Source of the DNA: Deltaproteobacteria bacterium
GTDB taxonomy: Bacteria > Myxococcota_A > Polyangia > Polyangiales > JADJMO01
Reading direction: 5' to 3'
NCBI GenBank assembly: GCA_022843175.1
Contig: JALHOE010000077.1
Location: 1-36,927, forward strand
DNA: 36,927 nt
A model generated the notes under the pieces. The model was not told the DNA's origin and did not search any database. It was given only the letters and a program-made list of their open reading frames with translations. The position numbers and the translations under genes were made by a program. Of this stretch, positions 1 through 36,927 are shown in pieces. Every line of letters starts with the position of its first letter. Position 1 is the stretch's first letter.

Positions 1-1865
1 AGCGGCGCACCGTAGCGACCGCGGCCGCCGATGTAGAGCGCCGCGAGATCGGGGCCCACGGCGCGGCGCGGCGCGGGGCGGATGCGCAGCACGCGGCCGT
101 CGGGGATGCGCGCGTCGAGGCCCGCGATGGCGTGGTCGACTGGATCGGTGAACATGTCGACCGAGCCCGGACAGCCGGCGTCGATCCACGCGCCGAGCGT
201 CCCGCCGAGCGTCGCGGCGTCGAGGCCGAGCGTCGCGCCGTGCGCGCGCGCAGCCTGCTCGATCGATTCGAGGCGGGTGTCGGCCGTGGCGCGCGCGAGC
301 AGTGACGTAGCGTCGATCTCGATCGGCCCCGTCCACGCTTCCTCGCCCGGGTGGCGCGGCGTCTCCGCCGGGAACAGGTTGCCGAGGTTGAGGATCGAAC
401 GCGGATCGAACGCCCGCTTGAGCGCGCGCACCACGTCGATGCCGAGCCCGAGCTCCGCGCCGAGCTTCGGGGCCTTGGAGCGGCCGACGCCGTGGTGATG
501 CGAGAGGGTGCCGCCCGCCGCGATCGCCGCGTCGAGCGCGCTCGCCCACGCGCGGTCGTACTTGGCCCCCTGCGCCTCGGCCGACACGTCGGAGCCGGCG
601 AAGGTGAAGTAGATCGAGCAGCCGTCGGGGTACGCGTGGCTGAGGTGCGCCATCACGAACACCTCTTTGCCGAGCGCGTGGCGCACGCCGTCGTAGAGCG
701 CCTTGAGCTTCGACCAGGGCGCCGCGACCTCCATCGTGTCGAGGAAGAGGCCGCGCCGGATCGTGGGCGGCTGTCGGTAGCTCACCGAGTAGCGGTGCTG
801 GATCCAGTTCTGCGCCGGCCCCTCGCCGAGATCCTCTCCGCCGAGCTGCTCGACGATCGCCCGCGCGTGCGCGACGCCGTCGGTCGTCTCCTCGACGGTG
901 CCGTCGAACACCAGCACCAGCATCGCGTCGAACCCGCGCCCGGGCACGCGCCCCTCGAGCGCGTCGAGCACCGCGTTGAACGCGCGCGGCGAGCGCACGA
1001 GCGTCTGCAGGACCTTCGCGCCGCGGCCGATCTCGGCGACGCCCTTCTTCTGGCCCTTGCGCACCGACCCCTGGCGCGCGAGCGCGGCGTCGAACGGGTC
1101 GTAGAGGCGCGCCACCGCGGGCCTCAGGCCGGCCTGGAAGAACGCGCGCATCGCCTCCCAACCGCCCTCGGTGGTGCGGAAGCCGAAGCTCGCGAACCCG
1201 CGCGAGGCCGGCGCGGGGTGGAGCCGCATCTTGGCCGAGGTGATGACGCCAAGCGTGCCCTCGCTCCCGACGATGAGCGGGATGAGATCGACGTCGCTGC
1301 GACGGCGCTTGAGGTGCGCGACGTTGCCGCGGCCGTCGATCAGCTCGAGATCGACGACCATGTCCTCGATCTTTCCGTATTTGCCGCTGGCCTGACCGGC
1401 GCCGCGCGCGGCGATCCACCCGCCGACCGTGGAGCAGAGGATCGACGACGGGAAGTGCCCGATGGTGAAGCCCGCGCGCTGCAGATCCTCCTCGAGGGTG
1501 ATGCCCATCGCGCCCGCTTCGACGTCGAGGGTGGGGCCCTCGGCGTCGAGCGCGCGCCACTTCTTCATGCGCTTGAGGTCGACGACGACGGTGCGCTCGT
1601 CGGGGAGGATCCCCGCGCACACGCCCGAGCCGGCCCCGAACGGCACGATCGGAACGCCCTCGCGGGCGCACCAGCCGACGACGCGCGCGGCCTCTTCTGT
1701 GGTGGTCGGCCACGCGATCGCCCGGGGCCGCGTGCCCGCCGCGCGCCCCTCGCGGAGCTCGATCAGATGCCGCGGCCACAGATCGCGCGCATACGCCACG
1801 CGATCGGCGTCGTTGGCCGAGACCACTACCTTCGTCGCGTCCGCGAGAGCACGTTCGACACTCAT
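1..1865 (-). CDS. AGPS-like FAD-linked oxidase with second FAD-domain-like segment (3' end off window)
   Basis: The ATG is at 1865; 621 codons are open to the left edge with no stop, so the C-terminus is missing. Residues about 45-210 form a PCMH-type FAD-binding domain: PFGAGSGVCAG (75-85), STVGGWIAARGAG (145-157), KYGKIEDMV (162-170) and IVGSEGTLGVI (198-208). SHHHGVGR at 455-462 is the signature of alkyl-dihydroxyacetonephosphate synthase, the FAD enzyme that makes ether lipids, and of its relatives. Ether lipids are known from myxobacteria, so that role is possible but not proven. Family members normally end soon after the segment ending in NLGNLFP. Here another stretch follows, with TLGGTLGAWIDAG (about 551-563), a DPVDHAIAGLDARIPDGRVLR segment split around 575-595, and LYIGGRGRYG (about 610-619). 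It reads like the start of a second FAD-binding domain. The gene is the last of a minus-strand run from mazG. Confidence is high for the family and moderate for the substrate. Confidence 0.85.
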   Translation of the reverse strand, partial: MSVERALADATKVVVSANDADRVAYARDLWPRHLIELREGRAAGTRPRAIAWPTTTEEAARVVGWCAREGVPIVPFGAGSGVCAGILPDERTVVVDLKRMKKWRALDAEGPTLDVEAGAMGITLEEDLQRAGFTIGHFPSSILCSTVGGWIAARGAGQASGKYGKIEDMVVDLELIDGRGNVAHLKRRRSDVDLIPLIVGSEGTLGVITSAKMRLHPAPASRGFASFGFRTTEGGWEAMRAFFQAGLRPAVARLYDPFDAALARQGSVRKGQKKGVAEIGRGAKVLQTLVRSPRAFNAVLDALEGRVPGRGFDAMLVLVFDGTVEETTDGVAHARAIVEQLGGEDLGEGPAQNWIQHRYSVSYRQPPTIRRGLFLDTMEVAAPWSKLKALYDGVRHALGKEVFVMAHLSHAYPDGCSIYFTFAGSDVSAEAQGAKYDRAWASALDAAIAAGGTLSHHHGVGRSKAPKLGAELGLGIDVVRALKRAFDPRSILNLGNLFPAETPRHPGEEAWTGPIEIDATSLLARATADTRLESIEQAARAHGATLGLDAATLGGTLGAWIDAGCPGSVDMFTDPVDHAIAGLDARIPDGRVLRIRPAPRRAVGPDLAALYIGGRGRYGAP

Positions 1866-1898
1866 ACGGCCGCGGAGTCTAGCGGAGATCGACGGGGC

Positions 1899-2819
1899 TC
1901 AGCGCTTCTCGTGGCAGAACAAGCAACCCCAGGGCTGGTTGGCGTAGGCGATGTCGAAGGCGCCCTTGTCCTCGCCGCGCGCGGCGAACTTCCCGAGGAA
2001 GCCGTCGAGGTCCTTGGACGCGGCCTCGGCGACGTTTCGGTAGGGCCACTCCTTCGCGCCCGCTGCCGCGAGGGCCTCGTCGAGGTACTGCTTCGCCTTC
2101 TCGCGGTTGCCCACGCGCGCGTACGCCTCGGCGAAGTGGAACGCGAGCCCCGGCCTCGCCCACGGTGAGTGCGCGGTGTTCTGCTTGCAGAAGTCGGGAC
2201 CCTCGCACTTCCACACGTCGAGCAGCGCCACCGTGCGCTGCGGGACCTTCGTGGAGAGCGGGAACCCGATGGTCGTGCCGGAGAGCGAGAGCGTGTTGCC
2301 CATCGGGCTCTTGGCGACGTTCTCGAAGCCGCGCTCGGCGAGCGGCACCGCGGCGTCCCAGTCGCCGAGGACCGCGAAGATCGCCATGTCCATCGTGTCC
2401 TTCCAGGGCGCGATGATCCCGTTGCTCGGATCGAGCTCCATCGCCTTGTCGAACTCGCCGATGATCAGCTCCGAGGCCTTGAGCATGAAGTCGCTCTGCC
2501 CGTTCTCGAGCGCCATCGCGAGTCGGATCTGACCGAGCCGGAAGCGCACCCGCGACATCCCGACCTTGTTGGTCGGCGCGGGGAACGCCGCGACGGTGCG
2601 CATGAGCATCGCCTCGGAGTCGCGCCGCGGCTCGATGGCCGGCTGCTGAAACGCCGTCCAGAACCGTTGCTCGGTGCAGTCGAACGTCGCGCCCTCGGCG
2701 AGCCCGCGACAGTCGGCCGGATACACCGGCGCCGCCGCGGGCGCGGGCTCGACGCTGCACGACGACAGCCCCAACGCCAACACCGACGCGCCGAAGAGCC
2801 AAAGACCGCGCGCGCTCAC
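1899..2819 (-). CDS. Lipoprotein with C-terminal CxxCH motif
   Basis: 306 residues. A hydrophobic N-terminus ends in a lipobox, LSSC (18-21), so export and lipid attachment at Cys21 are expected. The body is mostly helical with alternating Ala/Leu/Glu patterns like TPR repeats, for example residues near EAYARVGNREKAKQYLDEAL. The protein ends in CLFCHEKR: Cys299-Cys302-His303 is a CxxCH motif, the site of covalent haem c attachment in cytochromes c, placed at the extreme C-terminus. There is only one such motif and no obvious distal Met, so haem binding is a hypothesis. The start is GTG at 2819, overlapping the stop of the upstream lipoprotein gene by four bases (GTGA), which indicates translational coupling. 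The family is not recognised. Confidence 0.85.
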   Translation of the reverse strand: MSARGLWLFGASVLALGLSSCSVEPAPAAAPVYPADCRGLAEGATFDCTEQRFWTAFQQPAIEPRRDSEAMLMRTVAAFPAPTNKVGMSRVRFRLGQIRLAMALENGQSDFMLKASELIIGEFDKAMELDPSNGIIAPWKDTMDMAIFAVLGDWDAAVPLAERGFENVAKSPMGNTLSLSGTTIGFPLSTKVPQRTVALLDVWKCEGPDFCKQNTAHSPWARPGLAFHFAEAYARVGNREKAKQYLDEALAAAGAKEWPYRNVAEAASKDLDGFLGKFAARGEDKGAFDIAYANQPWGCLFCHEKR

Positions 2820-3424
2820 GGGATCGCCGCGTTGAGCTGGAGGTCCAACTTGGTGTCGGCCGGGACCCTCACCTTCACCCCGGAGAACGCGGGGATCTCG
2901 ATGGTCACGAGATCTCCCTTGTCCGGCGCCGGGCTGGTGGCCGAAGCGGTCTTGTTGTCGTCGAGGAACGCGACCACCTGGCGCTCGGTCGGCGACGGCG
3001 GGATGCCGTCGATCCGGTAGGGGATCGAGACGCCGTCGGGGTTCATGTCGACGTTCTCGATCAGCGCACGCGCGACGAGCTTCGCGCCCATCATGTCGGT
3101 GATCGGGTTGCCGTCGAAGAGCGCGATGTAGAGGTTGCCCTTGCCGCCGGCGCTCGGCTTGGTGCCGGCCTTGCGGGTGACCTTGCCCGAGAGCGACGCG
3201 CCGCTCGCGGTCTCGCTCACCGCGCCGTCTCCGACCGCGCTGTCTCCGGTCGCGCTGCCGGTGTCGGTCGGCGCCGAGCCCGAGTCGGTGACCGCGGCGC
3301 CGCTGTCGACGGCGACGCCGGTGTCACTCGGCGCGACGCCGGAGTCGGCGGTGATGTCGGCCGGCTCCCCGGAGGAGCCGCACCCGAGGGCGAACAGCGC
3401 GAACGCTAACCACACGTGCTTCAT
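2816..3424 (-). CDS. Lipoprotein with Asp/Ser/Thr-rich linker
   Basis: 202 residues. The N-terminus MKHVWLAFALFALGC is a signal peptide ending in a lipobox-like ALGC with Cys15. Residues about 16-75 are a low-complexity linker of Asp, Ser, Thr, Gly and Ala (DSGxxxTDSGS-type units), typical of myxobacterial surface lipoproteins. The rest (about 76-202) is beta-rich, beginning near LSGKVTRKAG and containing YIALFDG and VVAFLDDN. This suggests an Ig-like or carboxypeptidase-regulatory-type fold rather than an enzyme. No catalytic motif is visible. The stop codon overlaps the GTG start of the following lipoprotein gene, so the two are probably co-translated and may act together at the outer membrane. 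Function unknown. Confidence 0.85.
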   Translation of the reverse strand: MKHVWLAFALFALGCGSSGEPADITADSGVAPSDTGVAVDSGAAVTDSGSAPTDTGSATGDSAVGDGAVSETASGASLSGKVTRKAGTKPSAGGKGNLYIALFDGNPITDMMGAKLVARALIENVDMNPDGVSIPYRIDGIPPSPTERQVVAFLDDNKTASATSPAPDKGDLVTIEIPAFSGVKVRVPADTKLDLQLNAAIP

Positions 3425-3457
3425 GAGCGCGCTGTTGACCCATGTTTTCCCGGATGT

Positions 3458-3473
3458 CGAGCGCGCGCGCTCG
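3458..3473. repeat. Perfect 16-bp GC palindrome after mazG
   Basis: CGAGCGCGCGCGCTCG is a perfect palindrome three bases beyond the mazG stop codon, between mazG and the lipoprotein gene on the same strand. It could form a hairpin at the mazG 3' end. No U-run follows in the direction of transcription, so an intrinsic terminator is not well supported. Alternating CG runs also occur by chance in DNA of this composition. Confidence 0.4.
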
Positions 3474-3475
3474 GC

Positions 3476-4399
3476 TTATTTGGGAAGCTTTTTGCGCTCT
3501 TCCCAGTAGCGGTCCATCAGCTCGAGCGACGGTTTGTTGCCGAAACCGCCGTGATCCTCGCGCACTTTCTGCTCGACGTACGCGAAGCGGTTGGTGAACT
3601 TATCTATGGTCCGGCGCAATGCCGCCTCGGCGTCGATCCCCGCCGAGCCCTCGGCCGGGAGGTGGCGCGCGAGGTTGACGAGCGCGAACAGCACGTCGCC
3701 GAGCTCGTCCTCCATCGCGTTCGAATCGCCGCTCGCGATCGCCGCGTCGAGCTCGGCGAGCTCCTCTTTGACCTTGGCGCGCGAGCCCTCGACGGTCGGC
3801 CAGTCGAAGCCGACGCGCGCGACCTTCTCGCCAATCCGCTGCGCGCGCACGAGCGCGGGCAGCGAGCGCGGCACGCCGTCGAGCAGGCCGCGGTCCTTCT
3901 TCTCGACCGCCTTCTGTCGCTCCCAATTGCGGAGCACCTCGGCCGCGTCCTCGACCGCCGGCTTCGGCCCGCGCGAGCCGTCGGCGTGGGTGACGCCGAA
4001 GACGTGCGGATGCCTGCGCACGAGCTTGTCGACGATGCCGGCGATGACGTCGTCGGGACCGAAGTCCCCCTTGCGACGCGCGATCTCTGCTTGGAACACG
4101 ACCTGGAGGAGCAGATCGCCGAGCTCCTCGCGGAGGTGGACCGCGTCGCCGGACTCGATCGCGTCGATCACCTCGCACGCCTCTTCGAGCACGTAGCGCT
4201 TGAGCGAGTCCGGCGTCTGCTCGCGGTCCCACGGACAGCCGTCGGGGGCGAGGAGCGCGCGCATCAGCGCGACGAGCCGGGGGAGGGTCTCTCCGATCTG
4301 ACGATCGATCGGGAGGTCCGGGGCCTTTTCGGTGGGATCGGGGAGGCTGACGTTGGGCGCGAGCGGGCCGGAGCGATCGGGCACGCGGCTTTTGACCAT
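3476..4399 (-). CDS. mazG: Nucleoside triphosphate pyrophosphohydrolase MazG
   Basis: 307 residues from ATG at 4399. MazG hydrolyses NTPs and dNTPs to NMP and pyrophosphate, a house-cleaning role that also affects (p)ppGpp-dependent stress responses in some bacteria. The CPWDREQT motif is followed by the first metal-binding set EEACE (72-76) and EELGD (91-95). A second MazG domain carries KEELAEL and EDELGD, then the family ending ELMDRYWEERKK. The N-terminus is about 35 residues longer than the usual enterobacterial start and is unconserved in look. A further in-frame ATG at 4453 would add 18 residues but would overlap the divergent Omp85-like gene, which starts at 4432; 4399 was preferred for that reason. 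No toxin-antitoxin partner is adjacent, so this is the housekeeping type. Confidence 0.95.
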   Translation of the reverse strand: MVKSRVPDRSGPLAPNVSLPDPTEKAPDLPIDRQIGETLPRLVALMRALLAPDGCPWDREQTPDSLKRYVLEEACEVIDAIESGDAVHLREELGDLLLQVVFQAEIARRKGDFGPDDVIAGIVDKLVRRHPHVFGVTHADGSRGPKPAVEDAAEVLRNWERQKAVEKKDRGLLDGVPRSLPALVRAQRIGEKVARVGFDWPTVEGSRAKVKEELAELDAAIASGDSNAMEDELGDVLFALVNLARHLPAEGSAGIDAEAALRRTIDKFTNRFAYVEQKVREDHGGFGNKPSLELMDRYWEERKKLPK

Positions 4400-4431
4400 G
4401 GATCGCGACGGAGTGGTAGCGTCAATGGGTC

Positions 4432-6126
4432 GTGCGTCGAAGGACACGAGCATGGGCTCTCGGGGGGACCGTCCTTCTGCCGATGCTCGGATTGCTGGGG
4501 CGCGCGGGGGCGCAGTCGGCGGAGGGCGCTGCGGGTGCGTCTGCGTCTGCGTCTGCGCCTGCGCCTGCGTCTGCGCCTGCGTCTGCGTCTGCGTCTGCGT
4601 CTGCGCCTGCGTCTGCGTCTGCGTCTGCGTCTGCGCCCGGGCCTGCGTCTGCGTCTGCGCCCGGGCCTGCGTCTGCGCCTGCGCCCGGGCCTGCGTCTGC
4701 GCCCGGGCCCGAGCCTTGTGCCGTGTGCGAGTCGGCCGAGAGTGGCAAGCTCGGGGTTCGGTACGAGCTCGAGGCGATTCGGATTCGCGGGAACGGGCGC
4801 ACGCGGGCGCGGACGATCCTTCGTTACGTGCCCTTTCGCCAGGGCGACGAGATCGATCTCGACGATCCGCGGCTCGAGCTCACCCGCTATCGCCTGCTCG
4901 GCACCGGCTACTTCGCGGACGTGCAGCTCTCGCTCACGCGCGGCTCGCGCAAGGGGGCGGTCAACCTCGACATCGACGTCGTCGAACGCAACACCATCGT
5001 CATCAACGACGTCTGGCTCGGCCTCTCCGCCGACGCCACGCCCGAGGGCGAGTCGCGGCCGCTCACCGCCTACGGCGGCGCCGACGTCGCGGAGACCAAC
5101 TTCCTCGGGACCGGCATCCTCCTCGGCGGCGCGCTCGCGGTCGCCGATCGCCAGAGCGCGTATCGGGTCAACTTCGTCGACCCCTCGTTCCTCGGCAGCA
5201 AGTGGATCGTCTCGACGTCGTTCGTCTTCAACGACGCGCGCGACTTCATGGGCACGCGCGACGTGCTGTTCGATTCGCCGCCGGGCGATCCCGAGCGGAC
5301 CGACTACGCCGTCGTGAAGTACCGTCGCCGCGGCGGCGTCCTCGGCCTCGGCTACGATCTCTCGCCGAGCACGCGCATCTTCGCGCGCTACCACCTCGAG
5401 GTCCTCGACGCGCGCATGCCGCTCGCCGCGTCGCACCGTCGCGGCCTCGACATCGAGCCGATCGACTTCCACCTGCTCTCGGGCCGGTCGCTCCTCTCGT
5501 ATCTCTCGGTCCAGCTCGACGACGACACCCGCGACGACCCGGTGCTTCCCTCGCGGGGGCACCACCTGCAGCTCGCCGGCGACTTCGCGCTCACCTCGCT
5601 CGGCAGCGACTACGGGTTCCTCCGCGCGCAGGCGCGCGGCTCGCAGTGGTGGCGGGTCGGATACCGCGAGCACGTGTTCCGCCTCGACGGGTTCGCCGGC
5701 GCGGTCGTCGGCGACGCGCCGCTCTTCATGCGGTTCTTCGTCGGCGACTTCTCCGACTTCCTCCCCAACCGCGTCCTCGATCTCAACTTCGATCGCCGTC
5801 CGCCGCCCAACTTCCTCCGCACCAGCATCGTCGAGATGCGCTACGAGGAGTTCGCCGCGCGCCTGGTCGGCGAGTACCGCATCCCGATCCACCGCAGCCA
5901 TCGCAGCGTGTATGGCGTCGACCTCTTCGCGTCGGCCGGGTTCTTCTCGATGCTCTCGCGCCGCGACGTGATCGCGCCGGCGCGCGGGTACAACGGCTTC
6001 GCGAAGTTCCCGGTCGATCTCACCTTCAACCTCGGCGTCCGGATCAGCACCAAGGCGGGCGGGTTCGTGCTGCAGCTCGCCAACGCCATCGGGTTCTTCC
6101 CGATCCGCAGCGGGGGCGGGCTGTGA
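4432..6126 (+). CDS. Omp85/BamA-like outer membrane protein with POTRA domain
   Basis: 564 residues from GTG at 4432. A signal peptide ends near GRAGAQ. Residues about 36-95 are an Ala-Ser/Ala-Pro repeat encoded by a hexanucleotide repeat. A single POTRA-like domain follows (about 104-195: IRIRGNGRTRARTIL, RLLGTGYFADVQLSL, DIDVVERN). The rest is a beta-barrel of the bacterial surface antigen type, with the typical DTRDDPVLPSRGHHLQLAGD segment. Proteins of this superfamily insert or export proteins across the outer membrane. One POTRA and 564 residues are fewer than in BamA, so this is an accessory paralogue. At the place where BamA has loop 6 with VRGF/Y, this protein reads FFVGDFSDFLPNRVL and the RGF/Y motif is not seen. 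It heads a coupled three-gene operon. It is divergent from mazG, with only 32 bp between the starts. Confidence 0.88.
   Translation: MRRRTRAWALGGTVLLPMLGLLGRAGAQSAEGAAGASASASAPAPASAPASASASASAPASASASASAPGPASASAPGPASAPAPGPASAPGPEPCAVCESAESGKLGVRYELEAIRIRGNGRTRARTILRYVPFRQGDEIDLDDPRLELTRYRLLGTGYFADVQLSLTRGSRKGAVNLDIDVVERNTIVINDVWLGLSADATPEGESRPLTAYGGADVAETNFLGTGILLGGALAVADRQSAYRVNFVDPSFLGSKWIVSTSFVFNDARDFMGTRDVLFDSPPGDPERTDYAVVKYRRRGGVLGLGYDLSPSTRIFARYHLEVLDARMPLAASHRRGLDIEPIDFHLLSGRSLLSYLSVQLDDDTRDDPVLPSRGHHLQLAGDFALTSLGSDYGFLRAQARGSQWWRVGYREHVFRLDGFAGAVVGDAPLFMRFFVGDFSDFLPNRVLDLNFDRRPPPNFLRTSIVEMRYEEFAARLVGEYRIPIHRSHRSVYGVDLFASAGFFSMLSRRDVIAPARGYNGFAKFPVDLTFNLGVRISTKAGGFVLQLANAIGFFPIRSGGGL
4537..4710 (+). 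repeat. In-frame hexanucleotide repeat (GCGTCT/GCGCCT)
   Basis: About 29 hexamers run in tandem, mainly GCGTCT and GCGCCT, with an interspersed GCGCCCGGGCCT variant toward the 3' end. They lie in the reading frame of the Omp85-like gene and encode Ala-Ser and Ala-Pro dipeptides. The unit is a multiple of three, so copy-number change would alter the length of the linker between signal peptide and POTRA domain without shifting the frame. Confidence 0.95.
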
Positions 6127-6743
6127 AGCGGGGCGTCGCGCTCTCCCTGGCGCTGCTCCTCGTCACCACCGACGCCGGAGCCCAGCTCGCCACGCGCCCC
6201 GCCACGTTCGGCTGGGACAAGACCAACGTGCTGCGCGGCACGTTCAGCTACCGCGACGCCATCGACGACAAGATCGCGAAGCGCCTCAAGCAGGGGCTCG
6301 CGGTCAACATCGTCATGCGCGGCTACGTCTACCGCAACGGCAACCCCGACCCGGTCGCGCTGACGGCGCACACCTGCAAGGTCGCCTACGATCTCTGGCA
6401 GGAGGTCTTCCTCGTCCTCGTCAACAACGTGAAGAAGCCCCCGGTGGTCAACCTCCAGGGCGTCTACCGCCTGTGCACGGACATGGTCGAGCTGCCGGTG
6501 AGCGATCGGGCGACGCTCAAGGGCAAGGGGAGCGACTACTACCTCGCGGTGAAGGTCGAGGTGAACCCGCCGAGCGAGAAGCTCCTCAAGGACATGGAGC
6601 GCTGGGTCACGCGGCCGCTCGGCGTCAGCGGCGGGCTGAGCGCGGGCGATGCGCTGTTCGCCACGTTCGTCTCGGTGTTCATGAAGAAGCAGGTCTCCGC
6701 CGACAAGGTGGTGGAGTTCAGGACCGGCACGTTCCCCCCGTGA
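6123..6743 (+). CDS. Secreted protein of unknown function in Omp85-like operon
   Basis: 206 residues from GTG at 6123, which overlaps the preceding stop as GTGA. A signal peptide is clear (MKRGVALSLALLLVTTDAGA), with probable cleavage after DAGA. The mature part is mixed alpha/beta: RGTFSYRDAIDDKIAKRLKQG, GYVYRNGN, TCKVAYDLWQEVF, YRLCTDMVELP, YYLAVKVEVNP. Two Cys residues could pair in the periplasm. The pattern of an antiparallel sheet built from two similar halves is loosely like DUF4390-type periplasmic proteins, but that is a weak resemblance. Position and coupling suggest it works with the Omp85-like protein, perhaps as a periplasmic partner or substrate. Family not firmly recognised. 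Confidence 0.85.
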   Translation: MKRGVALSLALLLVTTDAGAQLATRPATFGWDKTNVLRGTFSYRDAIDDKIAKRLKQGLAVNIVMRGYVYRNGNPDPVALTAHTCKVAYDLWQEVFLVLVNNVKKPPVVNLQGVYRLCTDMVELPVSDRATLKGKGSDYYLAVKVEVNPPSEKLLKDMERWVTRPLGVSGGLSAGDALFATFVSVFMKKQVSADKVVEFRTGTFPP

Positions 6744-7150
6744 CGCGTTGGCTCGCGAAGTTCGCACCCGAGCCGGGGGCCCCGCCCGCGCGCGTACGAC
6801 GCGTCGGCGCGCGCAACGCGCTCCTCGGGGCCTTCCTCATGGTGTTCGGCGTGCTGGTGGTGCTGTCGCTCGATCGCCTCGCGCGCGGCGCGCTCCTCGA
6901 CCCGCTCGCAGCCAAACCCTCGAAGCTGCGCGCGGTGAGCGGCGTGCCGGTGGTGGTCGGCTTCCTCGCGGTCGTCGTGGGCCTCTACCGCGCGATCACC
7001 GGGATCCATCCCGAGCGCGACGGCCAGTCGATCGGCGCAGCGATCGGGCGGCTGCTCCTCTCGTCGCTCATCGCCGCCGTGCTGCTCGCCGCGCTCGTGG
7101 TCGCCGTTACTGCAGCCGCCAGCCGCCGTGGATGGGGACCCGCACCGTAA
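6740..7150 (+). CDS. Small inner-membrane protein, third gene of Omp85-like operon
   Basis: 136 residues from GTG at 6740, overlapping the preceding stop as GTGA. Three hydrophobic segments are visible: about 25-45 (ALLGAFLMVFGVLVVLSL), about 69-86 (VPVVVGFLAVVVGLYRAI) and about 105-127 (LLLSSLIAAVLLAALVVAV). Short charged loops separate them, so an integral inner-membrane protein is expected. No enzymatic motif is present. The two GTGA overlaps make the three genes one translationally coupled set reaching from the inner membrane (this protein) through the periplasm to the outer membrane. Its 3' end overlaps the convergent TonB-like gene by 44 bp. Function unknown. Confidence 0.8.
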   Translation: MTRWLAKFAPEPGAPPARVRRVGARNALLGAFLMVFGVLVVLSLDRLARGALLDPLAAKPSKLRAVSGVPVVVGFLAVVVGLYRAITGIHPERDGQSIGAAIGRLLLSSLIAAVLLAALVVAVTAAASRRGWGPAP

Positions 7151-8417
7151 TCGAGCCCTTGGAGAGCAGATCGGGCACCGGCTCGAGCTTGCCGGCGCCG
7201 CGGAGGCGCGTGACCACGGTCTGATCGAAGTCGGCGAACCCGCTCGGACGCACGACGATCACGTCGACGACGCCGCCCCCCTTGGCGATCACGAGGTCGA
7301 CGATGACGGTGCCGTTGCGAAGCTCGAGCTCGAGCGCGCGGGGAAACGCGTCGCTCACGAGCGGCCCGAGGCGCTTCTGCAGGCCGAGGAACCACGTCGT
7401 GCGTTCGATCTCGTGCGGCGCGTCGGCGGGCCCGGAGCCGCTGCCGAGCGCCGCGGACTGACTGCCCTCGCCGCTCTTGCCGCCCGCGCCGGGGGCGTCG
7501 CCGCCGCCGCAGCAGCCCTTGCCCTCGGCGAGCGCGGCGGCGCCGTTGGTGGAGTTGGAGACGACCGACTTGAGCGCGACGGCGACCGCCTGATCGGCGT
7601 CGACGCTGTCGCTCGCGGAGCCCTTGAGGTTGCTCGCGACGTTGGGCTTGGCCTTGAGCACGTGCGGACGCCCCTTGGCGACGTTCGCGCCGGCCTCGGT
7701 GGGCAGCCCGACGATCGCCTTGCCGTAGGCGGCCCCGCCCGCGGGCGACGCTGGGCCGCCCGAGACCTTCGGCGCGCCGTCGCCGACCACGGGCTCACCG
7801 CCAGCCGGAACGCTCTTGCCGCCGGCTGCGCCGATCGACGCATCGACCTTCGCGATCGGATGACGCTCGTAGCGGAAGCCCTTGCCCGACGCCACGAAGG
7901 TGAGCTCCATCGGCTCGAGCGCGCTGCGAACGTCGAGCTTCGACGCGCGCTTCTTGCTCGTCTTGAGGCGATTCTCCTGCTCGTCGTCGATCGCGTCTCG
8001 ATACGTCGTGGTCGTCGTCTCGTCCTCGGCGTTGGCGGCGAGGTTGCGCGCCTTCATCGTGGTGGTGACGTCGCCGCCCTTGCCGGCGTGGTCGCCGTCG
8101 ACGTGCGCGGTCTTCGCGCCACCCGCCTCGACCACCGTGGGAAGCGGCAGCGGAGCCGGAGCGGCCGCGACCACCAGCGCGTCGCCCTTCATGGTCGGGA
8201 GCTCGACGACGATCGGCGCGTCGGGATCGGGCAGCGGATACACCCGACCCGCCTCCGGCTCGCTCGGGCTGGACGCGCGCGTGGCCACGACGCCGAGCGC
8301 GAACGCGCCGAGCAGCAGGTGCGCTCCGATCGAGGCGAGCGCGGCGACGTGCCACGCGCCGAGCACTCGGTCGGGGACTCCGGCCGGGCGCTCGTCTCGA
8401 TCGAACAGATCTCCCAC
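7107..8417 (-). CDS. TonB-family C-terminal domain protein
   Basis: 436 residues from GTG at 8417. One transmembrane helix near the N-terminus (about 25-47, VAALASIGAHLLLGAFALGVV) gives a type II topology, with a long periplasmic part. Residues about 60-340 are Gly/Ala/Lys-rich and low in conserved features, with a CCGGG cluster in EGKGCCGGGD. The last ~95 residues form a TonB-type C-terminal domain: FLGLQKRLGPLVSDAFPRAL, GTVIVDLVIAKGGGVVDV, VVRPSGFADFDQTVV. Such domains pass proton-motive energy or mechanical force to outer-membrane receptors. The linker is not the classical Pro-Glu/Pro-Lys repeat, so the partner could be a gliding or secretion complex rather than a siderophore receptor. No ExbB/ExbD genes are adjacent. 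The 3' end overlaps the convergent membrane-protein gene. Confidence 0.85.
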   Translation of the reverse strand: MGDLFDRDERPAGVPDRVLGAWHVAALASIGAHLLLGAFALGVVATRASSPSEPEAGRVYPLPDPDAPIVVELPTMKGDALVVAAAPAPLPLPTVVEAGGAKTAHVDGDHAGKGGDVTTTMKARNLAANAEDETTTTTYRDAIDDEQENRLKTSKKRASKLDVRSALEPMELTFVASGKGFRYERHPIAKVDASIGAAGGKSVPAGGEPVVGDGAPKVSGGPASPAGGAAYGKAIVGLPTEAGANVAKGRPHVLKAKPNVASNLKGSASDSVDADQAVAVALKSVVSNSTNGAAALAEGKGCCGGGDAPGAGGKSGEGSQSAALGSGSGPADAPHEIERTTWFLGLQKRLGPLVSDAFPRALELELRNGTVIVDLVIAKGGGVVDVIVVRPSGFADFDQTVVTRLRGAGKLEPVPDLLSKGSITVRVPIHGGWRLQ

Positions 8418-8449
8418 GGGTGACCCGTATTATGACGCACGAACGGCGC

Positions 8450-9442
8450 TCAGAATTCGACGACCGCGGCGCCCCAGGTGAACCCGGCGCCGAAGGCGGC
8501 CATGAGCACGGTCGAGCCCTCTTTGATCTTGCCGTCCTTCCAGGACTCCGAGAGGCCGATCGGGATGGTCGCGGCGGTGGTGTTGCCGTAGCGCTCGATG
8601 TTGTGGACCACCCGGTCCTCGGGGATTCCGAGCTTGCCGGCCACCATCTGGTTGATCCGCATATTGGCCTGGTGGGGCACGAACAGATCGACGTCGGCCG
8701 GGGTTTTGCCGACTTTCCCGAGGACCGACAGCGCGATCTCGGGCATCTTCTCGACCGCCCAGCGGAACACCTGCTTGCCGTTCATCTTCGGGAAGTGGCG
8801 GCCCTCGTCGAGCATCTTGTGGTCGATCCGCGGGTCGCACATCGACGCAGGTGCCTCCACCCACAGCTCTTTGTAGCCGACGCCGTCCGCCGCGACCTCG
8901 ACCGTCCGGACCCCGCGTTCGCCGTCGGTCGGCTGCACCACCACCGCGCCGGCGCCATCGCCGAACAGGACCGCGACGTCCCGACCGCGCTCGTTGAGCT
9001 CGATGCCGGTGGAGTGCACCTCGGCGCCGACGATGAGGACGTTCTTGTGCACGCCCGCGCGAATCCACGCGTCGGCGATCTGCAGCGAATAGAGGAACCC
9101 CGAGCACTGGTTGCGCACGTCGAGCGCGGCGATCTGCCGGCACCCGAGCTTGTGCTGGAGGATGCAGGCCGAGCCGGGGAAGTACACGTCGGGAGACAGC
9201 GTCGCGAAGATGATCGCGTCGACGTCCTTGGGGCCGAGGCCGGCCTGCTCGAGCGCGCTCTTCGCCGCGGGCATCGCGAGATCGCTCGCGCCGATCCCGG
9301 AGTGCTCGATGAAGCGGCGCTCCTTGATGCCGGTGCGTTGCTGGATCCACTCGTCGCTGGTGGGAAACAGCTTCGCGAGATCGTCGTTGGTGACGACACG
9401 GGTGGGGACGTAGTGACCGGCTCCGGTGATGCGTGCGCGCAT
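8450..9442 (-). CDS. fabH: 3-oxoacyl-ACP synthase III (FabH)
   Basis: 330 residues from ATG at 9442, the normal length for KAS III. The enzyme condenses acyl-CoA with malonyl-ACP to start fatty-acid synthesis. The triad is complete: Cys113 in VRNQCSGFLYSL, His257 in FVPHQANMRI and Asn287 in ERYGNTTAATIP. The N-terminal ITGAGHYVPTRVVTNDDLA and the GDGAGAVVV segment (161-169) are family hallmarks. No other fab genes (fabD, fabG, acpP) lie in the window. This could therefore be a stand-alone FabH copy with its own primer preference, for example branched or unusual starters common in myxobacteria. The TonB-like gene follows after 32 bp on the same strand, and a candidate terminator separates FabH from the upstream RNase HII-like gene. 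Confidence 0.95.
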   Translation of the reverse strand: MRARITGAGHYVPTRVVTNDDLAKLFPTSDEWIQQRTGIKERRFIEHSGIGASDLAMPAAKSALEQAGLGPKDVDAIIFATLSPDVYFPGSACILQHKLGCRQIAALDVRNQCSGFLYSLQIADAWIRAGVHKNVLIVGAEVHSTGIELNERGRDVAVLFGDGAGAVVVQPTDGERGVRTVEVAADGVGYKELWVEAPASMCDPRIDHKMLDEGRHFPKMNGKQVFRWAVEKMPEIALSVLGKVGKTPADVDLFVPHQANMRINQMVAGKLGIPEDRVVHNIERYGNTTAATIPIGLSESWKDGKIKEGSTVLMAAFGAGFTWGAAVVEF

Positions 9443-9462
9443 GGTGGAGCGTTTCTACCTCG

Positions 9463-9491
9463 ACAAAACAAGCCCCGCCACGCGTAGCGGG
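9463..9491 (-). terminator. Candidate intrinsic terminator after RNase HII-like gene
   Basis: Read on the minus strand, CCCGC (9491-9487) and GCGGG (9478-9474) form a 5-bp GC stem with an 8-nt loop, followed by a T-rich stretch (TGTTTTGT, 9470-9463). It lies about 24 bp past the stop of the RNase HII-like gene and before fabH. The stem is short, so this is a weak call. Confidence 0.4.
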
Positions 9492-9514
9492 TTACGCACC
9501 GAGGACGCAGCGCG

Positions 9515-10543
9515 TCAGCGAACGAAGCAGCGGTCGGGGATGCCGCGGTGCGCGCGCACCAGCTCGGTCGCGGCGATCAGCCGCTTGGTGTTCGGATCGC
9601 GGTAGCCGCTCGCCCGCGGGATCTCGTTCGGTCCGAGGTGCTCGGGCAGGGCGGACGCGCGCAGGTAGCGGACGATGCGGCCCATCGTCAGCTCGCGCAC
9701 CCATTTGCCGACCAGCGACGCGAGGCCCACCAGCGGATCGCGCGCGTCGGCGTCCTGCATGAACGCGAGCCGTCCCAACCCCGGAAAGCGATACGCGCTG
9801 AGCCCGCCGCCCTCGGCCTCGATGGCGAACATTCGCGTCGACATCGGACCGAAGTACTCGCCGTAGAAGTCCATCCCGCCGACCTTGCCGCAGATCGCGT
9901 CGAGCGGCGCGGCGCCTGCGTGGTCCTCGTGCAGGCGCAACGCGAGGCGCTCCATCTCGTGGAGGTCGACCAGGAAGCGATGCCGTCCCTCGGCCGCGGC
10001 GCTGTTCAGGCGGCTCGCGCAGACGACCGAGGTGCGCACCGACACGGGGCGCAGCGGCGTGCGGCGACGGAAGCGCCCGCCGACGCGCGCGCCCGTCCAG
10101 CCCTCGATCGTCTCGACGCAGCGCTCCACCATCGCGTCGTCGGCCAGGAACGCCTCGGCCACGCGCGGCCAGCACATCGTCTGCGGCGCGAACTCGTCGT
10201 CGCGATGCGAGGGGCAGGGGGCGAGCAGGACCTCGTCGCCGTCGATGCACAGGTGCGCGAGGGCTTCGGCCGGCGTGGCCGACTCCTTGCCGAGCGCGAT
10301 GAGGAGCGCGCGCGCCCATGCCTCTCCGAGGGACGGATCCTCGTGCGAGACGAGCGCCTTGGAGTCGCCCACCATCGAGCCGAGGGACGTCGGCCGCGGC
10401 CCGTCGATTTCGAACGCCACGCCGGTCACGACGAGCGGCCCGAGCACGGGGCCGAGCCCGTTCTCGTCGATGCCGACGTGCAGGCATGCACCGCTCGACA
10501 GCGGCTCGAGCTTTCGTGTGCGCGAAACGGAAGGCCCCGACAT
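9515..10543 (-). CDS. Enlarged RNase HII-like nuclease
   Basis: 342 residues from ATG at 10543, chosen because GAGGAG lies upstream at suitable spacing; an in-frame ATG at 10654 would add 37 residues without family character. Residues 24-37, GIDENGLGPVLGPL, match the RNase HII active-site block (G-x-D-E-x-G-x-G-P-L), with Asp26 and Glu27 as metal ligands. VGDSKALVS (58-66) matches the NDSKKLS block. Near the C-terminus, ASLVGKWVREL matches the AASILAKVTRD block, preceded by Asp residues in GGMDFYGE and MQDADARD that could complete the DEDD set. SGYRDPNTKRLI matches the final GYxTxxH block. RNase HII removes RNA from RNA-DNA hybrids and is about 200 residues. Here roughly 130 extra residues sit between the second and third blocks. 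Possible alternative: a related RNase H-fold protein with a new substrate. Confidence 0.75.
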   Translation of the reverse strand: MSGPSVSRTRKLEPLSSGACLHVGIDENGLGPVLGPLVVTGVAFEIDGPRPTSLGSMVGDSKALVSHEDPSLGEAWARALLIALGKESATPAEALAHLCIDGDEVLLAPCPSHRDDEFAPQTMCWPRVAEAFLADDAMVERCVETIEGWTGARVGGRFRRRTPLRPVSVRTSVVCASRLNSAAAEGRHRFLVDLHEMERLALRLHEDHAGAAPLDAICGKVGGMDFYGEYFGPMSTRMFAIEAEGGGLSAYRFPGLGRLAFMQDADARDPLVGLASLVGKWVRELTMGRIVRYLRASALPEHLGPNEIPRASGYRDPNTKRLIAATELVRAHRGIPDRCFVR

Positions 10544-10679
10544 CGAATCGAAGCTCTCCTCGTAACCCCGTCCGGACTCGGCGGTCCACGGCCGCGCCCC
10601 TTTTTTCGTGCTCAACCGTGAATCGTCTTGCCAGACGGACCCATTCGACGGCACGCTGTCTCGCTCCGGAAATCACCCC

Positions 10680-11348
10680 ATGGCCACCAAAACACCCTCC
10701 AAGACCGCCTCGAAGACTTCCGCGAAGACCCCGGCAAAAGCTGCCGATCCGAAGTCAGCCAAGAGTGGCGCGAAGGAGGCTCCGAGGGCTGCATCGGTGT
10801 CCAAGGTCCCCGTCGCGCCCGCCAAGCCCGCGCCCGCTTCGGCCAAGGCCGAGCCCGCCAAGCCCGCCGCCAAAAAGGACGACCGCGCATCCACGGCGTC
10901 GTTCGGCCGCGAGGAGCCCGCCACGATGCCGAAGATCGCCGCCGCCGCCCCCGTCGCCGAGGAGCGTGTCTCGGTCACGACCACCATGTCCAAGGCGCAG
11001 CTCGCGAAGTTCCGCAAGCTCCTCGAGGACAAGCGCGACGACATCATCAAGAAGGCGAAGGAGACGCTCGAGGAGGACATGACCCTCGACACCAACGATC
11101 TCCCCGACGAGATGGACCTCGCGTCGAGCGAGTACCTCCAGTCGTTCACCTTCCGCCTGCGCGGCCGCGAGAAGTCCTTCCTCGACAAGATCAACAAGGC
11201 CCTCGAGCGCATCGACACGCTCTCGTTCGGCGTCTGCGAGGAGTGCGGCGACGAGATCTCCGTCAAGCGCCTCGAGGCACGCCCCGAGACCACGCTCTGC
11301 ATCCGCTGCAAAGAAGACCAGGAGCGCGCCGAGAAGGACTACGGCTGA
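10680..11348 (+). CDS. DksA/TraR-family regulator with basic N-terminal tail
   Basis: 222 residues from ATG at 10680. The C-terminal half is a DksA-type protein: a coiled coil (about 100-190) whose tip carries DEMDLA, matching the DxxDxA motif that enters the RNA polymerase secondary channel. A four-Cys zinc finger follows (CEEC, then CIRC). DksA acts with ppGpp to reset transcription. The first ~95 residues are unusual: Lys/Ala/Pro/Ser-rich repeats such as TPSKTASKTSAKTPAKAA and AKPAPASAKAEPAKPAAKK, like histone H1-type tails. Such a tail could bind DNA or nucleoid. It is divergent from the RNase HII-like gene with 136 bp between starts. The 3' end overlaps the convergent membrane-protein gene by 10 bp. 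The assignment to DksA versus a paralogue of it is not resolved. Confidence 0.9.
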   Translation: MATKTPSKTASKTSAKTPAKAADPKSAKSGAKEAPRAASVSKVPVAPAKPAPASAKAEPAKPAAKKDDRASTASFGREEPATMPKIAAAAPVAEERVSVTTTMSKAQLAKFRKLLEDKRDDIIKKAKETLEEDMTLDTNDLPDEMDLASSEYLQSFTFRLRGREKSFLDKINKALERIDTLSFGVCEECGDEISVKRLEARPETTLCIRCKEDQERAEKDYG

Positions 11349-12544
11349 TCGGCGCGTTCGAGCATCCGGATCGCCCTCGTCAGCACGAGGGCGAGCAGGA
11401 GCGCACCGAACAGCACGTGTGACACCGCGAGCTTCGCGGCCACGTCGCGCAGCTGCCGCACCTCGAACCACGCCGCCATCAGCACGAAGGCCGCGGCGAG
11501 GGGCACCCACAGCCGTTCCGGCAGGCGGCCGTCGTGGATCGCCGTCGCCACCATCGCGAAGAGGAACAGCGCCGCGCAGTAGTGGTGCTGCCAGGCGATC
11601 GGCGAGATCGCCGTGCAGACGAGCCACGAGAGCCCGAACACCCACGGCGCGAAGCCGCGCTCGCGCGGGGTGCGCGCGACGAACACCACCGTCGCGACAT
11701 AGGCCGCGACGAACACCGCGATCGTCAACCCGGCCACGACCGGCGAGCGCTCGGGCATGCGGAAGATGCCGATGTCGCCGGCGACGACCGCGCGTTGAAT
11801 CAGCCCGTTGACCGACTGGTTCGCGAAGTACGCGTAGCCGCGCGACAGCGCCGGCAGCACCTTGGTGACGTACGCGGTGTGGTTGGCGAGCCCCGCGTAC
11901 TGCACGGAGGCCGCGAGCAGCGCAGCCCCGGTCAGGCACGCACCGAGCACGGCGCGACGCGCGTGCCAGGCGAGCAGGGGGAGCACGAGCGCGAGCTGCG
12001 GCTTGATCGCGCACGCGGCGCCGATGCACACGCCCGCGAGGACGCCGTCGCCCCGCCGCATCAGCAGCAGGAAGGCGCCCCCGAGGAGCGCGGTCACCGG
12101 CAGCGTGGCCTGGTTGAGCTGCACCGCGTGGAGCAGGGGGAAGAACCCGAACGCGAGGAGCGCGAGCCACCGCGGACGAGCGAGCGCGGCGAGGAGCGCC
12201 ACGATCGCGAGGAACATGAGCCGACTGAAGATCGAGAGCGCCTCGCGCGCCTCGGCGACCGGCAGCGCGGCGAGCGGCGTGTACGGCTTGGCCGCGATCG
12301 GCGGGTAGATGAACGCCGAACCGACCTCGAGGTTGCGCTCGTAGAGCGGGGCACGCGGCTCACGCTGCAGCCTGCGAGCGGCGTCGATGCTCGGTCCGGG
12401 ATCGCCGAGGTACGAGTATCGCTCGTCGACGAGCGCCCGGGCCGCGTCGAAGCGAAGATCGCGGCCGGTGCACGCGGTGGGCTGAATCGCCGAGAGGCCG
12501 AGCCCCATCGCGAGGAGCACCCACGCGCGCGACGCCGGGGTCAA
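11339..12544 (-). CDS. GT87-like membrane glycosyltransferase (DUF2029 type)
   Basis: 401 residues from TTG at 12544, whose TTGA overlaps the stop of the upstream gene; GTG or ATG codons slightly further in are alternatives. About ten hydrophobic helices are visible. The loop after the first helix, TGRDLRFDAARALVDE, holds acidic residues where GT-C enzymes place their catalytic Asp. AFIYPPIAAKPYTPLAALP and ACAIKPQLALVLPLLAWHARR match the mannosyltransferase-like GT87/DUF2029 pattern (the KPQ motif is typical). SPIAWQHHYCAALFL near the C-terminus also fits. Such enzymes use polyprenyl-phosphate sugars and act on the periplasmic side. It is the last of three adjacent GT-C-type genes, so a role in glycosylating a lipid, polymer or protein is inferred. 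Confidence 0.85.
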   Translation of the reverse strand: MTPASRAWVLLAMGLGLSAIQPTACTGRDLRFDAARALVDERYSYLGDPGPSIDAARRLQREPRAPLYERNLEVGSAFIYPPIAAKPYTPLAALPVAEAREALSIFSRLMFLAIVALLAALARPRWLALLAFGFFPLLHAVQLNQATLPVTALLGGAFLLLMRRGDGVLAGVCIGAACAIKPQLALVLPLLAWHARRAVLGACLTGAALLAASVQYAGLANHTAYVTKVLPALSRGYAYFANQSVNGLIQRAVVAGDIGIFRMPERSPVVAGLTIAVFVAAYVATVVFVARTPRERGFAPWVFGLSWLVCTAISPIAWQHHYCAALFLFAMVATAIHDGRLPERLWVPLAAAFVLMAAWFEVRQLRDVAAKLAVSHVLFGALLLALVLTRAIRMLERADQP

Positions 12545-14031
12545 CGCGGCAGCTCCGGCGGCAGCGGGCTCGGCACCTCGAACAGCGTCCACTCGCCGCT
12601 CCGCAGGACCTCGCGGACCTCGATCGCCGGCGACCAGCGGGGCCTTCCGCGCGTGACGACGTAGTCGAAATGGCGAACGTCGTTCGGCGAGACCTGCTGC
12701 GGCACCCACTCGAGCTGCTCGCGGAGCGGGTAGCGATGGTAGTCGGCGCGGTAGCGAATGGGGACGTTCCACACCACCGCGAACGAGCGCGACAGCTCGC
12801 CGCCCCTCGCGGCCTGGTAGTACGCAACGAAGTGCAGGTAGGGGAACGTCGCGCGGTGCGCGCACGCGCTGCCGCGGCTGAAGATGAGCGACAGCGCGCG
12901 CTTGTTGGGCGCCATCGCCGGGACGATCGCGTCGAAGTCGCGCGCCTCGCGGTTGAAGCAGGCGAGGTGACGCGCCCCGACGCCGAACCCCACGAGGAAG
13001 ACCAGCACCGAGCCGACCGTCGCGACGACGCGCACCCGCCCCACGCTGTCGGGGAACAAGGGCACGACGAACAGGGCGACGAGCAGCGCGTGTCGCGCGG
13101 AGACGTAGGTCGCGGTGTTGGTGTTCAGGGGCAGGACCGCATAGAGGAGCAGCTGAACCGCGAGGGCGGCGACGAGCGTGAAGCGCTGGGGAGCGGTCAT
13201 ACGATCTGCGCCGAGCACGCGCGTGGCGACGAGGGCCACCACGACCAGCACGCAGAACACGTCCGGCCAGGGCTCGGCGACGCCCGCGGCGAGGAACTCG
13301 GAGAAGCGCGCGGCCCGCTCGGCGAGCGGCGGAGACATCTGCGCCCAGCTCCCCTCGGCCTGCCGCCAGGTGAGCAACACGAACGCCGAGGCCAAGAGGC
13401 CGGCCGGCACCAGCGGCGCGACGACTCGGAGCAGCGCGCGGCGACGCCCGCCGGCAGGGGCGAAGCCGACCGCGAACAGCGGCGCGACCAGGAGCAGCAT
13501 CACGAGCCCGTGGAAGTGCGTCAGCAACAGGACCGGCCCGAGCACCCCGAGCGCGACGGGCGCGCGGCGCGACGTCCCGCGGGCGATGACCACGACGACC
13601 GCGAGGCCCGCGAGGAACAAACCGGTGCCGAGCAGGAAGTTCAGAAACCCCCAGTGCCAGATGCTGCCGAACGCGAAGGGCAGGACGAGGAGGAGCGGGT
13701 ATCGAGGACGCTCGGTGGCGACGAGCAACGCCCACAGGCCCGCGAACGGCGCGACGGTGCAGATCGCCACCACCAGCCGCATCGCGCCGGCGAGGGGCAA
13801 CACCCACGACAGCGCCCACCCGAGCCAATACACCGTCGCGTACGGGCGTCCGAGGAAGTCGAACGTGTACCGCTGCGCGAACCCCCACGCGGGATCGCCG
13901 TGGTGGCGGAGGATCGAGACCATCGCATAGTGCTGCGGGAGGTCGACCATCGGGAGATAGCGGAACGCGAGGCACGCGATGAAGATCGCCGACAGCGCCC
14001 CGAGCACCACCCAATCGTCGCGTCGATCCAC
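12541..14031 (-). CDS. Polytopic membrane protein, probable GT-C-type glycosyltransferase
   Basis: 496 residues from GTG at 14031. About ten to twelve hydrophobic helices fill residues 1-375. A soluble periplasmic-type domain of about 120 residues follows (from the region of FNREARDFDAIVPAM to the end). In the first loop, YLPMVDLPQHYAMVS has the Asp-Leu-Pro-Gln-His pattern seen in many uncharacterised bacterial GT-C-like proteins. The C-terminal domain contains FPYLHFVAYYQAARGG and HFDYVVTRG. It sits between two other GT-C-like genes on the same strand: 18 bp after the upstream gene and overlapping the next by four bases. No donor or acceptor can be named. Confidence 0.8.
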   Translation of the reverse strand: MDRRDDWVVLGALSAIFIACLAFRYLPMVDLPQHYAMVSILRHHGDPAWGFAQRYTFDFLGRPYATVYWLGWALSWVLPLAGAMRLVVAICTVAPFAGLWALLVATERPRYPLLLVLPFAFGSIWHWGFLNFLLGTGLFLAGLAVVVVIARGTSRRAPVALGVLGPVLLLTHFHGLVMLLLVAPLFAVGFAPAGGRRRALLRVVAPLVPAGLLASAFVLLTWRQAEGSWAQMSPPLAERAARFSEFLAAGVAEPWPDVFCVLVVVALVATRVLGADRMTAPQRFTLVAALAVQLLLYAVLPLNTNTATYVSARHALLVALFVVPLFPDSVGRVRVVATVGSVLVFLVGFGVGARHLACFNREARDFDAIVPAMAPNKRALSLIFSRGSACAHRATFPYLHFVAYYQAARGGELSRSFAVVWNVPIRYRADYHRYPLREQLEWVPQQVSPNDVRHFDYVVTRGRPRWSPAIEVREVLRSGEWTLFEVPSPLPPELPR

Positions 14032-14049
14032 TCGTTCCGAGAGTACACG

Positions 14050-15594
14050 CTACTTCCGGCGGTACACCACGAACCGGCCGATCGGCGCCTCGCGTTCGTA
14101 GTCGCGTTGGAGGAGCTCGCGCAACGGCGCAAAGCGCAGCATCGACGTCATCGAGTCGAGCGGCTCGAAGCCGTTGGCGTCGGAGACCCCGACGAGCACG
14201 AAGCCGGGCGGATCGCGCGAGAGCCGCTCGAGGAGCTCGGCGCGCCGCGCGGGCAGCCCGGGGATCATCCGAGACAGCGGCGCCTCGGTGTAGAGCAGCT
14301 TGTGGAACGGGTAGCGAGTCGTCGGATGGCGATCGGCGAGGGCGTAGATGCCGGGCGACAGTCCCCACACGAAGATGCCCGTCGAGGGGGCGGTCCGTTG
14401 CGCGAGCACGCGCGCGGCCTCCTCCTCGGTGACGTTCGAGTAGTTCCCCTGCTGCAGGCGACGGAGGTAGGTGACGCGATCGATGCGCCCCCGGAGCAGG
14501 AGCAGGCCGGACCCGTAGGCGCGCACGAATTGGTCGGCGGTGTCGAGCGCGAGCACGCCGAGCCCGATCGACACAACGACGCCCCCGATGCGAACGACGC
14601 CGCGACTGCGCACCGCGCGGAGGGCGACCGAGACGCCATAGCCGCCGGCGATCGAGAGCGCCGGCGCCATCAAGAGGAAGTGATACCCAGCGAGCTGCCG
14701 CTGCAGCACGATCGCCGCCATCGTCAGCACGACCCACGCGAGCAGCCACGCCCGCTCCCACGCGCGACGCCGCAGAAGGAGAAAGAGCGCACAGCTCGCC
14801 GCCGCGATCGGGAGCAGCGCACCGGCCGCGGCCTCTCGCACGAACCGCTCGAGCACATACGACCACGGCGGCGCGATGAACGCCGCGTTGTACCGGTGGT
14901 AGACGAACACCCCGTCCACGAACGCGGGCAGCGCGCGGTGCGCGGCGAACCACGACACCGCGACGAGCCACGGCACAGAGACCCCTGCCACCATCCAGGC
15001 GAGGCGGCGCACGGCCAGCCGCGGCGGATGCATCGCGAGCAACCCAACGGCCCACGCACCCCCGATCGCCATCGAGGGGATCTTGAACAGCCCGCAGACT
15101 CCGACCATGACCCCCGCGAGAAACGCGAAGCGCACGCGCTCGCCCGCGCGGAGCGACAGCCACGCCGAGATGAGCATCGGCAGCGCCAACACCTCCTCGG
15201 CCTGCGCGCGCGACCAGAAGCCGCCGAACCGCGGTGACCACAAACCCACGACCAGGAGCGCCGCCGCCGCGAGCCCCGCGACCCGACCGTAGAGGCGCGC
15301 GCCGAGCGCGTAGCAGACGACGATCGTCAGCGACAGCCAGATCGCCTCGAACCACCACACCGCGCGCGGCAGCTCGCCTGGGACGATGCGCGCGAGCCCC
15401 CACCAGTAGAGAAACAGCGGAGGCTTGCTGTCGAAGAGATCGCGGTAGGGGAGCCACCCGCGAGGCACCCAGCGGGTGAAGCACGCGAACAGCCCTTGAT
15501 CGACGCCGAGCGGCTCGGGAAGCCGCGCGATCACGAGCAGGAGGAAGGCCGCGCCCAGCACCACGCCCGCGGCCACGACTGCGGGGCGACGCAT
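14050..15594 (-). CDS. GT39/ArnT-like membrane glycosyltransferase
   Basis: 514 residues from ATG at 15594. The N-terminal helix is followed by GVDQGLFACFTRWV (Asp32 is the likely catalytic residue) and RDLFDSKPPLFLYWWG. The latter matches the D-x-KPP-L-x-Y/W-W pattern of the PMT/ArnT-type GT39/GT83 fold. About ten more membrane helices follow, then a C-terminal periplasmic domain (about 375-514: GIFVWGLSPGIYALADRHP, PGFVLVGVSDANGFEPLD). Enzymes of this type move a sugar from undecaprenyl-phosphate to lipid A, protein or polysaccharide. It is the first gene of the three-gene minus-strand set, divergent from the membrane-anchored protein gene across about 104 bp. Confidence 0.85.
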   Translation of the reverse strand: MRRPAVVAAGVVLGAAFLLLVIARLPEPLGVDQGLFACFTRWVPRGWLPYRDLFDSKPPLFLYWWGLARIVPGELPRAVWWFEAIWLSLTIVVCYALGARLYGRVAGLAAAALLVVGLWSPRFGGFWSRAQAEEVLALPMLISAWLSLRAGERVRFAFLAGVMVGVCGLFKIPSMAIGGAWAVGLLAMHPPRLAVRRLAWMVAGVSVPWLVAVSWFAAHRALPAFVDGVFVYHRYNAAFIAPPWSYVLERFVREAAAGALLPIAAASCALFLLLRRRAWERAWLLAWVVLTMAAIVLQRQLAGYHFLLMAPALSIAGGYGVSVALRAVRSRGVVRIGGVVVSIGLGVLALDTADQFVRAYGSGLLLLRGRIDRVTYLRRLQQGNYSNVTEEEAARVLAQRTAPSTGIFVWGLSPGIYALADRHPTTRYPFHKLLYTEAPLSRMIPGLPARRAELLERLSRDPPGFVLVGVSDANGFEPLDSMTSMLRFAPLRELLQRDYEREAPIGRFVVYRRK

Positions 15595-15598
15595 GCCG

Positions 15599-15611
15599 CC
15601 AGTATCACTGG
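15599..15611. promoter_or_regulatory. Short inverted repeat in divergent promoter region
   Basis: CCAGT-ATC-ACTGG is a perfect 5-3-5 inverted repeat directly upstream of the GT39-like gene start, in the 104-bp divergent intergenic region. Its placement fits a repressor site, but it is short enough to be chance. Confidence 0.25.
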
Positions 15612-15698
15612 TGAGGGCCGATCACTGCCACCGCTGATCGCGATCTCTCTCCTCGCCGCACGCTCGATTCGTTAGGCTTGCGCGCGGAGGGCGGAACG

Positions 15699-16262
15699 GT
15701 GTCGGAAGACGACGGCGTCAAGAAGACCGAGCCGAGCAAACCCACGCCCGGTACGTCGAGCTGGGTCGTGGCCGCGCTGATCCTCGGCGCGATCGCCGCG
15801 ATCTACGTCGTCGCGCGGCGCCCCGCGCCCCCACCGCCGAACGCGCCGCCCGGCGAGGCCCACAGCAGCGATCCGTTCGGCGGGATGAACGCCGTGCACC
15901 AGGCAGTCCTGACTGCGCCCGAGGGCGCGACCACCTGCGAGACGGCGTGGAATGCGTTCGACGCGATGGAGCGCGCGCTCAAGGCGGCCGGGCAGCCCTC
16001 GGGCGTCTCGAAGCACCCCGACCGGCAGACGTTCCTCGACGTGTGCGCCGGCTTCACCGACATCGAGCAGCGATGTCTCACGCCGCGGTTCAAGGACGTG
16101 AACGCCGACCGCTGCGAGAACGAGGGCAAGGGCGTCTGGTCGGAGGCCGACAGCCTGCGGCGAAAGAACCTGTTCACCATCTTCGGCCCGCGCGATCCGG
16201 CCGGCGCGCCGAGCGCACCAAAAAGCACAGCGCCGCTCGCGGGTGACGCGGGCGGCGACTGA
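15699..16262 (+). CDS. Single-pass membrane protein with Cys-containing periplasmic domain
   Basis: 187 residues from GTG at 15699. This start was chosen because GGAGGG (15686-15691) lies seven bases upstream; a TTG at 15678 is too close to that site. A charged N-terminus (SEDDGVKKTEPSKP) precedes one helix (about 23-41, WVVAALILGAIAAIYVVA). A Pro-rich linker (RRPAPPPPNAPP) and a soluble domain follow. The domain has four Cys residues (TTCETAW, DVCAGFT, QRCLTP, DRCENEG) that could form two disulfides outside the cytoplasm. The tail is Ala/Pro-rich. No known family is recognised. It faces the lipoprotein gene convergently, 26 bp apart. Confidence 0.8.
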   Translation: MSEDDGVKKTEPSKPTPGTSSWVVAALILGAIAAIYVVARRPAPPPPNAPPGEAHSSDPFGGMNAVHQAVLTAPEGATTCETAWNAFDAMERALKAAGQPSGVSKHPDRQTFLDVCAGFTDIEQRCLTPRFKDVNADRCENEGKGVWSEADSLRRKNLFTIFGPRDPAGAPSAPKSTAPLAGDAGGD

Positions 16263-16275
16263 GCTCGTTTCGAGC
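16263..16275. terminator. Short hairpin between convergent genes
   Basis: GCTCG-TTT-CGAGC immediately follows the stop codon of the membrane-protein gene, in a 26-bp convergent gap. It may end transcription from either side, but no U-run is present. Confidence 0.3.
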
Positions 16276-16288
16276 GAGGAGTCTCAGC

Positions 16289-17254
16289 TCACGGGCAGGG
16301 GTGACCGGACTGGCCGGGCGCCTTCCACCAGTTGAGGCCCTGACAGACGCCGAGCGTCGTGTGCTGCGGGCCGTACTTGATGCCGTAGGCGGACATCATG
16401 GAGTCGTCGTGGCAGTTGTGCTCGCCGCCGCCCGAGTTCCAGTCGTAGCTCGTGAGGCAGGCGCCGTTGATCGAGCTGATGTTGCCGGTGCTGTCCTGGT
16501 GGAAGTAGCCGCCGCCGCCGCTGCCGCTGCAGGTGACCTTGCTCATGCCGCCCGCGCAGGTGCCGTGCTGACACGAGTCGACGACCGCGCCCGAGGCCGT
16601 CCACACGCGCACCGCCGAGTGATGGCCGGCGCAGATCCAGGCGACGCACGCGATGTTCTTGTAGCGGATCTGGTAGCTCGCCTGGCCGACCCACACGTCG
16701 CCGTAGCCGACGGTGTCCCTGGGGAGCTCGCCGGTCTTCACGTCGATCTCGCGCGGAACCTTGGCCGACACGCCGAGGTCGCCGAGGCTGATGGTGTGGA
16801 ACGAGACCTTCTGCGGGAACTCGTGCTTGGTGATCGCCTGCGCGGCCTCCGCGGCGAGCTCGAGGGCCTGCGGGGTGACCACGACCTTCTTCTGCAGCTC
16901 CTGCTTCTTGAGGTCGGCCTCCCAGGTCGGGTCGGCGAACGTGTCGCCGCCGCGCTGCAGCGCGACGATGTTCCCCTTCGCGTCGACGAAGCGGGCGTCG
17001 ATCTCGTACTCGCCGAGCTCGGGCGAGACGTTGCGATGGAACTCGGGGCGCACCGCGCCGCGCCGGGTCTCGAAGTAGACGACAGCGCCTGCGTGCTTGA
17101 AGGCGCCGGTCACGCCGATGTCGTCGGTCGCCTCGAAGACCGTCAGGCCCTCGGAGAGGCTCTCGGGCGAGGGACGCGAGCTGCTGCCACCGCAACCCAG
17201 GGCAGCCACCATCACGCACCCGGCAGCCAGCATCAGCGTCGTCATCGGCTTCAT
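16289..17254 (-). CDS. Secreted Cys-rich lipoprotein under a sigma-54-type promoter
   Basis: 321 residues from ATG at 17254, supported by GGGAGG six bases upstream. The signal peptide ends in ALGC (Cys21), a lipobox-like site, followed by a Ser-rich linker. Residues about 35-200 contain beta-strand patterns and a helix (QALELAAEAAQAITKHEFP). The last ~125 residues are Cys-, Gly- and His-rich: ACVAWICAGHHSAVRVW, DSCQHGTCAGGM, GEHNCHDDSMMSAYG, GVCQGLNWWKAPG. About eight Cys residues suggest a disulfide-bonded extracellular domain; the His/Asp residues might bind metal, but no known protease motif is seen. A strong sigma-54 promoter match lies 69-84 bp upstream and three inverted-repeat sites lie further up, so expression is likely activator-dependent. 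Function unknown. Confidence 0.88.
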   Translation of the reverse strand: MKPMTTLMLAAGCVMVAALGCGGSSSRPSPESLSEGLTVFEATDDIGVTGAFKHAGAVVYFETRRGAVRPEFHRNVSPELGEYEIDARFVDAKGNIVALQRGGDTFADPTWEADLKKQELQKKVVVTPQALELAAEAAQAITKHEFPQKVSFHTISLGDLGVSAKVPREIDVKTGELPRDTVGYGDVWVGQASYQIRYKNIACVAWICAGHHSAVRVWTASGAVVDSCQHGTCAGGMSKVTCSGSGGGGYFHQDSTGNISSINGACLTSYDWNSGGGEHNCHDDSMMSAYGIKYGPQHTTLGVCQGLNWWKAPGQSGHPCP

Positions 17255-17322
17255 CGGAGACCTCCCTGGAGTTCAACTGGGTCGTTTGCTCGACCCGCTG
17301 TCTCTCGGACGGAGGCACCCTT

Positions 17323-17338
17323 TGCGACGGCTGTGCCA
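17323..17338 (-). promoter_or_regulatory. Sigma-54 (-24/-12) promoter
   Basis: On the minus strand the sequence reads TGGCACAGCCGTCGCA. Against the sigma-54 consensus TGGCAC-N5-TTGCW it differs at one consensus base, with the invariant GG and GC exactly ten bases apart. A start of transcription near 17312 would give a leader of about 58 nt before the ATG of the Cys-rich lipoprotein gene. The inverted repeats at 17382-17461 lie at about -78, -119 and -139, the usual range for activator sites. Confidence 0.65.
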
Positions 17339-17381
17339 CTTCGACAAACCTGCGAAATGTCATGGCGGTCGCCCGCCACAC

Positions 17382-17461
17382 GGTTCAGTTCCCGAACCAA
17401 ACGTCCCGAAGGCGGACAAATCGGTTCAATTCGTTAACAACCGGTTCATTTTCCGAACCGG
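17382..17461. promoter_or_regulatory. Three GGTTC-N7-GAACC-type sites upstream of sigma-54 promoter
   Basis: Site 1 (17382-17398) and site 3 (17443-17459) are both perfect GGTTC-N7-GAACC inverted repeats. Site 3 extends to CCGGTTC/GAACCGG at 17441-17461. Site 2 (17423-17439) keeps GGTTCAATTC on the left, but its right arm is degenerate (TAACA). Centres are 41 and 20 bp apart, close to four and two helical turns, so all sites face the same side of the helix. This is the layout of a bacterial enhancer for a sigma-54 activator. Site 3 overlaps the stop codon of the HTTM gene and could also act as its terminator hairpin. Confidence 0.6.
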
Positions 17462-18336
17462 CTCCGCAGCGCCCGTGAGCGGGCCACGAGCGCGCTGACG
17501 TCGTCGTCGTCGAGCGCGAGCAGCGCCCCGAACGCGAACATGCAGTAGAAGAGCGGCGGCACCTCGAGCATCGCAATGATCCCGAGAAAAAAGGCCTCGT
17601 AGGCGATCAGCGCGGCGAGACGGGTGCGCTTCCACAACAGAAGCGGCGGCGCTCCCACCTCGACCACGATCGTGAACCAGGTGAACGTTCGGGTCACGAG
17701 CGGGTGGTGAAGCAAGCCGACCTGCGTGACCCAATCGCGCAGCAGGAAGCCCTTCGGGTACGAGAGCAACACGCCCATCTCGTTCACGAACGGCCAGCCG
17801 GCCAGCAGCTTCTCGATGCCGGCGAAGAACACCCCGATCAGCGTCTGCGCGAGAATCAGCCCCGGCAGCAGCCGCGGCTCGACCGGCGTCTCCCTCGACG
17901 CCCATGCGTCGACCGAGAGCGCGCCGCTGCCGCCGCCGACGAGCCCCCACAACAGGAAGATCGCCCACGTGTTCACCAGCGCGAGCGTCTGCACCGGCAG
18001 CCCGTTGAAGCTCGCGAAGCTGTAGACGCCGAGGCCGGCGACGATCGCCGCGACCCTCGTGCGCAGTCCGATCGCGCCGCACACGCAGGCGAGCATCGTC
18101 ACGATCGACATCAGGCGGAGCGTCCCCGGTCCGAGGTCGTCGAAGCGGAGGTAGAGCCAGTGGCTCCACTCGTCGCTCCGCAGCGCGCCGCGCCGATAGG
18201 CGTCGTCGAGCGTGATCAGCGAGGGAAAGAAGTGGAGCGCCACCCCGACGAAGAACGCGACACGGAAGATCGCGAGCGGATACGGAGTGCCCGTCCCCTC
18301 GAACCGCGCGAAGAACCTATCGGTCGCGGAGGCCAT
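17446..18336 (-). CDS. HTTM-domain membrane protein (vitamin K-dependent carboxylase-like)
   Basis: 296 residues from ATG at 18336; a longer reading to 18438 adds a Ser/Arg-rich stretch without family character. Several membrane helices are clear: YPLAIFRVAFFVGVALHFFP, GTLRLMSIVTMLACVCGAIGL, VNTWAIFLLWGLVGGG, PGLILAQTLIGVFFAGIEKL and ALIAYEAFFLGIIAML. The opening FRVAFFVGVALHF and the AQTLIGVFFAGIEKLLAGWPFVNEMG region are typical of HTTM proteins, which share the fold of eukaryotic gamma-glutamyl carboxylase. Bacterial members are mostly uncharacterised. The start overlaps the end of the small partner gene by 20 bp, so they are probably co-expressed. The stop codon lies inside an inverted repeat that may serve as terminator or upstream operator. 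Confidence 0.85.
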   Translation of the reverse strand: MASATDRFFARFEGTGTPYPLAIFRVAFFVGVALHFFPSLITLDDAYRRGALRSDEWSHWLYLRFDDLGPGTLRLMSIVTMLACVCGAIGLRTRVAAIVAGLGVYSFASFNGLPVQTLALVNTWAIFLLWGLVGGGSGALSVDAWASRETPVEPRLLPGLILAQTLIGVFFAGIEKLLAGWPFVNEMGVLLSYPKGFLLRDWVTQVGLLHHPLVTRTFTWFTIVVEVGAPPLLLWKRTRLAALIAYEAFFLGIIAMLEVPPLFYCMFAFGALLALDDDDVSALVARSRALRSRFGK

Positions 18337-18787
18337 GGGCACCGCAGACGAGGGTCTTGGTTTGGCTCGGCGTTCGGGGATCGACGTCGACCTGGTACTC
18401 GGTGACGAAGAAGCTGAGCTCTTCTTTTCGGGCTCCATAGGCGCGGTAGCAGAGCTCTCTCAGGTAGTCGCGCTTGAGGAGCACGTTGATCGCGAGCCGC
18501 GCGTGCCGGTAGCCGATGGAGGGCGTCCGAACGAGCTCGACGAGATCGTGACGGACGCCGTCCGGGCCCGCGTACTCGTAGGTCTGCACCACCCGCAGGT
18601 TCTTGTTGAACATGACGTGGCCGTACTTGAGGTGCGGCAACACGAGGTCGAAGCGCTGGCCGAAGAGCTTCTCGGCGATCGTGTGGTTCATCGCGCCGAG
18701 CACGCTGAGCGCGATCCATGCGACGACGAGCACCCGGCGATCCGTCACGGAGCCGATGATACCGCGGGCGCGCGGTTTGACTTTCAT
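18317..18787 (-). CDS. Small membrane-anchored partner of HTTM protein
   Basis: 156 residues from ATG at 18787, or 143 from GTG at 18748; neither start has a clear ribosome binding site. After a basic N-terminus one helix is visible (VLVVAWIALSVLGAMNHTIA). A soluble domain follows (FDLVLPHLKYGHVMFNKNL, RTPSIGYRHARLAINVLLKRDYL, EELSFFVTEYQVDVDP). The end, CGAHGLRDR, overlaps the HTTM start by 20 bp. Proteins of this size often accompany HTTM genes, so a shared complex in the inner membrane is inferred. It is divergent from the FG-GAP gene, and the two possible 5' ends lie within about 40 bp. Confidence 0.75.
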   Translation of the reverse strand: MKVKPRARGIIGSVTDRRVLVVAWIALSVLGAMNHTIAEKLFGQRFDLVLPHLKYGHVMFNKNLRVVQTYEYAGPDGVRHDLVELVRTPSIGYRHARLAINVLLKRDYLRELCYRAYGARKEELSFFVTEYQVDVDPRTPSQTKTLVCGAHGLRDR

Positions 18788-18805
18788 ATCTACGAAAACC
18801 ACGAT
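18777..18805 (+). promoter_or_regulatory. Candidate sigma-70-type promoter of FG-GAP gene
   Basis: TTGACT (18777-18782) and CACGAT (18800-18805) are 17 bp apart. The -35 element is good and the -10 poor. A start near 18812 would put the GGAGAGGGGG ribosome binding site at the very 5' end and would exclude the ATG at 18804 as the start codon, in agreement with GTG at 18828. Confidence 0.3.
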
Positions 18806-18827
18806 GGGGCACGGAGAGGGGGAAGAC

Positions 18828-20519
18828 GTGCGCTCGGGTTTGGTGATCGCAGCGCTCGGAATGGCGTGCTCGGCCAACGACGCGCCGGCTCCGCACGCCC
18901 CGGGCGACGGCGGTGTCGTCGAGGGGGGCCGAGCTTGGCGCGACGAGCCGCCGATCGATCCCGCCTCGCTCTTCGTGGGCCCGGCGCCGTTCAAGGATGT
19001 GGCCGCAGCCGCGGGGCTCCCCGCGATCGGCGGCATGTGCGTGGTGTTCGAGGACTTCGACGGCGATGCCAAGCCCGACATCTTCCTCGCGAGCTTCTTC
19101 GGCGCGCCGCAGGCGATCGCGCTCTACCTGAACGACGGCGCCGGGCACTTCGCCGAGAGGCCCCTGCCGAAGCTCGCGCTCGAGGGCACGAACGCCGCGC
19201 CCGGGTGGTGCGCCGCGGGAGACGTGGACGGCGACGGCAAGCTCGACGTCGTGCTCGCGTCGTTCGCGTCGTTCGAGGCGCACGTGCTCCGCAACGCCGG
19301 GGGCGGCACCTTCGCCGACGCGCAGAAGCTCACGGCCGCGGGGGCCGGCTCGCTCGGGTTCGCGGCCATCGCGCTCGCGGATCTCGACGGCGACGGCAGG
19401 CTCGACCTCGTCGCCGCTCCGATCGGCCCCGCCCCGTTGCTCGGTCCCGACAGCTGCGCGCCCGCGCCCGACGGCTTCCGGTGCGAGTCCCCCGGCAAGC
19501 GCTGCGCGCACGCCCTGTTCGTGTTCCGCAACACCGGCGCCGCGGCGCCGTTCGCACCCGCGGTGCCGATCGTGAAGACCGACTGCGGCCCCGCCCATGT
19601 CAACGCGCTGACGATCGCGGACTGGAACGACGACGGCCTCCCCGACGTGTTCGCCTCGAACGACTGGGGCACCAACGCGTTCTATCTCAACGGCCCCGGC
19701 ATGACGTTCACCGACGTGCTGCCGACGCTGGGGACGAAGCCGTACAACAGCGCGATGGGCGCTGCGATCGAGGACTTCGATCTCGACGGCAAGCTCGATC
19801 TCTACGTCGCCGACATGGGCAGCGACCAGTTCTACCCGGGTGGTCCCACCCACGCGGCGCCGCTCGTCGACAAGGCCGGGGAGTGGGGGATCGCGCCGGT
19901 CACGCGCTTCCATTCGGGGTGGGCGCCGCTGGCGGAGGACTTCGACTCCGACGGGCTGCTCGACGTGTTCGTCGCGAACTCGGCGTTCACGCGCAGCTAC
20001 AACGACCTCGCGGTCATCGGCAGCCGCGGGCTGCCCGAGACGATCTACACGCAGTACGACATCCTCTTCCACGGAGAGGGCGGCCGCTTCAAGGCGCTCG
20101 GCGCGCGACAGAGCAAGGCCGCCGAGGCCACGCCGATGTTCGGGGCAGCGGCCGTCGCGGACTTCGACGGCGACGGCCGTCTCGATATCCTCGAGACCAT
20201 CGGATACCCGCTGCGCGTCCAGCTCCTGCACAACGAGGGGCCGCGCGGACACTGGCTACGGGTGCGGCTCCGCGGCCGGGCACCCAACGTCGACGGCATC
20301 GGCGCCACGGTCACGCTCCGCGTGCCGGGTGCGCCGCTCAAGAAGCGCTACGTGCAGCGGATGCGCGGCACCAACGGCAGCTCGTGGGCCACGCTGCACT
20401 TCGGGCTCGGCGCCGGCACCGCAGTCGATGTCGTCGACGTCCGTTGGCCGAGCGGCCGCACCCAGACCATCGCGTCGCCGCGCATCGACGCGGTGCTCGA
20501 GATCTCCGAGCCCGACTGA
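18828..20519 (+). CDS. FG-GAP/VCBS-repeat protein with ASPIC/UnbV domain
   Basis: 563 residues from GTG at 18828, chosen because GGAGAGGGGG precedes it by about five bases; an ATG at 18804 is possible but poorly placed. The N-terminus is a short signal sequence ending in GMAC, possibly a lipoprotein. The body is a beta-propeller of FG-GAP-like repeats, each with a calcium-type D-x-D-x-D-G loop: DFDGDAKPD, DVDGDGKLD, DLDGDGRLD, DWNDDGLPD, DFDLDGKLD, DFDSDGLLD, DFDGDGRLD. The last ~100 residues (HWLRVRLRGR through RWPSGRTQTI) match the ASPIC/UnbV domain that follows such propellers in CRTAC-like proteins. These are secreted calcium-binding adhesion or matrix proteins; the exact role is unknown. 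The protease gene follows in the same direction after 44 bp. Confidence 0.9.
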   Translation: MRSGLVIAALGMACSANDAPAPHAPGDGGVVEGGRAWRDEPPIDPASLFVGPAPFKDVAAAAGLPAIGGMCVVFEDFDGDAKPDIFLASFFGAPQAIALYLNDGAGHFAERPLPKLALEGTNAAPGWCAAGDVDGDGKLDVVLASFASFEAHVLRNAGGGTFADAQKLTAAGAGSLGFAAIALADLDGDGRLDLVAAPIGPAPLLGPDSCAPAPDGFRCESPGKRCAHALFVFRNTGAAAPFAPAVPIVKTDCGPAHVNALTIADWNDDGLPDVFASNDWGTNAFYLNGPGMTFTDVLPTLGTKPYNSAMGAAIEDFDLDGKLDLYVADMGSDQFYPGGPTHAAPLVDKAGEWGIAPVTRFHSGWAPLAEDFDSDGLLDVFVANSAFTRSYNDLAVIGSRGLPETIYTQYDILFHGEGGRFKALGARQSKAAEATPMFGAAAVADFDGDGRLDILETIGYPLRVQLLHNEGPRGHWLRVRLRGRAPNVDGIGATVTLRVPGAPLKKRYVQRMRGTNGSSWATLHFGLGAGTAVDVVDVRWPSGRTQTIASPRIDAVLEISEPD

Positions 20520-20563
20520 GGTTTCGGCTTCCGCGCCGGGCTCACCGGTGATGCTATGGCGAC

Positions 20564-21760
20564 GTGCGCTGGCTCGCCCTGTCGACGGTCCTGCTGGCCG
20601 CGTGCGTCGACGTCGAGCTCGGACACCGCGCCGAGGCCATCGTCGCGGGCGAGCTCGCCGGCGCGGATCCAGCGGTCGTCGCGCTGACGGAGGCCAGCGG
20701 GCGCGTGATCTGCAGCGGCACGCTGATCTCCCCCCACGTGGTGATCACCGCCGCCCACTGCGGGATCGACGCGACGAACTTCCGCTCGTTCCGCGCCGTG
20801 TTCGGCGCCTCGGCCAGGAGCGGCACCGCGATCGCGCTCAGCGACGCGCGCGCCCACCCGGAGTTCAACGCGGCGACCTTCGCGAACGACCTCGCGCTCC
20901 TGACGTTGCGCGTCCGCTCCGAGGTCCCGCCGATCGCGCTCGCCACGACGGCCGACGCGGCGGCGCTCCCCTCGACCGCGGTGCGCATCGTCGGCTTCGG
21001 CGTGAGCGCGGCGATGGCCGGCGACAGCGGGACCAAGCGCGAGGGGCGCGCGAGGGTCGACGCGGTCTCCGCGAAGACGTTCCACATCGCGCCCGACCCG
21101 TCGCAGCCGTGCGTGGGCGACTCGGGAGGGCCCGCGTTTCTCACCCTCGGCGCCGCCGAAGTGCTGGTCGGCGTCACCAGCACCGGTGACGAAGCGTGCG
21201 TGAAGGGCGCGACCGAGACGCGCGTCGATCCCTTCGCCGACGGCTTCGTGGCTCCCTACCTGGCGCGCTCGCGCGACGGCGTCGCGGCCCCCGGCGAGCC
21301 ATGCTTGTTCGAGGGGCACTGCGCCGGCGGCGCCTGCGTCACAGCCGAGGACCAGCCGGCGATCTCGTACTGCGCGACGCCCTGCTCCGACGCCGCCGGA
21401 TGTCGCGCCGGCATGCGATGTCGCGCGGGCGAGTGCCGATGGCCGCTGCCCACCCCGGGCGCGCTCGGCGCCCGCTGCGCCCTCGACACCGACTGCGTCG
21501 AGGCGGAGTGCTCGCCCTCGCTGCGCGTGTGCACCCAACGGTGCGATCCGCTCTCGCCCACGTGTCCCGCCGACTTCGCGTGCAGCAAGACGTCCGCCAT
21601 TCGCTTCGAGTGCGTCGCGCGCCCCCCGACGGTCGTCCGCGCTGCGGGTGGGGGGTGCGCGCTCGCCGCGCCGAGGCTCGCCGCGCGCACCTTCATCCCG
21701 ATCGTGGCGCTGCTCGTCCTTGCCAGCCTGCTCCGACGCGCGAGTCGCCCGTATCACTGA
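20564..21760 (+). CDS. Trypsin-fold serine protease with MYXO-CTERM-like tail
   Basis: 398 residues from GTG at 20564. The signal sequence ends in LLAAC (Cys14), a lipobox. A short propeptide leads to IVAGE at 26-30, the usual mature N-terminus of S1 proteases. The triad is complete: His65 in ITAAHC, Asp109 in NDLALL and Ser187 in GDSGGP; Cys50/Cys66 and Cys183/Cys212 are placed for the standard disulfides. The residue six before Ser187 is Gln, not Asp, so Arg/Lys specificity is not expected. Residues about 245-345 hold Cys-rich modules (CLFEGHCAGGACV, CRAGMRCRAGEC, CALDTDCVEAECS). The C-terminus has GGGC, a hydrophobic helix (FIPIVALLVLASLL) and RRASR, the plan of the MYXO-CTERM sorting signal handled by myxosortase. 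A predicted lipid anchor at one end and a sorting tail at the other is unusual. Confidence 0.92.
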   Translation: MRWLALSTVLLAACVDVELGHRAEAIVAGELAGADPAVVALTEASGRVICSGTLISPHVVITAAHCGIDATNFRSFRAVFGASARSGTAIALSDARAHPEFNAATFANDLALLTLRVRSEVPPIALATTADAAALPSTAVRIVGFGVSAAMAGDSGTKREGRARVDAVSAKTFHIAPDPSQPCVGDSGGPAFLTLGAAEVLVGVTSTGDEACVKGATETRVDPFADGFVAPYLARSRDGVAAPGEPCLFEGHCAGGACVTAEDQPAISYCATPCSDAAGCRAGMRCRAGECRWPLPTPGALGARCALDTDCVEAECSPSLRVCTQRCDPLSPTCPADFACSKTSAIRFECVARPPTVVRAAGGGCALAAPRLAARTFIPIVALLVLASLLRRASRPYH

Positions 21761-21772
21761 GTGGGCTTGGGG

Positions 21773-23338
21773 TCAGGGGACGACGGAGACCGTCGAGACC
21801 GCAGCCGAGGGGAGCTCGACCCGCGCGATCCGATCGCGGTTGGTGTCCGCGACCCACAGCGCGTTCGGCGTGAACGCGAGCCCGGCGGGCTCGGAGAACC
21901 CCACGGCGATGGTCTTGGTCTGGCCGGTGACCGGATCGACGCGCTTGAGCTTCGAGTTGTAGGTGTCGGCGACCCACAGCGTGCCGTCCCCGTAGGCGAG
22001 GCCGATCGGGTGCTGGAGGCGCGCCTCGGCGCCAGCGCCGTCCTTGTCCCCGAAGACGAACAGCCCGTGCCCGACCAGCGTGGTCACCGCGCCGCTCGGA
22101 TCGATCTTGCGGACGCTCGAGGTCTCGCTGTCGAGGACGAACAGGTTCTTGCCGTCGGTGGCGAGGCCGCTCGGCTGCGCGAACGCTGCCTTCAGCCGTG
22201 GCCCGTCGGTGAGGGTCTCCTGGCCGGTGCCGGCGAAGAGGTTGAGCTTGTCGCCATCCAGCGTCGCGATCTGGTGGGAGCCAGCGAGCGCGACGTAGAG
22301 CCGGTCGTTGAGGACCGCGAGATCCCACGGCGAGCGGAGATCGCTCTTGGCCGGGATCGAGCCCTCGTGCAGCCTGCCGGTGCCGAGCTTGCCGGTGCCG
22401 GCGACGGTGGTGACCGTCTTGCTCTTGCGATCGATCGCGCGGACCGCGTGGTTCTCGGTGTCCGCCACGTAGACGACGCCCCCGCGCGCGACCATGCCCT
22501 GGGGGTGGGCGAAGCGCGCGGTCGCGTACGAGCCGTCGACGAAGCCGCGGCCGCCGCCGACGACCTCGAGCACCTTGCCCGCCTCGTCCGTGAACACGAT
22601 TCGATCGTGGCCGCTGTCGGCGATCGCGAAGCCGCCGGGCACCACCGCGATCTTCTCGGGGAAGGCGAGGGGGTTGTCGGTGTCGACCTCGCGGGCGAGG
22701 AACGCCGGCGCCTCCTTGCTCAGCGCGTTCTCCTCGGCGCCCTCGGCGAGCGCGGTCTCGATCACGGCGTCGAGCTCGGCCTCGTCCGGCTCGCCGCCGT
22801 CGGCGAACACCACGCGGCCCTTGGCGTCGAGGACGATCACCGTGGGCCAAGCGTTGACCCCCCACGCCTCCCACACGCCGCGATCGCCGTCGATCGCGAC
22901 GGGATGCGCGATGCCGTAGCGGATCACCGATGCGCGCAGGCGCTCGATCTCGGGCTCCGCGTCGAACTTCTGGGTGTGGACGCCGACGACGAGGAACGGA
23001 TCCTTCTCGTGCTTCTTCTCGAGGCGCGCGAGCGTCGGCAGCGTGTGCATGCAGTTGATGCAGCAGGAGGTCCAGAAGTCGACCACCACGACGCGGCCGC
23101 GGAGCTCCGGCTCGGTCGGCGCACGTTTGGCGTTGAGCCACCCCCGCGCCTTGCCGAAGCCGGGGGTGGTGGGCCGCTCGGCGACGGGCGGGAGCGTGGT
23201 CTTCTTCTCATAGGCGCGCGTGCTCGCCACCACGACCGGCGCCGGCGCGGGCTTCTTCTTCACCGCGAGCGCAGCCGCGCCCGACGCGCACCCGAGCGCC
23301 AACACACCGATGAGGACTCGCTTGGTCATCCGACGCAT
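21773..23338 (-). CDS. NHLRC2-like thioredoxin-fold/NHL-repeat protein
   Basis: 521 residues from ATG at 23338, with another ATG at 23329. A hydrophobic N-terminal segment with ALGC (Cys17) suggests export and possibly lipid attachment. A thioredoxin-like domain follows (about 75-195) with DFWTSCCINCMHTLP; the CCINC motif (Cys92, Cys93, Cys96) is characteristic of NHLRC2 and its bacterial homologues. Residues about 225-515 are NHL repeats forming a propeller: FAIADSGHDRIVF, VYVADTENHAVRAID, LFVLDSETSSVRKID, LWVADTYNSKLKRVD, LWVADTNRDRIARV. The combination suggests a redox or protein-interaction role in the periplasm. The substrate is unknown. A Cys-rich lipoprotein gene lies 27 bp upstream on the same strand, a plausible redox client. 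Confidence 0.92.
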   Translation of the reverse strand: MRRMTKRVLIGVLALGCASGAAALAVKKKPAPAPVVVASTRAYEKKTTLPPVAERPTTPGFGKARGWLNAKRAPTEPELRGRVVVVDFWTSCCINCMHTLPTLARLEKKHEKDPFLVVGVHTQKFDAEPEIERLRASVIRYGIAHPVAIDGDRGVWEAWGVNAWPTVIVLDAKGRVVFADGGEPDEAELDAVIETALAEGAEENALSKEAPAFLAREVDTDNPLAFPEKIAVVPGGFAIADSGHDRIVFTDEAGKVLEVVGGGRGFVDGSYATARFAHPQGMVARGGVVYVADTENHAVRAIDRKSKTVTTVAGTGKLGTGRLHEGSIPAKSDLRSPWDLAVLNDRLYVALAGSHQIATLDGDKLNLFAGTGQETLTDGPRLKAAFAQPSGLATDGKNLFVLDSETSSVRKIDPSGAVTTLVGHGLFVFGDKDGAGAEARLQHPIGLAYGDGTLWVADTYNSKLKRVDPVTGQTKTIAVGFSEPAGLAFTPNALWVADTNRDRIARVELPSAAVSTVSVVP

Positions 23339-23365
23339 TGGATACGCCGGCGGCCCGGGCTGGTT

Positions 23366-23773
23366 TCAGTGCCCGCCGGCCGGTCCCGGCAGCATGGCGC
23401 ATTTCAGCTTACCGGCCGGGTTCTTCGCGCAACCGCAGTGGTTGAAGTTGCAGTCGAGGGTGCCGCCGCGGCAGTCCATGGTGCACATCATGCCGGCCGG
23501 CATGGCGCCGGCGTTGGCGACGGCGACGCACTTGTCGGGGTGGCAGGTGCGGAAGCCGGTGCAGTCGTCGGCCTTGCTGCAGTCGTCGTCGCTGAAGACC
23601 GGCGCCTTCACCGCGGCGTTGGGCGGCATCTCGATCGGCACCTCGCTCGCGCTCGCGGAGGGCGCCGCGCTGGCCGACGCAGCCACGGTCGCCGAGGTCG
23701 CGGGGGCGACCGACGGCTGCGGCGTCGCCGGCGAGCAGGCGAGAAGGACGGCGGAGACGGAGACGATGCGCAT
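23366..23773 (-). CDS. Small Cys-rich lipoprotein
   Basis: 135 residues from ATG at 23773. The signal peptide ends in LLAC (Cys13), a good lipobox. Residues about 14-60 are a Pro/Ala/Ser/Thr-rich linker. The last ~75 residues hold ten Cys residues (DDDCSKADDCTGFRTC, DKCVAV, MMCTMDCRGG, LDCNFNHCGC, LKCAML). The spacing suggests a compact disulfide-bonded or metal-binding domain, and the NHCGC part is notable. It lies between the NtrC-type regulator (15 bp) and the NHLRC2-like gene (27 bp) on one strand, so all three may be co-transcribed. A thioredoxin-fold protein next to a Cys-rich lipoprotein suggests oxidative folding, which is inference. No named family is recognised. Confidence 0.85.
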   Translation of the reverse strand: MRIVSVSAVLLACSPATPQPSVAPATSATVAASASAAPSASASEVPIEMPPNAAVKAPVFSDDDCSKADDCTGFRTCHPDKCVAVANAGAMPAGMMCTMDCRGGTLDCNFNHCGCAKNPAGKLKCAMLPGPAGGH

Positions 23774-23788
23774 CGCTGAACCCTCGAC

Positions 23789-25153
<1,365 letters not shown>

Positions 25154-25166
25154 AGCTACGCAAACA

Positions 25167-25194
25167 TTTCTATGACGATCTGGCCGGGAAGCAA
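25167..25194 (-). promoter_or_regulatory. Candidate promoter of the NtrC-type regulator
   Basis: On the minus strand, TTGCTT (25194-25189) and TAGAAA (25172-25167) are separated by 16 bp. They lie in the 62-bp gap between the tandem kinase and the regulator. A start near 25160 would give a leader of only about seven nt. This is a weak match, so co-transcription with the kinase gene remains possible. Confidence 0.25.
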
Positions 25195-25215
25195 GGCCCG
25201 TTTGTGCCGCCACGA

Positions 25216-28203
25216 TCAGCCGAGCAGTTTTTGCGTGGGCTTCTTCTTCTTCATGTGGCGCACGCCGGCCTTGTGCGGATGGACGAGCTCGAGGTCCTTG
25301 AGCATGCCCTTGGCCTCCGCCTGATCGGGGTGGCTCTTGAGGATCTCCTCCAGGCGCGCGCGCGCTTCGTCGTAGCGGCCCGCGGCGCGCAGCGCGCGCG
25401 CGTCGAACATCCGCGGCTCGACGGCGGCCTTGTCGGCGTGGCGTGCGATCCACGCGACGCACGCCTGATGGGCCTCGGTCGGCTGCCCGGCGGCGAGCGC
25501 GGCGCGGGCCCACGCCGCGGCAGAGGCCGCAGTGCCGTCCTCCTTGGCGCTCCGCGCGAGGTCGAGCGCGACCTCGGTCTCGCCGGCGCCGATCTTCTCG
25601 TCGATCTCGGTGATCTTCGACTTCGGCTCCACCGTCGAGGCGAGCAACGGGGCCGGCGAGGACACCGCGGGCTTCACGGTCGGCTTGGGTCGCGCGATCG
25701 CCGCGGGGATCTCCTGCGTCGGGGCCGGCATCGGCAGCGCGACGCGCGGCTCCTGCTTCATCATCGGCTTCATCACGGGCGTCTCCGGCGGCGCGGCGAT
25801 CGGGGCGTGGGCCGCGACGACCGGCGCGGACGCGCTCTTGAGCACGTGGGCGCGCTGCAGCAGGTGAACGAGGTCCTCCTTGCTCAGCGGCTTGTGGCCG
25901 CTGCCGATGAAGGCCGCGATGGCGCAGCTCGCGATCGCCGCGAGGGCGAGGGGGCCGAACTTACGGCGGCGCGGACGCTCGATCCGCGAGGTGCGCTCCG
26001 GCTGCTCGGTCGCGCCGCCCCGCGGGGCGTCGAAGACCATGTCGTAGTCGAGCTCGACGGGGATCTCCCGGACCGGCGCCAGCGCGGGCACGCTCTTCTC
26101 GTCGGTCGAATAGAACCCGCCGTAGCACGCCTCCTCGAGCGCTTCGCGCATCTCGCTCGCGTCGTGGAAGCGCGCGCCGCGGTCCTTGGCCAGCGCCTTC
26201 ATCACGACCTTCTCGACCGCCTCGGGGATCCCGCGGTGGGGAGCGACCTCGCGGACCGGGCGCGCGTCCTCGCGGAGGTGCATCGACATCATCAGGATCG
26301 GCGACGGCGCATCGAACGGCGTGCGACCGGTCAGCAGCTGGTAGAGCACGCAGCCGAGCGCGTAGATGTCCGCGCGACCGTCCACGTCGCTGCCGTTGAC
26401 CTGCTCGGGGGCCATCGTGTCGGGCGTGCCGAAGATCGCGCCGGCCTTGGAGAGGTTCGGATCGTCCTCGCCGCGGATCTCGCTCGCCGACGTCGGCGCG
26501 CCCTCGCCGCGCATCTCCTTGGCGACGCCGAAGTCGAGGAGCTTGAGCCCGATCTCGCCGAACGAGGTCGGCCTGCGGCCCTGGTAGTTGAGGAACAGGT
26601 TGGCCGGCTTGAGGTCACGATGGACGAGCCCCGCGGCGTGCGCGGCCTCGAGCGCGCGGCAGGTCTTGATCGCGAGCTCGCAGCCGTCGCGCCAGTCGAT
26701 GCCCTTCTCGCGGTCGATGAACGACTCGAGCGTCTCGCCCTCGAGGCGCTCCATCGTGAAGAACAAGCGGCCCGCCCACTCCGAGTCCTCGGGCGCGCCG
26801 GCGGTCTGACCGAAGTCGTAGACGTGCACCAGGTTGGGGTGCGAGAGCGACGCGATCGCGCGGGCTTCGCGGCGGAAGCGCGCCACGAACTCCGGCGACG
26901 CCGAGTGCTGCGCCTGCAGCAGCTTGACCGCCACCTTGCGCCCGAGATCGACGTGCTCCGCCTCGTAGACGACGCCCATCGCGCCCTCGCCGAGCCGGCG
27001 GATCAGGCGGTAGCGCGTCCCCGGCAGGGCGTCGGGCGTGTCGCTCGCAGGCTCGGGGGTGCTCTCGCGGCGACGCGCGGGAGCCGACGGCGAGAGCTCC
27101 GAGAGCTCGCTCGCGAGCACTCGGCGCGCCTTGGCGACGAGGCGCACGAACTCCACGCGCGAGGCGGCGGGCTCGGTCGGATAGAGGCGGGCGAGCATCG
27201 ACTTCACCCGGGCGCGCACGCCGCGCTCCTCGACGGGCCGACGCGGCGCCGACGACAACAGGCCCGCGAGCGCCTGCGCGGCCTCGCGCCCGTGTCCGCA
27301 GCGCGCCGAGGCGACCGGCTCGGTGAGCCACGCGACGATGCGATCGAGCTCGGCGGGGATCGGGCCGTCGCCGAGCTGGGCGAGGGTGGGATCGCCCGAC
27401 AGCTTCGCGGGACGCAGCTTCCCCGCCGTGACGTTCGCGACATGATCCGCGGCGTCGCCCTCGAGGAACCGACGCCCCGCGGCCAGCTCCCACAGCATCA
27501 CGCCGAGCGCGTAGAGATCGGCGCGCGGCGTCGCCGAGTCGCCTCGAGCGACCTCGGGGGCCACGTAGCCGGGCTTGGCGAGCACGGTGCCCGAGACGGT
27601 GTGGCAGCGGCGGTTGTCGCCGCGCGCGGTGCCGAAGTCGATGAGCTTCACGTCGCCGGAGAAGCCGACCATCACGTTCTGCGGCGAGAGATCGCGGTGC
27701 ACGATCCCGAGGGGCGCGCCGTCGGGGCCGGTCCGCTCGTGGACGTGGGCGAGGGCGCTCGCCATCTCCAGCGTCACCGCCACCGCGTCGGCCCAGGGCA
27801 GGGGCTTGCCGAGGCGCGAGAGCCGCGCGCGCACATCGGCGAGCGAGCGTCCCTCGACGTACTCGACCACGACATAGGGATCGCCGTGCTCGTCGACCGA
27901 GGCCTCGATGATCCGAGCCACGCCCGGATCGTCGAGCTGCGACTGGACGCGCGCCTCGTCGAGGAAGCGCGCGTGGAAGGAGGGATCGCTCCGGTAGTCG
28001 CGGCGGATTCGCTTCACCACCACCGGCCGCTCGGCGCCCTCGATGCCGATCGTCGTCGCGAGGAAGACCTCGCCCATTCCGCCGCGCACGAGCAACCGCA
28101 GGAGGACGTAGTGTCCGAGGAGGCGGGGCAGCACGTCGGCCGGCTCGGCCTTGTCGGTCGTGTTCGCGTTGGCCTTCGCGGCGAGCGTGGCGGCGTTGCT
28201 CAT
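25216..28203 (-). CDS. Tandem two-domain Ser/Thr protein kinase with TM helix and TPR-like C-terminus
   Basis: 995 residues from ATG at 28203. Kinase domain 1 (about 30-310) has Gly loop VRGGMGEVFLA, Lys64 in VVVKRI, HRDLSPQN (169-176), DFG at 189-191 and APEV. The catalytic-loop Lys is replaced by Ser, as in many myxobacterial kinases. Kinase domain 2 (about 397-690) has GEGAMGVVYEA, Lys427 in VAVKLL, HRDLKPAN (528-535), DFG at 557-559 and APEQ, a fully canonical set. A basic stretch (RPRRRK) precedes one helix (about 750-768). The outer part (about 770-995) is Pro/Ala-rich, then helical with TPR-like units near RMFDARALRAAGRYDEARARLEEIL. Two complete kinase domains in one receptor suggest trans-phosphorylation within the chain. 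It is upstream of the NtrC-type regulator and divergent from the zinc-ribbon gene. Confidence 0.93.
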   Translation of the reverse strand: MSNAATLAAKANANTTDKAEPADVLPRLLGHYVLLRLLVRGGMGEVFLATTIGIEGAERPVVVKRIRRDYRSDPSFHARFLDEARVQSQLDDPGVARIIEASVDEHGDPYVVVEYVEGRSLADVRARLSRLGKPLPWADAVAVTLEMASALAHVHERTGPDGAPLGIVHRDLSPQNVMVGFSGDVKLIDFGTARGDNRRCHTVSGTVLAKPGYVAPEVARGDSATPRADLYALGVMLWELAAGRRFLEGDAADHVANVTAGKLRPAKLSGDPTLAQLGDGPIPAELDRIVAWLTEPVASARCGHGREAAQALAGLLSSAPRRPVEERGVRARVKSMLARLYPTEPAASRVEFVRLVAKARRVLASELSELSPSAPARRRESTPEPASDTPDALPGTRYRLIRRLGEGAMGVVYEAEHVDLGRKVAVKLLQAQHSASPEFVARFRREARAIASLSHPNLVHVYDFGQTAGAPEDSEWAGRLFFTMERLEGETLESFIDREKGIDWRDGCELAIKTCRALEAAHAAGLVHRDLKPANLFLNYQGRRPTSFGEIGLKLLDFGVAKEMRGEGAPTSASEIRGEDDPNLSKAGAIFGTPDTMAPEQVNGSDVDGRADIYALGCVLYQLLTGRTPFDAPSPILMMSMHLREDARPVREVAPHRGIPEAVEKVVMKALAKDRGARFHDASEMREALEEACYGGFYSTDEKSVPALAPVREIPVELDYDMVFDAPRGGATEQPERTSRIERPRRRKFGPLALAAIASCAIAAFIGSGHKPLSKEDLVHLLQRAHVLKSASAPVVAAHAPIAAPPETPVMKPMMKQEPRVALPMPAPTQEIPAAIARPKPTVKPAVSSPAPLLASTVEPKSKITEIDEKIGAGETEVALDLARSAKEDGTAASAAAWARAALAAGQPTEAHQACVAWIARHADKAAVEPRMFDARALRAAGRYDEARARLEEILKSHPDQAEAKGMLKDLELVHPHKAGVRHMKKKKPTQKLLG

Positions 28204-28401
28204 GGCCCGAAGGTGCCGATGTAGGTGCGCGACGTACAACTTTTCGTTGTCACTTTTTCGGCCCGATTTGCGAGCGCGTGGCAGCGGGGCGCGGAGACCA
28301 GCTCGAACCAACCTCTGAGGTTGCCTCTCAAGCGCTGGAAATGGCTGACGAAAGATCTCCGCACTCAGAGCGCTGCACGAACTGGCGTATCGTTCGAGCG
28401 A
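28204..28401. other. Divergent intergenic region with two palindromes
   Basis: 198 bp between the tandem kinase gene and the zinc-ribbon gene. It contains ACAAC-TTTTC-GTTGT (28236-28250), a perfect inverted repeat 33 bp before the kinase start, and CAACCTC-T-GAGGTTG (28309-28323), a 15-bp near-perfect palindrome about midway. Both are less GC-rich than their surroundings and are candidate operators. No convincing -10/-35 pair was found on either strand. Confidence 0.4.
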
Positions 28402-29874
28402 ATGTCGGTTTGCCCGTGGTGCAAGGCGCGGAACCCGCCCGGAAATCAGACATGCCTCAAGTGCGGCAAGCGCGCGGCGGACCACCCCTCGGTCACCGGG
28501 CGCGTCGTCGGCGACGAGTTCGGCGACGACGACGACGTCGCGCAGGGCCCCGCGCTCGACCTCGATCTCGACACCTCGCGCGCGCAGCCGGGAAGGACCC
28601 AGCAGGAGTTGGGCCGCGAGGTGACCGACGGGTTCGGCGACGAGGACGAAGACGAGCCGCCCCCCGGCGGCGCGCTCGATCTCGATCTCGGGTCGCCCGA
28701 GGCGGACTACGAGCCCCACGCGCCGGTCGCACCAGAGCCGGAGAAGCCGAAGCCGCGCGAGGCGATCACGCGGCCGGGGCCGGCCGCGGGCGAGGGGATC
28801 GAGATCGATCCCTTCGAGGTGCGCGCGCTCGCCGACTACGGGCCCGATCCCAAGGGAATCGTCGCGGCGGTCCCCTACGCGTTCCGCGTGCTCCGCCGGC
28901 AGCGCGACCTCAAGCGCGCGCTCGAGGGCGTGCGACGCAACCTCCGCGACGCCGAGGCCAAGCGGGACGAGCGCCTCATCGAGCTCGGCACCCTGCTCAA
29001 GCCGATCATCCTCGGCAACGCCGAGTATGCCTCGATCGCCTCGTCGCTCGGAAGCGCCGAGAAGCTCGTGTCGGAGCGCGAGCAGGCGCTCGCCGAGACC
29101 AACAGCGCCTTCCGCGACAAGGCCAAGGCGATCGACGAGCAGATCGTCCAGCTCGATCCGACGCTCGCCGCCGCGCGCGCGACGATCGACGAGAAGCAGC
29201 GCGCATTCGAGGACGCCGATCGCCTTCGCCAGAAGCACGAGGCCCGCCGCAAGCGCGTCGAGATCGATGTCCGCGGCGCGCAGGCGAAGCTCGCGGCGCT
29301 CGAGACCTCACAGGCCGATCGCGCCGCCGCCCAACAGCTCGTCGCGGCGGCCAGCCAGGAGCGCGAGACCCGGGCCGCCGAAGAGGCGCTCGCGCAGCAG
29401 GCCGCGAGGGCGGCCGAAGCCGAGCTCGCCCGTGCGCGCGGCCACTACGAGCAGATCGAGGGGCAGGTCGAGGCGCTCCGCAAGAAGCGCCGCCTCCTCG
29501 AGCAGGAGTTCTCCCGCCAGGGAGCCGTGCGGAGCGAGGGCGTCGACGCTGCCTCCAAGGACGTGCGCAATGTCCTCCTCGAGGTCGGTCGCAAGACGTG
29601 GAAGGCCGGACCGGACGTCGAGGGCGCGGCCATGCGCCGCAAGGGCGTCACCGACGCCGAGGCCCAGGTGACGAAGCTCCAGGTCGAGATGGAGAAGCAC
29701 GTCCGTGCGCTCGGCGCGGCCGACAAGCCGGCGGTGCGCAACGGGCTCGTGGTGGCGCTCGCAGCCGCGGTGATCCTGCTCGGCTCGTTCATCGCGTGGC
29801 GCGCGCTCCGCTCGAACCCATACTTGGAGCAGCAGCCGAAATCCCAGTTGGCCGCGCCGCTCCGCTACGTATGA
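28402..29874 (+). CDS. Zinc-ribbon, coiled-coil, tail-anchored membrane protein
   Basis: 490 residues from ATG at 28402. The N-terminus is a zinc ribbon: Cys4 and Cys7 in CPWC, Cys18 and Cys21 in CLKC. Two acidic repeats follow: EFGDDDDVAQGPALDLDLD and GFGDEDEDEPPPGGALDLDL. A Pro-rich stretch leads to a long coiled coil (about 185-430) rich in Glu, Ala, Arg and Lys (for example RRQRDLKRALEGVRRNLRDA and EQIEGQVEALRKKRRLLEQ). One helix near the C-terminus (about 455-473, VVALAAAVILLGSFIAWRA) anchors the protein, with the coiled coil and zinc ribbon facing the cytoplasm if the tail is the only helix. The stop overlaps the trpF start as ATGA. The architecture resembles a scaffold or tether rather than an enzyme. 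Function unknown. Confidence 0.85.
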   Translation: MSVCPWCKARNPPGNQTCLKCGKRAADHPSVTGRVVGDEFGDDDDVAQGPALDLDLDTSRAQPGRTQQELGREVTDGFGDEDEDEPPPGGALDLDLGSPEADYEPHAPVAPEPEKPKPREAITRPGPAAGEGIEIDPFEVRALADYGPDPKGIVAAVPYAFRVLRRQRDLKRALEGVRRNLRDAEAKRDERLIELGTLLKPIILGNAEYASIASSLGSAEKLVSEREQALAETNSAFRDKAKAIDEQIVQLDPTLAAARATIDEKQRAFEDADRLRQKHEARRKRVEIDVRGAQAKLAALETSQADRAAAQQLVAAASQERETRAAEEALAQQAARAAEAELARARGHYEQIEGQVEALRKKRRLLEQEFSRQGAVRSEGVDAASKDVRNVLLEVGRKTWKAGPDVEGAAMRRKGVTDAEAQVTKLQVEMEKHVRALGAADKPAVRNGLVVALAAAVILLGSFIAWRALRSNPYLEQQPKSQLAAPLRYV

Positions 29875-30491
29875 CCGTCCACATCAAGGTCTGCGGCGTC
29901 ACCAACGTCGACGACGCGCTCGGGTGCGTCGCGCTCGGCGTGTCCGCGATCGGACTGAACTTCGTGCCCGGGACGCCGCGGGTGGTCGACCTCGACACGG
30001 CGCGCGCGATCGCCGCCGCGGTCTCGGGGAGGGCGCTCCTCGTCGGCGTCGTGGCCAACGCGACGCGCGAGACGATGGAGCGCATCCGTACGGTGGTCGG
30101 GTGCCTCCAGCTGCACGGCGACGAGCCGCCCGAGGCGCTCGAGCCCTTTCTTCCCCACGCCTACAAGGCGATTCGGGTCGCCGACGCCGCCGACATCGCG
30201 CTCGCCGAGCGCTACCCCGGCGAGCACGTGCTGGTCGACGCGCGGGTCGAGGGAGCGCTCGGGGGCACCGGCGTCCGGGTCGATCCGGCGCTGGTGGCAC
30301 CGCTCGCGCGCAAACGGCGGGTAACCCTCGCGGGCGGACTCCGACCGAGCAACGTGGCCGAGGCGCTCCAAGCAGTGCACCCCTACGCCGTCGACGTGGC
30401 GAGCGGGGTGGAGCGGGCCGGCGATCCGCGACGCAAGGACCTCGCGGCGGTCGAGGCGTTCGTCGCGGCAGTGCGGGCCCATGGTTTTTGA
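29871..30491 (+). CDS. trpF: Phosphoribosylanthranilate isomerase
   Basis: 206 residues from ATG at 29871, the normal length. TrpF converts N-(5'-phosphoribosyl)anthranilate to CdRP, the third step of tryptophan synthesis, as a TIM barrel. Catalytic Cys8 is in IKVCGVT and catalytic Asp123 in LVDARVEG. QLHGDE (80-85) and LAGGLRPSNV are family blocks, and the phosphate-binding end DVASGVE is present. No other trp gene is in the window. The gene is instead coupled by a four-base ATGA overlap to the zinc-ribbon coiled-coil gene, an unusual place for trpF. The next gene starts 33 bp downstream. Confidence 0.95.
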   Translation: MTVHIKVCGVTNVDDALGCVALGVSAIGLNFVPGTPRVVDLDTARAIAAAVSGRALLVGVVANATRETMERIRTVVGCLQLHGDEPPEALEPFLPHAYKAIRVADAADIALAERYPGEHVLVDARVEGALGGTGVRVDPALVAPLARKRRVTLAGGLRPSNVAEALQAVHPYAVDVASGVERAGDPRRKDLAAVEAFVAAVRAHGF

Positions 30492-30524
30492 CCCCTCGGA
30501 GCCCAGCATCTACCGTTGAGCGGG

Positions 30525-31193
30525 ATGACGCGCCACGAAACGGCAGACGCGCTCTCGCGTTTCAGCCGCGAGCTCGAACCCGGCGCCATCCTCTTTCGCG
30601 AGGGCGAGGCGGGGGGCGAGATGTTCGTCATCCAGTCCGGCCACGTGCGCATCAGCAAGCGCGTCGCCAACGGCGACAAAGTGCTCGCGACGCTCGGCCC
30701 CGGGGAGTTCCTCGGCGAGATGGCGATCCTCAACGCCAAGCCCCGCGTCGCCACCGCCACGGTCACCGAGGACGAGCCGGCGAAGGTGCTCGTGATCGAC
30801 GCGCAGCGATTCGAGCAGATGATCGCCAACAACCGCGAGATCACCCTGCGGCTCATCAAGAAGCTGGCCTCGCGCCTCGACAGCGCCGACACCCTCATCG
30901 AGATCCTCATGCACAAGGATCCGAAGGCGCGGGTCATGCGGGGGCTCTCCCGGCACGCCGAGGCGTTCGGGGTGCAGACCGACCATGGCGTTCGCATTAC
31001 GCTCACCGCGCAGGAGCTCTCCGCGCAGGTGAACGTCGACCCCGAACAAACCGAAGAGGTGCTCCACCGCCTCAAGCGCGTGCGCGTGCTGTCGATCGAA
31101 CCGTCGGGCACGATCCTCGTCCACGACCTCGAGCGGCTCTTCGACTTCCTCGAGTTCCTCGCGATGCCGCAGAAGTTCGGCGGAGAGTCCTAA
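30525..31193 (+). CDS. Crp/Fnr-like cyclic-nucleotide-binding regulator
   Basis: 222 residues from ATG at 30525; a TTG at 30516 is an alternative. Residues about 10-115 form a cyclic-nucleotide-binding domain. The phosphate-binding cassette is intact: GEFLGEMAIL (60-69), where Glu65 would hold the ribose, and PRVATATV, where Arg74 would hold the cyclic phosphate. A long helix follows (REITLRLIKKLASRLDSA). The C-terminal part is Crp-like winged helix: LTAQELSAQVNVDPEQTEEVLHR, split here as helices two and three, then SIEPSGTILVHDLERL. The recognition helix is less basic than in Crp, so DNA binding is likely but not certain. Its stop overlaps the start of the phosphodiesterase gene (TAATG), which implies coupling between sensing and breakdown of a cyclic nucleotide. 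Confidence 0.9.
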   Translation: MTRHETADALSRFSRELEPGAILFREGEAGGEMFVIQSGHVRISKRVANGDKVLATLGPGEFLGEMAILNAKPRVATATVTEDEPAKVLVIDAQRFEQMIANNREITLRLIKKLASRLDSADTLIEILMHKDPKARVMRGLSRHAEAFGVQTDHGVRITLTAQELSAQVNVDPEQTEEVLHRLKRVRVLSIEPSGTILVHDLERLFDFLEFLAMPQKFGGES

Positions 31194-31981
31194 TGGATCT
31201 GCGCGTCGTCGGTTGCCACGGCGGGGAGACCCCCAAGCATCGGACCAGCGGGTTCATGCTCCGCTCCGGCCGTCGCACGATCGCGATCGACGCCGGCTGT
31301 CTCACCACCGGGCTCACCCTCAAGGAGCAGTCCGCGCTCGACGCGGTCCTCGTGTCCCACGGGCACATGGACCACATGAAGGATCTCTCCACGCTGGCGG
31401 ACAACCGCTGCCAGAACGGCGCGCCGCCGCTGGTCATCGCCGGCGTGGCGCAGACGATCTCGATCCTCAAGAAGCACTTCTTCAACGGCCTCTTGTGGCC
31501 GGACTTCGCCAAGATCCCGAGCGCCGCGCAGCCGACGATCGTCTATCAGGTGCTCGATCCCGAGAAGGTCGAGACCATCGCCGGGTTCGAGGTGCAGTCG
31601 ATCATGGTGAGCCACACCATCGACTCGTGCGCCTTCCTGGTGCGCGGTCCGGGCGGGCGAGGGGGCGCGATCGCCTACTCGGGCGACACCGGCCCGACCG
31701 ACCGCCTGTGGGAGGTCCTCAACGAGGCCGACGACCTCCGCGCCATGCTCATGGAGGTCAGCTTCCCCAACGAGCAGCAGCGGCTCGCGACCGTGAGCGG
31801 CCACCACACCCCCGCGACGCTCGGCCCCGAGCTCCTCAAGCTCCGCCGCCACCGCGACGTGCCGATGCTGCTCTACCATATCAAGCCCACGTTCGAGCGC
31901 GTCGTCGAGCGCGAGCTCGCCAAGATCCGCAACGGCACCGAGCTCGCCGTGCTGCGCCTCGGCGACGAGTACGATCTCTAG
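31193..31981 (+). CDS. Class II cyclic-nucleotide phosphodiesterase-like metallohydrolase
   Basis: 262 residues from ATG at 31193. It is a metallo-beta-lactamase-fold hydrolase with SHGHMDHMKDL (His56, His58, Asp60, His61). Further metal ligands are likely in VSHTIDSCAF, YSGDTGPTDRLWE and LLYHIKP. GHHTPATLGPELLKL followed by LLYHIKPTFE is the pattern of the class II cyclic-nucleotide phosphodiesterases (yeast Pde1 type). These cleave 3',5'-cAMP or cGMP to the 5'-monophosphate. No signal peptide is seen, so the enzyme is cytoplasmic. It overlaps by one base the gene of a cyclic-nucleotide-binding regulator, which supports a cAMP/cGMP role over generic MBL activity. No cyclase gene is in the window. 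Confidence 0.9.
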   Translation: MDLRVVGCHGGETPKHRTSGFMLRSGRRTIAIDAGCLTTGLTLKEQSALDAVLVSHGHMDHMKDLSTLADNRCQNGAPPLVIAGVAQTISILKKHFFNGLLWPDFAKIPSAAQPTIVYQVLDPEKVETIAGFEVQSIMVSHTIDSCAFLVRGPGGRGGAIAYSGDTGPTDRLWEVLNEADDLRAMLMEVSFPNEQQRLATVSGHHTPATLGPELLKLRRHRDVPMLLYHIKPTFERVVERELAKIRNGTELAVLRLGDEYDL

Positions 31982-32003
31982 CCGGCGACGTCGGGCGCCC
32001 GCG

Positions 32004-32117
32004 CGCGCGCTCGACGCAGGCGCTCGCTCACGCGCGCGCCTGTCAGGCTGGGCGCTCGCTCGCGCGCTCGACGTAGGCGCTCGCTCACGCGCGCGCCTGT
32101 GAAGCTAGGCGCGCGCG
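32004..32117. repeat. Two tandem copies of a 57-bp repeat with internal hairpins
   Basis: Copy 1 is 32004-32060 and copy 2 is 32061-32117. They differ at only a handful of positions, mostly at the 3' end. Each contains AGGCGC (32018-32023, 32075-32080) and GCGCCT (32036-32041, 32093-32098), which can form a hairpin. They lie in the convergent gap between the phosphodiesterase gene and the MEMO1-family gene. No ORF crosses them convincingly. They look like part of a dispersed intergenic repeat family or a terminator array. Confidence 0.7.
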
Positions 32118-32125
32118 TCAGCGAG

Positions 32126-32153
32126 CTCCTATGCGTGTTTCAGCGCGTAGGAG
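32126..32153. terminator. Strong 10-bp hairpin at 3' end of MEMO1-family gene
   Basis: CTCCTATGCG (32126-32135) pairs with CGCGTAGGAG (32144-32153) with a single G-T wobble; the loop is eight bases. It lies three bases past the stop codon of the MEMO1-family gene and just after the 57-bp repeats. No U-run flanks it, so it may terminate transcription, protect the mRNA end or mark a repeat. Confidence 0.45.
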
Positions 32154-32156
32154 GAC

Positions 32157-33023
32157 TCAGGCGCGGCCCCAGGCGATCGACGCCCACGCGACCGCGGCGC
32201 GCGCATCCGGATCGATCTCCAGGCTGGAGCCGCGACCCACGAGCTCGCCCGGGCCGGCGCCGAGGTGGCGCATCGCGTGAACGAACGCGAGGAGCGCGCC
32301 GAGGCCGCACGTCTCGAGGATCGGTCCCGGCCCGCGGAGGCGCGCGCCGAACGACGCGACGAGCGCTTCGTCGTCGAGCGTGCGCGCGTTCTCGGCGATG
32401 CGCTGGCTCTCGCGCTCGAGGTCTGCGAGCGGCACGTAGTGCGCGAGATCGGTGGTGGCGAGGAGCGTGACGCCGCCACCACGACCGACCGTCGCGTCGG
32501 CGATCGCGGCCCCGACGCGCGCCGCGGTGAGCGCGCTCACGTCGTGGATCGCGATTGGCACGATCGAGAGGCGCGGCTGACGCGCGTGGAGCAACGGCAG
32601 CAGATCCTCGATGGCGTGCTCGCCGGTGAAGACCTCGGGCGCCTCGGCGAGGCCGCCGAGCGCACGAATGGACTCCGCGAGCGATGGCTCGATGGGAATG
32701 CTGCCGTTGCCGGGCATCGCGTAGGCGCCGTCGCACACGATGGCGGAGCGCGGCCCGCGGCCGGCGTGGTTCGGCGCCAGGATGACCACGGTCTCCTCGA
32801 TGACGAACCGACCGATGGCCGCGCCGGCGAGCTTGCCGACGTAACGCCACGGCCCATGCGGGACGACGAGCCCGAGCGCGCGCGCGGAGCCGGCCGGACC
32901 GAGGAGCGCCTCGGCCTCGCGCTTGAGGTCGCTGTCCGGGTAGTGGCGACCGGCGAAGAGCGCGGGTCGAACCCGAGAGACGATCCGAGACGCCGGCGGA
33001 TCCTCGTCATGCGGCCCAACCAT
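32157..33023 (-). CDS. MEMO1-family protein (AmmeMemoRadiSam B-like)
   Basis: 288 residues from ATG at 33023; a TTG at 33056 could extend it by 11. The order of blocks matches the MEMO family: RPALFAGRHYP near the N-terminus (family RxPAVAGxFYP), VVPHGPWRYVGKLAG (family PHAGYxYSG), VILAPNHAG (family GPSH), GEHAIEDLLPLL (family EHSxExxLPFL), and TTDLAHY (family SSDLSHY). The fold is that of extradiol dioxygenases, and some members bind metal through these His/Asp residues. Here the second block reads PHGPW rather than PHAGY. In other bacteria and archaea the family is linked to a radical SAM protein and an AMMECR1 protein; neither is in the window. Function in bacteria is largely unknown. Interlocked palindromes lie about 90-115 bp upstream. 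Confidence 0.85.
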   Translation of the reverse strand: MVGPHDEDPPASRIVSRVRPALFAGRHYPDSDLKREAEALLGPAGSARALGLVVPHGPWRYVGKLAGAAIGRFVIEETVVILAPNHAGRGPRSAIVCDGAYAMPGNGSIPIEPSLAESIRALGGLAEAPEVFTGEHAIEDLLPLLHARQPRLSIVPIAIHDVSALTAARVGAAIADATVGRGGGVTLLATTDLAHYVPLADLERESQRIAENARTLDDEALVASFGARLRGPGPILETCGLGALLAFVHAMRHLGAGPGELVGRGSSLEIDPDARAAVAWASIAWGRA

Positions 33024-33110
33024 GCCCGCCGAACTATCACACTCATTTGCGGGCAACCCGCTGGAAACCGCGGAAATACGCCGCGCAAACCGCCCGATTC
33101 GGTGAGTTTA

Positions 33111-33138
33111 CATAATGTATATTATGCGATCTTCGCAT
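33111..33138. promoter_or_regulatory. Two interlocked palindromes upstream of MEMO1-family gene
   Basis: CATAAT-GTAT-ATTATG (33111-33126) is a perfect 6-4-6 inverted repeat in an AT-rich patch. ATGCGA-TCT-TCGCAT (33124-33138) is a perfect 6-3-6 inverted repeat. They share ATG at 33124-33126. They lie in the 141-bp gap between radC and the MEMO1-family gene, both on the minus strand. The site looks like an operator or promoter for the MEMO1-family gene. Binding factors are unknown. Confidence 0.55.
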
Positions 33139-33164
33139 GGTGGGTCCGGGGGGCGCCCGCGGCC

Positions 33165-33863
33165 TCAATCCGAGGCCATCTCGTCCAGCAAACCGGCTTC
33201 GAGCAGCGACACGAACCCGTCGCGCGCCACCACCACATGGTCGACCAACGTCACGCCGAGCGTGCTGGCGCCGGCGCTGACCGTGCGGGTGAACGCGACG
33301 TCCTCGCGGCTCGGACACGGATCGCCGCCCGGGTGGTTGTGCACGAGGACGAACGCAGACGCCGCTTCGCGCACGACCGGCCGGAGCACGTCTCGCGCGG
33401 TGAGCGCGCAGGCGTGCAGACCGCCGCGCGCCAGCATGCGCTCGCCGACGATGCGATGGCGCGTGTCCAGCAAGAGCGCCCACAGCTCCTCGTGCGCGAG
33501 CCCCGATAGACGGCGGCGCGCCCAGCGCTCGACGTCGTGCGCGGAGGTGGCCGGCGCTCGCTCGACGTCGTGCGCGAGGCGCGCGGCGCGGACGCCGAGC
33601 TCGATCGCCGCCGCGAGCCGAGCACCGCACGCGAGCCCCAACCCGAGCTCGTGCGCGAAACCGCCAACGCCATGCCCGAGGAGCCCGGGGAGCCCGCCGG
33701 CCTCGGCGAGCAGCCGCCGGACGCGACGCTCGAGCGGCTCGTGCTCGGTGCCACGCTCGACGAGGATCGCGACGAGCTCCTCGTCTGCCAGCGTGTCGAC
33801 GCCGTGTGCGAGCGCGCGCTCACGCAGCCGTGGTCGTGGACGTTCTTCGGTTTCGGTCTGCAT
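33165..33863 (-). CDS. radC: RadC/JAB-domain protein
   Basis: 232 residues from ATG at 33863; a GTG at 33884 could add seven. The N-terminal half has the family's helix-hairpin-helix region (RPRLRERALAHGVDTLADEELVAILV split at the usual place, then LAEAGGLPGLLG). The C-terminal half is a JAB/MPN metalloprotease-like domain with HNHPGGDPCPSRED and DHVVVA; the His-x-His...Asp zinc ligands are kept. The usual HNHPSG reads HNHPGG. RadC proteins were once tied to DNA repair, but that role is not supported, and their natural substrate is unknown. No mobile-element genes are adjacent, so this looks like the chromosomal copy. Confidence 0.92.
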   Translation of the reverse strand: MQTETEERPRPRLRERALAHGVDTLADEELVAILVERGTEHEPLERRVRRLLAEAGGLPGLLGHGVGGFAHELGLGLACGARLAAAIELGVRAARLAHDVERAPATSAHDVERWARRRLSGLAHEELWALLLDTRHRIVGERMLARGGLHACALTARDVLRPVVREAASAFVLVHNHPGGDPCPSREDVAFTRTVSAGASTLGVTLVDHVVVARDGFVSLLEAGLLDEMASD

Positions 33864-34162
33864 GGCGAGGTCTCGACACAGCACGGTCGATGCCAGCCGT
33901 GATCTCGCGCACTTGAGCGTCGATCTCTCGGATCCATTCGATGCCGCTCGGCGAGAGCGACCGGCGGATCCGGCGACTCCGCCGGCGGCCGCCGGCGGCT
34001 CGCGTCGGTGCAGCGAGCTCGTGCGTAGCCGTTCTTTTCTTGTCCCAACGCGGTCGAGTGCACTAGGGGTCGCCGCAGCTCGCAGTGAATGTCGTCCGCG
34101 GCAGGAGCGTTCAGTCGTCGCACTTCACTCAGAACCCTTCGCTTGAAGGAGGAGTGTCTCCC
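33864..34162. other. Divergent intergenic region between radC and ddl
   Basis: 299 bp without a gene. It holds a perfect 20-bp GC palindrome at 33979-33998 (CCGCCGGCGG followed by CCGCCGGCGG) and a weak -35-like TTGTCC at 34040 with a CTAGGG element 17 bp on. The ribosome binding site of ddl (AAGGAGGA) lies at its right end. No small ORF with family character was seen. Confidence 0.5.
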
Positions 34163-35221
34163 ATGAGCAGCGCGAATAAGCAGAAGCGTCGTATCGGCGT
34201 GTTGATGGGAGGATGGTCGTCGGAGCGCGAGATCTCGCTCCGTTCCGGCAACGCGGTGGCCGACGCGCTCGAGAGCCGCGGCCACGACGTCCTGCGGCTC
34301 GACGTGACCGACGACGCCGACCGCACCCTGCGCATGGCCAGGGCGAGCTTCGGCATGGAGGTCGCGTTCGTCGCGCTCCACGGCACGTTCGGCGAGGACG
34401 GCTGCGTCCAGGGAATGTTGGAGTGCCTCGGCGTGCCGTATACCGGCTCCGGCGTGCTCGCCTCCGCGCTCGCGATGGACAAGCTCAAGTCGAAGGAGCT
34501 GTTTCGGCTGCACAACGTGCCGACGCCCCCGTACTACGTCGCGCGCGCCGGCGATCTCGCCGACCTCGAGGATCTCCACGGCTCGTTCGGGTTCCCGGCG
34601 ATCGTGAAGCCGCGCACCGAGGGTTCGAGCATCGGCATCACCAAGGCCGCGAGCCTCAACGAGCTCGCCTCCGGCGTGCGCCGCGCGCTCGACTTCGGGA
34701 CCGACGCGCTCGTCGAGCGGTTCATCCAGGGCGCAGAGATCCAGGTCGGCATCCTCGGCGGTCGCGTCCTCGGCGCGATCGAGATCGTGCCCAAGCGCGC
34801 GTTCTACGACTTCACCGCGAAGTACACCCCCGGCATGGCCGAGTACCACCTGCCGGCGCGCCTCTCGCCGACGCGCATGCGCGGCGTCCTCAACCTCGCG
34901 GAGCGAGCGAGCAAGGCGCTCGGGGTCGACGGCGCGTGCCGTGTCGATCTGCTCGTGACCGAGGGCGAGAACGAGTACGTCCTCGAGGTGAACACCCTGC
35001 CCGGCATGACCGAGACCTCGCTGTTGCCGAAGATCGCGGCCGCCGCCGGCTACGACTTCGCGTCGCTGTGCGAGTCAATCGTCGATCTCGCGAAGCTCCA
35101 CATCGCGCGCCCGAAGCCGGCCGTCGCCAACGACGTCGCCGACGTGAGCAGCTCGAGGCCCCTGCCCGCCGCGGCGCTCGCGGGCGCGCCGGCACGCAAG
35201 GCTGCGCGCGTGGCTCGCTAG
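34163..35221 (+). CDS. ddl: D-alanine--D-alanine ligase
   Basis: 352 residues from ATG at 34163, chosen because AAGGAGGA lies about ten bases upstream. The enzyme joins two D-Ala with ATP for peptidoglycan, using an ATP-grasp fold. Family blocks are present in order: GVLMGGWSSEREISLRSG (12-29), HGTFGEDGCVQGMLE, GVPYTGSGVLASALAMDK, FPAIVKPRTEGSSIGI, FYDFTAKYTPGM, and EVNTLPGMTETSLLPK. The last ~40 residues are an Ala/Pro/Lys-rich tail not seen in typical Ddl. It is separate from a dcw cluster: no mur or fts genes are in the window. Its stop overlaps the convergent outer-membrane-protein stop by four bases (CTAG). Confidence 0.95.
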   Translation: MSSANKQKRRIGVLMGGWSSEREISLRSGNAVADALESRGHDVLRLDVTDDADRTLRMARASFGMEVAFVALHGTFGEDGCVQGMLECLGVPYTGSGVLASALAMDKLKSKELFRLHNVPTPPYYVARAGDLADLEDLHGSFGFPAIVKPRTEGSSIGITKAASLNELASGVRRALDFGTDALVERFIQGAEIQVGILGGRVLGAIEIVPKRAFYDFTAKYTPGMAEYHLPARLSPTRMRGVLNLAERASKALGVDGACRVDLLVTEGENEYVLEVNTLPGMTETSLLPKIAAAAGYDFASLCESIVDLAKLHIARPKPAVANDVADVSSSRPLPAAALAGAPARKAARVAR

Positions 35222-35886
35222 TAAACGGCGACGCCGATCAGGCCGCCGATGATCCACCGGTGCAGCGTCTCGTCGCCTGCACCGAGGAAGTCCCAGCTCG
35301 ACGCCAGATCGAAGGTGACGGTGGGCCGCTTCCAGCTCTTGGCGCCGGGGATCATCTGGACGTGCCAGCCCGCGGCGAAGCTGACGCTCAAGCCCTGGTA
35401 GTTGGTGCCGTCGTACTGGTTGCTCGCCCAGCCGCCGCCGACGCGGACGTGCGCCTTCTCGCCGATGACGTAGGCCGCCGCGCCGTAGCGACCGCCCACG
35501 GCCGTGCTGCCGCCGCTGATTCGCTCGCCGTCGAACATGCCGTCGGCGTAGGCCTCGAGGCCGACCGACTGGTTGTATTTGATCGTCCAGGCCCAGCCGA
35601 GGCCGATGTGGAACATCGGGCCGTGAGCGACCTTGGGGCTGTGGCCGGCGATCGTCGTGAAGGGACCGGCGCCGTAGCCAATGCTCGCCTCGATGATGAG
35701 ATCCTCGGCGGGGCCGCGCTTCTCCTCGGGCGCGGGCGCCGGCGCGGACGCAGCGGGCTCGGTCGTCGCGGGAGGCTCTTCCTCCGTCGACGTCGTGGAT
35801 TTCTTTTCTTCTTCCTCGGCGGCGAGCGCGCTCGACGGGAGGGCGACGAGGGCGACCGTCGCTAGCAAACGCCCGAGCCGAGCCAT
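35218..35886 (-). CDS. Probable outer-membrane beta-barrel protein
   Basis: 222 residues from ATG at 35886. The signal peptide (MARLGRLLATVALVALP) is cleaved near SSALA-A. Residues about 24-60 are a Glu/Thr/Ala/Pro-rich linker (AEEEEKK, PATTEPAASAPAPAP). The rest shows short beta-strands with alternating hydrophobic residues and Gly/Tyr/Trp: ASIGYGAGPFTTIAG, FHIGLGWAWTIKYN, GGRYGAAAYVIGEKAHVRVG, FAAGWHVQMIP and RWIIGGLIGVAVY at the end. This is the pattern of a small porin-like or OmpW/OmpA-type barrel. No named family is claimed. It is divergent from rpsB across 220 bp. Confidence 0.8.
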   Translation of the reverse strand: MARLGRLLATVALVALPSSALAAEEEEKKSTTSTEEEPPATTEPAASAPAPAPEEKRGPAEDLIIEASIGYGAGPFTTIAGHSPKVAHGPMFHIGLGWAWTIKYNQSVGLEAYADGMFDGERISGGSTAVGGRYGAAAYVIGEKAHVRVGGGWASNQYDGTNYQGLSVSFAAGWHVQMIPGAKSWKRPTVTFDLASSWDFLGAGDETLHRWIIGGLIGVAVY

Positions 35887-35947
35887 GGGGCCCAGGTGTA
35901 CACGACAACCGCCAGAGGGTCTCCCCTTTCGATACCGGGGCAACTTG

Positions 35948-35956
35948 TGCTATCTA
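35948..35956 (+). promoter_or_regulatory. Candidate extended -10 promoter of rpsB
   Basis: TGCTATCTA (35948-35956) is an extended -10 element (TG-n-TATCTA). No good -35 is seen at 17 bp. A start near 35963 would give a leader of about 144 nt containing the hairpins described below. Confidence 0.4.
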
Positions 35957-35981
35957 CCCCGCCCCCCCGGTTTTCGGAGGG

Positions 35982-36003
35982 CCGGTGAGCCATAGCCCAC
36001 CGG
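35982..36003 (+). promoter_or_regulatory. rpsB leader hairpin 1
   Basis: CCGGTG (35982-35987) pairs with CACCGG (35998-36003), with a further GC/GC pair inside after one A-C mismatch and a CATA loop. It is a stable stem near the 5' end of the predicted rpsB leader and could be part of an autoregulatory S2-binding structure. Confidence 0.45.
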
Positions 36004-36040
36004 AAATTCAGGCCCGTCCTGCGCAACTCCGCGATCGGTG

Positions 36041-36072
36041 CTCCTCCCAAAGAGGGGTTTTCGTGGGGAGGA
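36041..36072 (+). promoter_or_regulatory. rpsB leader: terminator-like hairpin with alternative pairing
   Basis: CTCCTC (36041-36046) can pair with GAGGGG (36052-36057, one T-G wobble), loop CCAAA, followed by TTTT (36058-36061): the shape of an intrinsic terminator. The same left arm, as TCCTCCC (36042-36048), can instead pair with GGGAGGA (36066-36072). The two structures exclude each other, as in attenuators. The ribosome binding site AGGAG follows at 36095-36099. Confidence 0.45.
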
Positions 36073-36106
36073 CGACCCGGCCCTCAACCGAAAAAGGAGC
36101 GCACCC

Positions 36107-36927
36107 ATGACCGAGATGACCACTTCCGAGGCCGTGCCCCGGCTGCCCGGCGAGCTTCCCCTCCCCCTCCGCTCGCTGCTCGACGCGGGCGTCCACTTCG
36201 GCCACCAGACCAAGCGCTGGAACCCGAAGATGCGGCCGTTCATCTACGGCGCGCGCAACGGCATTCACATCATCGACCTCGACCAGACGGCCCGCCTCTT
36301 CAAGCGCGCCTACGAGAAGATCGTCGAAGAGGTGGCGCGCGGCGGCTCGGTGCTGTTCGTCGGCACCAAGCGCCAGGCGCAGGACATCATCACCGAGGAA
36401 GCCTCGCGCGCGGGCATGTTCTACGTGACCAACCGTTGGCTCGGCGGCACGCTCACCAACTTCCGCACGATCAAGACCGGCCTCGAGCGCCTGCGCACCA
36501 TCGAGCGCATGAAAGAGGACGGCACCTTCAACTCGCTCACGAAGAAGGAAGTCGTCTTCATCGAGCGCGAGCGCGAGCGCCTCGAGAAGTACCACGGCGG
36601 CATCAAGAACATGTCCGCCCTCCCCTCGCTCATGTTCGTGGTCGATCCGCACCAGGAGACGATCGCGGTCGACGAGGCCAACAAGCTCGGCATCCCGATC
36701 GTCGCGATCACCGACACCAACTGCGACCCGGACAAGATCGACTTCATCATCCCGGGCAACGACGACGCGATCCGCTCGATCAAGCTGATCACCGGCCGCG
36801 TCGCCGACGCGTGCACCGAGGGCCTGCAGCGCCGCAAGGACGGCGGTGGCCGCGACGCGCGCGGTGGTGGCAACCGCGGCGACGAGCAGGCCGAGGCCCG
36901 CGAGCCCCGCGGCGGCGGCCTCGAGGT
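36107..36927 (+). CDS. rpsB: 30S ribosomal protein S2 (3' end off window)
   Basis: About 273 residues are present from ATG at 36107, preceded by AAGGAG eight to twelve bases upstream; the 3' end is beyond the window. S2 binds the 30S head-body junction. Family blocks are clear: [33 protein letters not shown] (here [14 protein letters not shown]), [11 protein letters not shown] (here [11 protein letters not shown]), [32 protein letters not shown] and [27 protein letters not shown] split across the usual loops. After the conserved core the C-terminus is Gly/Arg/Asp-rich ([14 protein letters not shown]), longer than in most species. In many bacteria tsf follows; that would lie to the right of the window. 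Confidence 0.97.

Follow-up and report, generated by a model that had tools for sequence, protein, structure and literature searches.

The DNA analysed here, which we call the window, is a 36,927-nucleotide stretch of a myxobacterial contig (JALHOE010000077.1). On its minus strand, an open reading frame at positions 16289–17254 (GC3 0.96) encodes P0001, a predicted secreted Cys/His-rich lipoprotein of 321 aa, and an HTTM-domain gene lies upstream at 17446–18438. Reading the minus strand from 17458 to 17323, three GTTC-N7-GAAC dyads are followed by the sigma-54-like GG-N10-GC promoter TGGCACAGCCGTCGCA (17323–17338), and the lipoprotein gene starts at 17254. The promoter-proximal dyad GTTCAGTTCCCGAAC (17383–17397; minus-strand reading GTTCGGGAACTGAAC) stands 45 bp from the promoter GG and is followed upstream by a degenerate dyad GTTCAATTCGTTAAC (17424–17438; minus-strand reading GTTAACGAATTGAAC) and by the distal dyad GTTCATTTTCCGAAC (17444–17458; minus-strand reading GTTCGGAAAATGAAC), which overlaps the stop codon of the HTTM-domain gene. 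The initial annotation had described a near-consensus sigma-54 element with dyads spaced 41 and 20 bp apart. Direct reading of the window confirms these spacings, and TGGCACAGCCGTCGCA departs from TGGCAC-N5-TTGC by a single mismatch with its GG and GC ten bases apart. A possible extra degenerate dyad, GTCCCGAAGGCGGAC (17403–17417), recognized by eye at 20 and 21 bp from its neighbours, divides the 41-bp gap into 20 + 21. Transcription is only predicted to start near 17312.

Taken alone, the promoter match in the window is weak and no better than chance: allowing up to two mismatches, we found 23 promoter-like sites in this 70% GC window versus 25.7 expected. A single GTTC-N7-GAAC dyad is likewise not unusual: 48% of simulated windows contain one, and the genome to which the window belongs holds 90 copies, compared with 20 of a reversed control. 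By contrast, none of 400 order-2 Markov copies of the window, and 0.025% of copies simulated from the AT-richer 246-bp region, contained a pair of exact dyads within 100 bp.

DNA-only pattern searches covering five genomes of one myxobacterial family reveal that this arrangement recurs. The refined dyad GTTCRGNNNCYGAAC was found 30 times versus 4 for the reversed control, and tandem dyads 39 times versus 0, while single dyads outside clusters are about as frequent as in the control. The repeats originally described as GGTTC-N7-GAACC are real, although GTTCAG-N3-CTGAAC is the better consensus. With further loci contributed by combined dyad and promoter searches, the catalogue comprises 77 dyad sites at 27 promoters, usually with three dyads each. 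The tandem pattern alone defines about 17 separate clusters, 14 of which precede genes of three predicted secreted classes; two of the remaining three fall outside these classes (G000:C8, before a GAF histidine kinase, and G004:C137, before an unclassified gene and with no sigma-54 element), and G003:C222 was not classified. A covariance model of the dyad, built on sequence only, is too short for significant E-values, and its top matches all lie in known clusters. Elsewhere in the class, tandem dyads occurred in only 7 of 116 sampled genomes, as single matches, and we rejected a class-wide spread of the motif. The initial annotation had asked whether further genomic copies accompany sigma-54-like promoters and had raised the possibility of a new regulon; dyads do recur at other such promoters, and the 27 promoters, the excess of tandem dyads over the control and their retention in relatives strongly support the proposal. 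The window element is one member of what we regard as a real regulon.

Two loci at the edge of this set are recorded separately. At G000:C62 (L068:4460–4497), a large gene for a Cys-rich, lipoprotein-like product of unknown family has two weaker dyads and GGGCATGGGAGCTGCA before it and may be a further member. At G000:C8, three dyads (L020:7882–7940) are found ahead of the gene for an orphan GAF histidine kinase (7995–9209), which may belong to the system; the sigma-54-like element there, CGGCACTGCGCTTGCT, points away from the kinase, and no clear gene was found in that direction.

Association with sigma-54 elements is close. With elements required to score at least 5 out of 8 and to lie no further than 140 bp downstream of the last dyad, we found one equivalent to that of the window at 25 of the 27 promoters, compared with 3.4% of random positions (binomial P = 6e-35, a value that overstates independence because the counts include paralogues). 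The fraction is 22 of 24 after removal of three promoters found using a sigma-54 query term, and the two promoters with no good element are G003:C114 and G002:C92. Across 26 aligned promoters the GG and GC are invariant, with the consensus TGGCACG-N4-CTGCT, and the pairing of dyads with promoters spans three genera plus a metagenome contig.

The spacing of the dyads follows preferences of its own. The suggestion that whole helical turns stack activators on one face of the DNA does not extend to a general rule: neighbouring dyads elsewhere are mostly 15–24 bp apart, and strict 41/20-bp phasing was rejected since spacings vary across the 27 promoters. The 41/20 arrangement is therefore local. 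Neighbour spacings are mostly about 19 bp plus about 15 or about 23 bp, in either order, and the outer dyads are 41–44 bp apart in most trios (about 42 bp, close to four turns) and 32–35 bp apart otherwise. Between the proximal dyad and the promoter GG lie 29–33, 40–46, 53–55 or 77–79 bp, values that follow a period of about 12 bp (Rayleigh R of 0.75, reached by 0 of 5000 jittered sets). This analysis omits two promoters whose elements are distant or weak and, for G003:C114, uses a weak element picked out by eye. Relaxed DNA has 10.5 bp per turn, less than this period, and the paralogues do not count independently; the regularity is therefore only suggestive.

Genes downstream of nearly all the tandem clusters fall into three predicted secreted classes, named after short motifs read by eye: Cys/His lipoproteins of the P0001 type, phospholipase-A2-like lipoproteins and alpha/beta-hydrolases that are possible lipases. 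In the phospholipase-A2-like lipoproteins, CxGRCGxGC and DCxDHDxC are conserved, a tentative assignment made on a calcium-loop and CxxHDxC-type criterion with no Pfam or PDB profile match, and the hydrolases carry HGxGD or HGR together with GxSxG-like motifs. Profile searches of the classes against Pfam, NCBIfam and PDB returned no match except one below threshold, of a hydrolase to DUF7379. Profile comparison suggests that an N-terminal part including the signal peptide is common to both lipoprotein classes (95% probability). The output of the regulon is probably a set of secreted, lipid-acting proteins, and it may serve a digestive or predatory role.

P0001 itself carries the motifs CxHGxCA and GxHNCHDDS, and the statement in the initial annotation that the target gene belongs to no known family is supported: P0001 has no sequence match in Pfam, NCBIfam or PDB. 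AlphaFold models have a mean pLDDT of 64 for P0001 and 76 for its homologue L050; Foldseek returned no match for either at E 0.001 or better, VIA-align 2 reached a best Z of 2.9 on the lipoprotein model, and assignment of a PDB fold was dropped. The invariant CNHGxC and HNCHDD residues suggest that the family is enzymatic. The own genome encodes three paralogues of P0001 (C276, C7 and C1); the congener G003 has two homologues, and a further genus has one. Two or three dyads stand upstream of all seven family genes, the window gene included, and GG-N10-GC occurs at the expected place in six of the seven (for example CGGCACGAAGAGTGCT, CGGCACGAAGGCTGCT and TGGCACGCCGGCTGCT). Loss of the repeats in close relatives retaining the gene had been named as evidence against the proposal; these relatives keep both gene and repeats, which favours the finding. 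Likewise, the metagenome contig JABWBL010000380.1 (L044) encodes two tandem family members, each with 3–4 dyads and a sigma-54-like element.

Several observations accompany this family. JABWBL010000380.1 is filed as a Planctomycetaceae MAG yet has the myxobacterial enhancer, and is probably mis-binned. The Gammaproteobacteria Lysobacter concretionis and Pseudofulvimonas gallinarii (L058, L060) encode the same Cys/His protein family, and no sigma-54-like element was seen at the Lysobacter gene. Genes for trypsin-like proteases recur close to the family lipoproteins (L018:3571–4917, L022:6173, L025:4966, L053:5009, L057:4729 and window 20564–21760); at C276 the protease gene is divergent, and the dyad region is common to protease and lipoprotein. 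In two different genomes, sensor-kinase-like genes (L056:1116–2837 and L057:1005–2855) lie directly upstream of the lipoprotein gene, with an HEINNP motif in L056 and a receiver-type motif in L057.

Distant lipoprotein homologues in other Myxococcota place the promoter in a wider setting. A sigma-54-like element is present upstream of 10 of 13 such genes, compared with 3.0% of random positions (P = 2e-13), and these 10 elements lie 19–79 bases before the start codon. The dyads upstream of distant homologues differ from GTTCAG-N3-CTGAAC, with TTAGACAGCGTCTAA in L049, GGTCTGTTCTAGACC in L046 and GCTCAAATATTGAAC in L053. Because distant homologues keep the elements and not the dyads, sigma-54 control of the family seems to predate the GTTCAG enhancer, and the upstream regions of L045–L056 suggest that enhancers were rewired between lineages.

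We consider it very likely that 17323–17458 is a sigma-54-dependent promoter with a dyad enhancer for bEBP dimers, and a member of a regulon in five genomes with a secreted, probably lipid-acting output. What the computation shows is that the dyad recurs in tandem, accompanies GG-N10-GC promoters, is conserved and precedes genes of a particular kind; from this we infer bEBP binding, hexamer assembly, activation and the enzymatic activities of the products. Each 15-bp dyad (GTTCAG-N3-CTGAAC) would bind one bEBP dimer, and three dyads would gather three dimers as a hexameric AAA+ ring, which would loop over to sigma-54 RNA polymerase and open the promoter. The active form of bEBPs is a hexameric ring, and the simplest reading of the trios would be one dimer per dyad, three in all. 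NorR offers a precedent at norVW, where three enhancer sites are indispensable and act as the scaffold of the oligomer (PMC2941729).

Other explanations of the locus make different demands on the same evidence. If the dyads were operators of a repressor or another non-bEBP regulator, the sigma-54 elements would be served by a different activator; this would suit the distant homologues, which retain sigma-54 elements without a GTTCAG dyad, and a dyad beside a -10-like box at the start of the bEBP gene on contig C54 does look operator-like. At the regulon promoters, however, the dyads lie 29–79 bp upstream in trios, at preferred distances as for activator sites, and do not overlap the promoters, and we judge the operator reading unlikely. 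A LexA-type SOS box, which in M. xanthus has a GTTCAG half-site, fits poorly with tandem trios upstream of sigma-54 elements and was set aside. It is highly improbable that the promoter match arose by chance and that the repeats are either an unrelated dispersed element or the HTTM-domain gene's terminator. GG-N10-GC matches of such quality are common in the GC-rich window and the HTTM stop codon shares bases with the distal dyad, but the pairing recurs at 25 of the 27 promoters, across three genera and a metagenome contig, far above chance; only the dyads and the promoter recur without any longer repeat sequence, and no T-run follows the dyad.

With about 70 sigma-54 activator domains in the own genome, the choice of a bEBP for this enhancer is not self-evident. 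The best candidate, tentative and with a weak link to the regulon, is the protein encoded by a bEBP gene on contig C54 (L063:4060–7140; 1026 aa, GAF-PAS-AAA+-HTH, with GAFTGA present), which may also regulate its own expression through one dyad at its start. This gene carries GTTCAACAATTGAAC directly before its start codon; in the G003 orthologue, GTTCAGCAATTGAAC occupies the equivalent position next to a TACAAT box, within diverged flanks. The protein is single-copy in five of five genomes at 69–79% identity, with an identical helix-turn-helix core across all five; outside the family it has only partial matches of 34–45% in 3 of 115 sampled class genomes, where the tandem motif is rare too. 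Among 50 bEBP genes scanned it alone has a noncoding dyad near its start, in a scan that reached 50 of about 70 genes. Against this candidate, the dyad is absent at the G004 and G002 orthologues, no regulon target adjoins the gene, and single dyads are common in the own genome, so that the dyad on C54 may be a chance occurrence.

Other regulators were considered and rejected. The C8 GAF histidine kinase, as a common sensor, was found in only two of five genomes at E 1e-40. Dyads close to bEBPs on C1 and C27 lie inside paralogous histidine-kinase coding sequence and are therefore probably not regulatory. A bEBP near the G003:C131 lipase (L090) stands about 3 kb from the lipase, next to an oxidoreductase-type gene, and the window bEBP at 23789–25513 has no dyad nearby to mark it as a local regulator. 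The latter encodes a receiver-AAA+-HTH activator, and its frame overlaps that of 25216–29238, in which two Ser/Thr kinase domains and TPRs were matched.

A more specific and doubtful proposal is that the promoters form a dedicated regulon for digestion of prey lipids. One GAF-PAS bEBP would sense a prey- or lipid-derived signal and switch on secreted phospholipase-like lipoproteins, lipases and undescribed Cys/His lipoprotein enzymes, through an enhancer whose three dyads keep a fixed geometry (spacings of about 19 bp plus 15 or 23 bp) and template the hexamer; in other Myxococcota, the same targets would be under sigma-54 with rewired enhancers.

To our knowledge, myxobacteria carry dozens of sigma-54 activators, most of them without known targets. 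The regulon supplies a promoter set with a consensus, a geometry and a coherent output, ready for matching to an activator. It groups as co-regulated three secreted families without a match in the family libraries, opens the control of secreted lipolytic, possibly predatory, enzymes to experiment, and, with its two enhancer geometries, provides a way to ask how enhancer DNA acts as a template for a bEBP hexamer.

A literature search, largely without subscription papers, did not turn up this motif or regulon; systems of this kind are known, while the motif and regulon are new in that they matched nothing searched. NorR recognizes GT-N7-AC, a site that differs from GTTCAG-N3-CTGAAC. NorR–norVW of Escherichia coli resembles the present system in having three enhancer sites upstream of a sigma-54 promoter (PMC2941729), but differs in regulator, signal and target genes. 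Closer in lineage, NmpR of Myxococcus xanthus binds GCGCA-N5-TGCGC, a 15-bp dyad also placed in tandem upstream of myxobacterial sigma-54 promoters, but usually at two sites with a preferred spacing of 14–15 bp and at oxygen-related genes (PMC11841059); the consensus here, GTTCAG-N3-CTGAAC, does not follow that pattern. Nla28 of M. xanthus is likewise a bEBP with several tandem sites per sigma-54 promoter in its regulon, but binds CT(C/G)CG(C/G)AG half-sites, which the regulon dyad does not match, and controls developmental, metabolic and defence genes (PMC9765219). The motif thus differs from both myxobacterial sites compared, consistent with the earlier remark that it was not recognised as the site of a named NtrC-family activator. 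Although it concerns single lipase operons of Gammaproteobacteria, and although the target families here have no Pfam relation, the nearest functional parallel is the control of Pseudomonas lipases by LipQ/LipR and CbrA/CbrB, in which NtrC-type activators work with sigma-54 (reviewed in PMC12134079) and, in a comparison made without site sequences, an upstream activating sequence serves secreted lipase genes.
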